DNA from: Aedes albopictus | Taxonomy: Eukaryota; Arthropoda; Insecta; Diptera; Culicidae | Reading direction: 5' to 3' | Assembly: GCF_035046485.1 (NCBI RefSeq) | Contig: NC_085138.1 | Span: 447,183,204-447,247,203 of the forward strand | DNA: 64,000 bases | Part shown: positions 1 to 64,000 of the stretch, one piece after another | How positions within the stretch are numbered: the first letter of the stretch is position 1 | Layout: each line of letters opens with the position of its first letter | Program-made: the position numbers and the translations under genes | The notes under the pieces: model-generated | The model's database searches: none | Told to the model about the DNA's origin: nothing | What the model saw: only the letters and a program-made list of their open reading frames with translations

Positions 1-460
1 GGGATTTAATGTTATGATTTTGTTTCTGGGAAGCGTTGGAAGTTTGGTGTTGGTATCTTGTTTGGCGGTATCGTTGACGAGAAGTTTTGCAAAATTAATA
101 CCACTCAAGAGAGCTTAGTTGCTTGGGGATGTTCTACGCTTTACGGAAGTAAGCTTCATAAGTGTTTCAGCGGCAATAGAAGGTATCATAAATATGCTAA
201 TAACAATTGGGAACATTCAAATAAAACAAATTATGTTGGTAGTGAACACCTTTTCAATATAACTTAAAGGATTATATACATATTTCAATTCAAAAGTTTG
301 TCTTTATTAAATTCTGGGGCTAAAAATATGGTACTATTGTTTATTCGTCTATGTACATGAATCAGATATTCTTCAAAAATTCTGCAAATAAAATCTCCAA
401 GACTTCTGTGAGAAGTTTTACAAATGCCACAACTTAAAATATTCGCACAACGTGTCCTAG
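1..460. other. AT-rich sequence, no gene seen
   Basis: No open frame here has recognisable motifs, and I see no RNA gene or clear repeat boundary. The small reading frames on both strands look like chance. Confidence 0.5.
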
Positions 461-1486
461 ATACCCGAGCAGAAGGGAATACCAACAGCATAATAAAATG
501 TGTTATTTTGACAAAATAACTGAGTAACACAAAGAGTTATTTTCATGTTATTAACATAACATACCATGTTATAAACTTGTCTGTCATAAGCGGCAAAATA
601 ACAAAAATCATAACAAAAGAATGTTCGGAAGACCACTTAAATAACAGGTTTTGTTGGTTTCATAACAACTTAATAACAATGAATTTATACAATGTTTCAG
701 TAACAAATTTTGAAATTAAAAAGTTATTGATAACAATATGGAAGCAAAATGAGTAATACTATCATAATCATAACAAAGTTTTATTTATCCTCGCAAGGTA
801 GGTATGTAACTCCTATTTTCGAACCACTTAAGAGGAAAAAAAAATGAAGTTCTGTTGGTTCCATTTTGAAAATAAAAAGTAATAAACACTCATGACTAAA
901 GCCATAACCCACTATAACTTATAAGCCAGTCATTCAAAGAGAATAGCACGCTTCCAGTTTTCCTGGCCAAAACGAGTTTGAGATAATATCAAAATTAATT
1001 TTGTTTATGAGTTATGGTGGATTATGATTGTTCACTTTTTCATTCGAACTAAACAGAAATATAAATTACAAGTAATTCTTAGTTCCGTGTCAAAAGTCCA
1101 GCTTAACCGATTCATAGTCACCGAAGATATGGCTCATAGACTCCAAACATGGCTTTTTGTATGGGAATCATCAAATGTTAACTTTATCATTTCTTTGGCT
1201 GTATATCTCGCATGGTGTAGTTGTGATTGCAAAACTTTATTGTTGTGCGATTGATGATCAAATAATGGTGTACAATAATATCTGAATTTGTTCTACAACA
1301 AAACATCTTATTAAAATGGCATTAAAAAAATATACCAATAGCAAGATCATAACAAAATCAGATTGCCCAACAAAACATGTTATGGAAAAGTTATGCCTCA
1401 ATAAGTTAATAATAACAAACCAAGATATAAAGACAGGTTTTGTGATTCAGTTGTTATTATTTTGATATTCTCCTTTGCTCGGGTAT
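461..1486. mobile_element. 1-kb non-autonomous inverted-repeat element
   Basis: The left end begins ATACCCGAGCAGAAGG and the right end, read on the minus strand, begins ATACCCGAGCAAAGGA. The terminal inverted repeats run for about 35 bp with mismatches. The interior is very AT-rich and full of short ATAACAAAA-like motifs, and no transposase frame is visible. This fits a non-autonomous DNA transposon of unknown superfamily. No convincing target duplication is visible. Confidence 0.55.
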
Positions 1487-1734
1487 TGTATTCATCTGTT
1501 TTTTTAAGATATTTCCCAAGCTGATTCACCAGAATGTTGTTCAAAAGTTCATAGTACATCTCTTCATCATAGTTGTCATAGTGCTGCTTAAGATTTCATT
1601 GATTATTTCGTGATTTTTTGTTGGAAGAAGTGTCTTCTAAATTTTTAAGACGCATAAAATCTTGGTTATATTTTTGATTTCTAATTCCTAGTGATTACTT
1701 ATTGAAGTGTGACGCATAGGCGTTCCATTTTCAA

Positions 1735-2260
1735 CAGAAAATGCTCGAGGAATCCCAGCAGGTATTTGTGCTCAAATCTTAACAGTAAACTCTGGAGCAA
1801 ACGTAGCAGAGAAATACCAAAGTGTACTCCGGAAATAAGGTATTTAGGGAGGAATTCCCAGATAAAATCTTTGTAGGAATCCTAGCAGTAATTGTTTGAA
1901 GGGTTTTATCATAAAGAAATTGCAGCATGAGTTCTTAAAGCAATTCCAACAGAAATGCCAGGACAAACTCCCGAATAAGTTCCTGGAGAAATCCGTGGAA
2001 AATTCATGGAAGAATTTTCAGAGAAGCCCCTAGACGAAGTCCTGGGAGATTATCTGGTAAAATTCCTAGAAGAGTCACAGAAGGCATTTGTGGAGAAATC
2101 CCAAGGCATTTCAGGAAGTTTCATAGCATTTTCGGTGGATTACAGAGATGTTACGGAGGCGTTTTTGGGGTTTTCGGATGGTTTCGTTATTTGGTGTCCA
2201 AGGGAGTTGAGGGGGATTTTGGAGGCATTTTAGAAAGTTTCTGAGAATTTTCAGTGAACC
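1735..2260. repeat. Degenerate AATTCC/CAGGA-type minisatellite-like block
   Basis: Short, diverged, roughly 20-30 bp units resembling 'gaatcccagcaggaat' and 'ttcctggagaaatcc' follow one another without a fixed period. Similar blocks recur at about 3.8, 13.3, 24.8, 28.8, 30.4, 35.1, 46.6 and 48.4 kb. Small ORFs in the block are products of the repeat and are not genes. Confidence 0.6.
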
Positions 2261-2913
2261 CTTCACAAAATCATTTCAAAACCATGGCGCATAGAATAGC
2301 ATGAATTTCTGTGGTTCATTTTTTTCTTTGTTTACGAGATCATTTACCCTATCCTAGTTTATATCGGGGCCCACAGTTTTCTTCCTTTCAAAACAAGAAC
2401 TAACTTTTTCAAGTAATTCGTCGTGTAGAAAGAAGAACAATCTCAACTTGTTGCTGCAGTAAAACAATCATCGTATTTTTATGGTTAACCCGTAAGAACC
2501 GGGACGATCTTTTTTTTAGTAAAATTGCAATATCTTCTTTGTTTTACCCTGGAGTCATTTTTATAGTCAAGGGGGTGCTAATAAATGCATGGTACCTCCC
2601 CCTTTTACTGGTAGCCGAAATTTTTTTTTTGTAAATTGTACATGTTTTTGCCCAAACTTCATCGTTTTGCTAATCATCAATGATTTTCAATGATCCTTGA
2701 CGTGCAACGTATTTACCCACCATAGTCTGTTGAAGTTTTGATCTCAGAGCTATTCTTAGGCCTCCGAAGTATTCCGAAAATTGTGTCATAAATCCAGCAT
2801 TCTAAACCAAATTTTACACACGATAGATGATCCAGGCATTCCAAACTATTTTCGAATTAGGACCTTCAAGGTCTACAGGCTCTACTATTGTTTCACTTCA
2901 CTCTATCGGCATA
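2260..2913. other. AT-rich interval, ancient diverged repeat
   Basis: The end of this interval (about 2,820-2,927) resembles 3,620-3,710, sharing 'ctctact..tg' and 'taattctttcacgatt'. It is therefore part of an old dispersed or locally duplicated repeat. No gene was seen. Confidence 0.4.
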
Positions 2914-2927
2914 ATTCTTTCACGATT

Positions 2928-3169
2928 TTTTTTTTTTGGTTTTTCTCAGTGAAACTGAACTGCAATTAAACGTCGTTTTTACGTTTCAACCTATTTTTTT
3001 TTATTTTTTCGGTCATCTTCAGAAAAAATCATTTTTTTCTGAAGATGACCGAAAAAATAAAAAAAAGTAGGTTGAAACGTAAAAACGACGTTTAATTGCA
3101 GTTCAGTTTCACCGAGAAAAACCAATCAAAACCAACAAATAAAGAAAACGGTGATCAAAACCAAATAAT
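2928..3169 (-). mobile_element. Foldback (hairpin) retroposon with target duplication
   Basis: The insert is bounded by a 14-bp direct repeat ATTCTTTCACGATT at 2,914-2,927 and 3,170-3,183. A related sequence near 3,690-3,706 has the same site without the insert. From about 2,936 to 3,125 it is an almost perfect palindrome with arms of about 92 bp centred near 3,030. The left end is a run of T, which on the minus strand reads as a poly(A) tail. A 14-bp duplication plus a poly(A) tail indicates LINE-mediated retroposition, unusual for a palindromic element. A DNA-type MITE is the alternative. Confidence 0.6.
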
Positions 3170-3212
3170 ATTCTTTCACGATTGTGTCTGTTGCACTTCA
3201 TAATATTACGAG

Positions 3213-3431
3213 TAGGGAATCGCGCTACTTGGGCGGTGGCTTCTATATTCGTCTGTTTTCCACTATAACTCAGTCAAATTTGAACCAATTGACACAACTT
3301 TTGGAATGTGGTGAGATAGGTATAGTATCTACCCGTGTACAGCATTTCAAGTCAATTGGTTTAAAATTGACTGAGTTATAGTGGAAAACAGACGAATATA
3401 GAAGCCACCGCCCAAGTAGCGCGATACCCTA
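3213..3431. mobile_element. Palindromic MITE with TA ends
   Basis: Arms of about 75 bp are near-perfect inverted repeats. The left begins TAGGGAATCGCGCTACTTGG and the right, on the minus strand, begins TAGGGTATCGCGCTACTTGG. The ends can be read as a TA target duplication, as in Tc1/mariner-type MITEs. There is no coding capacity; the small ORF inside follows the arms. Confidence 0.7.
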
Positions 3432-4075
3432 TGTCTATGTGTTGCTATATGGGAGTCCACTGGCATTCAACTGGACCCAATATATGTTTAAGTATGGGTG
3501 TCAATATCTGTAAATCTTTGGATATTTTCATTGTAGCGAATGCTCGCGGAATATAAAGGTACTCTTACCTAGAGCCTCAGAGTACAATTCTTACCTAGCC
3601 ACATTCACTTGGTGACCTAGGTCATCCAAACTATTCTGGAATTAAGACATTCAAGCTCTACAAGCTCTACTCTTGTATCTCTTTACTTTATCGATGTAAT
3701 TCTTTCACGATTATTTCTGTTGTATCTCATGGGCATCTCATTGTGTTATTTGCGCATCCATTGACAAAAAATGATTTTAATAGTATTTTGAAGTGTAGGA
3801 ATTTACCCAAAAATTCCTCAGAAATTCATCGTGATGTTCTCCGAGAATACCTCTACGAGTTCCTAAGAAATGTTCACAAGTTTCCCGGCAGTTTCCTGGA
3901 AATTCATTCAGGAGCTGTTCTGTAATTCTTCAAGAAGTTCCACGAGAATTACTTCAAGAACCTTTTGAAAAATCCTGCAGTAGTTACTCGAGAATTCCTC
4001 CAGAAATTCCACGGGAATTTCTAGGTGAGGTCCCCGAGTATTCCTTGGGAATCCTCCAAAGATTTCTCCAGGAGT
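3432..4075. repeat. Degenerate repeat interval
   Basis: The first part (3,432-3,760) is a diverged relative of 2,680-2,927. From about 3,760 the sequence becomes the degenerate 'aattcctcagaaattc' type repeat. No gene seen. Confidence 0.45.
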
Positions 4076-4079
4076 TCAT

Positions 4080-5260
4080 GCAAACCATATGTCTCATTTT
4101 CGGAATAGTGTGGACGATCCGGGAAGCTTCTAATATGTATATTTAAGCATCACGTGAATCAACTGATCTTCTATGACTACCAAAACGCATTATAATGAGT
4201 TTAACGTGTAGCCGATGCTATGTGACGAGTGTAGATTTGGAGGCTTTAACCATATAATATAAAAAAATGATGCTTCAGATATCGCTGATGTACCGGAAAT
4301 TTGTCTCTCACGACTTGTATTATACCTTTGTATCAAATTAGATAAATGCAGATAGTAGTGCACTTGATAGGTCATTACAAATGAAAACCGTATATTTTAG
4401 CTTCAGAATGCTTTTGATGATCTAAAAAAGCCTCAAGTGATATGAAATATGGTCGAACTTATCATCTATGTCTACTGAAACACACTGCACCAAATTTTGA
4501 ACGTGTAGGGTGCTTTGTTACGAGCAGGGCCGGATCTAAGGGGGGGGGGGCGGGGGGTCCAGGACCCCGGGCCCCCACATTTTAGGGGCCCCCACAAATA
4601 TCGCTAATGCTTGCTAAACATTAACTTTTTTGTTCAAAAACAAGGAAAAACTGTTTTGCTCATCACACTTGTTCCTCCGAGGGGCCTCTACATTCGCTCC
4701 GGCCCCGGGCCCCCACAATCCGGGCCTGGCTACGAGTGTAGATCTGAAGGCCTTAACCACATAATACTGAAAGGTGATCTCAGATATCTTTGATGCTCTG
4801 GAAACTTCTCTCCCATGGCTTGCACTATGTTTATTATTCAAATGGGCAAACTCTGATGTTTGTGCACTTCTGTTGATATACCATTTGAAATTCAAATCAT
4901 ATTTCTCAACTTCAGAATAGTTCGGATGATCCAGGATGCCTCTATGATGTGTATACAAGTATCATATGATTCAAATGATCTTCTATGACTACCAAAACGC
5001 ACTATACCAAGTTTGAAATGCACCCGATGCGTTATTACGAGTGTAGATATAAAGGCCTTAGCTCCAGAATGATTTGGATGGCGTAAGGTATCGCCATTGA
5101 TGTGCAGTTAGTCTTTAATACTCTGATTTACATGTATGGATCTAATGAAATCAGCTCTGACATTCATACATTAGTTTGATATAGTATTACAGGTAAAGGC
5201 CTTACAATCAGAACTCCAGATCTACTTTAGGTTGCCTAGAACATCACCAGGTCATGACTA
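4080..5260. repeat. Diverged tandem copies of a ~0.4-kb repeat
   Basis: Three related units can be traced by the shared phrases 'gatcttctatgactaccaaa' (near 4,167 and 4,978), 'acgagtgtagat' (4,226, 4,732, 5,038) and 'ataat..aaa.tgat' that follow. The units are strongly diverged and the middle one is split by a GC-rich insertion at 4,525-4,728. No coding capacity recognised. Confidence 0.5.
4525..4728. mobile_element. GC-rich hAT-like MITE
   Basis: The element begins CAGGGCCGGA and ends TCCGGGCCTG, giving an imperfect terminal inverted repeat. It is flanked by an 8-bp near-duplicate, GTTACGAG (4,517-4,524) and GCTACGAG (4,729-4,736). An 8-bp duplication and CAGGG-type ends fit the hAT superfamily. 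Runs of G and 'gggcccccaca' occur near both ends, with an AT-rich middle. Confidence 0.65.
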
Positions 5261-5959
5261 CCATCATTTCATGTTTCAAAATGTGTATTTGAATGTAATT
5301 CAGCTCGGTTCAAGTGATTTAAAAAGTAAACACAACTATTTGTATTCAGTAGACAAAGTTCAAAACTTCTGGACGTTTTGGATAACCTGGAGAACTATGT
5401 TAGAGCTGTAAAAGGACATAAGTTTCTATCTAACAGCCCCAACCCAAACAAAGAATATTGTGCAATTTCCATTGAAATATATCACATGTACATAGGAATA
5501 AATCGCGGAATCGAATGAAGAACAAGTGGTGTACACTACATTTCCAACTATATCTCCAAAATATCCTAGCATAACATAGTCTACATATATGCATATGATA
5601 GCACAACTAAGCCCCTTGATAAAAACATTTTGGTTTTGAAAATCCACCCACTGGGTCAAAAGCCATAAATAAAACTATGCAAAAAAGTTGTCCACATCTT
5701 TTAAGGGTTTAAACGCTAACGAAACCTGATGAAACGGCGTTAAAATGCTTCCGAATTCCTCTGATCCCTGAACCTGAACGCCCTTGGAGCCCCCTTTTTA
5801 GCTCTTTGGGAACTTCCTGGAGCCCCCTAGGCACCATCTATAATGCACAGGAGCAACACCTGTTCTTGGCGAACTAGATTTTCTCATAAAAGCTCTGACT
5901 AAATTTATGCACAGAATTCTCCCTTTTTCCCCTTTTTAATTCATGCACCCCAAATCAAT
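5260..5959. other. AT-rich interval, no gene seen
   Basis: Contains diverged repeat remnants and, near 5,750-5,830, short 'aacttcctggagcccc' repeats. No supported coding region. Confidence 0.4.
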
Positions 5960-8694
5960 GGGCTGCAAAACGGTGAGTCGATAAGGAGAGCGTCCAATAT
6001 AGCTCTGGTCCTCACAAGTTCCTACCACATGCTTCCACGGGTCAAGCGATGACAAAGACCGCCAGCTAAAAGTTGTGTGCTTAGCTGGTAGTGCAGCCTG
6101 GGCACTGTTGTCCTTCTGACTTCAGCTAGATTGAGGAGGTACGATCCGAGTGTCTGTTCACCAAGGAGGTGCGGCTCAAACAGCGTCTGTTCTGGCATCC
6201 AGCGGCTGAGTAAGAAACGCTGCACCACGCCCAGCTAGATCCAAGGTGGTAGCCCCATCAGCGTGGTCGTCCCAGTGTTGGTTGGGACGTTAAACAGAAC
6301 TGGCACGATGGCCCTCCGGCGAGACAGGAGTGTTGGCGTAGGCCCAATAAGCCACCCGTAAAAATCCCCATTGCGAATAACATAGGAGAAAATACGACTC
6401 GATACAATCGGCAAAGACCCACGCGACGAAATAAGGACTACGATTGGAAACTTGGAACATGGAATTGCAAGTCACTAGGTTTCGCAGGATGTGACAGGAT
6501 AATCTACGACGAACTACATCCCCGCAACTTCGACATCGTGGCGTTGCAGGAACTTTGTTGGACTGGACAGAAAGTGTGGAAAAGCGGGCATCGAGCGGCT
6601 ACCTTCTACCAAAGCTGTGGCACCACCAATGAACTGGGAACAGGATTTATAGTGTTGGGCAAGATGCGACAACGTGTTATCGGGTGGCAGCCGATCAACG
6701 CAAGGATGTGCATGTTGAGAGTTAAGGGCCGTTTCTTCAACTACAGCATCATCAACGTCCACTGCCCACACGAAGGGAGACCCGATGACGAGAAAGAAGC
6801 GTTCTACGCGCAGTTAGAGCAAACATACGATGGTTGCTCGCCGCGTGACGTGAAAATCGTTGTCGGCGACATGAACGCGCAGGTAGGAAGGGAGGAATTG
6901 TACAGACCGGTAATCGGGCGAAACAGCCTGCACGCCGTATCGAATGATAACGGCCAGCGATGCGTAAACTTTGCAGCCTCCCGTGGTATGGTAGTCCGAA
7001 GCACCTTCTTCCCCCGCAAAGATATCCATAAAGCCACCTGGAGATCACCCGATCAACAAACAGAAAATCAAATCGACCACGTTCTAATCGACGGTAAATT
7101 CTTCTCGGATATAACCAACGTCCGCACATACCGCAGTGCGAATATAGATTCGGATCACTACTTAGTCGCTGTATGCATGCGCTCAAAACTTTCGACAGTT
7201 ATCACCACGCGTCGAAGTCGAACGCCGCGGCTCAACATCGAGCAACTTCGTAACGTAGAAGTGGCTCAAGACTACGCGCAGCAGTTAGCAGTGGCCCTAC
7301 CAACGGAAGAGCAGCTTGGCGCAGCTACACTTGAAGATGGCTGGAGGGACATCCGATCCGCCATAGGTAGTACCTCGGCTACAGCACTAGGCTTCGCGAC
7401 TCCGAATCACAGAAACGACTGGTACGACGGCGAATGTGAACAGTTGAAAAACGAGAAGAATGCAGCATGGGCGAGAATGCTGCAACACCGTACGAGAGCG
7501 AATGAGGCACGTTACAAACAGGCGCGGAACAGGCAGAACTCAGTCTTCCGGATGAAGAAGCGCCAGCAGGAAGAACGAGATCGCGAAGCGATGGAAGAGC
7601 TGTACCGCGCTAAGGACACACGAAAGTTCTACGAGAAGCTGAACCGCTCGCGCAGAGGCTTTGTGCCACAAGCCGACATGTGCCGAGATAATCACGGGAA
7701 TATTCTCACGAGCGAGCGTGAGGTGGTCGAGAGGTGGCGGCAGCATTACGATGAGCACCTCAATGGCGACGTTGCAAGTACCGAAGGTGGCGTGGTAACA
7801 GATCTAGGAGTATGTGCACAGGACGAAAGACTTCCTGCCCCTGACCTTCAAGAGATTGAGGAGGAGGTTGGCCGGTTGAAAAACAACAAAGCCGCTGGAG
7901 CAGATCAACTACCAAGCGAGCTTCTAAAATACGGTGGAGAAGCACTGGTGAGAGCACTACACTGGGTCATTACCAAGATTTGGGAGGAGGAAGTATTACC
8001 GGAGGAATGGATGGAAGGTATCGTGTGTCCCATCTACAAAAAGGGCGACAAGTTGGATTGCGGGAACTATCGCGCGATCACACTACTGAGCGCTGCCTAC
8101 AAGGTACTCTCCCAAATTTTATGCCGCCGTCTATCACCGATTGCAAGAGAGTTCGTGGGGCAATATCAGGCTGGATTCATGGGTGAACGCGCTACAACGG
8201 ACCAGATGTTCGCCATCCGCCAGGTGTTGCAGAAATGCCGCGAATACAACGTGCCCACACATCACTTGTTCATCGATTTCAAATCGGCGTATGATACAAT
8301 CGATCGAGAACAGCTATGGCAGATTATGCACGAATACGGATTCCCGGATAAACTGATACGGTTGATCAAGGCGACGATGGATCGAGTGATGTGCGTAGTT
8401 CGAGTATCAGGGACACTCTCGAGTCCCTTCGAATCTCGCAGAGGGCTACGGCAAGGTGATGGTCTTTCGTGCTTGCTGTTCAACATTGCTTTGGAGGGTG
8501 TAATAAGAAGAGCGGGGATAAACACGAGTGGGACGATTTTCACGAAGTCCGTTCAGCTGCTTGGTTTCGCCGATGATATTGATATTATTGCTCGTAAATT
8601 TGAGACGATGGCGGAAACGTACATCCGACTAAAGAGTGAAGCCAGGCGAATCGGATTAGTCATTAATGTGTCGAAGACAAAGTACATGATGGCA
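5960..8694 (+). mobile_element. RTE-type non-LTR retrotransposon, copy 1
   Basis: The 5' end begins GGGCTGCAAAACGGTGAG, exactly as copy 2 does at 54,746, so this is probably the true 5' terminus. About 580 bp of leader precede the endonuclease-RT frame. The element runs unbroken to the run of N at 8,695, and the sequence after the gap (9,195 on) is not RTE, so its 3' end lies in the gap or is deleted. The RTE assignment rests on APE endonuclease plus RT in one frame, the FADD motif and the total length of copy 2. The clade is inferred. Confidence 0.8.
6538..8694 (+). CDS. APE endonuclease-reverse transcriptase (RTE-type), 3' end lost in gap
   Basis: The encoded protein would nick the target and copy its own RNA by target-primed reverse transcription. 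The N-terminal APE endonuclease shows LQE near residue 5, 'GDMNAQVG' near residue 110 and SDH near residue 206. RT follows: 'GADQLPSELL' near 452, 'FIDFKSAYD' near 578, 'RRGLRQGDGLS' and FADD at 677-680. The frame is uninterrupted for 719 codons. The listed start is only the first possible start after in-frame sequence; endonuclease homology ('LGTWNCKS') continues upstream to about 6,448, so the true start lies further 5'. A C-terminal region present in copy 2 is missing here because of the gap. Confidence 0.85.
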
Positions 8695-9194
8695 NNNNNN
8701 NNNNNNNNNNNNNNNNNNNNNNNNNNNNNNNNNNNNNNNNNNNNNNNNNNNNNNNNNNNNNNNNNNNNNNNNNNNNNNNNNNNNNNNNNNNNNNNNNNNN
8801 NNNNNNNNNNNNNNNNNNNNNNNNNNNNNNNNNNNNNNNNNNNNNNNNNNNNNNNNNNNNNNNNNNNNNNNNNNNNNNNNNNNNNNNNNNNNNNNNNNNN
8901 NNNNNNNNNNNNNNNNNNNNNNNNNNNNNNNNNNNNNNNNNNNNNNNNNNNNNNNNNNNNNNNNNNNNNNNNNNNNNNNNNNNNNNNNNNNNNNNNNNNN
9001 NNNNNNNNNNNNNNNNNNNNNNNNNNNNNNNNNNNNNNNNNNNNNNNNNNNNNNNNNNNNNNNNNNNNNNNNNNNNNNNNNNNNNNNNNNNNNNNNNNNN
9101 NNNNNNNNNNNNNNNNNNNNNNNNNNNNNNNNNNNNNNNNNNNNNNNNNNNNNNNNNNNNNNNNNNNNNNNNNNNNNNNNNNNNNNNNNNNNNN
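8695..9194. other. Assembly gap of 500 N
   Basis: Exactly 500 unknown bases. The round number suggests a nominal gap size. It removes the 3' portion of RTE copy 1. Frames that read through it are artefacts. Confidence 0.98.
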
Positions 9195-9369
9195 TTTGAC
9201 ACCGGCTTATTGGCATAACCATTGCGATGTAAACATATGGAAGTTTGCTAAAAAAAATGTGTACATAAGAGAAAAATCCTTTTGTTGCCCAATTCTCACC
9301 ATTATTAATCAATTGTTGAACGGTTAATTCCGGAAGTTGAAATTTTGGATTATCTGTTACAAATTTGTC

Positions 9370-10740
9370 ATTTCAGTATAACGAGAGTTTCAGAAGAGCT
9401 TCTGAGGGGTTCCTAGGGGCTCCAGGTGTGTTCAAGGGATGCTTCAGAGCGTTTCAAGGCTTGCCTGGATTTTCAGGAGTATTTCAGATGAGCAGCGTAC
9501 GCAGAATATGGCACCGCAAGCGAAAAATAGGTAACAAAGAAGACACGGCAACAACGCTTTGTTTTTTCGTTAGCAGATAATGACAAAATCGCTCCCGAGT
9601 TTGTTCACAACAAAAACGGTAGGAATATTTGTCTCGTTCTATTCACATCGTGATTTTCGCATTGTTTTACAACTGAAACTCGACTCTGAGGTTTGCAAGA
9701 GTCTTAATTCATCTAAATGCTCATGAATTCGATGATGTGCGTCGAAATTTTCAGCAGAAAAGCCGAAATGTCGACATGCGCACGGCAAGCGATATTTGTT
9801 TTATTGCTATCATCGCCTGACACGCGTTTGTTGCGGAGCGCCTTTGTTACCAACATACACCGCTTAGGGCAAAGCGTTTGTTTTTCGGCGTGATCCGTTT
9901 TTCGTACCCTACAGATGAGTTTCAGAAAAACATAGAGGGGATTTAAAAGGCTTTAAAGGAAGTTTCAGAGGATTTTTAGAGGATTTACTAAGCGTTTCAG
10001 GGCTTCCAGATGAAAGAAAGGAGCTTTAGGAGAGAGGGTTGAAAGCAGTTTCCGTAGGTTTTGGGATGCTCTCATGGAGTTTTCCAATGAATCAGAGGGA
10101 TTTGAGAAAGTTACAAGGCGTTTCAATACGTTTCAGGTGGCTTAAGAGGCTGTAACGAAAGTTTCACAGGGTTCGAAACAAGTTTCAAGGAATTTCAAGG
10201 TATTTTAGAAGATTTCAAGTGGCGTTTCAGAGGGTGTTTCGAAGATTTCATGGTGCATTCAAGGAGGTTCCAGTTATGTTTCAGAAGCCTTCGAGGCGTT
10301 TCAAGAAGTTTTGGGGGGTTTGTAAAAGGTTTTGGAGAATTCCAGGTGGCTACATATGACTTTCAAGAGGCTATTAGGGAATCAAGGTGTTTCAGATCGT
10401 TTAAAAGAGGTTTTATAAGGAGATTACCCACCCAGACATCCGCTGAAAGCACATGAAGCCCCTTCAAACTACTTAAAATGCCCCTGACCCCTCTGATACC
10501 ACCTGAAACGCCACTGAAGCTCCCTAAAAACCTCTGGAATGTCCCCGAAATCCTCAGAAACCCCCTGGAATACCCTCATGAAACCTATGAAATAACCAAG
10601 AAACACCATGGAACACCACTAAATCCCTTTTGAATAGCTGCAAATCTGGAACCCTGAAACATCTCTGGAACACCCATAGAACGCCTCTGATAACCCACCC
10701 CCCAACCCTTGTAAGCCCCTGAAACCATTCCTTTCTCGTG
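9370..10740. repeat. Degenerate GTTTCAGGG-type repeat with an orientation flip
   Basis: From about 9,380 to 10,430 the plus strand is a chain of purine-rich units such as 'tttcagaggatttt' and 'gcgtttcaagg'. From about 10,455 to 10,740 the complement appears ('cccctgaaac', 'cacctgaaacgcc'). The block is therefore two arms of one low-complexity family in opposite orientation. An intervening stretch of about 9,480-9,920 is less repetitive. Small ORFs here are not genes. Confidence 0.55.
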
Positions 10741-11699
10741 AACCTAGCCAAAACTTAACCTTAGATAAGTTCTCTTGGTCTAAGAATAAAAATAAATTCC
10801 ATTTAAGTAACATAAAGTGTGTAAATAGAATTTACCTAAATGGAGGGTGGAGTGTAGTATTTTTTTTCGATGGTCATTCTTACAGTTAAGGTACCAGTGA
10901 ACAGGACCAAGATTTACGAGGAAGGATGCATTGAGCCCTTTCAAATGTTTTTCTAGAAAAAATTTGTCTTCTGTAAAGTTATTCCTAACAATAATCTTAA
11001 CAATAATAACAATAAGCTTTCCAAAGTACATAAAAATTGAGGTAGTCCATACATTCGAAGAAATTAGAAACCAAACGTTACTATTTGGTGTACATTCTTT
11101 GGCAAAGTTGTAGATCCTTCAATTTTGAGTAAGATTATAGGGTGATTCAAGGAAAACCGGTTTTCTGGCTGTAACTTTTTCAGTTTCGATTTCTCATCAA
11201 AGTTGCATTAAAAACACTTGTAAAGCTATTAAAAACGCGTCGTTTCGCACACAGAGACTATTATTATCTCTTTTGCGGTCCGAAATATTTACAAGAGCTT
11301 TTCTTCAAATCATCATAAAAAATATCTTTCACCAGCATTTGAGAGGAGAAATATTGTTCTAAAACAACAAATTAGAGAGGTGTTATTTCTATATCACCAA
11401 AAATACATGAAAAAGTGCTAATTTCTTCTAGAAAATCATCCATATCTTTTGAACGGAATGACGTAGCAACATCCTCCGCGCACGAAAATATACGTTTATG
11501 TAATTCAGTATTATAATTTCTGTTTTGTACTACTCATTTCAGTATCACAATGACTTACTTTCCGTACCGGTTCATTATGCAACTGAAATGAGTTGCATAA
11601 TGAAAAATAGTTGCAGAATGTTAATTATGCAACTCATTTGAGTTGCATTATGAATATTATGCAACTAAAATGAGTTGTATAATGAAAAAATCATAGCAT
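10741..11699. other. AT-rich interval with palindromic GAGTTGCAT motifs
   Basis: No gene is seen. From about 11,560 to 11,690 the sequence repeats 'ttatgcaactcatttgagtt' and its complement several times, forming small hairpins next to the inverted-repeat element that follows. The remainder is unclassified AT-rich DNA. Confidence 0.45.
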
Positions 11700-12806
11700 A
11701 ATAGTTATTTATGCAACGAGTTGCAAAATGATGATTTTTACAGCACGAGTCGTACATTTATCCAATGAGGCTTGCCGAGTTGGATAAATACGAAGAGTGC
11801 TGTAAAAATCGAGTTTTGCAACGAGTTGCATACAACATTTTTTGCAATGATCAAAATTATTCACTAGAATATGATCATTTCCATCAATATCATTGTGCTT
11901 CTCGGTGGTTGAATGGGAACGACCACGTGCTCCCACACGAAATCTGAATCAAGCAAGCCGTGCTAGGGTAAATGTACCAATGGTGGTGCTATTAGTAGCT
12001 CCTTGTAGTAAAATAATTGAATAAAATTGATAATACCACAAAATGAAAAGTCTGAAAACGTTAATCGGTAGTTTTTCATTTAAATTTGCTAGAAAAAATG
12101 TAAAAACCATTGTTTATTTCAGTTTTTGCTAATAAATCACTTGCACCAACTATAGGTACACGGTTCCTATTATGGAGGTAAAATTTAACATTGGTTCCTA
12201 TAGTGGCGCATCCCATTGAATTCTTATGGGACCCACCACTATAGGAACACCACCACCACTATAGGCGCAAAGGAGCAAAATAATTAAGAAAAATAATTGT
12301 TTAAAATAGGTTTTTCGGGAAATCCTGAATACAAAGCTGAATTAATGTTATTAATGGGGTATGATGCATCTATTAAAAATATCATTTGCAAGCTTTTTGG
12401 TCGAAATAGTGCTAAATTGCCACTACCACCACTATTGGTACTACCTCCACTAAGGGAGCTTTTACCCTATAACCATCACAGTTTTTCAAGTTTTTACTGT
12501 GGTAACACAGGTTGTCAATCAAACAAATGCATTATGATTCATAATGTTACCCAAATGAGATGCATTATGAACCATAATGCATTTGTTTGGATAGTACGGA
12601 AAAGTAGGCCGTTAGGATATTGAAACGGCAAGTATAAAATGAGTTTTATAGTGCCAAATTGCAAAAAATTTTTTATGGAACTCGTTGCAAAACTCGATTT
12701 TTTCAGCACTCTTCGTATTTATCCAACTCGGCAAGCCTCGTTGGATAAATGTACGACTCGTGCTGAAAAAATCAACTTTTTGCAACTCGTTACATAAATA
12801 ACTATT
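11700..12806. mobile_element. 1.1-kb element with self-complementary terminal inverted repeats
   Basis: The left terminus (about 11,700-11,840) and right terminus (about 12,668-12,806) are inverted copies, starting AATAGTTATTTATG on each strand. Each terminus is itself an inverted repeat: 'cagcacgagtcgtacattta' is answered by 'taaatacgaagagtgctg' around 'ttggataaa'. The interior has several 'ccaccactatagg' motifs and a palindrome at 12,515-12,590 built on 'caaatgcatt'. No transposase frame is visible. Consistent with a non-autonomous foldback-type DNA element. Confidence 0.6.
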
Positions 12807-14793
12807 TTGGAAGCTGTGGGGTGTGAATATAGTTTAGTGTTATTTCCCTTGCGTGTCCATCCCCTAGCAAGCATCAGTGACAGCCAGCACCATGACGAGC
12901 TGTCTCATTGAGGAGAGGAGCTGTGGCGGAGCAAGTCGCCTTCATCGTGTGGTTCCGTATAATGCCAAGTAAATGTACAGCAATTTACTGAGATGGCGGG
13001 AATAGATTGATCCAGTGAGTTACACAATATTCCCAGAAGCTATAAAAGTAGTTCTTAACGACTTTGATGAGAAAATTTGAAACAAAAACGATAGAGCGGT
13101 AAAACGATTTGTTCTAGCGCTACTCTATGAAAACTATGGGAAAAAGGTTCCAAATTAGGTCAAAACAGTTCTAAAGCTTCCAAAAAACGCACATGTTGCT
13201 GTGATATTGATGATTTTCTAGACAGAAGTACACAGATAAAATAATTAAGATTTATTATATAAAAAAATACTTCCGGTTTCACCTTAATACCAGAAATAAA
13301 TGTTTGAGAAATACATGAAAGGATCCCTAGAGAAACTTTTCGAGAAAAATACGTAATTCTTTGAAGACGTTTCAAATAGAATACCTGAAGACTTTTCTCG
13401 ACGCACTTCTCCGAAATTTCCTAGCAAAATTGCTAGCGAAATTCCTTAAGAAACTTTAGGAATAAATTTAAATTCGAACAGAAAAATAAGGCGGAACCTT
13501 ATGATTTGTTTTGTGCAAAATGAAACATCTGGGAAGTTTCTAAGGAAAAAATCGCAAAAAAGAAGATCCTCTGCATATGTGTGAAGCTGAACCCTAGCTC
13601 TCTATCTGCGGGATAACTGTCATTCAACAATTTGCAGGATGCAACACATTTTTTAGGATATTAAACAAAATAAGTGTAAATGCTGGAGAAATCCTCGTAT
13701 TAATTCCTGGAGAAACCGTCAAACGAACTAATGGCACAATCCTCAAATTCCAAGAGAGTACATCTGAGCATATGCGAAAAAACTGAAATTCCGAAGACAC
13801 AGTGTGTGCGAAATTGAGAGAAAAAATTGTGAAAAAAAACACTTGTTTTGGTGGGGTTCGAATAATCGTAGCTACAGAATACTAAGCTACAGAAAGTGAA
13901 AGCGCTGGACTTGCGATACGAAGTCTGGGTGTCTCTCAATTTGTCAATTACGCACACAGTGTGCCCTCGAAATTTAAGTTATGATCATAGGAATTTAACC
14001 TGCGGAAAATCCCGACCGCAGAACATGGCGATTATTTTGAAAGTTATCCAACTAGGAATATCACGGACAGTAAAAGTAACAACAAGACAAATTTGGTGAG
14101 TTCGTTCCATGCTGTTTGTGTCCACGTATTTCAACCATCTATGAAACATTTCATATAATTCGGAGCGATTGGTACGGTATGCTAAGGCATCCTTCCGCTT
14201 AATCTTAAACCATACCTTAAACTGAAACTGGAGCACTTCTTGATAATTTATTCTTTCAAATTATTATTTTGTGAAGCATTGACATCGGGCGTAGTTTCCA
14301 AAAATTGTTATGTCTTGGGAAATACGAGAAAGACAAACCAAAACCGTACAACATCATCATCAATGCAAGCCAGAAACCCCTCAGGCAACATACGCGCGTG
14401 AAAAACTTTGCTAATGACTTTTTTCTCACAACTTTTCCTGAATTCGCTTCTTCAGAACGCCTAAATTCATGTTGCTCTCTGTGAAACAATTCCCTCAATT
14501 ATGGCATAATTCAATATCCGAGCCCATTTCGCAGCCGATTGAGATTACCCACTTGTTGTGTTGGTACGCAAACACCAATAGAGATTTCGTTAAAACCTTG
14601 TTAGAACGATCCCGACCTATCAGGAAATTCGATCCGGCTTACAATCAGATAAGGAAGCAAAGAAAAAAAAAACGAACGATAAGACCGGTCACCGATCCCT
14701 TTCACAAACAGTCCCATGCTGTTTCCGACGACTTGATTTGAGCACACACACACAAACCCACACAGCTTGACCCTTATTTTCTTTTCTTTCCGA
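12807..14793. other. Interval without recognised genes
   Basis: About 13,310-13,460 is the degenerate 'aatttcctagc' repeat type. The rest, including 14,300-14,790 directly left of the LTR element, looks single-copy but gives only short frames without recognisable domains. A short (CA)n run lies near 14,743. Confidence 0.4.
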
Positions 14794-14798
14794 CCCAC
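14794..14798. repeat. Target site duplication of LTR element (left)
   Basis: CCCAC immediately precedes the left LTR, and the same CCCAC immediately follows the right LTR at 23,829-23,833. A 5-bp duplication fits Ty3/gypsy integrases. Confidence 0.85.
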
Positions 14799-15023
14799 TG
14801 TAGTATGAGAAAGCGATACGATGAATAAATGTAATAAAACTTGAAAACACCTGTGTTGAAATTCATTTGGGAAAGAATGCATTCCGATACAAGTAAAATT
14901 TTGATTCCGCTAAGCATATTTCCACTCAGAAACAAAAAGGGAGGAGTTAACTTTTCTAGATCGCTTCCCCTTCTTGGCTTCCCCTTGCTCGTTGGTGATT
15001 GGTGATTGAAGGTTCACTCAAGC

Positions 15024-15031
15024 TATAAAAG
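15024..15031 (+). promoter_or_regulatory. LTR TATA box
   Basis: TATAAAAG, with the copy in the right LTR at 23,303-23,310. Transcription would be expected to start about 25-32 bp downstream, which is where the LINE inserted in the left LTR. Confidence 0.7.
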
Positions 15032-15044
15032 GCGATGTCATTTC

Positions 15045-15057
15045 GGAGCAAGCTCAT
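15045..15057. repeat. 13-bp target duplication of the LINE (left copy)
   Basis: GGAGCAAGCTCAT at 15,045-15,057 is repeated exactly at 17,321-17,333. The uninterrupted right LTR has it once, at 23,324-23,336, which proves the insertion site. Confidence 0.95.
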
Positions 15058-17088
15058 CACCAGGACTTGAGCTCGGATCACCTCCCGGTGACATGCGAGC
15101 TTGAATGCGTCCCAACACAAATCCCACCGGCGATGAGACGGGACTACCACCGGGTGGACTGGGTGGCTTTCAGCCGCCTGGTGGACTCTAAACTTCCGGA
15201 AGGCCCGGAACTACCAACCGTTGAAGCCATCGAACGAAATCTGGACGTGTTCGAACAAGCCATCCGTACAGCCGAAGACACCTACGTCCGCTGGGTACCG
15301 GTGACACGCCGTTTCGCAGCCATTGATGACCAAACTCGCCAGATCATCCAACAACGCAACGCCGTCCGAAGACAATTCCAACGGACCGGGTGTCTGTTGA
15401 AAAAGCAGGAACTTTCTCTCCTCAACAACCAAATCAAGATCCGAATGGACGAGATACGGAACAAGCAATTCTCGGAAGACATCAGGCGGCTCGATGACCA
15501 TTCCAGACCCTTCTGGAAAGTGGCCAAAATCTTGAAGAAACGGCCACAAGCTGTCCCCCCACTGAAGGACGAAGTCGGTGGCCTCTTGGTCTCCCCGTCG
15601 GAGAAGGCAAACGCCATCGCCATCAAGCTGGTAGAGGCGCACAACCTCGGAGCCAGTATGTCAAGCCCCCATGAAGAAGCGGTCCAACGAACCATCAACC
15701 AACTCGAAGACAACGATGAAGCCCCTTTCGATGGACAGGTCACCGAAGACGAGGTCAGGTCGGCGATCAAGCGAACCAAAAATATGAAGGCCCCCGGCAA
15801 CGACGGAATATTCAACCTGGTTCTGAAGAAGCTCTCGGGCAAATCGTGCCGCTTCCTGGCAGCGATCTTCACCAGGTGCTTCCAGCTGAACCACTTCCCA
15901 ACCAGGTGGAAGATGGGGAAAGTCATCCCCATTCTGAAACCTGGGAAGGACCCAACGGCTGCATCAAGTTACCGGCCCATCACTTTGCTATCGGCAGTGA
16001 GTAAAGTGTTCGAGCGCCTGATCCTCCGACGTTTAATGGAACACATCGACGAAAGGAACCTCATCGTGCCTGAGCAGTTTGGATTCCGAAGGGGGCACTC
16101 CACCGTCCACCAGCTAGTGCGTGTGGAGAACATAATCCACCGGAACAAGGCCGTCTCGAAGAACACGGCCATGGTAGTGCTAGATGTTGAAAAGGCCTTC
16201 GACAACGTCTGGCACGATGGCCTCATCCACAAGCTGGCCCAGGCTGAGTTCCCCAGCTACCTGACGAGGATGGTAAGAGAATACCTAACCAACCGGTCTT
16301 TCCAGGTTTCCCTAGCAGGTACATCGTCCGGAGTCCAAGCTGTTCCAGCAGGCGTTCCCCAAGGCAGCCTCCTCGGTCCGATCCTGTACAATCTGTACAC
16401 CTCCGACATCCCGCAGCTCCCGGGTGACTGCTTCCTGGCACTGTATGCGGACGACAGTGCAATAGTGGCCAACGGCCGCACCCCACAGGCCTATCGCTCC
16501 CGGCTGCAACGAGGGGTCACCGCCTACGTAGACTACCTGTCCAGCTGGAAAATCAAGGTAAACGAGGCCAAAACCCAAGCGATTGTGTTCCGGCATCGAC
16601 CTTCTCCGAAGCTTCTCCCACCACCGGACTGCTACATCCGTATCAATGGCCGACCAATCGACTGGCTGGACGAGGTAGACTACTTGGGCGTCACGATGGA
16701 CAACAAGCGGATCTACCGTACCCACACCGACAAGCTTCGCAACAAGTGCATCGGGCTCCAAAAATCGCTATACCCGCTGATTTGTCGGCGGTCCAAACTG
16801 TCAAGGAGGAACAAACTGGCAGTACTGAAGGCGATCATCGCTCCGGTGATCAACTACGCCATGCCGGTGTGGGGTACGTGTGCAGAAACGCACAAGCAAA
16901 AGCTGCAGGTGGTGCAAAACCGGATCCTGCGCCAAATCCTCGACGCTCCCTTCGACACAAGGATCAGCGAACTACACCGAAGTGCAGAAATCAAGCCCGT
17001 CAGTGACCGCATCGAGGAAGCAATCGACAGCTTTATAGCTAAAGCCGAGGTCTCTGAACACCCGCTCATCCGAGCGTTGGTTACATAG
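15058..17088 (+). CDS. Jockey-clade reverse transcriptase (5'-truncated ORF2), intact frame
   Basis: The frame is open from the first base of the insert to TAG at 17,086. It starts with the endonuclease tail, SDHLPV, so most of the endonuclease and all of ORF1 are missing. RT motifs in order, numbered from 15,067: 'MKAPGNDG' near 240, 'PITLLSAVSKVFERL' near 305, 'QFGFRRGHST' near 338, 'LDVEKAFDNVWHD' near 373, 'GVPQGSLLGPILYN' near 430 and YADD at 460-463. The C-terminal part carries 'YAMPVWGTC' near 598. There is no native start codon, so the piece is unlikely to be translated as such. The clade is called from YADD and 'GVPQGS'. Confidence 0.88.
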   Translation, partial: HQDLSSDHLPVTCELECVPTQIPPAMRRDYHRVDWVAFSRLVDSKLPEGPELPTVEAIERNLDVFEQAIRTAEDTYVRWVPVTRRFAAIDDQTRQIIQQRNAVRRQFQRTGCLLKKQELSLLNNQIKIRMDEIRNKQFSEDIRRLDDHSRPFWKVAKILKKRPQAVPPLKDEVGGLLVSPSEKANAIAIKLVEAHNLGASMSSPHEEAVQRTINQLEDNDEAPFDGQVTEDEVRSAIKRTKNMKAPGNDGIFNLVLKKLSGKSCRFLAAIFTRCFQLNHFPTRWKMGKVIPILKPGKDPTAASSYRPITLLSAVSKVFERLILRRLMEHIDERNLIVPEQFGFRRGHSTVHQLVRVENIIHRNKAVSKNTAMVVLDVEKAFDNVWHDGLIHKLAQAEFPSYLTRMVREYLTNRSFQVSLAGTSSGVQAVPAGVPQGSLLGPILYNLYTSDIPQLPGDCFLALYADDSAIVANGRTPQAYRSRLQRGVTAYVDYLSSWKIKVNEAKTQAIVFRHRPSPKLLPPPDCYIRINGRPIDWLDEVDYLGVTMDNKRIYRTHTDKLRNKCIGLQKSLYPLICRRSKLSRRNKLAVLKAIIAPVINYAMPVWGTCAETHKQKLQVVQNRILRQILDAPFDTRISELHRSAEIKPVSDRIEEAIDSFIAKAEVSEHPLIRALVT

Positions 17089-17320
17089 TTTTTCAAATTT
17101 AGATTAAGTTAGGTTAAGTAGGTTATAAAATTGAAAACAAACACGATATTTCTAATATCAAAACGAAACAATTCACAACGAAAACACACAAAACACATTT
17201 TATACACATAAACAAACAAAACCAAAGGATGAAAAGATTGAACTCTGTAACACTTGAATAAGAAAATATGTAAAACAAACAAAATATTGAATAAACATGA
17301 ATTTAAAGGTAAAAAAAAAA
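17089..17320 (+). other. LINE 3' UTR and poly(A) tail
   Basis: An A-rich 3' UTR follows the ORF2 stop. AATAAA occurs at about 17,289, and the insert ends in ten A at 17,311-17,320 directly before the second target duplication. Confidence 0.8.
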
Positions 17321-17380
17321 GGAGCAAGCTCATTCTTTGGTCGAACGTTGGAAGTGAAGCAGCAGCAGCAGCAGCAGCAG

Positions 17381-17524
17381 CCAGCAGCAGGAGCAGAAGA
17401 GTAAAAACTCTCTTTCCCGACCACCAGTAACGTCGGCGTGAAGCAGCAGCAGCCAGCAGCAGGAGCAGAAGAGTAAAAACTCTCTCTCCCGACCACCAGT
17501 AACGTCGGCGGTGTAGCAGCGGCG
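17381..17524 (+). repeat. 72-bp tandem duplication present only in the left LTR
   Basis: The phrase CCAGCAGCAGGAGCAGAAGA starts at 17,381 and again at 17,453, a period of 72 bp, and each copy is followed by the 'gtaaaaactctct' segment. The right LTR has it once, near 23,384. This accounts for the whole length difference between the LTRs (823 against 751 bp). Slippage or unequal exchange seeded by the GCA run is likely. Confidence 0.85.
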
Positions 17525-17731
17525 GCGGAGCCACGAGCGGATTGCGTGGAGCGTTGTAGTGAAACAACCTCTGTTTGACCGTCGGCAACGGCAGCAGAGC
17601 CTCGTGTGTTGGTAGTGTAGCATCGACGGAAGAGCCACGAGCGGTTGGCGTGAAACGAGGTGAAGTAAACTCGATCGGTGGAGCAAGCAGTGCAGCGCTT
17701 CGAAGAAGTAAGCATTCAACCAGAAATCAAT

Positions 17732-17747
17732 AGCCCTTTTTAGGGCT
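17732..17747 (+). promoter_or_regulatory. Hairpin resembling a histone mRNA 3' stem-loop
   Basis: AGCCCT-TTTT-AGGGCT forms a 6-bp stem with a 4-base loop. The size and the U-rich loop are like metazoan histone 3' stem-loops (stem GGYYCU/AGRRCC), but the bottom pair is A-U where histones have G-C. The right LTR copy is at 23,663-23,678. Function unknown. Confidence 0.4.
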
Positions 17748-17802
17748 GCGAAGTTATCAGAAATAATTTGACGTACAGTTATTAGAAATAATTTTCCACA
17801 AC

Positions 17803-17819
17803 GGTCCTTTATCAGGGCC
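17803..17819 (+). promoter_or_regulatory. Second histone-like hairpin
   Basis: GGTCCT-TTATC-AGGGCC forms a 6-bp stem that fits the histone consensus GGYYCU/AGRRCC exactly, but the loop is five bases long where histones have four. The copy in the right LTR is at 23,734-23,750. Lies 71 bp after the first hairpin and 63 bp before the Gag start codon. Confidence 0.4.
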
Positions 17820-17881
17820 AAGAGTTATCAAATTAATTTCTCCGTCGTTTTACCAGCGGTGATACCGGTTCTCGAGGAACC

Positions 17882-20800
17882 ATGTCCGGTTACGACAATG
17901 GCGCAGCGGGTAGCGAAGCCGAATCGGAGGCTCAATCGGAGGCGAATGTGTTGAGGTGAGTAAAAAAAAAAATGGAATAGTGAATCGTTGATAAAAGTGA
18001 GAAATTACTATGAACCTAGATTGAAAACGCGAGAATAGTGAATTGAAAAGGCAAGTGTTATTAATGTTGGACTCTGATTGAAAAGGCGGAAGTCAGAAAC
18101 AGTGAGCCCCGATTGGAAAGGCGGGTGTTGGAAAATTGGGACTCCGATTGAAAAGGCGGATGTCAGAAATGGTGAACCCCGATTGGAAAGGCGGGTGTTG
18201 GAATATTTGGGCACCGATTGGAAAGGCGGATGTCACGGGTTTCAGGACGCGAAATTCCATTGAAAAGACGAACAACTGAAATACTAAATCCCAAATATAG
18301 TGACTAATGTACTCCGATTAAATAGGCGTTTTTCAATCACGGTTCAATGTTAAAAGTAGATAACAGATTGATTTGCTCGGAACCGTTATCTTAAGGAGAA
18401 TTTTTGTTTCCTTTTACAGGATTAAGAGGCGGAAGATTACGAGAAAAGTGTTGGCCGACGAATTATCCAAAGTGAAGGCCGAATTGGAGAGAACACGTTT
18501 GGAGAATGAAGAGTTGAGCCGGATGTTAGTGGCCAAAGAACAGGACGAAGAGGAATTCTGTGAAGCAAGGTCAAGTACAATGCGCGAATGTCCAGCCGCG
18601 GCAAACGAGACGCTGCTCACCACGATGAATGCTATGTCGCTGAGTACGCTCAATATTCCTGAGTGTGCACCAACAGCGGGCGAATCAGAACTAACCAAGC
18701 GCGACTACGATCACTGGAAGAACGTCTTGACCGCATCCATGCATCTCATCCAAGCTGTCGATGAATCCACGAAAATCTATCTGTTCCGCATCAAAGCAGG
18801 GCCAATGCTGATCGAACTACTTGAAGGCACCACCACACAGCAAGGAATGCCAGATGAGCAACTGTTCCCGTACTCGAATGCGATCGCTCGCCTTGATGCC
18901 CACTTTGGATCCAGAGCTTACATGCTTTCACAGCGAAGTAAGTTGGCGAATATGGTACAACGAAGTGGAGAACAGAACGTCCAGTACGTAAAACGAGTTG
19001 CAGCCGCGGCAAAACTGTGTTCCTACAAACCTGATGAGGAATTCGAGGCCATTTCGCGTACGGTGACGAGAGGATCAACTGACAGTCGGGTAAGAATTCT
19101 CGCCTATAGGGTTCTAACCGACGGAGGAAATCTGAGCGAATTTATTGACCAAGTACACATCCGTGAAGTGGAACTAGAGAACGAGAATGACTATCGAAGA
19201 TTGCACCAGAAGCAACCAGTTGCAGTGGCGGCCATTACACGCCAAACGGATGACAGCATTCAGCGTCAGCGGGGTTCGTTCGAACCATCCAGAGGATACA
19301 ACAGTGGCCGGGGTAGAGGAGCCTTTGGTCGTGGGGGCTCACGAAACCAGAGACAGGGCCGAGCCTGTTGGAGGTGCTTGAGTACATATCACGCCGCTGA
19401 AGAATGTTTTCACGCCGACAAACTATGCCGCAATTGCAATCGACGAGGGCACATCGCTCGAGCTTGTGCGAATCCAACCAAGCAAGAACAACGCAAGCGA
19501 AATTGGACAGGAGAAGAAACGGAACCCCCAACAAAAATTGCCATGATCCAGAAAGCAGAAGATGTTGAAGAAGATTCGAAGGTAAATGACGTTGATAATG
19601 TTTAAAACTTTGAAATGTGCTTAATGCTCTATTTTTGATTAATTACTGCATTATTGAATTCGATTGATCAAAAAGTAGATCCTTAAAACAGTTGAATTTT
19701 GAAATATAAGAAAATGATATGGAAAAGTAAATAATGAAAATTGTTGGTTTTATGATGAATTATTACAGGTGACACAGATCTTATCATGCGATCAAGATAC
19801 ATCGACTATTGGCAGAGTCCGATCTAGCGTCCCAGACCAAAACGCGGCATATATCATGGCGTATGTTGCGGGAATAAAGGTTCCGTTTTTCATAGACTCT
19901 GGTGCAGAAGTCAATACAATTACATCAGAGTCTTTCAATGCCATTCTCCAGAGTGAAAGTTCCAAAGAGAACATGCACGATTTGAAATACGGATCCGACA
20001 AAGTGCTACGTGCATATGCGTCACAAGGAAAGATTGATGTAGTAGCAACATTCTCGGCAGAACTCTTCGTTTCAGAAGAAAGACCGACGACAATTGAAAA
20101 GTTTTATGTGGTGCGTGAATCCAGAGCGCTTCTTGGATTCAACACTGCCGTCCGCTACAGTTTGTTGGCAATAGGATTGGACGTTCCAGTTGTTGGAGAC
20201 ACTGATTCGTATTGGCGATGCGAATTTGCGGTGCGAAATGTACAAGCATCTTCCCCGCAGGAATTTCCTAAGTTCAACGTTCCTGCAGTAAAACTGAACT
20301 ACGATAGGTTGATGCCACCTTCGAGAAACGTATACACGCACATTCCAGCAGCTTTCAAAGATCTGACAAGACAAAAACTGAACGAGCTGCAAGAAACTGG
20401 AATTATTGAAAAAGTGTCGAAAGATATGGATAAGAGCTTCTGTTCTTCCTTGCTAGTGATTCCAAAAGGAAAAACGGACATCCGCCTCGTCGTCGATTTA
20501 CGTGGCCCGAATAAGTGCATCATCAGAACACCATTCAAGATGCCAACATTTGAGTCGATTTTGTTGCAGTTGCATGGTGCAAAATACTTTTCTACAGTCG
20601 ATCTGAAAAACGCTTTTTTTCACATCGAGCTGGATGAGACGTCGAGGCACCTCACGAATTTTTTTGCCGGAGAAGCTCTGTATAGATGTTGCCGACTGCC
20701 TTTCGGACTCACGAACGCTCCTGATATCTTCCAGGAAGTTATGCAAACCGTGATACTGGAGGATTGCGAAGGAACTGTTAACTATCTGGACGATGTGATG

Positions 20801-23057
20801 AAATTCGGAGCAACAAAGGAGGAGCATGACCGTAATCTACAGAAAGTTATGAAAAGGTTGGAAGATCATAACGTGGTAATTAATCATGAAAAGTGTTCTT
20901 TTGGAAAGGAAATAGTCACGTTCTTGGGTTTTCGAGTATCTGACGAAGGTTGGCAAATCGAGGATGAGAAGATCGGTGCAATTAAGGACGCTCGGAAGCC
21001 CGAATCCACAGCAGAAGCAAAAAGTTTTCTGGGACTCGTTACGTTCATCGATCGATTCATTCCTCAGAGGGCAGATAAGACGCGTTACTTGCGAGAACTG
21101 TCCAATGCACGAGATTTTTATTGGAACCAGGACCTTGACGATGAATTTCAATACCTGAAAACTAATGCGTGGAAACACATAAAGACTCTGGGATACTTCA
21201 ATCGAGAGGATGAGACAGAGCTGTATGTAGATGCTTCCCCATATGGATTAGGGGCCGTGTTGGTCCAATATGATGCGGAATCTAAACCTCGAATCATTTC
21301 CTGCGCATCGAAGGCGTTAACGATAGCAGAAAAGAAATATCCCCAAACGCAAAAGGAGGCCCTTGCGATGGTCTGGGGAGTTGAGCGGTTTTCCATGTAC
21401 CTGTTGAACATTCATTTCACAATTCGGACGGATGCAGAATCTAACGAGTTCATATTCGGTGGATCGCACAGAATTGGCAAGAGAGCTGTCTCTAGGGCGG
21501 AGGCATGGGCATTAAGGCTGCAGCCGTTCAATTTCAAGGTACGTTATTTTATGTTTCTAGATAGATAATCGTTAATTGATCGGTTGTATTCAGGTTGTTC
21601 GAGTGCCAGGAGAGACGAACATGGCCGATGCATTGTCCCGTCTTGTGAAGGAATCACAATCGGCTGATCCATTTGATGATTCCAATGAGAAACATCTGTT
21701 GTACTATCTGGATACTGGTACAATGGAGTTTACTTGGGAGGATATCGAAATTGAAGCTGAAAAGGACGCGGAACTGATTCTGGTTCGAGAAGCAATCAGA
21801 AATAACCAGTGGGACAAGAAATTGAAGCGGTATGAAGCAGAGGCGAAGAATTTGAGTGTACTCGGAGCACTGGTCTTCATGAACGATAGAGTGATTTTGC
21901 CGTTCGCTATTCGCAACAAAGCTCTCAATTCAGCGCATCAAGGACATATGGGCGCCGCATCAATGAAAAAAATATTGAGAAGCTATTTCTGGTGGCCATG
22001 TATGTCCAAGGAAGTTGAAACCTTTGTGAATGGATGTGAAACTTGTTTCCGACTGTCTAGGAAGAATCCGCCCATTCCATTGACTTCCCGTGAGCTTCCC
22101 GAAGGTCCATGGGAAGTTCTCCAAATTGACTTTTTTTCATTCAAAGACTGCGGTACTGGAGAATTTCTCGTCGTGGTAGATACCTACTCGCGATATCTCC
22201 ACGTCGTAGAAATGAAACATATTGACGCAGATAGTACCAACGCAGCGCTGTGTAAAATTTTTGAAGTATGGGGATACCCAATGGCTATTCACAGCGACAA
22301 CGGTCCCCCCTTCCAAGGAGAACAGTTTGTCAAAACGTGGGAAGATCGAGGCGTCAAAATCAGAAAGGCGATTCCATTGAGCGCACAATCAAATGGTGCT
22401 GTAGAGCGGCAGAACAAAGGGCTGAAAGAAGCTTTGACCGCCGCCAAACTTGACAATGTCAATTGGAAAAGGGCCTTGGAACAGTATTTGCATATGCACA
22501 ATAAGGTCCGGCCATTGTCAAGATTGGGCGTTACGCCATTTGAACTACTTGTTGGCTGGCGATTCAGGGGAACGTTCCCGTATTTGTGGGAGAAACTTCC
22601 CACAGATCAAATCGATAGAACTGACATACGCGAAAAGGATAAATTAACTAAACTTGACAGTAAACGATACGCAGATATGAGCAGAGGCGCCAAGGAGTCC
22701 GAGATAACGGTTGGGGACAGAGTCCTTTTAGCTCAAAACACTCGACAGAAAGGAGACCCGATGTTTTCAGAAGATCGCTTTACCGTCCTGACGAGGGAAG
22801 GTGCAAAAGTGGTGGTACAAAGTGACAGGGGTGTCCAATACTCGAGAAATGTGCAAGATGTTAAGAAGGTTCCTATTATGCTGCGAGACAGTCACAGTGA
22901 AGAGCCGATAGACGAAGGAGACGCTTCATCAGCAGCTGAATTTCTGGATTTTCATACAAAACAGCCAACAGCGGAGGTTCTATTGGACAGACCCCAACGT
23001 TCACGGAAGAAACCGTCCCGTTTTAATGACATGGTTTTGTTTTGTGTTTACGATTGA
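17882..23057 (+). CDS. Spliced Gag-Pol polyprotein of the LTR element
   Basis: Exons 17,882-17,955, 18,420-19,581, 19,769-21,538 and 21,594-23,057 total 4,470 nt, or 1,489 residues plus stop. All junctions have GT...AG ends. Exon 1 ends in phase 2, and its last codon is completed as AGG (Arg) by the first base of exon 2. Introns 2 and 3 lie exactly between codons. The intron 3 junction restores the usual gypsy RNase H-to-integrase linker ('VPGETNMADALSRL'). The start ATG lies in the LTR after a good context (GAACC). No stops or frameshifts are present within exons. Splicing is inferred from the sequence and is not shown experimentally. Confidence 0.75.
17899..17913 (+). promoter_or_regulatory. 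Primer binding site, probably tRNA-Ser, inside Gag exon 1
   Basis: One base after the LTR end the sequence reads TGGCGCAGCGGGTAG. TGG pairs with the tRNA CCA end, and the remainder resembles the complement of an insect tRNA-Ser 3' end with one mismatch, as far as I recall that tRNA. It lies within codons 6-11 of Gag, so the primer site is also translated. Confidence 0.6.
17956..18419 (+). other. Intron 1 of the LTR element (464 bp)
   Basis: The donor AG|GTGAGT is near-ideal, and the acceptor is TTTCCTTTTACAG|G. The donor sits about 58 bp after the LTR, where retroviruses have their major splice donor. Stops occur in the frame read on from exon 1. An alternative start for an unspliced product would be a non-ATG codon near 18,373. 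Confidence 0.75.
18065..18262 (+). repeat. 35-bp tandem repeat inside intron 1
   Basis: The core 'cgattggaaaggcgg' recurs near 18,073, 18,109, 18,143, 18,179 and 18,213, a spacing of about 35 bp, with alternating 'tgtcagaaa' and 'tgttggaa' continuations that give a 70-bp higher-order unit. Imperfect cores continue to about 18,330. Confidence 0.75.
18420..19605 (+). CDS. Gag (exon 2 through retained intron 2 to stop)
   Basis: If intron 2 is not removed, Gag stops at TAA 19,603-19,605 after seven intron-encoded residues (VNDVDNV). The N-terminal part has a predicted coiled coil with heptad leucines (18,450-18,540, 'LADELSKVKAELERTR'). The central part is the capsid-like region. An Arg/Gly-rich linker precedes two CCHC zinc knuckles at 19,366-19,470 (C-x2-C-x4-H-x4-C twice), which would bind the genomic RNA. 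The frame is intact. Confidence 0.85.
19582..19768 (+). other. Intron 2, between gag and pol (187 bp)
   Basis: Donor AAG|GTAAATGA, acceptor TTATTACAG|GTGACA. It is AT-rich like a dipteran intron. Both ends fall between codons, and the intron contains the Gag stop, so splicing fuses Gag to Pol in frame. Confidence 0.75.
19769..21568 (+). CDS. Protease-reverse transcriptase-RNase H (pol exon 3)
   Basis: A retropepsin comes first, with the active-site motif 'FIDSGAEVN' at about 19,889-19,915. RT shows 'DLKNAFFHIELDE' near 20,602, 'LPFGLTNAPDIFQ' near 20,697 and the catalytic YLDD at 20,783-20,794. RNase H follows, with 'ELYVDASPYGLGAVL' near 21,220. The frame has no ATG at its start, consistent with reaching it by splicing. 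Read through into intron 3 it ends at TAA 21,566-21,568, which would give a PR-RT-RNase H product without integrase. Confidence 0.88.
   Translation: MTQILSCDQDTSTIGRVRSSVPDQNAAYIMAYVAGIKVPFFIDSGAEVNTITSESFNAILQSESSKENMHDLKYGSDKVLRAYASQGKIDVVATFSAELFVSEERPTTIEKFYVVRESRALLGFNTAVRYSLLAIGLDVPVVGDTDSYWRCEFAVRNVQASSPQEFPKFNVPAVKLNYDRLMPPSRNVYTHIPAAFKDLTRQKLNELQETGIIEKVSKDMDKSFCSSLLVIPKGKTDIRLVVDLRGPNKCIIRTPFKMPTFESILLQLHGAKYFSTVDLKNAFFHIELDETSRHLTNFFAGEALYRCCRLPFGLTNAPDIFQEVMQTVILEDCEGTVNYLDDVMKFGATKEEHDRNLQKVMKRLEDHNVVINHEKCSFGKEIVTFLGFRVSDEGWQIEDEKIGAIKDARKPESTAEAKSFLGLVTFIDRFIPQRADKTRYLRELSNARDFYWNQDLDDEFQYLKTNAWKHIKTLGYFNREDETELYVDASPYGLGAVLVQYDAESKPRIISCASKALTIAEKKYPQTQKEALAMVWGVERFSMYLLNIHFTIRTDAESNEFIFGGSHRIGKRAVSRAEAWALRLQPFNFKVRYFMFLDR
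21539..21593 (+). other. Intron 3, between RNase H and integrase (55 bp)
   Basis: Donor AAG|GTACGT, acceptor TTGTATTCAG|GTTG. At 55 bp it is of typical small-intron size for flies and mosquitoes. Both ends are phase 0. The intron carries an in-frame stop at 21,566-21,568. Confidence 0.75.
21594..23057 (+). CDS. Integrase (pol exon 4)
   Basis: The first residues ('VPGETNMADALSRL') complete the RNase H linker. The zinc-binding HHCC domain is at about 21,938-22,055 (HQGH...C-x2-C). The catalytic core has D at 22,128, D at 22,296 in 'HSDNGPPF' and E at 22,404 in 'GAVERQN', with 35 residues between the second D and E, the DD35E spacing. The stop is TGA at 23,055, just inside the polypurine tract. 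The frame is intact. Confidence 0.88.
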   Translation, partial: VVRVPGETNMADALSRLVKESQSADPFDDSNEKHLLYYLDTGTMEFTWEDIEIEAEKDAELILVREAIRNNQWDKKLKRYEAEAKNLSVLGALVFMNDRVILPFAIRNKALNSAHQGHMGAASMKKILRSYFWWPCMSKEVETFVNGCETCFRLSRKNPPIPLTSRELPEGPWEVLQIDFFSFKDCGTGEFLVVVDTYSRYLHVVEMKHIDADSTNAALCKIFEVWGYPMAIHSDNGPPFQGEQFVKTWEDRGVKIRKAIPLSAQSNGAVERQNKGLKEALTAAKLDNVNWKRALEQYLHMHNKVRPLSRLGVTPFELLVGWRFRGTFPYLWEKLPTDQIDRTDIREKDKLTKLDSKRYADMSRGAKESEITVGDRVLLAQNTRQKGDPMFSEDRFTVLTREGAKVVVQSDRGVQYSRNVQDVKKVPIMLRDSHSEEPIDEGDASSAAEFLDFHTKQPTAEVLLDRPQRSRKKPSRFNDMVLFCVYD

Positions 23058-23074
23058 AGAGTAGAGAAGTGGAG
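23056..23074 (+). promoter_or_regulatory. Polypurine tract
   Basis: A 19-base stretch with only two pyrimidines (GAAGAGTAGAGAAGTGGAG) ends three bases before the right LTR. It should prime plus-strand DNA synthesis. It begins within the integrase stop codon. Confidence 0.75.
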
Positions 23075-23077
23075 CAT

Positions 23078-23828
23078 TGTAGTATGAGAAAGCGATACGA
23101 TGAATAAATGTAATAAAACTTGAAAACACCTGTGTTGAAATTCATTTGGGAAAGAATGCATTCCGATACAAGTAAAATTTTGATTCCGCTAAGCATATTT
23201 CCACTCAGAAACAAAAAGGGAGGAGTTAACTTTTCTAGATCGCTTCCCCTTCTTGGCTTCCCCTTGCTCGTTGGTGATTGGTGATTGAAGGTTCACTCAA
23301 GCTATAAAAGGCGATGTCATTTCGGAGCAAGCTCATTCTTTGGTCGAACGTTGGAAGTGAAGCAGCAGCAGCAGCAGCAGCAGCCAGCAGCAGGAGCAGA
23401 AGAGTAAAAACTCTCTCTCCCGACCACCAGTAACGTCGGCGGTGTAGCAGCGGCGGCGGAGCCACGAGCGGATTGCGTGGAGCGTTGTAGTGAAACAACC
23501 TCTGTTTGACCGTCGGCAACGGCAGCAGAGCCTCGTGTGTTGGTAGTGTAGCATCGACGGAAGAGCCACGAGCGGTTGGCGTGAAACGAGGTGAAGTAAA
23601 CTCGATCGGTGGAGCAAGCAGTGCAGCGCTTCGAAGAAGTAAGCATTCAACCAGAAATCAATAGCCCTTTTTAGGGCTGCGAAGTTATCAGAAATAATTT
23701 GACGTACAGTTATTAGAAATAATTTTCCACAACGGTCCTTTATCAGGGCCAAGAGTTATCAAATTAATTTCTCCGTCGTTTTACCAGCGGTGATACCGGT
23801 TCTCGAGGAACCATGTCCGGTTACGACA
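23078..23828 (+). repeat. Right LTR (uninterrupted, 751 bp)
   Basis: TGTAGTATGAG...GGTTACGACA. Carries the TATA box at 23,303, a (GCA)n run near 23,361, both histone-like hairpins, and a solitary ATG at 23,813 that would start Gag if this were the left LTR. Two AATAAA motifs lie at about 23,103 and 23,112. Confidence 0.92.
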
Positions 23829-23833
23829 CCCAC
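23829..23833. repeat. Target site duplication of LTR element (right)
   Basis: CCCAC, identical to 14,794-14,798. Confidence 0.85.
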
Positions 23834-24800
23834 GTTCTCCCCTCGGGTTCAATCAGGATCAGAAGTTAAATAACATTGTCCACCCGGTCCCGCCAGCCAG
23901 TCGGTGGAAAAAAAAACGAGCGCAAGCCATCTGGAAGCGATTGGAAATTCATATCGACAAAATTTAATTTCACCACTCGCCTACTGTGCTCGTCGTCACC
24001 TACCTCATCCCCAATTCGCTGGAGGTCAAAGCAACCAGTCAAGTCAGCGAGTGTATCACAGGAATCAATCTCGGTCGGTGACCCGGAGGCGAATCTGGGC
24101 GAGGGAAACAACTTCACTTGGGCTGGAAGATGGCAATATCTAAAGTGGTGTTTTTTTTGTTGAATAATCATTCTTTGCTAGAATCAATCTTATCGAGTGG
24201 GGTTGATTTTCAGTACATTTTTAAGCGATCCTTAAATTTTCGAGCAGACGCCTTGTAGTTCATCAGGCGGCAATTTTCATTCATTTTTCTGCATATTCAA
24301 AGTCAGCTGCTCGATACTCGTTTGTCAACTGAATGAAAGTCAATGATTAGGGTCTTGTGCCATTTGGGCAGGTGTACCTATTTTGGGCACTTGCCGCTAT
24401 AACTAAGTCAATTTCAAACCGAATGATTTGAAATTTTGTATAGAATTAAACACGTACAGTATCAATGTACTATAGAGTAAAAGCACACACTGCTAAGCGT
24501 TCGGTAATGATTTTATACAGAATTTCTGTAAAAATTGCCAAATTTCGATGAAATGTTATCGTTTATCCGTTAAGCACTAAACGAAGCTTCTAATCGCACC
24601 ATGCTGTGGGGTGAGAGTTCGATTCCTGCTCCAAGCGATGAAACTTTTCGTGAGAATAGTTTCTGCTCCGTATCCACTGGTGCATGATCCGTGTGTCCGT
24701 TGTCTAGTGTTAAGTTTCGTTCAGTCTGTACAGCCTCTGGCTGAAGACGGTGTCCGTGTCTTTTAAGTTCGGTGAAAGTTGCTAACATTACCGACATTTT
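23834..24800. other. Flanking interval without recognised genes
   Basis: 23,834-24,180 is comparatively GC-rich and looks single-copy, but its short frames on both strands carry no recognisable domain. Around 24,360-24,450 the 'cgctataactaagtcaattt' phrase is shared with the arms of the MITE at 3,213. Confidence 0.4.
24575..24800 (+). repeat. tRNA-like SINE relic (B-box only)
   Basis: GAGTTCGATTCC at about 24,616 is a good RNA polymerase III B box. The upstream 50 bases do not give a convincing A box or cloverleaf. The tail is non-repetitive. This could be a decayed tRNA-derived SINE; it is not a tRNA gene. Confidence 0.35.
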
Positions 24801-24829
24801 CCGGTAAAACTAACTTAATGTGTGAGGAA

Positions 24830-26490
24830 TTCCCTTTGAATTCTATGAAGGATTTTCTAAGAATCCTTATAGAGAATACTCCATGTATGAGACGGATTGT
24901 CTCATAGTTCCGAGATGAATTCTCCCAGAATAATGTGATAGATTGTCTCAGAATTCTAAGATAACCAGATTCTTAAGAGAAATATAAAAGATTTTTTCCA
25001 AAGTCTGAGAGGATTCTTCCTGGAAGGGATTACGAATACTTCTAGAACGGACGAGTATCTTGAGAAGGATTCTCGTGAATTCTGAGGGGCATTACCACAT
25101 AAAACAGAAAAATCACTGCAGATTCCGGAAAGAAATTCCCCCCAAAACTATGAAAGGACTCCCCTAAACTCCTGAAAGGGGGATTGTCCCAGAACTCTGA
25201 GAATGATTCCTCTAGAATACTTTAAATTATTACACCAGAATCTCAAGAGAATCTTTCCATAATCTCGTCAGGAATTCTGGATATCTGGGAGCAACTGCTC
25301 CAGAATACAGAAAACAGAAATCTACTGGGATTCTCGTAGAATGCTGAGAAGGATTTCTTCCGAACCCTAAAAGGAATCACAAAAAATCTATGCGAGGGTT
25401 CTCCAAAATCCAGAGTTCTCTAGAGCTCGTGAGAGATTCTTCAATAATCAATAATTCTGAAAGGAAGTGCCCTGGAATCTTGAAAAATAAAGCCCCAGAA
25501 TCCCGAGGAATTCTCCAGAATCATGAGATAAATTCCCCAGAATCTTAAGAGAAATTTCCCCAGAATCCTGACGAGGAATACCCCAGAAAGCCGAATTGTC
25601 AGAGAATCTTGGGAAGAGTACCCGCAGAATACTTAGTGATTTTCCCATAATATAAAAAAAAATCTGACGCAGAATCCTGAGAAGGGTACCACTAGAATCC
25701 TGTGTGGAGTTCCCCTAGAATTCTAAGAAATATTCCCCCAGAATTCTGAGAGGAGTTTCGCCACAATTCTGAGAATGATTCTCCAAGAAGTCTGAGAGGA
25801 GTTGCTGAGAATGCTGAGAAAGATTTTCTCAGAACTCTGAGTGAGGGTCTTCCAGAATCCTTAGAGGAATCAACCCGGATCATCCAGATTTTTTTTAGAA
25901 TCCTGAAAGGGATTTCAGATTTTGGTAGGGAACCCTGGTACGAAATACCGTGCTATAAATGAATTCCCCTAGCATCCAGAGATTTTCTTAAAATTCTGAA
26001 AGGTATTCTCAACAAACACTACTGAGAAAAAATCCCCCAGAATGTTTGAAGGGATTCTTCCATAACTCTGTGGATTTCTCTAAAATTCTGTGATAGATTC
26101 CTTCAAAATGCTGGAAATTATTACACCAGCATCCTGAGAGGCCTTGTTCTAGTGAAGAGAGAACGGCTCTTCCAATAGGAATTCTCCTTGAATTCAATTA
26201 AGGATTTTCCTAGAATCCTGGGAGAGATTACTCCAATTTTCTAGAATGGATTCTCTCAGAATCTTTTATAGGATTTTTTCCAGAATCATGAGGGATTTCC
26301 TCAGATTCCCGAGATGAATTCTCCCTGAATCCTGTGACGGATTGCATGAGAATCAGGAGAGTTGTTTTTCCTCATCATTCTCCCAGAATGCTTAGAAGGA
26401 TATCCCCAGAACTCACTTGCGGATTCTTCTAGAACCCTGGAAGAAATTCTCCGGCAGTATTAAAAGACATCCAATTAGAATCCAGTTAGA
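24830..26490. repeat. Large block of degenerate AGAATCCTGAGAGG-type repeat
   Basis: About 1.7 kb of units like 'ccccagaatcctgagaggaa', 25-35 bp apart and strongly diverged, with no exact array. The same pattern resumes at 27,263-27,440, so the element at 26,492-27,262 appears to have been inserted into the block. Confidence 0.65.
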
Positions 26491-26491
26491 G

Positions 26492-27262
26492 CCCAGACAA
26501 CCGGGAATCGCATAAGGATGCACGCTATACATCGTATAAAGTACTATTTTAAGTCACTATCGCATATATGTACGGCTGAAGGACAATTTTCATCGCATAT
26601 GATGTTATTTTTTGAACTTACTGCGATGTATCTGGTAAAATCATATAAGAGTGCAAATTAACTTTTAAAATGTATGACTACATCGTAGTAGACGACATTT
26701 CGATGTTCTGTTGCGACGAACTTTGCTTATTCGCAAAAGCGTTCGAGTGAACTCGCAAAGTTGCAATTTGAATTCGCATGATTGCATACTGCGATGATTA
26801 TTGGCGTGGTTCAAAAAATCGTTTTTGCTCCACACCGCTTATTCGATTCCTATCCAGCATATATGCCTTCTCCCAAAATTTGAGCTCATTTGGTTGAAAA
26901 TTGAGACTGCACAAGCCCTTCAAAGTTTGTATGGGAATTACTATGGGGAAACGATGTTTTTTATTCATTCGACCGTAACATTTCCCCCAAGTGCTCTAGA
27001 GGGTTAGTTGGCCCTTGACACTCTTAGGCTACTCTATCAGCTACAACTTTGCCGAAGACCGCATTCAAATCGGACGCCTCATTAATTAGTTATCGATTTG
27101 TGATAGCGGCATTATTTTTCCGTCAATGCGCGTATAGCGCCTCCACTTTCGTATGCATAAGGCACTTATTATTACTGCATCTTATGCGATGTAACTTTAC
27201 CGCATCAAAGTACGTATAACATGAACGTAAACTTCATTATACGTGCAAATTGGTTATCTGGG
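26492..27262. mobile_element. Long member of the CCCAGATAACC inverted-repeat family
   Basis: It begins CCCAGACAACCGGGAATCGC and, on the minus strand, begins CCCAGATAACCAATTTGC. It shares 'atcgcataag' and 'gcctccact' with the short element at 54,499-54,640, so the two are long and short forms of one family. Degenerate AGAATCC repeat lies on both sides. No transposase frame is evident. Confidence 0.55.
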
Positions 27263-27440
27263 AGATTGCTCCAGAATCCTGAGAGGGATTCTCCACATTA
27301 TCAAGAGAAATTCATCTAGAATCCCGAGAGGGATAGATTGACCTAGAACCTTGAAAGGGACTCTCTAGATTATAAGGAGGATTCCTTTAGAATCCTGAGA
27401 AAGATTGACTTAGACTTCTGGGAGGGATTGCCCAAAAAAC
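27263..27440. repeat. Continuation of degenerate AGAATCC repeat
   Basis: Same unit type and orientation as 24,830-26,490, separated from it by the 771-bp insertion. Confidence 0.5.
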
Positions 27441-28794
27441 CTGAGATAAACAGGTATGCTTTGATTTAGTAGATCCTAGATTATATAGACCCTCTATGTA
27501 CTTCGATTTTTTGTACATTTTACCTCGATTTTATGTATATTTTTTAATGGTTAAATTCAACAGTGAATTCTGAAAAAAGTAATTTATTATTTTTGTATCG
27601 AAAGAAAAATCGAATGTGAAAAATCGATTCGGTCGAATTTGTGGGGCTTCAACATCGATTCAAACAATCGATTAATCGGAACAAAAACATCGATGTTGCG
27701 AATAGATATGAATAGATGTGAGTATGTATGTATGGCTGTGCGTAAGAAAAAGTTCACTCACTTTTAAGGCACTTCCCATCGGCCGATTCTACGAATTATA
27801 GCTCGAATCAAACCGGAATTTAAACGCATTGTTTGCTACTGAATATGATGCGGATCGGTCAAAGTGTTCCGGAGTTATGGTCATTTTTGTGATCCGGATC
27901 AGCACCAGTGAGGTCGTATATAAAACTGAAGCAAATTCTATCATGCGACACATAAAACTGCGCCGAGTTTTGTAAAATAAAAACTACAAAACCACGAAGC
28001 CGGCCAAAAATTTAAGATGGCGATCTAAAATCCAAGATGGCGGCCCACAACTAAAAGAGGTGGGTGTTTTATGTAGTTTAAGGCTCCAAAACCATGCAAT
28101 ATGAGTTTCAGTATATTTAGTATGGGTAAGATTTCCGGAGTCCGAAAAAGGGAATCAGAATATTCAAGATGGCGGCCCACAATCCAATATGGAGGCTGTT
28201 TTAAGGAGTTATAGGCTCAGAATGCAGAATCAGAATGCAAGATGGCGACCGAAAATTCAAGATGGCGACTGTTTCAAGGAGTTTAAGGCTCTAAAATCAT
28301 GCAGTATAGGGATAATTTGGTGTAGTGAAAACACATTGAGTCCAACAATGACGACCAGAGTATCCAAGACAGCGGCCAAAATATCCAAAATAGTAGCTGT
28401 TTTGAGAAATTTAAGGGTCAATTCCATGTAATATGGGTACACATTAATGTTCCGATTTTATCATTGTCTTTGCGCGACAGAACTTAATTTTTAAATAATG
28501 TTCTTACATTTGAAGACAACTCTCCTTACTCTTATTTAAGATGCATATCCAAAGCACGATTTGCAGCTCAAAAAGTATTGAAAACACGCGGAGATGTTGC
28601 GAAATGTTTTGAAAAGTTCAAAAGTTCTGATAAGAAAATCCAAGATGTTAGCTCAAAGTTCAAGATAGCGGTGCACAATTTAATATTTTGAATCAAATGT
28701 ACCCACATTGCGTAGATTTGAAAAGCAGCTGCGCCTTAGTATTTTTTTTTTTGTTAAAGTCTATATAAAATACCTAAACTACTGCAGGTTACAT
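27441..28794. repeat. Interval with tandem 'AAGATGGCGGCC' repeats
   Basis: 27,441-27,950 is unclassified AT-rich DNA. From about 28,010 to 28,660 the phrase 'ccaagatggcggcccacaa' or a close form recurs roughly every 50-60 bp, alternating with 'gtttaaggctc.aaa.catgc'. It is a diverged satellite-like block without genes. Confidence 0.5.
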
Positions 28795-29995
28795 GTATTT
28801 CTTGGATTTCTTGAGGAAGTCTTTCAAAGACAATTTTCCAGATATTCCTCCAGAAATTCGTTGGTATTTCTTCAGGAATATCACCAGAAAGTTGTTCTAG
28901 GGATACTATTGAAAATCCCCACATGCGTGTGCCAGAAATTTCACTGGGGATTTTTCCAGAAAGTTCTGCAGAAAGTCCTCCATAGATTGCTGCATTATTA
29001 TTTTCAGTGATTAAGGCGAGGCATTTTCTTATTCTCAACTATTTCCTAGGAATTTCTACGGAATCTTATTAAGAAATATCTCAAGAGTTTTTTTTAGGTA
29101 TCTTTGTCTTTGCGTTTCTCCAGGTATTCTGATTTTTTTTAGAATTGTGTTGAATGATTTCCCCAAGAATACAAGCCAAGATTTTTTTTCATTAATTCCT
29201 TAAAATCTTTTTCTCTATTTCACCCAAGGTTTTCCGGAGATATTCCTTCTGAAAGGAATTCCTGATGGTATTCCTTCATGAACTTCCTGGGATTTCTTTA
29301 GCAATTCCTCCAGAGATTCATTCAAAATTACTTCCTACGCTTTCTACAGGAATACTGCTGTAATGCACTCATACGTTCATAGAATGGGAGGTTCAAGCTG
29401 ACACTTCAGGAGAGAATCCGCCTTCCTGATCACGGAACTCCTGAAGATTTCCTTTCTGAATGAATGCTTTCTGAAATTCCTTTAAGGATATAGTTAGATC
29501 TCCAGAGACTTCTTCGGAATTTCAGGGATTTTTTTCAGAAATTTTTTAATAGTTCTTCCAATGAATTCTTCATAAATTTTCCTACAGAAACTGCTTCGGA
29601 AATTCTTCCCAGGGTTTCTACAAGAATTCTTTGACAAAAAGCCATCCTGCAGAAATTCCTACATGGATTTCTCTAGAAATTGCTTTCACGATTTATCAGA
29701 AATATCTCCTGGGATGTATATAGAGATTCTTGCAGGATTTGTTTCAGAACTCCACCAAGAATTTTTCGGAAGCTCTTCCAGAAATTTCACAAAAACTACT
29801 GAAGAGCTCACTAAGCATATCCTGAAAGAATTTCCAAGAAATCCCTAGATAATTGCCAGAAGAAATCCCTTTAAGACTCCTGGAGATATTTTTTGGAAAT
29901 TCCCAGTATAAATTCTTGTAACTGTTTTGGAAGAATTCCTAAAGCAATTTCTTAAGTTATCTTATTGGTAATTCCTGGATGAATGTCTAGGACAA
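28795..29995. repeat. Degenerate AATTCCTCCAGA-type repeat
   Basis: Chain of 'ttcctccagaaattc' units, with complementary orientation ('gaattcctggagg' types) becoming common after about 29,830. Confidence 0.6.
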
Positions 29996-30021
29996 TACTT
30001 AGAAGAGGTTCCGAGTCTCCT

Positions 30022-30403
30022 GGCCACACGCCAGGGTCATTTGGCTGAATGCCATTTAACCGAATGCTGTTGGGCCGAAAAGTTGATGAACTTAAGTCAT
30101 CATGCCATTCTCTACGTTAGTAGAACTCCCTATGATTTAAAGAAGGAAAAATCTTTGATAAAGCACTGGCGGTTTTTACGCAAACTAATCTCTGAATGGC
30201 AAAACTAGGAAGTATAGCCTAAGATTTATACAAGGAAATATTTCTGATGATCATATATATAAAATTTCATCTGATTTTTTTTTATCATGATTTAGCCATA
30301 CGGCATTCATCCAAACGATCTATTCGGCCAGATGGCTTTCGGCCAAATGGCGTTCGGCCAAATGGCGTTCGGCCAAACGGCATTCGGTCAAATGGCCGAA
30401 CAT
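30022..30403. repeat. CGGCCAAATGG repeat in inverted arrangement
   Basis: At 30,300-30,403 the unit 'ttcggccaaatggcg' is repeated five to six times at about 15-17 bp spacing. At 30,040-30,080 related units occur in the opposite sense ('catttaaccgaatgctgt'). About 220 bp of AT-rich sequence separates them. Confidence 0.55.
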
Positions 30404-31520
30404 CCTTGGAATAAAAGCTGAAGAAACATCTTTAGAGACCCCGTTTATACTCTAAAAAAATCATCAAAGACTTATGAAGGAACACTGCAAGTAATTCCAA
30501 AAATGCTTGAGGATCCTATCAAGGGATTCCATAATAAGTTTCTGAGAGATCCCTTGATACCTTTCTGAAGGAATGCTGGATATACTTCTGATGGAAACAC
30601 AAAACTCTATAAATAAATTTATATTTCGAGAAATTTATAATGAAAATGCTGTAGGAACAGTAAAAAATCATAGGGGAATGCTCTTGAGAACCACTGAAGA
30701 AACAAAAACAGAAATTCAATAACTGAAGAATCCTCTTCAGGTATTCAAATACAAGTTTCTTGAAAAATTCCATTAAAATTGCTAGGGTATAGATTTTACA
30801 GTAATTTCTGCAGGGATTGTTAGGAGAGTCTTTGGAATAATAAATCTGAAATTATCCCCGAAGAAAGGTCCGAATAAATCCGAAGAAATTGCTAAAGCAA
30901 TATCTGAAGAATCTATTGACGGAACCCTAGGAGGAACTTCCAGAAGAATCTATTTCAGAAATGAATGCCTGAGAATAAATGGAGTAATATGTGATGGAAC
31001 CTCATGAGAAATTCAAACACTTATTTCTGAAAAAGTTTCTGGGCAAATATCTGAATTTCAAAAGGAAACCCCTGCAGGATTCTGAGAGAATTATTGAATG
31101 ATGAAGCTTTTGAAGAAACGTCTGGAAGAATTCCTGGAAAAACCCAAAAGAGATTTCTAGTAAAATATCTTGAATAATTTCCAGAATATTTTTTGGAGAA
31201 ATTCCAAAGAAAAAAAAATGCTTCAGAAATGTTTGAAGAAATACGCGAAAGAATACAAGCATGACTTTATGTAGCAATCCTTCAAGGAATCCCATAAGGA
31301 ATTTTCGGAGGTAAACTCATGGACCAGTTTCAATCTTTTGAGACATTTCTTGTCAAACTTCTTAAGAGGTACCGTGGAAAATTCCTGGAAAAAATTTAGA
31401 TGAATCCCCGGAGGCATTTTCAAAGAAATCCATGAACTGGGATGCATTTTTAGGGGATACTAAATGGAATCTTTAGAGGAATTCTCGCTAAACTGATTCC
31501 AAGGAACACTTTTCAGATGC
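30404..31520. repeat. Degenerate GAAGAAATTCC-type repeat
   Basis: Units such as 'gaagaaatccttgaggaa' without fixed period, opposite in sense to the block at 28,795. No gene seen. Confidence 0.6.
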
Positions 31521-34074
31521 ATTCTCGGTTCGCAGAAATTCAAATTATATAAAAATTTAGTTCAATTAGTTTGAACGAGATGATGTGTAAATTACCGGGG
31601 GTCCACAGTACTTTTTCAAGATATGAAAATTAACAAAAGTATTTACGATCTATCAAGATTTTACAGATGCCATAAAGCTTATGATTTGATCACAGCTTGA
31701 AACCAGCAGTGGACAACAATCCCCCCAAGCTACTGACATCGATGAATCCTGCCATCGGCATCCGTAAGGCTTGTCACATACGTGGGCCTCCCTCCGAAGC
31801 GAACCCCCAATGCGTTGTCAAACAATAAATGTCACGCTCATAAATCTTCCCCTGAATGGCGTAATGGAGCCTATTTGCTGCCATTCTCGCACCGTTTATG
31901 GGGTCATCTTCAAATCACATCCAAGTTCCTGCAAAGGCACACAGACGACGACGATACACACGCTCGAATCTCGAATGGTCGAGGCGCAACGCATTTCAGA
32001 ATCCGGTTCAGGTCAGCCTTGTCCTAGTCCTCGTTGGTCGGTCGGTCGGTAGTGCTGTCAATGCGTTTCTGAACGACAATCGAAAGGAAGCGCTTCGTCC
32101 TGTCCTGTCCTGTCGTCATCGTCGATGGGTGACGACAGTCACTGACTGTAGGCATGATAAAGCATTTCATATCCGCACGGAAACTTACACGGGATTTTCA
32201 TGAATGGCGAAATATTACCTCTCATGCCACTATCCAAGTGGGCGCGGTGTATTAAGGTCGAATCACAAGAGGTCGATGGTGAGTGAGATACCGATCTAAA
32301 TCGATTTGTTCGAGAAATGACTGAGGCTGAACCTAGTAGGCCGTTTTCAAAAGCTTCAAACTCCAAGATTCTATAGTATTAAATAGGTACTACTGAAGAT
32401 TTCGACCATTTGAATTTCGTCCTCCTGCGCCCATATCGGTCCTAAGTAGGCGAGCAAGAAAAGGCCATACTACCCACATAGCAACGGCGATAAGCCAAAC
32501 GACAAAGCCATATGTGAGATATTACGTGTGCGTGTGAAGGAAACTCATGGCAAGGTTCAGCTTTAATATGTTGCTGCCAGGAAAAGAAGCCTCTTTTGCC
32601 AGGCAACAACGGCAGATTGCTTTCCCACGTCATCACAGGAGCCGGCCGGTATCTTCATCCTCCTCCTCGTCAGAGCATGCTGGGATCCCTTTTCTTCAGA
32701 GCAGTATTGTTGGAACTAATTGATGTATGGGCGGGGAAGTTTCCCTAATATGGCGGATAGCACCGAGATTGAATATTCCAGAGGGTCCACACATACCTAT
32801 ATGTAGCGCTTTCGGGCGATACTGAACACAAAGTAAGCCCCTTGGGGTTATAACATGGAAAAACAATGGGACCAGACGCAAAACTCATTCCGAGTCTATA
32901 TTTATGTCAATCTAATCATATGCAGATAAGAAAGTAGCTGTCCGTGACCGAAACCGTCGACGTAGAAATCGGTGCCTGGGGAAATCAAAGAGGGGCCCAT
33001 AATTTAATTGAAAAGGACCCAACGGTAGGAAACCAAAAGTACACCACACATTGGCATATATTGATTTATACTGATGGACTGTAGTGCCATTTTCAAAATG
33101 AGGCCCCCTCTATCGGAGGCCGGGTTTGCGTGTGAGTGGCTGTTGTGTCCCAATGGCCACGTCGTAGTCAACGGTCGTACCATAGTTGAAGCATACCGTT
33201 TTAGCAAGGATGAGGACGGTCAAGCCAAAGTCATTGAAAGCCCTCGATGTGCTGCTATCGGTGGCAGGCTATAACGACGACAATAATGCCGACGACAAGG
33301 GACAAAATCAATCGATTTACTAGAACGTTTCGGTGCGGTGCGCTTTAGAGTGCGAACGATGATGATGAATGGGGGCACTTTGATGGGAGTGTCATTGCCA
33401 CATGTTGTGGATTTCTGGTTCATCGCAGTAGGCTTCGGAGTGGACGAGCTTTTTGGACAACTATTACAGCTATCGATAAACGTGAATTGTTAAAACTATT
33501 GAGAGCATAATGTATCAACATTTGTCAACAGATTTTCAAAAGAATTGTGTCATGTAGATGCACTTTCAGAATTATGCGATTTCCCCACAGAAAAAAAAAC
33601 AAGCGAAATTTCTGCAACGAACCGCATGAGAGGTGTGAATTGCAATTATCCACAATACTCCACAACCCGATGAAAACGAGTGGGAAAAGAGGGCACAAAT
33701 TGAATAAACATTCACTAACTGGGGAAAAGTGCACAGTTTACCACACACAAAGCCACACAGTAGGCCATGCAGGACAACGACAATTCCAAGTGGTGGCGCG
33801 AAAATCGATTGGCCAATTGCGTAAAATACGTTGGTACATTGTCTGCTTCACACTTTCTGTTCTGTGCGAGAGAAAATTGACTGGCCAATAAAAGTGAACG
33901 ACGGCGTTACTGTTATGGCCATTTGTGTCGACAGACGGAGTAAAACCAGAACTTTTAATATACAGTCGGAATTCGTTATACACGGTGCCACCCATCAAAT
34001 TTGTTGTCTTTCAACCAATTCAGTTGGTTTTTATTGGATGATTAAAATGTACTAAAGCCATTTTCCCATATAAA
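31521..34074. other. Single-copy-looking island, no gene recognised
   Basis: 31,690-33,440 is GC-richer than its surroundings and lacks the degenerate repeat signature. It holds (GGTC)n at 32,036-32,052 and a CTC-rich run near 32,660. Frames of 60-114 codons occur on both strands but overlap each other and show no domain. Plausible intron or intergenic regulatory DNA of a host locus, but this is inference only. Confidence 0.4.
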
Positions 34075-34648
34075 CTACACAAAACGAAAAAAATGTGTAA
34101 ACTTCTGTGACATATGATGCACATAATTGTAGCGTGGGATTTCACAGAAGTTTTCATGACATGTAATGTAAATCTCATGAAATATCATGTAAACTTTCAT
34201 TATATGTCATGAGATTTAGCATGACACAGAGTAGTTACATGACATATAACACAAATTTACATAACATATCATGTTCGTAGCTGAAAATTTACATGTCTAA
34301 AGTGAAGTTTACAGGAAGTGTAATCCTCATTATTTTATTCGGTGACTCAAAAAAAAATATTCGTGTAAAATTCAACAAGAAATCATGCACATAAAAGGGA
34401 TGCTAGTTGTAGTGCACATTGACATGAGGTATGATGTAAAATAACATTATATGTCACAATAGATCTTTCAACAGGTCGCAGTGACTTAAATACCCAACAA
34501 GGAATAATAAAATAACATTATGATCATGGACATTTTCACTCACCAACGCGAAATCCATCATGGACTACAATCGACTATCAACGGAAATTTACACAATCAT
34601 AATGCAATTTTACATGATTACTATACATGTATATTTTTTTCTGTGTAG
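34075..34648. mobile_element. TACACAG-type MITE, long copy
   Basis: Left end CTACACAAAACGAAAAAA, right end TTTTTTTCTGTGTAG. The interior is full of 'catgacatataa' and 'tcatgtaaa' phrases, shared with the copy at 45,470-45,701. The ends may be read as TA-flanked. Confidence 0.6.
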
Positions 34649-35094
34649 ACTGTTAAAGTAGGCAGGCCTTAGTGTATAAGTTAGTTATATCAATGTAGGC
34701 TATGACTCAGACTTAGATCATTCTGAAATAAACGTTGGAGAAGATAACACCTTGTTTACTTTATGTCTTACAACACTTCGACCCTTCTTGTGCATTAGTC
34801 ATTGTTTTCCCAAACCGTCAGCGAGCAAAAAAGTGTATTTCAGTAGTACCTACGAACTTGTAGAACATATCAGGTTGAAATTTTACGATATGATTATGAA
34901 AAAGTTCAAAAAACTGATTTTGAGGTTGTTTTTTTTAACTATCTCCCCAAAAATTAAGTCCAAGCTATATGATGTCTTCGGCAAAGTTACTTGAAATCAC
35001 ATGTTCTATAACTTTGCTGAAGACATGTACCCTCTAAAAAACCATTTTGAAGAAATATCTTTTTGCTCTGGTTTACCCTACAGTTTCACAATAC
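34649..35094. other. AT-rich interval
   Basis: A small inverted repeat at about 34,971-35,026 is built on 'tcttcggcaaagtt' and its complement 'aactttgctgaaga'. No gene. Confidence 0.4.
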
Positions 35095-36360
35095 AGTGAA
35101 TATGCACAAAAATAGAGAAGCTTCTCCAGAAATATCTCCAGCAAATCTTCCAGGTTTGCTTCAGAACATCCTCCAACAATCCCTTCAGAAATTTACTTAG
35201 GGATTTATTCAAGACCTCCTCCAATACTTCCATTCCTCCAGAATTTTTTCCCCATCTAATTGAGAAATTCTTCGAGAATGTAGTTTAGTAATTTCCTCTG
35301 GGATTTTTTTTTCAGAAGCTTCTCAAGATTTTTTTTAACTCCTCCAAGTTTCTAATAAAATTCTTCAAGGAATTCCTCCTCTCATAGGATTCCTCCAAGT
35401 ATTCTCCAGAGGTTCCTCCAGAAACTCCTCCAAAGATTACTTCAGATTTTTTTTCTCATATTTTTTTCTATGAACTTTTTTAGACACATCCCAAGGAGTT
35501 TTTCCGGGTATTCTCTAGAGATTCCTACAGAAATTATTCCAAAGATAACTTATGAAAATGCTTCAGAGAGTTTTGTTCAGGAATCTTTTCAGAAAATTTT
35601 CAAAAAAAAAATCTTGGTATCTTCAGAAGTATCTGAATGAATTCCAGGAGACATTTTTAAAGGGATCGCAGGAGCAGTATCAAAAATAAATCGTCTAAAA
35701 ATTTCTTCAGTAGCTCTCCGACAAAATCTTCCAAGGGATTCTTGGAGGAACTTTTGCAATAATTTCCAAAAGAATCCCTGAAGAATATTTGAAAAAGCTC
35801 CAGATGTTTTACCGAAAAAAAATCCACTGATGAGATCCCGCACTGACATTCACGAAAAAAAACCTTAAACTACTGAAGGAGACTCTGATAATATTTTTTG
35901 AGGAATTCCTGAGGATGCTCCAGAATTAATCCATAAAGGAACTTCTGAAAGAACCCTTGAAGAAATCTTGGAATCAATCTTTTATCAATTTTCTCTAGAG
36001 ATCGCTGGAGATTGAACAAATATCTGAAGGAAAATCTGAAATATTCCCGGAGAAATCCAAACATTCGTTCCTGAAGAAATTCCTTAAGTAATATCTGGAA
36101 AAAATATCTCAAAAAAACCCTTGGTGAAATTGCTTTAGGAATTTATTTTGAAACATTCAGATAAATTCCTGAAGAACTTCCTTATCAAAATTCATGGATT
36201 TCCTAAAAGAATACCCGGAGGAAGACGTGAAAGTTTTTTTAGGAAATTCTGGAAGAGAAACATTTGAACTTCATTATAGATGAAATCTAAAAATGTGTTG
36301 AAGAGTCCCTCAATGAATGTTTAAGAAACCTGATGAATTTCTAAAAGAATCATTGTATTA
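35095..36360. repeat. Degenerate AATTCCTCCAGA-type repeat
   Basis: Plus-sense 'ttcctccagaaat' units to about 35,570, then mainly the complementary sense ('gaagaaattcctgaag') to 36,360. The family continues at 36,730-36,935 beyond the SINE. Confidence 0.6.
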
Positions 36361-36520
36361 CTTTATGAAGGAAACGTCACGCTGTGAGAAGGGAGAGAAG
36401 ATCAGCAAAGTGCGACATCCCATACATACATTTCAGAGGTCCCATGTAACAAGTTTGTCATACGGGGGAATGGAGGGTGGCTGTTGTTCGAAAATGGACA
36501 AGTTTTGCGTGACGCATTCT

Positions 36521-36693
36521 TCTTCTTCTCGCTTCAACTTAGTGTTCTTTGAGCATTCCCACAGTGAGGCAAGGACAATGATACACTATGCCCAGGGAGT
36601 CGAGAAAAAATTTTCCCGACCGGAACGGGAATCGAACCCGCCGTCTCCGGATTGGCGATCCACAGCCTTAACCACTAGGCTAACTGGAGGCCC
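36521..36693 (-). mobile_element. tRNA-derived SINE (Feilai-like), minus strand
   Basis: On the minus strand it begins with a head containing the A box (TAGCCTAGTGG) and B box (GGTTCGATTCC), like the plus-strand copy at 49,140. The tail ends in GAA repeats. It is flanked by a 13-bp duplication with one mismatch, CGTGACGCATTCT (36,508-36,520) and CGTGATGCATTCT (36,694-36,706). Shorter than the 49-kb copy because of an internal deletion. Family name by recollection. Confidence 0.8.
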
Positions 36694-36729
36694 CGTGATG
36701 CATTCTATGGACATCTTATCAAAAGAATA

Positions 36730-36940
36730 ATTTTAGAAGGAATCCATAAAAGATTCTCAATAGAAATTCTAAAGAAAATTGATGGAGGAATCTCTGGGAA
36801 TCGCTGGTAGAATTTCTAAAGGGAACTTGTGAGATATTTCTTACCGAATCGCTGGTGAATAATCTCAAGGCATGTCTGATAAATATTTCTGTAAGAGTAT
36901 GTGGAGGATTTTTTGAAGAAATCCCTTGATAATTCTATGT
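36730..36940. repeat. Degenerate repeat remnant
   Basis: Same 'gaggaatctctggga' type as 35,095-36,360. Confidence 0.4.
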
Positions 36941-37202
36941 AAAGTAGCACTTCCTGACTGAAATACGCCAAGTCTTGAGTGCTTTGTCCAAACGCTCATA
37001 TACCATCATAGCTTGGGTCCCTTCACATTGCTCGATTCCGGGTAACGAGAAAGCGGACTCTCTGCCTAACGTGGGTGCTAGCGAAGAAGATATTTACGAG
37101 CGTCAAATCGCCTTCGGCGAACTTTTTGCATTGCCCCGTCAGAAGACCTTGATCAGCTGGCAACACAAATTGAGGGATGGAGAGATGGGTAGATGGTTGC
37201 AC

Positions 37203-38131
37203 CAACAATCAATACGAAGCTGGCGAATTTGTTGTGACGCCAGTCGTTCCCCCAATGAATTCGCCCAATCCTAATGTTTCTGACGCCACGCTTTAAATGT
37301 CAGTTGCCCCGTCCATTTTCATCGAAGCAATTTAGTGACCATGGCAACGAGAAGAGTCGGTTTGTTTATTTACACATTGCATACCGATGAAAAAAAAAAA
37401 TCCAACGTTCACCACCTCTTGTATTTTTTATGAAAATGTGTTGCTATGGACATCGAAATGGTTACCGGAGGCTCTCGTAGAATACACACATTCGAGAGGA
37501 CATTCCCGTCCTCCCAATGGACCAGAACCGTCATGGTATAGCTGGTGATGGTTTCCACCATTTTCAATGATATGATTGGTGATAACGAGGGGGAAACCAG
37601 CTGCGAGGTATCCAGACACTTTTATTTATTAGATAAGCATGCCACACCAAGTGCCTCGTCTGAAAAATATGAACCTTTACTGCATCGTACATCGTGATGT
37701 TTTTAATTTGAATTTGAAAAATAAAAGATTCAGATATTCTAAAACAACTTTGAAGAGGAAGTCTAATTGAAGATTAAAGCATCCGAGCAAAAAAACTGTA
37801 CAACTATGCAGACTGGAATCGAACCATAAACGTCGAGATCACTGAGCTCTTGTTTAACCCACACGGTTATCAACGCTTGAAGATATGGTGTTGCTAAATA
37901 TGTATAAAAATCAATCTGTCAGTTGACACTGCGTCATTGGACAATCTTTCTCGTTGTCATGGTCACTAAATTGGCGAACTCAGTCTTGCTTTGATGAAAA
38001 CGGGCGGAGCCAACTGACATTGAAAGCGTCGCTTTAAGAAAATCAGTATTGGGCGATTTTACTGGGGGAAAAACTGGCGTCAGAAATCGAACTGAATTTA
38101 TTCCTGACATTTATGTCTTAGTATTAAGTCT
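37203..38131. mobile_element. Mutator-like non-autonomous element with 10-bp duplication
   Basis: The direct repeat ATGGTTGCAC occurs at 37,193-37,202 and at 38,132-38,141, and the LINE reading frame fits across it. Long inverted repeats inside begin about 35-45 bp from each end: 'tgacgccagtcgttccccc' on the left and its imperfect complement near 38,070 on the right, continuing through 'caatttagtgaccatggca'. A 9-11 bp duplication with long inverted repeats is the mark of Mutator-type elements. No transposase frame seen. Confidence 0.6.
37797..37880 (-). repeat. tRNA-like segment with B box
   Basis: On the minus strand GGTTCGATTCC is a perfect B box, preceded at the right distance by 'gtgtgggttaaacaagagct', which only partly fits an A box. 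No acceptor stem closes. It lies inside the Mutator-like insertion and is probably an old tRNA-derived fragment. Confidence 0.35.
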
Positions 38132-38267
38132 ATGGTTGCACTCAATCATTCCACAGATGTCGAAGAAGCCATGGTTCAAAGGGTTGGATTTAGGCCGCGA
38201 TTTCATTCGTGTGATGTGTCGGCTGATGTCCAACCACTATTTGTTGAACGCACATACCCTTCCGTTG

Positions 38268-38354
38268 GGTTTCCAGTTAGCCTAGTGGTTAAGGCCATGG
38301 ATCGCCAATCCGGAAACGGCGGCTTCGATTCCTGTTCCGGTCAGGAAAATTTAT
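38268..38354 (+). mobile_element. SINE head fragment (Feilai-like)
   Basis: Starts GGTTTCCAGTTAGCC, has A box TAGCCTAGTGG and B box-like GCTTCGATTCC, and stops after 'gttccggtcaggaaaattta'. The body and tail are missing. Confidence 0.7.
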
Positions 38355-38717
38355 GAAATAGTTCATGTCAAAATTTCTCAAGCATAGATGGTCTCCTAGA
38401 AAAATTCTTGGTAATATTCCTAGAGGTTCCTTGAGAGGGAGGAATTTCTAAAAAAAAAAAAAAAACATTGAAAAGCTTCCGAAGGAATCCGTGCAAAGTT
38501 ATCTATAAGGAATGCTTACTAAGCAGGCCAGCATAAATTCGTGCAGAAGTCCATAACGATTGCGTTGTTCATAATTTAACAAGCTCAAGGCATAACACGC
38601 AAGTATTAGTATAAAAGCGCGTAGTTTCTAACAACATACAACATGGTTTTGTACCGCCACTGAAAAGATTTTCAAAAGAACTGTGAAAAATCGATACCAA
38701 ATAACACGTAGCGGACT
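38355..38717. other. AT-rich interval, no gene seen
   Basis: Includes A-rich runs near 38,450. Nothing recognisable otherwise. Confidence 0.4.
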
Positions 38718-39048
38718 TTAACCCTCTAAATACCCAAATTTTTTATTTTGCTCTAAATATAATTTTTCGTCATCTAAAATCGATTTGAAAATGTTTTGGA
38801 AGATGATTCTTTTTAATTCTCGATTTCGTGAATTTCGGTTTTTGATTTTTCTAATTTTTATTTTTGAACATCCCCACACTCTTATATTTTTCCTGGAAGC
38901 CTATTTGGGGTTCGGATTTTTTGAGATGGAAACATTTTGAGATTTTATGATCATTGTTGAAATATTTTTATTTTTATTTTTTTTTCATGGGAAATTTTGT
39001 TTTCCGTGTAATTTTAAGGAAAATGATTTAAGAATGTATTCGACTCCC

Positions 39049-39139
39049 TTAACCCTTTCAGGACGGTCAGGTCATTTGCACCTAGCTAACGTGTTCTACA
39101 GCGGCGAGGTTGGTGGAAAAATCGTCCCGAAGGGGTTAA
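39049..39139. mobile_element. TTAA-flanked MITE nested in the outer element (1)
   Basis: TTAACCCTTTCAGGACG at the left and, on the minus strand, TTAACCCCTTCGGGACG at the right. About 90 bp, no coding capacity. Confidence 0.65.
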
Positions 39140-39401
39140 ACTATTAAACTAGGGTAGAATTATTTGAGAAAAAATTAAAATATGGCCTAATTGTAGCGAA
39201 TCAATACAGAATAAACAATGACTTCTGAAAGGTGACTCAAACATCTATTTTTCAATGATTTAAAAAAAAATTAATAATGTTTGAAAATACACCAAAAACC
39301 ATGTTGAGATATACAGAACAGTCCTAAATATCAGCCAAAAATATAGAAATTTTGATTTTCCACGAAACAAAAATTACAAAAATGCTCAAACTATACCCCG
39401 T

Positions 39402-39524
39402 TTAACCCTCGAGCGATCGCGCTGTTGTATTTTGTACAACACGTTGAAAAAATTTCGCTTTTTGTACACAGCATGAGTGTGGTGCTGACGCAGGTAGTCA
39501 ACCGCGCGAGTTACGGAAGGTTAA
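39402..39524. mobile_element. TTAA-flanked MITE nested in the outer element (2)
   Basis: TTAACCCTCGAGCGATCGCG on the left, and TTAACCTTCCGTAACTCGCG on the minus strand at the right. The same family occurs in opposite orientation at 49,896-50,021. Confidence 0.65.
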
Positions 39525-39551
39525 AGGCGGGGTTGGGTATTAGAGGGTTAA

Positions 39552-42183
39552 CTTACCGTCCTGAGATTACCCAACCCGTTCCACAAGGTTAATGTAGAGT
39601 TCTTTAGATTGAACATTGAAGCAGTTTTCCCTTCAATGTGGCGATTGATTCTGTGTGACAGTAGATTTATATTGTCATGTTGAACAGTGGACAACGACGC
39701 ATAGCACATCAAGTGATCCTAGTAGGCGTGACGAATCATAGTCACCCGTGTCGTCGTTCCTCGTGCAGCAATGTCAAAGTGCAAATCAGTAGTGCATTCC
39801 CGCAGCTCCCGCTTGCTCGCAATAAACCTTAAGCGCAGAATTTCAACTTAGGAGAAAACCACTCGTCTGATAAGCGGAAACACTTAAGAAAATCAAATTC
39901 GAATTCATTTTAGTGCTTATAAACAATAAGTTTGTGAACCTTTATGCTTGAAATAAATTCAACCAAGCTCAACACCTTCAAGACACCAGTTGCTTGCTCA
40001 TCCGGCCGCTGCTGCTGTGGTTTTCATAAAGTTCATCTTCTTCCTCACATTTCTTCAACCGCTCATAAATACCATTCCGAACAACTTTTCCTCAACAAGT
40101 TCGCTAATTTCATTACAAAATTCAAAGGAGGGAGGGAGTGTTCTCCCACGTCCGTTTCGTGGTATTAGCCCTCGATGCGCTTCCGTTGTTCCCACAGCAT
40201 CCTCCCGTCCCGTGTTCCCTTGAATCGGAAAACTTTGCATCAACACCCCCCGCGGAGCACAAAGTCTGCTGCGAAAGCTAATGAATTTCGCGTTTAACCC
40301 GCATCACCGCGCCGCCGCCGCCATCAGTGGCCATTAAGGGAAAACAGTAGGTATAGTGAAAGATTAAGTTTAATTCCCCGTGCCTCGTTAATCAACCCCC
40401 GTCTCTGCCGGATGAATTCCAAGTATTTGCGGGGTCAGAGACTTCATCAGCCGCAAATCAATTTAAATGAGACGCTCATCTTCCTCCCAAAATGCCGTCA
40501 TTATTATCGTCAGCGTCGCCGTCGTCGTCATCGCAACCCGCAACACCTCGCATAGCCTGAGCCTGCTACTGCTATTTATGGCGCGCGGCAGCCCTGTCGA
40601 AATTTGTCTGTTGAAAATGGAACACACCACACGCGGCGGTCGCAGTAAGCCGGGCGTAAAATCATTCCAGGAAAAATGATTCCTCGCGTATAATTACATC
40701 CTAGCGCATCAACTTGTCTTCTGTATAAGATTGCACGTGGCGACGGGCTTATTTTGTACAAGTTATTGTATGAAAAATTCATAACACACTGCTGGAAAAG
40801 ATGTACACAGTTTATATTACATAACTCCTAAAGACTGTATTGTAAAAAACGACTTACATGTTACTACTTTGAAAGTATTCAAGTAACACGACACAAGATT
40901 CGGCTAAGATATAATGGTTTACGATGTCAAATTTTGATAAGAGTCCAGTTTATATATAATTCTTAAAATCAGTGATTTTTGTGAGTGCAATTAAGAGAAA
41001 ATCAATACTGTTTTTTTTTTCGGATGCAATCTTTGGTTAGGTTATGCTCATAGATCACTTCATTTATTAGTTTTACCCAAATCATGGCCTACTGTTGCTT
41101 CTCTCGTATCACTCGTCAGTCTGTCATGCTTGTAACCGTATACTAAAACAAAGCAAGCCGTAAATTTATGATACTCCTGTTTCCTAGCTCTGGCAACAGC
41201 GAGCGACTCGACCTCGTACAAAATTTACGAAGGACACTTGATACTCAGAGGAAATAAGCAAATTTCTCGGAGATCGAAATGAATATTTAATCGCACAATT
41301 TTCCTCAGTTTTCCCACTCCTGTCGACGGGGATGACAACGACCCGCGCCCAGGCGATGAAGACGACGTCGGGTCTCATGCTCTTTATGGGGGCTCTGAAA
41401 GAGGAAAATCAGCATAGACGGGTCGGGTGGTGCTGGACCTGGACGGGGGAAGTCTTCGGCAGCTAGCATTTGTGCAAAAATATGAACCAAAGCTAGGAGA
41501 ACCTCCCACGGTGAAAGCATAACATTCGTTCGTCGCTCTGCTGCCTTGGAGGTTCATGCAGAGGCGGCGGTGGGTGGGCTTTCCACTTGCTGTTCGGGTG
41601 CTCGGTAGGTAACGAACGACGGGTATATTGTGGGTAGATGTGTAGATGGATGATAGGGGCCACCTTATTGGCAGGGGGTCTCCTGAAGAGACTCGCTAAA
41701 AGTGCGTTGGAAGTAATTGTGACATTTAATTGGGAATGGGTAGGTGGCTACCACCTACGAACAAAGTGTGCAAAGCTCACTTAGCGAGTCACCTTGTGGA
41801 ATTTAAGGGCTTCGCTTCCATCAATGCCAACGAAGAAAACGTTGTTGTGAAGGTGTGAAAGAAGCAATGTAATTATCACCTCTATCTTTCCGATGTCTTC
41901 AACACTATGTGATTGTCTTTAAGTTGCTTTGAGGAGCAAGCTTGTGACAAGCTGGATTCAGCACACGAGAAAGAGAATCTTTCTTGTCAAGCAGAAACTG
42001 GTTGGCTTCCATGCTCTTTCCTGCAAAGATATTTCTTGATTTACTTGGTATTCATAAATACATTTCATTTGCATGCTTTTCAGGCCCGCATGAAGTTGAT
42101 CACCAATATCAACCTCTTTTCCCGATCAGCCTAGATAGCTGTGTAGTGTGGGTAGCGGTTGGTTCAACTGGCTAATGTGGAAT
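39552..42183. other. GC-richer single-copy-looking island
   Basis: 39,900-41,900 contains (GCC)n near 40,310, CGTCGT-rich DNA near 40,510 and long stretches without the usual repeat signature. Frames on both strands are short and mutually overlapping, with no domain recognised. Could be regulatory or untranslated sequence of a host gene. Confidence 0.4.
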
Positions 42184-42338
42184 TCGTTTTTGAACCTGGG
42201 TTGGAACTGGATCGGTGGAAAATGTGTAAACAAACAAACGTCAAACAAATTTTAGTACAAGCGAACCTTGAGTCGGGTTGATGTTGCAACTGTGATCTGA
42301 TCCAGTTCCAACCCAGGTTGGAACTGAATCAAAAACGA
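42184..42338. mobile_element. Small inverted-repeat MITE
   Basis: Left 'tcgtttttgaacctgggttg' is answered by 'caacccaggttggaactgaa' and 'tcaaaaacga' on the right. Arms of about 30-40 bp, one with an extra 'attcagttcc'. Confidence 0.55.
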
Positions 42339-42343
42339 AAACG

Positions 42344-42836
42344 ACATAAGAATAGCAATACAGATCGCCTGTTCCAGTGGTAGGAGTCCACTAATCAGGT
42401 GACCCCTAATTCAAGGTGTTATACGGCTTTACGCTTACCGTGTCTAGGAATGAATGGTTAGGGGGGTCTTATAAAAACCTAATCGCAAACGGAGCCTGTG
42501 GAGTACCAGGACACCCTCCACAATGTTTTGCCCTTACTGCGCTAACCGGAGCAATAGTGCGGTGGACCTTGTGTTTCTCCGTGACAATCAGCTACCTTTC
42601 TTCAATCTCATACTTGAGGCTGAATAAGGGCGGGATTATGAAGATGTTATTGATTGGTTTAAATTTTCACCTATATGGTTTCGCATTATGCGTTTTACAC
42701 AGTGTATTCTGTGCATCCTCGCCTTTGGCGCATTCAAATCGATACCGATCTGGCTTGATTGTTGCTGTTCTTTTTTGTGCTGTGATTGTTAAGAGTTTAA
42801 TCTTGCCTAGATTGGGTAGTGGCTACGGTTAGGATA
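42344..42836 (+). other. Possible 5' leader of the LOA-type LINE
   Basis: A 138-codon frame at 42,416-42,832 has no recognised domain. Directly upstream of the endonuclease it may be the LINE leader or a decayed ORF1, but I cannot show that. Confidence 0.3.
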
Positions 42837-44910
42837 GCTCAGATCAATCTTCAGCACAAAAGAACAGTAACGATCAATCTTTGCACACTTATGCAAAATG
42901 GTACAGCCCAAGTGGGGTTAGTCTAGGAACCTTATTTTTGTAAGGGGAATTTCTATCTAGGAATCTTTGTAAATCCGGTGTTTGCTATTTTCAATAAAAA
43001 CGAAATGGCAAACTCGCATGCCATGCCTCGAGCATGTGTGCTTGTCAACAACGCAATCGTTGCTACACTCATCTCTGCACTAACCACTAGAGATGTATGT
43101 GCTATCACAATCGATGTATCTGTTGGAAACCTCAACAGGAAATACATTTATTGTTCGGTTTATTTACCGCATGATAAACCATCCCCTACGGATGCTTTCA
43201 AGCAAGTCATCGCATACTTCAAAAGGCCTTCCGCTAATTATTGGCAGTGATGCTAAACCTCACCATATAATCTCTGGGGCAGCTCAGACATCAATTTGAT
43301 AGGCTCCAGTTTGATGGAACACTTAAGTAGTACAAATCTTGGATTACTTAACATGGGCAACCGCCCAACCTTCATGGTATCTGCTTGAGAGGAAGTGTTA
43401 GACATAACACTTTGATCTAGCAGAAACAGTCACGAGCTGACCAATTGGCATGTGTCTGATGAAGAATCTTTATCTGACCATCGCTACATCTTTTTTGAAC
43501 ATGTGAGTGAATGTGTTTACCGATTTAGTTGCAGCGAAATTTCATGAACACTCGTTGATACTACAATGGCCTTCATCATGGAAGCTTTTGAAGAAATGCC
43601 CTCTAGCCTCTACGGTCTGTGAAGATCACAAGAGGAACTCCTTGATGGAACTCTGATCTGGCGAAACTCAGGAAACAATGTAGAAAGAGTTGGAACAGAC
43701 GACGTTCGGCTGGTTTGGAGGCTTTTAGGTCGGCTCGCATGGCCTACCGGAAAGCTCTCCGGTCTGCTGAACGATCCGACTGGAAAAACCTTTATACAAA
43801 TGTTTCCAGTTTGAGTGAAGTCGGTTGGTTAAACAAAATCCTTGCGAAATCTAAGGATTTCCGAGTGAACGAACTTCGTTTGCCAAATGGCGGTTTGACT
43901 TCCTCTGATGAAGAAGTTCTGGAATGCATATTCAGTACACACTTCCCCGGATGTGTGGATATTACATCTTCGGATGAACTTGATGTCTTTTCTTGTACTT
44001 ATGACTCTCTGGCTTCGGCTCGGAGTATCATAACTTTACAATCGATTGAATGGACACTAAAAAGCTTTGCTCCTTTCAAATCTCCTGGGACAGATGGGAT
44101 TTATCCAGTTTTGCTTCAGAAGGGAATAAATTATTTCAAACATGTTTTGAAAACACTACTAGTTTGCAGTTTTGCTACAGGCTATATTCCCAAATCCTGG
44201 CGGGATATTACTGTGAAGTTTATTCCGAAAGTGGGTCGTGCGTCGTATGAAGAAGCAAAGAATTTCAGAACTATCAGTTTGACCTCTTTTCTTCTTGGAA
44301 CGCATTGTTGATCATCACATCCGCACGCTATGTCCAAAGGGAAGTATTATGTACCTCAAATGTTATTCACTAAGATCATAGCTTTGGACCTCTAGTTTCA
44401 GAATCTGTGCGGTTTAAAATATTTCATCTTGGGTTTTTTATATTTTTGATTTTTTTCGTATTTTCCCATACAAATATCAAAAAAGCCATTTTAGGGTCAA
44501 TTTCGTCCCATATAAAAATGTATGGGAAAAAACCCAAGATGGATTATTTTAAACCACACATTTTCTGAATCTAGAGGTCCAAAAATGTGGTTCTAGCGAA
44601 TAAATTTTGAGGTACATTCAATTTTCATAATACTTTCCTTTGGACATAGCGTGATCCGTGATGTTCATCTGGCCAATGTGCCTCTTCATGTGAACCAACA
44701 TGCCTACCAATCTGGAAAATCCACTGTGCCTCTTTTACACAATGTTATTTACGACATCGAGAAGGCATTCGCTAAAAAGCAATCCTGCTTGGGTGTTTCC
44801 TTAGATATCGAGGGTGCCTTTGACAACGTGCCTTTCGATGCCATATTGGAAGCCGAACGGGGACATTTGCGGATACTTGAAATGCTCCCCGTTAATGCGG
44901 AGTAACTAGG
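42837..44910 (+). pseudogene. LOA/Lian-type LINE 5' fragment (endonuclease and part of RT)
   Basis: The endonuclease start is recognisable as 'AQINLQHKRT' just after 42,837, and frameshifted endonuclease remnants follow to about 43,500. 43,715-44,300 encodes the pre-RT and RT start ('KSPGTDGIYPVLLQKG', 'YIPKSWRDITVKFIPK'). After the MITE at 44,324-44,653 the RT resumes at 44,654 with 'VNQHAYQSGKST' and 'GVSLDIEGAFDN'. It then stops short of the catalytic F/YADD motif. An extra base near 44,297 and several stops show it is dead. Confidence 0.75.
44324..44653. mobile_element. 330-bp palindromic MITE inserted in the LINE
   Basis: Ends CACGCTATGTCCAAAGG in inverted orientation, with complementarity extending through most of the element ('ttggacctctag', 'cccaagatg'). 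It is flanked by the 5-bp duplication ATCCG (44,319-44,323 and 44,654-44,658). Removing one copy and the insert gives back a continuous LINE frame at that point, which confirms the boundaries. Confidence 0.8.
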
Positions 44911-45009
44911 GTTGTTATTGTGAGTCATTTGGGATATTTTTAGCCGAAGCTTGCCCGTCTCCAAAATAATTCGGATTCGTTAATTAATTTTCTTTTAATA
45001 ATGTATCTT

Positions 45010-45133
45010 TCAACCCTAAAAGGAATACCTTCATGGCCTCAGTTTCGTCACCTGGCTGAGTGTGTTCCATCAAAGACGAGCTCTGAAAGGCGCCTGGGGT
45101 CCAATGGACCCCAGGTATCCCTTTTAGGGTTAA
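45010..45133. mobile_element. TTAA-type MITE
   Basis: Left 'caaccctaaaaggaatacct' is answered by 'aggtatcccttttagggtta' on the right. TTAA is intact only on the right (TCAA on the left). 'ctggggtcc...ggaccccag' makes a small inner hairpin. Confidence 0.6.
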
Positions 45134-45303
45134 ACTAAATATTTTTAATTCAAATTAAGTGCATTTACCGCGTATTGATTTCAGAAATGATTTTATGATC
45201 TATGACCACGTCTGTGACTGTCATGCAAAAGGCAAAACCTTGGCGAATCGAATCTGCTGATTATAGCTCGGCATCGATGTGGATTTACCCATAGGCGATA
45301 GCT

Positions 45304-45420
45304 AACTAGTCGGCTCTTCCATTCCTACGGCGTTCTTATGGGAGTGATGTCATGTTTACAAATATGAAACATGACGTCACTCCCATAAGAACGCCGTAGG
45401 AATGAAAGAGCCGACTAGTT
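45304..45420. mobile_element. Near-perfect 117-bp palindrome
   Basis: Arms of about 54 bp begin AACTAGTCGGCTCTT on both strands and differ at only a few positions. The centre is 'tttacaaatatgaaa'. Probably a foldback MITE. Confidence 0.7.
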
Positions 45421-45469
45421 TCCTTTCGCCGCACCTTAGGTAATCCACATCGGCTCGGCATTTATTACC

Positions 45470-45701
45470 TACACAGATCGAAAAAAGGCTATCACAGAAG
45501 TTTCATGACATATCATGTAAAAGTCATAAAATATCATGTGAACTTCCATTAAATGTCGTGAAATTCAGCACGACTCTGTGTGTTTACATGGCATATAACA
45601 GAAATTTACATGGTATATCATGTAAACCATCATTACACTACGTGTACATGACTGAACTGAAGTTTTCATGACATGTAAATCTCATTATTTTTATCTGTGT
45701 A
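45470..45701. mobile_element. TACACAG-type MITE, short copy
   Basis: Left TACACAGAT, right ATCTGTGTA, interior 'catgacatatcatgtaaa' phrases as in 34,075-34,648. Confidence 0.6.
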
Positions 45702-46349
45702 CCTCACATTTCAATGTTATAGTTAAATTCATGTTTAACCATTACAGGAGATCGCAGCAGGCTGTGCGCGCGAGCGGCTGCGTTTTCAAAACTGTCAAGC
45801 GCTTTCTTCGCTCCGTGTTGCTTTGAATATGGCCAGCCGAATTGAGAAACGGCTGATGGTGCTATGTCTTTCGCAAATTTTACCTCGGTATTCAACATAT
45901 TTCTCTCACCTGACAGTTTAGCGGATCGAGTTCTGTTGAGTAAGATAATTCGTTTACTAGATTGGTACTAGATTTTGTCTTATTCTCATCGGGGTGCCGG
46001 AATTCACCTTCATTTTCGGACGATTTCCGTGTAACTTTTACTGATATTGCTGCTGGATTTCCTGGAGACGCAAATGAAAGTCAATAATAATTTCATCTCT
46101 AGAGTACTGGACTTCGTGTAATTTGGTGATTTTGATCCTGTATATAGTTTTGGTGCCTAAGACCGGGTAAAGGCGCTTAAGCCTAGGCTTGAGAGCCAGG
46201 GCATACGGGGGAAATATCGTTGTCCCATCCCAGAGGAAATGTAGTGACATTAACATTCTTAGCAAAGTCACTCCCAACGAAGCGGTATGTTCTCTTTTTT
46301 CATGGAATGGTTGATTGGGCTTGAAGGCCTTTCTCAAGTATCCAATTGA
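45702..46349. other. Interval without recognised genes
   Basis: Low-repeat sequence. Minus-strand frames of 60-99 codons have no recognisable domain. Confidence 0.35.
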
Positions 46350-46450
46350 TTAACCGTTATGTGTCCGACAAACTGTTTGCTTTTTTCTACACCGTGTATT
46401 TTAAATGGGTGCTGGGTATCCGGGTACCCTGTCGGCCACATAAGGGTTAA
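46350..46450. mobile_element. TTAA-flanked MITE
   Basis: TTAACCGTTATGTGTCCGAC on the left, TTAACCCTTATGTGGCCGAC on the minus strand at the right. About 100 bp with 'gggtatccgggtaccc' inside. Confidence 0.7.
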
Positions 46451-46639
46451 CTGAACTTTCTATTCAATCCCTCAGCTGTCGCAAGGACGTTGCCAGGGCA
46501 GCTTTCGACCGTTGGAATATGGCGTCAATCTTGTCTTAAAATCAGGCCCAAACGGACGAGAAGAAGGCAAAGGGGCCAGAGGATACGTTGATGCAACAGA
46601 ATAACAGAGTTAATGTTGATATTCCTCGTGATTTCTTTC

Positions 46640-48060
46640 AGTGGATCTTACAGGATTTTCTCCGAAGTTGATTCCAAGATTTCATGCTGTGATTGTTCCA
46701 AGATTTCTCTTAGATATTTTTCTAGGATAACTCCCAGTGTTCTTCCTAGAATCACGGCCTAAAATTGTCCCAGCGTCCGTTGGGATTTTCCTTCTGGGAT
46801 TTTATTAATAGATATTGCATGGGTTCTTGTACTGATACGACGATTTTCTCGGAATACATCTGGGATAATGTACGAAATTCCTTGTGAGAAGTTCTGAGAG
46901 AAATATTGGAAGAAAATTTGGCGGAATTTCGCGATGAATTCCGAGAAGAACTATTGAAGAAATAACGAGAAAAACATTGGAAGAAATTTTAGGAATAATT
47001 CTAGGGAGTTATTGTGTGGGGATATATAAGGGAGTAGCTCTGGAAACCATTAAGAGAAGTTCTCAAACGAAATACGGGAGATATCTGGAGAAGAGCTCCA
47101 AGATAAACCCTGTTTCATTAGGAGAAATCCCTGAAACAGCTAATGAAAATTATCCCAACAAACCCGAAAAACAGTTGGAAAACTAAAAAACCAAACCAAA
47201 ACAACGCTAAGAGAAATCTCCCCAGAACCTCTGGTAGAAATTCCGTGAAGTACTCCTGAAAAACCCATGAAGAGAAAAGAAATCCCATTTTTATGGCAAT
47301 TTCTCTGGGAATTCCTTCCGAAATTTATCTCTGACATCCTTTGGCATTTCCTTTGGAAAATCCTCTAATAATTAATTACTTTTGAAATTTCTTCGACACT
47401 CTTGTGGAAACTCCTTTTCCGATTCCTACGGGAGTTGATTAGGTGGTATTTCCCGTGGAAATCAGTTCGGCGAATTCCCTGTGATTTTTTCTGGTAATAT
47501 CTTTGGAATTACCTTTCGTGGACATTCTATGGAAATTTCTTTGCAAATACTTTCAGCATTTTCTATTAGAATCGGTCCAGCAATTCCCTTCAGCATTATT
47601 TTTTTGGAGTTCTCTTGGACAATTTTTTCGGCTATTTCTTTGTAATATTGTTTGGCAACTGTTTTGAAAACTTCTTTACCAATTATTTCCAGAATTGATT
47701 TTGATTATTATTTTTAGAATTTTTTTTTGGAAAACTCATACGTAATGTTTATTTTTTTTATTATTATTTCAGTAATTTCATTTGGAGTTTTACCAGTAAT
47801 TTCTTTGGTAAATAATTTGGCAATTTTTTTGATAGTTCCTTCGAGTTCATTAGACAGATACTTTGAAAATGGCATAGTAAATTAACTCTTAAATTTCTCT
47901 TTAACTGTTGGAAATTGCTCTGGTATTCACTTTGGTTGTTTTTTTTTAGAATTCCGTCAGCTATTGCTTTTTAGCGAATTTAAAAAAAATCCAAGAATTT
48001 TGAATGGGATGGCAAGGAATTATCAAAGGAATAACCAAAAGAATTCCCGAAAACAATTTT
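46640..48060. repeat. Degenerate GGAATTTCTTTGG-type repeat
   Basis: Units such as 'gaatttctttggcaatttc' with drifting sequence and sense, becoming T-rich after 47,500. No gene seen. Confidence 0.55.
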
Positions 48061-48065
48061 GCCCT

Positions 48066-48191
48066 CTAATGCTTGTTCTTTGACAGATACGCGTATTTCA
48101 AATACCACTTGCAGTCTGGAGGACAGCTAGATTAGCGAAAGACTGCAAATAGTAGTCTAAATACGTGTATCTGTCAAAGGATAAGCGTTAG
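48066..48191. mobile_element. Inverted-repeat MITE with GACAGATAC arms
   Basis: Left 'ctttgacagatacgcgtatt' and right 'aatacgtgtatctgtcaaag' are inverted copies, as are the flanking CTAATGCTT and AAGCGTTAG. 126 bp. Confidence 0.65.
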
Positions 48192-48429
48192 ATGATGGTG
48201 GTCAAAGGTACAAAACTAATTACACTTAATCAAAAAATAAAAAAAAAACGAAGAATAGCTGAAGAAATTTTCGAAACAAATACATATTATATTTACGTAT
48301 TGAGTGGTATGCTGTAAATGATATACCGCGCGGCGTTTGTAACGTTTCAAAACGCGCATTTGCACGAACTTCCACGCGGCAAATCCTTCTAGATACGCAA
48401 GGAATCCCCAACAGCATTTCTCAATCAAT

Positions 48430-48790
48430 TCAGATAAAAAGACCACAGTAATTTCAGAAGGAATATCCAAAGATATTCTATAAGAGTTCCCTGGAGAATT
48501 GCCAAAGCAATTTTCGAAGAAGTTCCCAGAGGAATTGCCTGATTATGAAAATAATAGCCGAAGAGATTCTTAAAGAAAAAATTCAAATGAGATCTCAAAT
48601 GAAATGCTGAAGAGCTTTCCGAAGGAAATACTGAATCAATTAGGAACCGAAAGAATCTCCGCAGCAATTTCCAAAGCAATTTTCGAGAAAATTTCAAAAC
48701 AAGTGAAGCAAAGCAAAGTTTGCAAATAAAATGGTTAGGGAATATCCAAAGAGATTTCCTGAAAAAACCTAAAAAGTTTCGAAATTTGTC
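48430..48790. repeat. Degenerate GAAGAATTTCC-type repeat
   Basis: Diverged units like 'ccaaagcaattttcgaagaa'. No gene. Confidence 0.5.
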
Positions 48791-48799
48791 GTTCTTTTG

Positions 48800-49135
48800 A
48801 GCAAATCTGATTGAAATGGTTCAGAATGTGAGATATATAACGCTTAGACCAAACTGGCAGCTCTTAAGGACACTAGTGCTACGTAGTGGTTGAAATTCGA
48901 ACTAAACTGTTTTCTACACGGAAGCTTTCATTCGGCTGAGCAGCTTTGCTGAAGACTGTGCTGTTCAAAGTAGTCCAGAATGAGAGATATACGATATCCT
49001 GTCCCAACTGGTAGCTTGTCAAAACACTAACGCCACGAAGGGAGCGAATTTTGAATGAAAATGTTTACTAGATGGAAGCTTTCATCCTTCTCGACAACAG
49101 TATTTTTCTAAGTTTTCCAGAGCGTGAGATACACT
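48800..49135. repeat. Two diverged tandem units of ~150 bp
   Basis: 'gagatatataacgcttagacc' and 'gagatatacgatatcctgtcc' start equivalent segments, each followed by an '...actggcagcttnt' region and 'ggaagctttcat'. A third unit start, 'gagatacactgga', was used as target by the SINE that follows. Confidence 0.5.
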
Positions 49136-49139
49136 GGAA

Positions 49140-49414
49140 GGGTCTCCAGTTAGCCAAGTGGTTAAGGCTATGGAACGACAATCCGGAGACGGCGGGTTCG
49201 ATTCTCGTTCCGGTCGGGAAAATTTTCTCGACTCCTTGGGCATAGTGTATCACTGTACTTGCCTCACTATGTACAAATTCATGCAATGGCAGGCAAAGAA
49301 AGCCCTTCAATTAATAACTGTGGAAGTGCTCTGAGAACACTAAGTTGAAGAGGGGCAGGCCAAGTTCCAATGAGAACGTCAAGTCATAAAGAAGAAAAAG
49401 AAGAAGAAGAAGAA
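49140..49414 (+). mobile_element. Full-length tRNA-derived SINE (Feilai-like)
   Basis: 275 bp with A box TAGCCAAGTGG and B box GGTTCGATTC in the head, a non-tRNA body ('gcatagtgtatcact', 'gagaacactaagttgaag') and a (GAA)n tail. Perfect 14-bp duplication GAGATACACTGGAA at 49,126-49,139 and 49,415-49,428. RNA polymerase III would transcribe it, and a LINE would supply the reverse transcriptase. Confidence 0.88.
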
Positions 49415-49544
49415 GAGATACACTGGAACCTGTTTTTATGTGTGTATAAATAAAAAAGGCATAAAAAGAGAAAATGTTGTGTATAAATTGAGTCAGGGCT
49501 TTAAAGAGTTCGTGAGAACAGATCTTGATCCTGCGCATTTGAGA

Positions 49545-49880
49545 TGGGGTCAAAGAGGTTTCCAGAAAGTTTCCAGAGAGCCCAAAAGAGGAGATTCCAA
49601 GGGGTCATCAGGGTTACAGTTGCGTTTTAAGGGCGTTCTGTCAGGTTTGGTAGGTGTTTTGATGGGATTACGGGGATTTCAGTGGCGATTCAGAAGATCT
49701 TAGGAGCCTCTTAAGGACGTTACAAGGGGTTGCAGGGGCGTTTCAAGGTATTTCAGAGAGTTTCAAGGGATTTTTAGGTGCGTTCCAAATTGATTATGTT
49801 CATTTCAATTGCGTTTCAATGTGAATACGAAGGTTTCAGGGGCGTTTCGAGGCATTTTAGGTCAGGGTCTTATCAGGGGG
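49545..49880. repeat. Degenerate GTTTCAGGGGCG-type repeat
   Basis: Same family as 9,370-10,740: 'gtttcaggggcgtttcgagg' and variants. A short frame of 87 codons overlaps it. Confidence 0.55.
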
Positions 49881-49895
49881 GTTTCAGGAACATCC

Positions 49896-50021
49896 TTAAC
49901 CTTCCGTAACTCGCGCGGTTGGCCACCATCACCAGAACCACGCTAATGCTGAGTACAAAAAGCGAGATTTTGTCATCGTGTTGTACAAGAACATACAACA
50001 GCGCGATCACTCGAGTGTTAA
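49896..50021. mobile_element. TTAA-flanked MITE, inverted relative of 39,402
   Basis: TTAACCTTCCGTAACTCGCG on the left and, on the minus strand, TTAACACTCGAGTGATCGCG on the right. Internal 'tgttgtacaa' is shared with the copy at 39,402-39,524. Confidence 0.65.
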
Positions 50022-50766
50022 ATAAAAAGGGGTTCAGGGACATTTCAAATAGATTATGTAGGTCGAAGATATTTTAGCCAGAGTTGATGTACACGTGCTG
50101 TAGTCCCATGTACGGGAGCCACATGGCAAGCGAGCTCTCAGGAGCTCTGTACATTTTGAGACTGAAAGTTGTGTGCCTCATTTATCCCAAGATGTGTCTC
50201 ATGAGCTTCGTCTCATGCGCTGATTTAATTAGAAAATTTCACGACAAAAACTTCCTAAACGAACGAGAATTGAAACCTTAACCTTTGCATTGAGAGTCCT
50301 AGTCGTATCTTATAGACCAACCAGACACTTGAGTTGTGTACGGAAAAAAGTTGATAAGGTTCTTCGTTACCAATAAGTTGTTTTTCATCTTAGATACCAA
50401 CAGCTCACGCAGCGCATGAGACGAGCTCCCCGGGAGCTATGCGCCTAGCTCGCACCCACCAAAATTTCATGAGCCTCCTAGCAGCGCAGCACACTGCGAT
50501 TTTGAAGAGCTGGGAGACAATTTGGTAGGAGGCTCGCTGTCACATTTATGTACACATGAGCAATGGGAAACTCTGATTTGAGCAAGCAAGATTCGAATTA
50601 TATAAAGCTTTCACGCCGAATAAATCAGTTGCAGAGGTGAGGTTGACGAGAACTATACATTCCATCAAATATTACAGGAATAAACATCGTTTTTTGGTTA
50701 AAAAAAGTTGTATGCTGATAACTCGGCGGTAAAGCAATCTCGGTCATAGTTCAAAAATTGCTAATA
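50022..50766. other. Interval with GAGCTC-rich segments, no gene
   Basis: 'gagctctcaggagctctg' near 50,130, 'cttcgtctcatgcgctg' near 50,205 and the converse 'cgcatgagacgagctccc' near 50,415 suggest a decayed inverted-repeat element. No frames of note. Confidence 0.35.
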
Positions 50767-50928
50767 TGGGAGCATCCATTAAGTACGTCGCGCTAAAATT
50801 GGGAATTTTCGACCCCCCCCCCCTCCCCCCTTCGTACGGGTTTTTCCTATACTTAATACTTTGCTTGTCACACTCTCACAAACCCCCCCTCTCCCTTAGA
50901 ACCGTGACGTACCATTAGGATGGCCCCT
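50767..50928. mobile_element. Diverged MITE with CCATCCATTAAGTACGTC-type ends
   Basis: Left 'catccattaagtacgtcgcg' corresponds on the minus strand to 'catcctaatggtacgtcacg' at the right. The poly-C stretches at 50,813-50,828 and near 50,884 lie in the same strand, so the inner parts are not simple inverted copies. Confidence 0.5.
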
Positions 50929-53900
50929 ATCTTGGCAATGTGAATTAGGTATACAACGTATCCATCGATTGAAAAATTTCCTGCAGCTTCAATTGTTTTC
51001 TATCTAATAATTTCAAACTTGAGTATCCCGAAAGTAAATTCCACTCTCCCTCTAGATCTCTGTCAACCATATAATCAAGTGTTAAATTCAATAGACCTGA
51101 CGACGTTTTAGGACGACAACCGATCAAATGTAATTTCCTCGAGCTCATGCTCGAGTCTGGTTCAGTGGTTCGTTACAAACCTCGTCAGTGTGCCCCCCTT
51201 CGGAGACGAACAAGTGGCATAATGAAAAACAACATTCAATTTGAAAACCAAACCGAAACGAGCTGATTGTAGCCGCCGTACCAGCCAACCTAAGTATATA
51301 TAGAGATACACAGAGGCACTCCCCAGCTTCTCGCATAAACATCAATTTATCCTCGCCCGCTTCCCTGTCTACACGAGCCGGATCGACCGACGACGAAGGG
51401 ATGACGGTGGGAGGCCTCATGTGCGGTGTAGGTACAACATCCCACCACACCGTTTGGTTACATCAAGATTTATATCCCCCATAAAGAAGCTTCCCGCATT
51501 CTCCACCAAAGGCGGTGGGTACCATGACTTCGAACCCGGAGGGGAGGGGGGACGAACAACTTGACTCCCCCACTCCTCGACCCACCCAACCGATCCATCC
51601 ATCCGTAAAGCTTAGGATCAAATCCTGCTCCTCGCACTTCGCCACACTTTTTCGGTTCCCACGGCCACGATGCGATATATCCGCTCGAGACTCATCGCTC
51701 CATGACACCGTAAAATGCGACGCTGAAACCTTAAATCAATATTAAAAAGTGTTCGCAGTTCCCACGCCGGCCATCTCCTTTCTCCGTCATCCCAGTCAAT
51801 GCAGGGGTTCCCATTTCGCAGGTATAGATCACCTCAGGTAGCTTTGGGCGAGTTCTGGAAGTTCTGCGACTTCTTTTATCGAAAATTTCTGAAAAACGAG
51901 AAGCACAGTATGGAACAGCTTGAGAACCCCTGCTCTAAATATTGGTGCTCTTGTTCACCTGTTTACTTCGCGATCGATCTACCTACTCTTTCGCCGTACG
52001 CCTTTCGTTTGATTTTCTAAGCTGTGATGCTGTCGCGTCCTCTCGACATGACACCCTCGTTTATTTTTGAGCCGGCCAACCGACCATCCCCAAAACCATA
52101 TCCTTCCCGAGAGACCAACAAGGACAACGCGGTTGCCTTATTGTGTCGCTAGCTCCCGCCGCCGGACGACGATGGATCCATGACGGCCATGAACATTACC
52201 GGATCCAGCGGCTCGATTATATTCCCACGGTCGTTGTGCGTTGTGTCGTCCTCCCACCTCCTAATACTTCCTCTCTCGGTACGCAATGGCGCTGCTGTTG
52301 GCTGGTGGTATGTACTTCCTTTTCTCTCAAAGGATCCCGCAGACGACGACGATGACGACGACTGGTTGACGTCCGTTTTCGTTGATGATGTTAGAAAACA
52401 ACACGGTGCGATGCTCTGCTCTTTTCCCAACTTGAATGGTCGGTCGTTTCTAGTGTAATAACGGCGGTGTACCGTTGCACTTACGTAAAACACGACCACC
52501 AAGATGCTGAAGGCCACTGATGATGATGATCACGATGATGATGACTGATGATGATGATTATGTTGTCAGCGGGCTTGCCTTTGCTGCTTAACCATGTTGT
52601 ACACCGATATTATACAATTCAATACTTTAAGCGATAGGCGATTCAACCGTACTATCTAGAGACCTGGTATTTGGTGCGATACTTTTAGAAAATCATAACT
52701 AAGCACTGAAGTTTGTATTATCTCTGGTGAGCATCACTCCAAAGCTAAGATTTGTAATACAAAGCGTTATACAAATATACAAGAAAGCTTTTGTTAAGCT
52801 TCGGCATAAATGACAGAAAATAAATAAAATGCAAAAATGTCGAACTCTCACGAGTCACGAGAGTAATTATCTGCTCTCATTTTAAGAACACCTATTATAA
52901 AATAAAAATCACATACAAAATTACCTAAATCTAGATTAGAACTCGAGACGTGTCGATTTCCAGCCGCATTTCTTCCTATCTGCACCATCCTACAGATGGT
53001 GAGTTGCAGCACCCAAAGCAAAACATAAACTTCCCTTGACTCAATAATGATAACTCCTGAACTTGTGTTCAGCAGTGGTGAACTAGCAAAGCACGTGGTA
53101 TCAACTGAACAACGCCTTATATTTCAGCAACTGTTCAGCCCAAAACATGTGTTTTCCATTCTAATTCCGCTGACAGTACAAAAACGTTTTGGTATTAATT
53201 GAAGATATTATTTCCATACACTGGAACTGAAGTAGGAATTGCGAAAGGAATATATTGTTATTTTTATTAATCAATATCGATCTTTATAAATGTATGACAA
53301 TATGTGGTGCGGTATGATGCATTCACAACATCTGCTCAGGTAGTCTAGTCATACTCAGTCGGAGTTCTGTGAAGCAAATTTTTGGAGTTTTGTTTTTGTA
53401 TGAGAATAGATATTATATTTAATCAAAAGTGATCATGGATGTGAAAGGGTACTTTATATGTGTCGACTTCTGAATGGTGTTTGGTTATCTAGGTTACTGT
53501 GGAAACAATATTCAGTGAACACGGCAGCACTGAAATGTTGAATGCATCGAACCAAACGTCTTGTACAACTGTACAGCTGCAGAAGATAAAAAAAAACATA
53601 ATAATCATGGTACAGTTTATCTAGTTACAGACATAAATGTCTCATTATTACGTTGATTACGTCTCTTGACACTAAACGTTGAGCTAGATAAATCTTTTCT
53701 GTGATTTGTTTAAAATGTTGGTTCTTTTATAATTTGGTATTCCAAAGAGTTTTAGCCATGATTAAGCCCATTATCCGTACAAAATTGCGAGTCGAAGTAT
53801 AACGGACTGAAATCGTCTATTCTACAAGTGAAAAGCACATTGCACAGGAACATATGCTTATTGATGCATCCGCTTAATAAGATGCAAACAAATGTTTTGT

Positions 53901-54198
53901 TAAACTATTTTGCGAAGGAATCGATGCTTGTCGAATAAAATTCTTATTAAACTTTTGAAAAGTGTTTAATTTATCAATTTATTTAGTTCTGCTGTCATTA
54001 CCATTATCAAGCAACAATTTAGCAAGCTTGCTTGTTTGTGACTTGCAATTGTTAGTTTAGCCGATATTTCTGCCGTTCGGCAAACTTTTAGACCAAACCA
54101 CAAGGCAAAAGTCGTCCATACATCGTTTCTTGATTGCACGCTTCGGAGCTGAGAAAATAGCAAGTGAGTGTAACTCTTTGAAAGTGAGTGTTCCCATC
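50929..54198. other. Low-repeat interval with GC-richer island
   Basis: 51,140-52,600 is GC-richer and free of degenerate repeats, ending in (GAT)n at 52,518-52,558. Frames of 60-122 codons on both strands are overlapping and lack domains. 52,620-54,198 is AT-rich with nothing recognisable. Host intronic or regulatory DNA is possible. Confidence 0.4.
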
Positions 54199-54371
54199 CA
54201 TCCCAAGTAACACACATGTTATATTAAAGTTACTACAGCGCAAGTTTTGGTTGTATGGAAGTTTATTTTACGTTATTTCAACACAATGTTAGAATTACGT
54301 AAAATAAACTTCTATACAACCAAAACTTGCGCTGTCGTAACTCTATTATAACATGTGTGTTGCTTGGGATG
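54199..54371. mobile_element. Near-perfect 173-bp palindrome
   Basis: Arms of about 75-80 bp begin CATCCCAAGTAACACACATG and CATCCCAAGCAACACACATG. The inner part 'aagttttggttgtat' is answered by 'atacaaccaaaactt'. Foldback MITE without coding capacity. Confidence 0.75.
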
Positions 54372-54498
54372 CCCCCCAGGTTCCAATAATGGCTTCGCTT
54401 CCAGAAATTCGGTTAACTGCGTTTATCAGGCCGTTTACCCACACGGGTGTAGGTTTCTTCGGACCAATCTATGTGAAGCATCGACGCAATTCAGTCAA

Positions 54499-54640
54499 CC
54501 CAGATAACCAGTAATCGCATAAGATGTTGCATAAGATGATAAAGTGGAGGCCATATGCGTGCATGGCATGTAAAATCTACGTATATCGCCTCCACTTCAG
54601 CATCTTATTCAACATCTTATACGATCACTGGTTAACTGGG
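54499..54640. mobile_element. Short member of the CCCAGATAACC family
   Basis: Ends CCCAGATAACCAGTAATCGC and CCCAGTTAACCAGTGATCG on opposite strands, with 'gtggaggc' and 'gcctccac' closing the inner arms. Related to the 771-bp element at 26,492. Confidence 0.65.
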
Positions 54641-55182
54641 AAGCACTGCTTTGAATTGCTCTGTTTAGCTATACGACGATTTGCAGCACGCAAAGGCTCA
54701 CCTGCAACGTTAACGGAACGAATTTTGTTGGTGCCAACAACGTGCGGGCTGCAAAACGGTGAGTCGATAAGGAGAGCGTCCAATATAGCTCTGGTCCTCA
54801 CAAGTTCCTACCTCATGCTTCCACGGGTCAAGCGATGACAAAGACCGCCAGCTAAGAGTTGTGTGCTTAGCTGGTAGTGCAGCCTGGGCACTGTTGTCCT
54901 TCTGACTTCAGCTAGATTGAGGAGGTACGTTCCGAGTGTCTGTTCACCAAGGAGGTGCGGCTCAAACAGCGTCTGTTCTGGCATCCAGCGGCTGAGTAAG
55001 AAACGCTGCACCACGCCCAGCTAGATCCAAGGTGGTAGCCCCATCAGCGTGGTCGTCCCAGTGTTGGTTGGGACGTTAAACAGAACTGGCACGATGGCCC
55101 TTCGGCGAGACAGGAGTGTTGGCGTAGGCCCAATAAGCCACCCGTAAAATTCCCCATTGCGAATAACATAGGAGAAAATACG

Positions 55183-55398
55183 GCGCTGTATCATAACGTC
55201 CGAGGCCATAAGGTCCCAGGACTTTATGGCGCATTTTTTCGGGGCATAACGTCCAAACGTGCAGGTATGTCACGAAGTCCAAGGAAAGAAGGCACATAGG
55301 ATATTATGACGCATCCAGACTTTTGGACGTTATTTCGCAAAAAAAAACGCGACTTAACGACCGGGACTGTATGGCCTCGGACGTTGTGATCCGGCCCC
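55183..55398. mobile_element. 216-bp Mutator-like MITE in RTE copy 2
   Basis: Absent from copy 1 at the equivalent site (6,385-6,400). Flanked by an exact 9-bp duplication GAAAATACG (55,174-55,182 and 55,399-55,407). Inner inverted repeats contain 'aacgtccgaggccata'. The 9-bp duplication points to the Mutator group. Confidence 0.8.
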
Positions 55399-55548
55399 GA
55401 AAATACGACTCGATACAATCGGCAAAGACCCACGCGACGAAATAAGGACTACGATTGGAAACTTGGAACATGGAATTGCAATTCACTAGGTTTCGCAGGA
55501 TGTGACAGGATAATCTACGACGAACTACATCCCCGCAACTTCGACATC

Positions 55549-58500
55549 GTGGCGTTGCAGGAACTTTGTTGGACTGGACAGAAAGTGTGGAAAAGCGGGC
55601 ATCGAGCGGCTACCTTCTACCAAAGCTGTGGCACCACCAATGAACTGGGATCAGGATTTATAGTGTTGGGCAAGATGCGACAACGTGTGATCGGGTGGCA
55701 GCCGATCAACGCAAGGATGTGCATGTTAAGAGTTAAGGGCCGTTTCTTCAACTACAGCATCATCAACGTCCACTGCCCACACGAAGAGAGACCCGATGAC
55801 GAGAAAGAAGCGTTCTACGCGCAGTTAGAGCAAACATACGATGGTTGCTCGCCGCGTAACGTGAAAATCGTTGTCGGCGACATGAACGCGCAGGTAGGAA
55901 GGGAGGAAATGTACAGACCGGTAATCGGGCGAAACAGCCTGCACGCCGTATCGAATGAAAACGGCCAGCGATGCGTAAACTTTGCAGCCTCCCGTGGTAT
56001 GGTAGTCCGAAGCACCTTCTTCCCCCGCTAAGATATCCACAAAGCCACCTGGAGATCACCCGACCATCAAACAGAAAACCAAATCGACCACGTTCTAATC
56101 GACGGTAAATTCTTCTCAGATATAACCAACGTCCGCACATACCGCAGTGCGAATATAGATTCGGATCACTACTTAGTCGCTGTATGCATGCGCTCAAAAC
56201 TTTCGACAGTTATCACCACGCGTCGAAGTCGAACGCCGCGGCTCAACATCGAGCAACTTCGTAACGTAGAAGTGGCTCAAGACTACGCGCAGCAGCTAGC
56301 AGTGGCCCTACCAACGGAAGAGCAGCTTGGCGCAGCTACACTTGAAGATGGCTGGAGGGACATCCGATCCGCCATAGGTAGTACCTCGGCTACAGCACTA
56401 GGCTTCGCGACTCCGAATCACAGAAACGACTGGTACGACGGCGAATGTGAACAGTTGAAAAACGAGAAGAATGCAGCATGGGCGAGAATGCTGCAACACC
56501 GTACGAGAGCGAATGAGGCACGTTACAAACAGGCGCGGAACAGGCAGAACTCAGTCTTCCGGATGAAGAAGCGCCAGCAAGAAGAACGAGATCGCGAAGC
56601 GATGGAAGAGCTGTACCGCGCTAAGGACACACGAAAGTTTTACGAGAACCGCTCGCGCAGAGGCTTTGTGCCACAAGCCGACATGCACCCTTAAATGAAA
56701 CAACACAGCGCACGAGTAACTTTCACGCAGCGAGCAAAAAGACAAAAGAATTTTCACGCAGATTTGTGTAACACCGGATCAGCACATTTTTTGTGTTGAT
56801 CCGGTGTTACACAAATCTGCGTGAAAATTCTTTTGTCTTTTCGGTCGCTGCGTGAAAGTTACTCGTTGCGCTGTGTACATCGAGTTCTGCGTGTGTGCCG
56901 AGATAATCACGGGAATATTCTCACGAGCGAGCGTGAGGTGGTCGAGAGGTGGCGGCAGCATTACGATGAGCACCTCAATGGCGACGTTGCAAGTACCGAA
57001 GGTGGCGTGGTAACAGATCTAGGAGTATGTGCACAGGACGAAAGACTTCCGGCCCCTGACCTTCAAGAGATTGAGGAGGAGGTTGGCCGGTTGAAAAACA
57101 ACAAAGCCGCTGGAGCAGATCAACTACCAAGCGAGCTTCTAAAATACGGTGGAGAAGCACTGGTGAGAGCACTACACTGGGTCATTACCAAGATTTGGGA
57201 GGAGGAAGTATTACCGGAGGAATGGATGGAAGGTATCGTGTGTCCCATCTACAAAAAGGGCGACAAGTTGGATTGCGGAAACTACCGCGCGATCACACTA
57301 CTGAGCGCTGCCTACAAGACACTCTCCCAAATTTTATGCCGCCGTCTATCACCGATTGCAAGAGAGTTCGTGGGGCAATATCAGGCTGGATTTATGGGTG
57401 AACGCGCTACAACGGACCAGATGTTCGCCATCCGCCAGGTGTTGCAGAAATGCCGCGAATACAACATGCCCACACATCACTTGTTCATCGATTTCAAATC
57501 GGCGTATGATACAATAGATCGAGAACAGCTATGGCAGATTATGCACGAATACGGATTCCCGGATAAACTGATACGGTTGGTCAAGGCGACGATGGATCGA
57601 GTGATGTGCGTAGTTCGAGTATCAGGGACACTCTCGAGTCCCTTCGAATCTCGCAGAGGGTTACGGCAAGGTGATGGTCTTTCGTGCTTGCTGTTCAACA
57701 TTGCTTTGGAGGGTGTAATAAGAGGAGCGGGGATAAACACGAGTGGGACGATTTTCACGAAGTCCGTTCAGCTGCTTGGTTTCGCCGATGATATTGATAT
57801 TATTGCTCGTAAATTTGAGACGATGGCGGAAACGTACATCCGACTAAAGAGTGAAGCCAGGCGAATCGGATTAGTCATTAATGTGTCGAAGACAAAGTAC
57901 ATGATGGCAAAGGGCTCCAGGGAGGAATCACCGCGCCCGCCACCCCGAATTCATATCGACGGTGATGAAGTCGAGGCAGTTGAAGAATTCGTGTACTTGG
58001 GCTCACTGGTGACCGACGACAACGACACCAGCAGAGAAATTCAGAGGCGCATTGTGGCAGGAAATCGTGCCTACTTTGGACTCCGCAGAACTCTACGATC
58101 GAATAAAGTTCGCCGTAACACGAAGTTAACTATCAACAAAACGCTGATTAGACCGGTCGTCCTCTATGGGCAGTGCCATTGGACACGAAACATGGACCCT
58201 GCGTGCAGAGGACCAACGCGCCCTTGGAGTTTTCGAACAGAAGGTGTTGCGGCGTACCATCTACGGTAGAGTGCAGATGAAAGACGGGACTTGGGAAAGG
58301 CGAATGAATCAGCCATCGTCCATACTGCGAAAATCGGGAGGCTACGGTGGGCGGGCCACGTCATCAGGATGTTGGATAGCAACTCGATTAAAATGGTTCT
58401 CGCAAGCCATCCGACCGGTACCTACAAGAAGACGTAGTGCGCAGCGAACTAGGTGGGTCGATCAAGTGGAGGACGATCAGCAGACCCTACGCAGAGTGCG

Positions 58501-58579
58501 GAACTGGAGACACACAGTCATGGACCGAGTAGAATGGAGATGGCTACAACAGCAGAAGTCACTCAGGCCGGTAAAGTAA
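55549..58579 (+). pseudogene. RTE endonuclease-RT gene, disrupted
   Basis: Same domains as copy 1: LQE endonuclease start, SDH, 'FIDFKSAYD' and FADD, plus the C-terminal part that copy 1 lost. Breaks: TAA at 56,029-56,031 where copy 1 has AAA; a 6-bp in-frame deletion near 56,647; a palindromic insert at 56,686-56,895; and frameshifts near 58,160-58,180 and again between about 58,310 and 58,430. The C-terminal segment includes 'FEQKVLRRTIYGRVQ' and 'RTRWVDQVEDD', seen in RTE proteins. It cannot make a full protein. Confidence 0.85.
56686..56895. mobile_element. 210-bp palindromic insertion in RTE copy 2
   Basis: Comparison with copy 1 (7,680/7,681) gives exact boundaries. The inner 56,705-56,875 is a near-perfect palindrome: 'agtaactttcacgcagcgag', then 'acaccggatcaacac'-type centre, then the converse. 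Only a possible 2-bp (TG) duplication is visible. Confidence 0.75.
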
Positions 58580-58585
58580 GTAATA

Positions 58586-59004
58586 CAGGTACTCTTCGAT
58601 ATAACGTACAAAAAAGTTTTCTCTTTGTACGTTATATCGAAGCAGAGAAAAATTTTATATTTTTATGCTATTTAGTATTGATGTATCCGACGAGAAATGA
58701 ATCCCAAATAATGATTTCGGTGAAATTCACAAAACCAATAATGAAAAACTTGAGTTTTGACGAAAAAGTCATTTCGTTTTTTGTGCTTTGATACAACGTA
58801 CACTAATTTTGTCCCCAAATTGCGCTAATTTTGGGCAACAAGGCTAATGCTGCAACAAAACATTGATTTGAGTGGTTTCATAGTTTATCTAAGGATTATT
58901 CGAGGGAAAAATAAAATTTTTCAATGTTGTACGTTATATCGAAGAAAAATGTACGTTATATCGAATTCGCTATATCGAGGGTACGTTATATCGAAGAATA
59001 CCTG
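58586..59004. mobile_element. Tc1/mariner-type MITE with CAGGTA ends
   Basis: TA-CAGGTACTCTTCGATAT on the left, and TA-CAGGTATTCTTCGATAT on the minus strand at the right. TA is duplicated at 58,584-58,585 and 59,005-59,006. The phrase 'gtacgttatatcgaa' recurs five times inside, near both ends. No transposase frame. Confidence 0.75.
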
Positions 59005-59024
59005 TAGCACAAATACTATTCAGG

Positions 59025-59797
59025 CTGAGCAGTAGTATGGGACAAACATTAAATTCTCGCTCCAGTCGACTTTTTTGATTCTATTTAGGTCCCATATGAA
59101 CTGTGCAAAATTTCAGCGCAATTGGTGAAACTATAATTTAGCGCAAGCGGTTCAAAGTTTTCATAGGATTTTCTATGGGAAAAGCTACACTTTCAGATAA
59201 AAAATCCCAGAGGTCGCCCCTTGTCTCCTTAATTCAAATCGATCAACGCTTCTAGTAGAAGAATCATTTATGAAACTTTCCTTCGAAGACCGCAAAACGA
59301 TTGGAAGTTTGTGGACAAAGTTATTGATTTATTACCGATTAGTAATCCAACGAACGGCTTTTTGTTTTGTTTTATTAGCAGCACTGTACCTGCTGCCTTG
59401 GCTGCTGCTGTTTCTGGGGTTGGCAGTGCTGCTGATAAATCGAAACGAAAAGCCGTTCGTTGGATCACTAATCGATAATAAATCAATAACTTTTTCCACA
59501 AGCAACCAATCGTTTTGCGGTCTTCGAAGGAAAGTTTCATAAATGATTTTTCTTTAAGAAATGTTTATCGATTTAAATTAAGGAGACAAGGGGTGACCTC
59601 TGGGATTTTTTGTTAGAAAGTGTAACTTTTCCCATAGTAAATCCTATGAAAACTTTGAACCGCTTGCGCTAAATTATAGTTTCACCGATTGCACTGAAAT
59701 TTTGTACAGTTCATATGGGACCTAAATGGCATCTAAAAAGTCGACTGGAGCGAGGATTTAATCTTTCCATACAAGTGTGTCCCATACTACTGAGCAG
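59025..59797. mobile_element. 770-bp giant palindrome (foldback element)
   Basis: Arms of about 370 bp: 'gagcagtagtatgggaca' through 'cgatttaaattaaggagac'-type sequence is repeated in inverted order on the right. The centre holds a CTG/CAG-rich stretch (59,380-59,440). Because of the symmetry both strands carry a similar 90-codon frame at 59,268-59,542, which is an effect of the palindrome and not evidence of a gene. Confidence 0.85.
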
Positions 59798-60452
59798 TCT
59801 CCAAATGTTATTGACACAATCAACCGAGATATTACAACGTTTTCACGTATTGATAGTCAAACTTTCCATCACAACTCATACATGTAGCCGTGAGTCTTGG
59901 ATATGATTTTCAGAATCGGATTTCTTGTAAAATTTGCATTAAATTTGATGTTTTGTGTTTTGTGAACGTTCATTAAAAATTAAAGTTTTATCTCAAAAAT
60001 AAGATTGATCGGGCATTGCCTAGCAAACTTACCCGAATGATCGAGGTTATCTCATTTTTCGGTACTCCACTCCTTTTCCAAAAGCGGTGCTAACACCTTA
60101 TTCATCTAAACAAGATTCATTACTCTTACTCGGTTTTTAAATTAGCTCTAACAAACATTATTTTCCGTCTGTATTATTAGCACTGGTGGCTTCGTTACAT
60201 TTAACACTTTTGCAATATATTGCAAAAATCTAATTTGCGCCATCCGTCATGCATAGAGCATAACAGAGTCAATAGGAATGTTACGCTCTCAAATTCAACC
60301 TATTCGACAACTAGCGAATACCATTGATTTCGTTCTCGAAACTTTCATGAGTACCGTAAGCCGGGGACATCTCCTTGTCGAAATTGTTCAGACGTTTTTT
60401 CGTTAGACTAAGCCTACTTTAAATAGTTTCCTTTCCAGTAATCCTGTTCAAC
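59798..60452. other. AT-rich interval, no gene seen
   Basis: Unclassified sequence between two inverted-repeat elements. Confidence 0.4.
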
Positions 60453-60454
60453 TA

Positions 60455-61388
60455 CAGTGTGACCCATAAAAAATGCGACATTCCATTTTTTTTGCGGTAT
60501 TTGATGATTTTTAATGGAATAATCCTAATGAATTAAACTTTTTTGGATTAGGATACAATTAAGAGGTCATTGTCATACAGAATCTCTAAAATTTTTGTCA
60601 AAATATTCATTGGTTACGTATATGGGATACCTTATAATTGTTAACAATTTCTAAATAAAATCAAGTTTTCCTCTAATTTTCAGAGCAAAATGAACTAAGA
60701 TAAAAACTTTTAAACTCATGGAAACCATGAAGAAATATGTACCCTTTAATACGCCCATGTTTGAAAAATATTTTAAAAATAATTTCAAATGTTTAGGAAA
60801 CAAAATCTAAAAAAGGTGCTACATATTAAAAACCGTATTTAAGATAAATTAATGAAAAACTTAACACTGTTTGAACATTTTTCAAAACAATTTTATGTCG
60901 ATGAAGGCATATAAACCTACCTTTATGATAGGTACAAATACTAAGTACTTAAAAAAAATCTCATGCTTAAAATATAATATTTTCTAAAAATTATCATTTG
61001 CCAAACAATTCAATTTTTAGAAAATGTCTCCTAATTTATAAGTTAATATTTATTTCGTTCTTGTTCGACGAACCAACGAACTCCTGAAGACCTTATACAG
61101 CCATAAAAGTACTATTTTGAAAATAAAATTTGATGGAATGTGATTGAAAGCAATTGAAAGAAAATTATATCCTTAAAAAACGGCCTCTGGCGCGTGGACG
61201 ATTTCGACATCCATATGTTCAACGTTATATTTCCAAAGGTATGTGCATGAAATCAGTCTATGTTCCTTTGCCATTATCAGATTAGTGGCTCTACTATACT
61301 ATCCAATAGATACATGCAAGGTTAATCAGTTCGAAGTAGGGGAACGATGACTTTGAAAACTGTCGCATTTTTTTTATGGGTCATACTG
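60455..61388. mobile_element. Tc1/mariner-like element, non-autonomous
   Basis: TA-CAGTGTGACCCATAAA on the left and TA-CAGTATGACCCATAAA on the minus strand at the right, extending through 'aatgcgaca'. TA duplication at 60,453-60,454 and 61,389-61,390. The interior of 930 bp is AT-rich without any long frame, so the transposase is decayed or was never present. Confidence 0.8.
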
Positions 61389-61528
61389 TACGACATAAGC
61401 AAATATAGGTAGCAAGTAGTGGAGATGTGAATTGTAAAGACCGTCGTTATAGAGAAAGTTGAATCATAGTAGGCGTCTAATCAATATTGGCTAAAATATA
61501 AACGACTCATAAGAAAGTGATCATTCTT

Positions 61529-62241
61529 CATAAATAATTCCAAAAGTGCCAGTGAAGAAATATGGGTGTAAGCAGTCATAAATTACAAAAGTTCCATAAA
61601 CAAATAAAAAAATGCATAAATAAATCAAAAGATTCCATAAATAATTGATTTTCGAGCAATTAAAAAAGTCAAAAATGCAATGAATAAATCAACTGTTGCA
61701 ATAAAAAAAGCCATTTTCCCACCAAATAACTTCGAATTTTCCATAAATAAATCCGATTTTTCCATAATAAATTAGAAAATTCACAATAAAAAAATATCGA
61801 AAAAGCAATAAATAATTTAAAAAGTGCAATAAATGAAAAAGTAAATTATCAATAAATGTCAAAAAACGAGCAATAAACGTAAATGCATTTTAAGCCAAAG
61901 AAACACATAGACCATGCGGCGAAGCCACATAGAGGATTGAGGAGTGTTTTTTGAATTTTTTATTGCTTTTTCGATATTTTTTTATTGTGAATTTTCTAAT
62001 TTATTATGGAAAAATCAGATTTATTTATGAAAAATTCGAAGTTATTTGGTGGGAAAAATGGCTTTTTTTATTGCAACAGTTGATTTATTCATTGCATTTT
62101 TTACTTTTTTAATTGCTCGAAAATCAATTATTTATGGAATCTTTTGATTTATTTATGCATTTTTTTATTTGTTTATGGAATTTTTGTAATTTATTACTGC
62201 TTACACCCCTATTTCTTCACTGGGACTTTTCGAATTATTTA
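61529..62241. mobile_element. ~710-bp giant palindrome of ATAAAT-rich sequence
   Basis: Left arm from 'cataaataattccaaaagtg' and right arm ending in its inverted counterpart near 62,240. Arms of about 320 bp surround a short non-palindromic centre (about 61,885-61,950, 'gcggcgaagccacatagagg'). Each arm is a chain of 'ccataaataaat' units. Confidence 0.85.
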
Positions 62242-62815
62242 TGGGAAATTTTGTATTTATTATGGAACGTTTAATTGTCTGCCAATCAATATTCGAATGT
62301 GAACGTAGTTGGTTATTTTTCGCGTGTTTTGAATTGCAAATGAAGCCATTCACAAAAACGAGCCGCTATTCTGTATGATCTATCCCCCTAAAGTTGATAT
62401 AAAAAAGTAAGAAAAACATTCCTAAGTCTTTTTAACGAAAAGATAGCCCTTTGCTGTCTTCAGAAAAAATGTGTATTTTTGCAGTATCTACAACTTTGCC
62501 GAACATTGGAAAACTGGGAAAATTCATTCTAAAAATATATTTCGAAAAATCGATTTTAAAGGACGTATACACTATCTTTGCCCTATAACTTCGTAAAACT
62601 GCGAGATAGATTTTTTGGCCTTCGACAAAGTTTCTTCTAAATACATTATCTCAGTGTATACCACCCTTAAGTGAAATTTTATTACATCAAAATAAAGTAT
62701 GTACTTAAAAAATGGAGAAACATTGTAGAAGACCACATTCCGCAAAATCCAATAGTTTCAGAGTAAATACCCATGTCCCACTTTTTTTATTTCGTCCCAC
62801 TGTGCAGCGTGGATA
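62242..62815. other. AT-rich interval
   Basis: Contains 'acaactttgccgaacatt' near 62,490. No gene. Confidence 0.4.
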
Positions 62816-62819
62816 CGGG

Positions 62820-64000
62820 TAGGAGAGGCAGTGAAGCTGATAGAAGAAATGAAATATCTATTTACATTCTTTGGCCGACATGGAGATTCGGAACTTTTCG
62901 TCGAATTCTGCCGAAGTAGCTGATCGAATTGGGCAGTCCCGCAATGTTCAGCATAAAGTCTTGAGCTCGGAATCAAGCACTCAAAGAGTACTTGGCATTA
63001 TTTGGAGATCACCCAAATATGTGTTCAACTGGGCTGAAAATCTCGTTAATAAAGATTATAAAAAAAAAGATGTGTTCAGTTTCGACATAATGTCGCTTTT
63101 TGATCCACTTTGGGACTTGCTAGTACACTTCACTATTAATGGGAAGATAATCATGCGACGAATCTTGAGAACTAGAGCAACATGAGACGTCAGAATTCTG
63201 GAGAAATTTTGAGAGATTAGACGAAGTGGACCAGTTTGCTGAAGACTGGCGAAATTCGTGTTACAAGATTTTTTTTCACTAGCGGATGTACATACTACCA
63301 TGGAAGATGCCCAAATCCACGATTTTGTTGATGCCAGTGAGAACGCATATGCTTGTGTGGTGAACATCCGCAGTTCTTGCAGTGGTATACCCCGTTGTAC
63401 ATTGATGGCCGCCAAAATGAAGGTCGCATCGCTGAAAATCATCTCAATTCCGCGGCTGGAGCTGCAAGCAGCTCTGATTGCTGCTCGCCTTCTGGACAGT
63501 ATTTGTAAGCCGTTGACAATACCTATTGGTGCACGATATCTGTGGACATACTCTACGACCGTACTCGCATGGCTGAAGTCGGAGACCGGCCGTTATTATC
63601 AATTCGTCGGTCTACGGATCGGAGAAATTCTTCGCACAACTACTGTGGACGAATAGGAGAAAGTGCCGTCTAAAATAAATGCAGCGTAGCCGATCAAGCG
63701 ACAAAGTGGATCCCTCGAGAGACGGTCCCAAGTTTGATCCGGAGGATTGGTGGTACGGTGGACCGAGTTTTCTGAAGGAATCTGAAGAATTGTGGCGGAT
63801 GCAGAATGATGAAGAGCTCAACAACGGAAGATCTACGAACCGTCTTTCTGCATCTTCGAGTAGTACAGAAACCGTTCATAGACGTTGGCCGTTTCTCAAA
63901 ATGATCGAAACTACAACACAGGACGGCTGGATTGGATACGTAGTACGAGCTGTGGAGCTGTTTCTAGAATTGGTCACAAAAGATCCGTTGTCGCAGAAGC
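62820..64000 (+). pseudogene. BEL/Pao LTR-retrotransposon pol remnant, runs off the window
   Basis: 62,830-63,185 matches the BEL RT C-terminus ('KLIEEMK', 'MEIRNFSSNSAEV', 'QRVLGIIW', 'MSLFDPL'). 63,258-63,656 is the BEL RNase H ('FVDASENAYACVV', 'SIPRLELQAALIAARL'). 63,664 onward is the linker ('VPSKINAA', then frameshifted, then 'DPEDWWYGGPSFLKES'), followed by 63,736-64,000 in one open frame toward integrase. The YVDD region is missing upstream, and several frameshifts and stops (63,185, 63,654, 63,688) show it is inactive. Confidence 0.85.

What the first reader, a model, noticed from the sequence alone, without database searches (positions are those of the whole stretch)
17882..23057. 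LTR retrotransposon whose gag-pol is split by three spliceosomal-type introns that decide which polyprotein is made
Seen: three gaps with GT...AG ends (17,956-18,419; 19,582-19,768; 21,539-21,593), each restoring an undamaged frame at the base. Intron 2 carries the only Gag stop, and intron 3 carries the stop that would remove integrase. Known: Ty3/gypsy elements usually use frameshift or readthrough for Gag-Pol, and introns are normally lost during retrotransposition unless unspliced RNA is packaged. Inferred: retention of intron 2 gives Gag, retention of intron 3 gives Gag-PR-RT-RNase H, and full splicing gives everything. The element would thus use alternative splicing as its Gag:Pol and Pol:IN switch, with unspliced genomic RNA packaged. 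I do not recall a description of this arrangement.
Basis: partly seen in the sequence, partly recalled or inferred. Interest (0 to 1): 0.88.

Follow-up and report, generated by a model that had tools for sequence, protein, structure and literature searches.

The report
Retrotransposon split by three introns
A recently inserted jumping gene, probably of a mosquito, carries three intron-like gaps in its protein-coding region; relatives share the first two, which suggests that splicing, not ribosome slippage, decides which of its proteins are made, although no RNA evidence was available.

Summary
The three GT...AG gaps are real and exactly placed. Each is the best-scoring frame-restoring GT-AG pair in its gap, within the limits scanned, between undamaged gag, PR-RT-RNase H and integrase exons, in a copy with identical LTRs. 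They are not private to this copy. Listed protein relatives (named ones all from mosquitoes) show edges of introns 1 and 2 in diverged families. Intron 3 occurs in the nearest subclade, and one close relative lacks it. The Gag stop seven codons into intron 2 keeps its position in 17 of 19 relatives, so Gag from intron-2-retained RNA looks like a selected product. The stop inside intron 3 lies at no fixed distance. With intron 1 kept, the frame from the LTR ATG stops at once, so fully unspliced RNA should not make full-length Gag. Pol frames of other families end at other, clade-specific positions, perhaps different introns. The principle (retained intron gives the short product, splicing gives Gag-Pol) is known from the plant element Ogre. 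Three introns, the leader intron and the shifting third intron look new. No RNA data could be examined.

The parts
14794..14798 (+). Target-site duplication CCCAC, left copy
14799..15057 (+). 5' LTR, first part (starts TGTAGT; TATAAA at about 15024, by its place in the 3' LTR)
   Evidence: 0 mismatches to the 3' LTR over 259 nt
15058..17320 (+). 5'-truncated non-LTR retrotransposon nested in the 5' LTR, with A-tail and 13-bp duplication of LTR sequence
   Evidence: RVT_1 8.5e-41; duplication GGAGCAAGCTCAT
17321..17897 (+). 5' LTR, second part, with one extra 72-nt tandem copy compared with the 3' LTR
   Evidence: 505 aligned nt, 0 mismatches; period 72
17882..17955 (+). Exon 1: start codon inside the LTR; continues through the presumed primer-binding site (TGGCGCAGCG, from 17899)
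   Evidence: PBS assignment to tRNA-Ser is recalled
17956..18419 (+). Intron 1 (464 nt, phase 2); if kept, the frame from the LTR ATG stops at once (AGG TGA)
   Evidence: compatible acceptor edges in relatives
18069..18235 (+). 35/70-nt tandem repeat array inside intron 1 (candidate packaging signal, inference only)
   Evidence: intron 1 folds no better than shuffles, z -0.45
18420..19581 (+). Exon 2: Gag with zinc-knuckle region
   Evidence: zf-CCHC E 0.0011, 19.4 bits, under the Pfam cut-off of 20.8; 41 relatives
19582..19768 (+). Intron 2 (187 nt, phase 0, 24% G+C) with the Gag stop at 19603-19605
19769..21538 (+). Exon 3: protease (DSGAEVN, by eye), reverse transcriptase, RNase H
   Evidence: RVT_1 3.5e-28, RT_RNaseH 5.6e-26; best-matching solved chains: 4ol8_A (RT/RNase H) and 7q5b_A (Ty3)
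21539..21593 (+). Intron 3 (55 nt, phase 0) with a stop at 21566-21568
21594..23057 (+). Exon 4: integrase (H2C2 and rve), stop at 23055-23057
   Evidence: Integrase_H2C2 2.9e-14, rve 4.5e-13
23078..23828 (+). 3' LTR, 751 nt, TG...CA
23829..23833 (+). Target-site duplication CCCAC, right copy

Best explanation
This is a recently inserted Ty3/gypsy LTR retrotransposon, probably of a mosquito, whose gag-pol is expressed through spliceosomal introns. Proposed working: (1) RNA keeping all three introns is not translated into full-length Gag or Pol and is the form that is packaged and copied; this copy, young and with all three introns, implies that such RNA was reverse-transcribed. (2) Removal of intron 1 with intron 2 kept gives the Gag mRNA, ending seven residues into intron 2. 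(3) Removal of introns 1, 2 and 3 gives Gag-PR-RT-RH-IN. A donor of intron 2 that lacks the usual G at +5 keeps its splicing partial and so sets the Gag:Pol ratio. Intron 3 is a subclade-specific intron and probably not a dedicated integrase switch. Shown: exon/intron edges, frames, sharing of edges and of the Gag stop position. Inferred: splicing, ratios, packaging.
For: Best-scoring splice pairs and exact frames. LTRs identical over 259+505 nt and a target duplication, so the intron-bearing form was copied recently. Gag relatives end with a short tail beginning at the donor: exactly 7 aa in 17 of 19, first residue V in 18 of 19, pairwise Gag identity median 69%, against 5.4% expected per copy for a 7-aa tail in random DNA of this composition. 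In those 18 the second residue is T (7), M (5), N (3), K (2) or I (1), which puts A at donor position +4 and never G at +5; in intron 3 +5 decodes as G in 5 of 6 decodable cases (window, P0001, P0003, P0005, P0007; not P0004; P0006 undecidable). Read by eye: pol relatives open just before the intron 2 acceptor (...Q|V in P0001, P0003, P0004, P0007, P0010, P0011), and six Gag relatives are compatible with the intron 1 acceptor at the same phase 2 (P0240, P0242, P0244, P0245, P0254, P0267). Deposited gene models join an exon 1-like motif to Gag and keep the intron 2 tail (P0250, P0253, P0256); 8 of 14 annotated models join gag to pol. Relatives without intron 3 are colinear across it (FKVVRVSGE, FKVERIPGN).
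Against: No RNA read was examined. 'lgn' proteins may come from DNA or RNA contigs; the tool does not say. None of 76 non-annotated proteins joins gag to pol, although the search's length limit would hide a full polyprotein. Gene models are predictions, and I could not see whether reads support them. In the window itself the donor of intron 2 scores only a little below that of intron 3 (5.10 against 5.75), so 'weak donor' rests on the missing G at +5 in relatives. Unspliced RNA could still make an N-truncated Gag from an in-frame ATG at 18523, the last of 13 ATGs listed. With good sites at intron 1, how fully unspliced RNA escapes splicing is unexplained. The 5' LTR of this copy is split just after its TATA box, so this copy may be silent. 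The conserved tail is not independent evidence per copy, since the copies are related.
Confidence: 0.7

Rival explanations
1. The introns are real but removed constitutively and independently; they have no switching role, and Gag is made from the full polyprotein by protease or from leaky leftovers.
For: High-scoring donor and acceptor at intron 1, and no large difference between the donors of introns 2 and 3 in the window (7.49, 5.10, 5.75); intron 3 tails vary in length.
Against: The Gag stop position in intron 2 is kept in 17 of 19, and 18 of 18 decodable donors lack G at +5, which constitutive removal does not predict.
Confidence: 0.18
2. The gaps are not introns: Pol and integrase are separate frames expressed by recoding (frameshift, readthrough) or internal initiation.
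For: Three separate open frames are what the DNA shows; most Gypsy-superfamily elements use frameshifting (stated in PMC3735527, passage).
Against: Frames do not overlap at either junction. Exon 4 starts in mid-linker, and relatives run through this point colinearly. Splice pairs rank first in all three gaps.
Confidence: 0.06
3. The gaps are insertions or decay private to this copy.
For: The 5' LTR is disrupted by a nested element.
Against: Relatives at about 63-86% identity share edges; LTRs have 0 mismatches; near-identical Gag (P0234, 99%) and integrase (P0121, 100%) records exist.
Confidence: 0.02
4. Intron 3 is a dedicated switch that makes Gag-PR-RT-RH without integrase.
For: Its stop lies exactly before integrase; other families have pol frames ending at other points between RNase H and the integrase core, as if interruption there were favoured.
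Against: Tail lengths of 1 to 45 aa; absence from P0002 and from P0101, the latter with non-homologous ends; other families with frame ends inside RT or RNase H; and proteins that run on without interruption for 468-506 residues (P0019, P0021, P0057, P0061, P0066, P0067).
Confidence: 0.15

Closest known systems
Ogre (plant Ty3/gypsy; pea, Medicago)
   [quoted passage not shown] the 2008 original was not held, and the 2003 one was not looked up).
   [quoted passage not shown] here it lies between Gag and protease, with a further leader intron and a third intron before integrase, and in what is probably an insect.
copia, BARE1 and EVADE (Ty1/copia)
   Same: Splicing sets Gag:Pol; BARE keeps translated and replicated RNA pools apart (passages of PMC3735527 and PMC12786077).
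   Different: There the spliced RNA makes Gag; here the RNA that keeps intron 2 should make Gag.
Mag lineage of mosquito Ty3/gypsy elements (Culex survey)
   Same: tRNA-Ser PBS in many families, mostly 5-bp target duplications, tandem repeats in the 5' UTR of three families (PMC3286476, Results part 1 of 4).
   Different: LTR 751 nt here against 119-304 nt there; the passages I read do not mention introns of the elements themselves. No tree with named elements was made.
Retroviruses and Cer1 of C. elegans
   Same: Unspliced genomic RNA must leave the nucleus although it holds splice sites (PMC10309623, start of abstract in search listing).
   Different: Those make GAG and POL from unspliced RNA; here unspliced RNA should make neither in full.

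Membership tests
Ty3/gypsy (Metaviridae) LTR retrotransposon | Order Gag, PR, RT, RNase H, IN | tested here: met
   Pfam domains in order over three exons, zinc knuckle under cut-off; protease motif by eye; Ty3 among the best-matching solved chains
Ty3/gypsy (Metaviridae) LTR retrotransposon | LTRs TG...CA with short target duplication | tested here: met
Ty3/gypsy (Metaviridae) LTR retrotransposon | tRNA primer-binding site after the 5' LTR | tested here: inconclusive
   TGGCGCAGCG at 17899; match to tRNA-Ser is recalled, no mosquito tRNA was compared (ARAGORN, bacterial code, found none in the window)
Errantivirus (gypsy with env) | env ORF after integrase | tested here: not met
   Integrase ORF ends at 23057 and the 3' LTR starts at 23078
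Mag lineage | RT-RH-IN groups with Mag in a tree | not tested
   No named Mag sequence was compared
Mag lineage | LTR length as in Culex Mag families (119-304 nt) | tested here: not met
   751 nt against Table 1 of PMC3286476
Ogre | Intron between protease and RT | tested here: not met
   Intron 2 is between Gag and protease
Ogre-like splicing control (mechanism) | Intron retained in a share of transcripts, removed in the rest | not testable with these tools
   No RNA reads; indirect support from the Gag stop position

The most novel reading that the evidence does not exclude
A whole lineage of mosquito Ty3/gypsy elements runs on splicing: genomic RNA keeps all introns and is not translated into full-length products, and two old introns (leader and gag|pol) produce Gag and Gag-Pol mRNAs. 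In addition, individual families have repeatedly gained further introns at different positions of pol, so that retroelements, which should erase introns at every cycle, accumulate them.
Probability: 0.45. Interest if true: 0.82.

Novelty: new variant of a known kind. Interest (0 to 1): 0.62.

Why it matters
An element copied through RNA should lose introns, so keeping three demands that unspliced RNA be selectively packaged. If confirmed, this would be an animal counterpart of Ogre in which translated and replicated RNA pools are parted by splicing, and a natural system for watching intron gain and for asking how unspliced RNA is exported and chosen.

Tried and rejected
Own-genome search for other copies: the genome search was busy at every try, so no DNA of sister copies was compared and the host was not identified. 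Contig scans: no relative in viral contigs; three distant hits at 30-35% identity in genome contigs, not used. A second copy in the window: 957 24-mer hits outside the element, from 8693 on, were not confirmed by blastn, which found only the element itself; I take them for runs of N matched by the N spacer of my own script, since the ORF there reads X. Structured packaging signal in intron 1: folding no better than shuffles, z -0.45. Frameshift: rejected because the frames do not overlap. Ogre's 2008 paper: not held. Ten paper searches ran; one more request failed on wording.

Full report
What is there. An LTR retrotransposon runs from 14799 to 23828 with a 5-bp target duplication (CCCAC). The 3' LTR is 751 nt. 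The 5' LTR is identical to it over 259 plus 505 aligned nt (0 mismatches) but is split by a 2.26-kb non-LTR element (RVT_1 8.5e-41) inserted soon after the TATA box, with a 13-bp duplication, and it carries one extra 72-nt tandem copy. The insertion of the LTR element is therefore recent, but its promoter is now probably broken. The host was not identified directly; that it is a mosquito is inferred from the relatives.

Coding anatomy. The ATG at 17882 lies in the LTR and the frame runs through the presumed primer-binding site (exon 1, 17882-17955). Gag follows in 18420-19581, protease-RT-RNase H in 19769-21538, and integrase in 21594-23057. Pfam gives RVT_1 3.5e-28, RNase H 5.6e-26, H2C2 2.9e-14 and rve 4.5e-13; the Gag zinc knuckle scores just under its cut-off. 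Among solved structures exon 3 matches best an RT/RNase H chain (4ol8_A) and Ty3 Gag-Pol (7q5b_A). No env ORF fits between 23057 and the 3' LTR at 23078.

The three gaps as introns. Scored with recalled insect-like matrices, the called pairs rank first among the frame-restoring GT-AG pairs found within the limits I set: 16, 16 and 12 pairs for gaps 1, 2 and 3. Donor scores are 7.49, 5.10 and 5.75; acceptors 10.82, 4.28 and 3.05. Introns 2 and 3 are A+T-rich (24% and 29% G+C; intron 1 39%) against 45-50% in exons 2 to 4. The frames on either side of gaps 2 and 3 do not overlap, which excludes a single ribosomal frameshift.

Relatives. Separate searches with exon 3, exon 4 and exon 2 gave 278, 238 and 41 proteins at E up to 0.001; 120, 120 and 41 were listed and only these were used. 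The organisms named in the lists are all mosquitoes (Aedes, Ochlerotatus, Armigeres, Culex, Sabethes, Wyeomyia, Topomyia, Uranotaenia, Malaya, Anopheles). Many proteins carry only the source tag 'lgn', which I take (recalled) to be assemblies of public read sets; whether DNA or RNA is not stated.

Intron 2. Gag relatives end just past the exon edge. In 17 of 19 close relatives (P0234-P0251 and P0255) the tail is exactly 7 residues (P0240 has 6, P0250 has 9); in 18 of 19 it begins with V. Pairwise Gag identity has a median of 69% and one of 171 pairs exceeds 90%. Random DNA of the intron's composition gives a 7-residue tail in 5.4% of trials. The copies are related, so this is not 19 independent tests, but the tail letters vary while the stop stays. 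The second residue is T, M, N, K or I, which puts A at donor position +4 and never G at +5. In the window, however, this donor scores only a little below that of intron 3, so how weak it is remains open. Pol relatives begin just before the acceptor with ...Q|V (read by eye).

Intron 1. Six Gag relatives (P0240, P0242, P0244, P0245, P0254, P0267) open with residues compatible with ...AG|G at the same phase 2 (read by eye). P0236 and several gene models (P0250, P0252, P0253, P0256) join the exon 1 motif (DNGAAGS-like, in the window encoded by the primer-binding site) to exon 2. P0236, P0250, P0253 and P0256 also keep the intron 2 tail, which is the predicted Gag mRNA, if they reflect RNA. With intron 1 kept, translation from the LTR ATG ends after 25 residues; a truncated Gag from the in-frame ATG at 18523, the last of 13 ATGs listed, is not excluded. 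Intron 1 contains a 35/70-nt tandem array but no unusual fold. Its role in packaging is inference.

Intron 3. In the window and P0001, P0003, P0004, P0005, P0006 and P0007 (76-86% identity) the frame runs past ...FK and stops after 17, 9, 6, 45, 1 and 2 residues in these relatives (9 in the window). P0002 (83%) and P0101 (82%, with non-homologous ends) run straight on, and families at 61-69% are colinear without it (FKVERIPGN). Donor position +5 decodes as G in 5 of 6 decodable cases. So intron 3 is young or was lost in P0002, or P0002 reflects a partly spliced RNA; its stop is not conserved in position.

Other families. Pol ORFs of other clades end at other recurring points. After RNase H these are VPG|E phase 1, SRL, TQ|V phase 0, DTG, W73, F95, R200, K208 and Q232 of exon 4. 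Points near residue 359 (P0092, P0098) and at 495 (P0063, P0097) of exon 3 also recur. On a 60-row quick tree these labels, set by eye by me, are clustered: 23 changes for 14 labels (with 'none' and 'unassigned' counted among them) against 42.7 in shuffles, 0 of 200 as low. SRL, W73, Q232 and TQ are each one side of a branch; FK needs 2 changes, VPG 3, DTG 2, and F95, R200 and K208, with two rows each, are not joined. SRL includes three near-copies. The acceptor-side ORF P0152, on a contig of the same printed length as P0024, reads like a splice acceptor, and P0158 with P0026 is compatible with one. Thirteen of the 60 rows were left unassigned, at least six proteins run on uninterrupted, and some ends may be frameshifts or contig ends. 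This is suggestive of repeated intron gain, not proof.

What is known. [quoted passage not shown] A review names Ogre and EVADE as exceptions among plant elements, which generally lack introns (PMC12786077). BARE and copia splice to make Gag (PMC3735527). Two mosquito Ty3/gypsy surveys (PMC3286476: passages and Results part 1 of 4; PMC3026039: passages) did not mention introns of the elements in what I read. My searches of the held library (listings capped) showed no description of an intron-bearing insect gag-pol that I recognised; most subscription papers are not held.

Verdict. Observation confirmed. Gag:Pol control by splicing is likely, a dedicated integrase switch unlikely, and both are untested at the RNA level.

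Noticed in passing
15058-17320: A 5'-truncated non-LTR retrotransposon with an open RT frame sits in the 5' LTR just after its TATA box, with a 13-bp duplication; it probably silences this copy.
   Followed up: partly
17370-17520: 72-nt tandem duplication in the 5' LTR that the 3' LTR lacks, although the rest is identical.
   Followed up: partly
6253-9327 and 56800-58269: Two long ORFs that look by eye like endonuclease/RT of one non-LTR family; the first contains a run of unknown bases.
   Followed up: no
24891-26361: Degenerate direct repeats (AGAATTCTGAGA-like); 9 copies of a 69-nt reference at 60% identity or more, some spaced by 23 nt.
   Followed up: no
relatives P0092, P0098 (exon 3 residue about 359; P0095 close by) and P0063, P0097 (residue 495): Pol frames of other families end at shared points inside RT and RNase H, reading by eye like phase-1 splice donors (G|GTAA).
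   Followed up: partly
relatives P0016, P0017 and P0230 (exon 4 residue 200): Donor-side and acceptor-side edges at the same residue of the integrase core, reading by eye like a phase-2 intron.
   Followed up: partly
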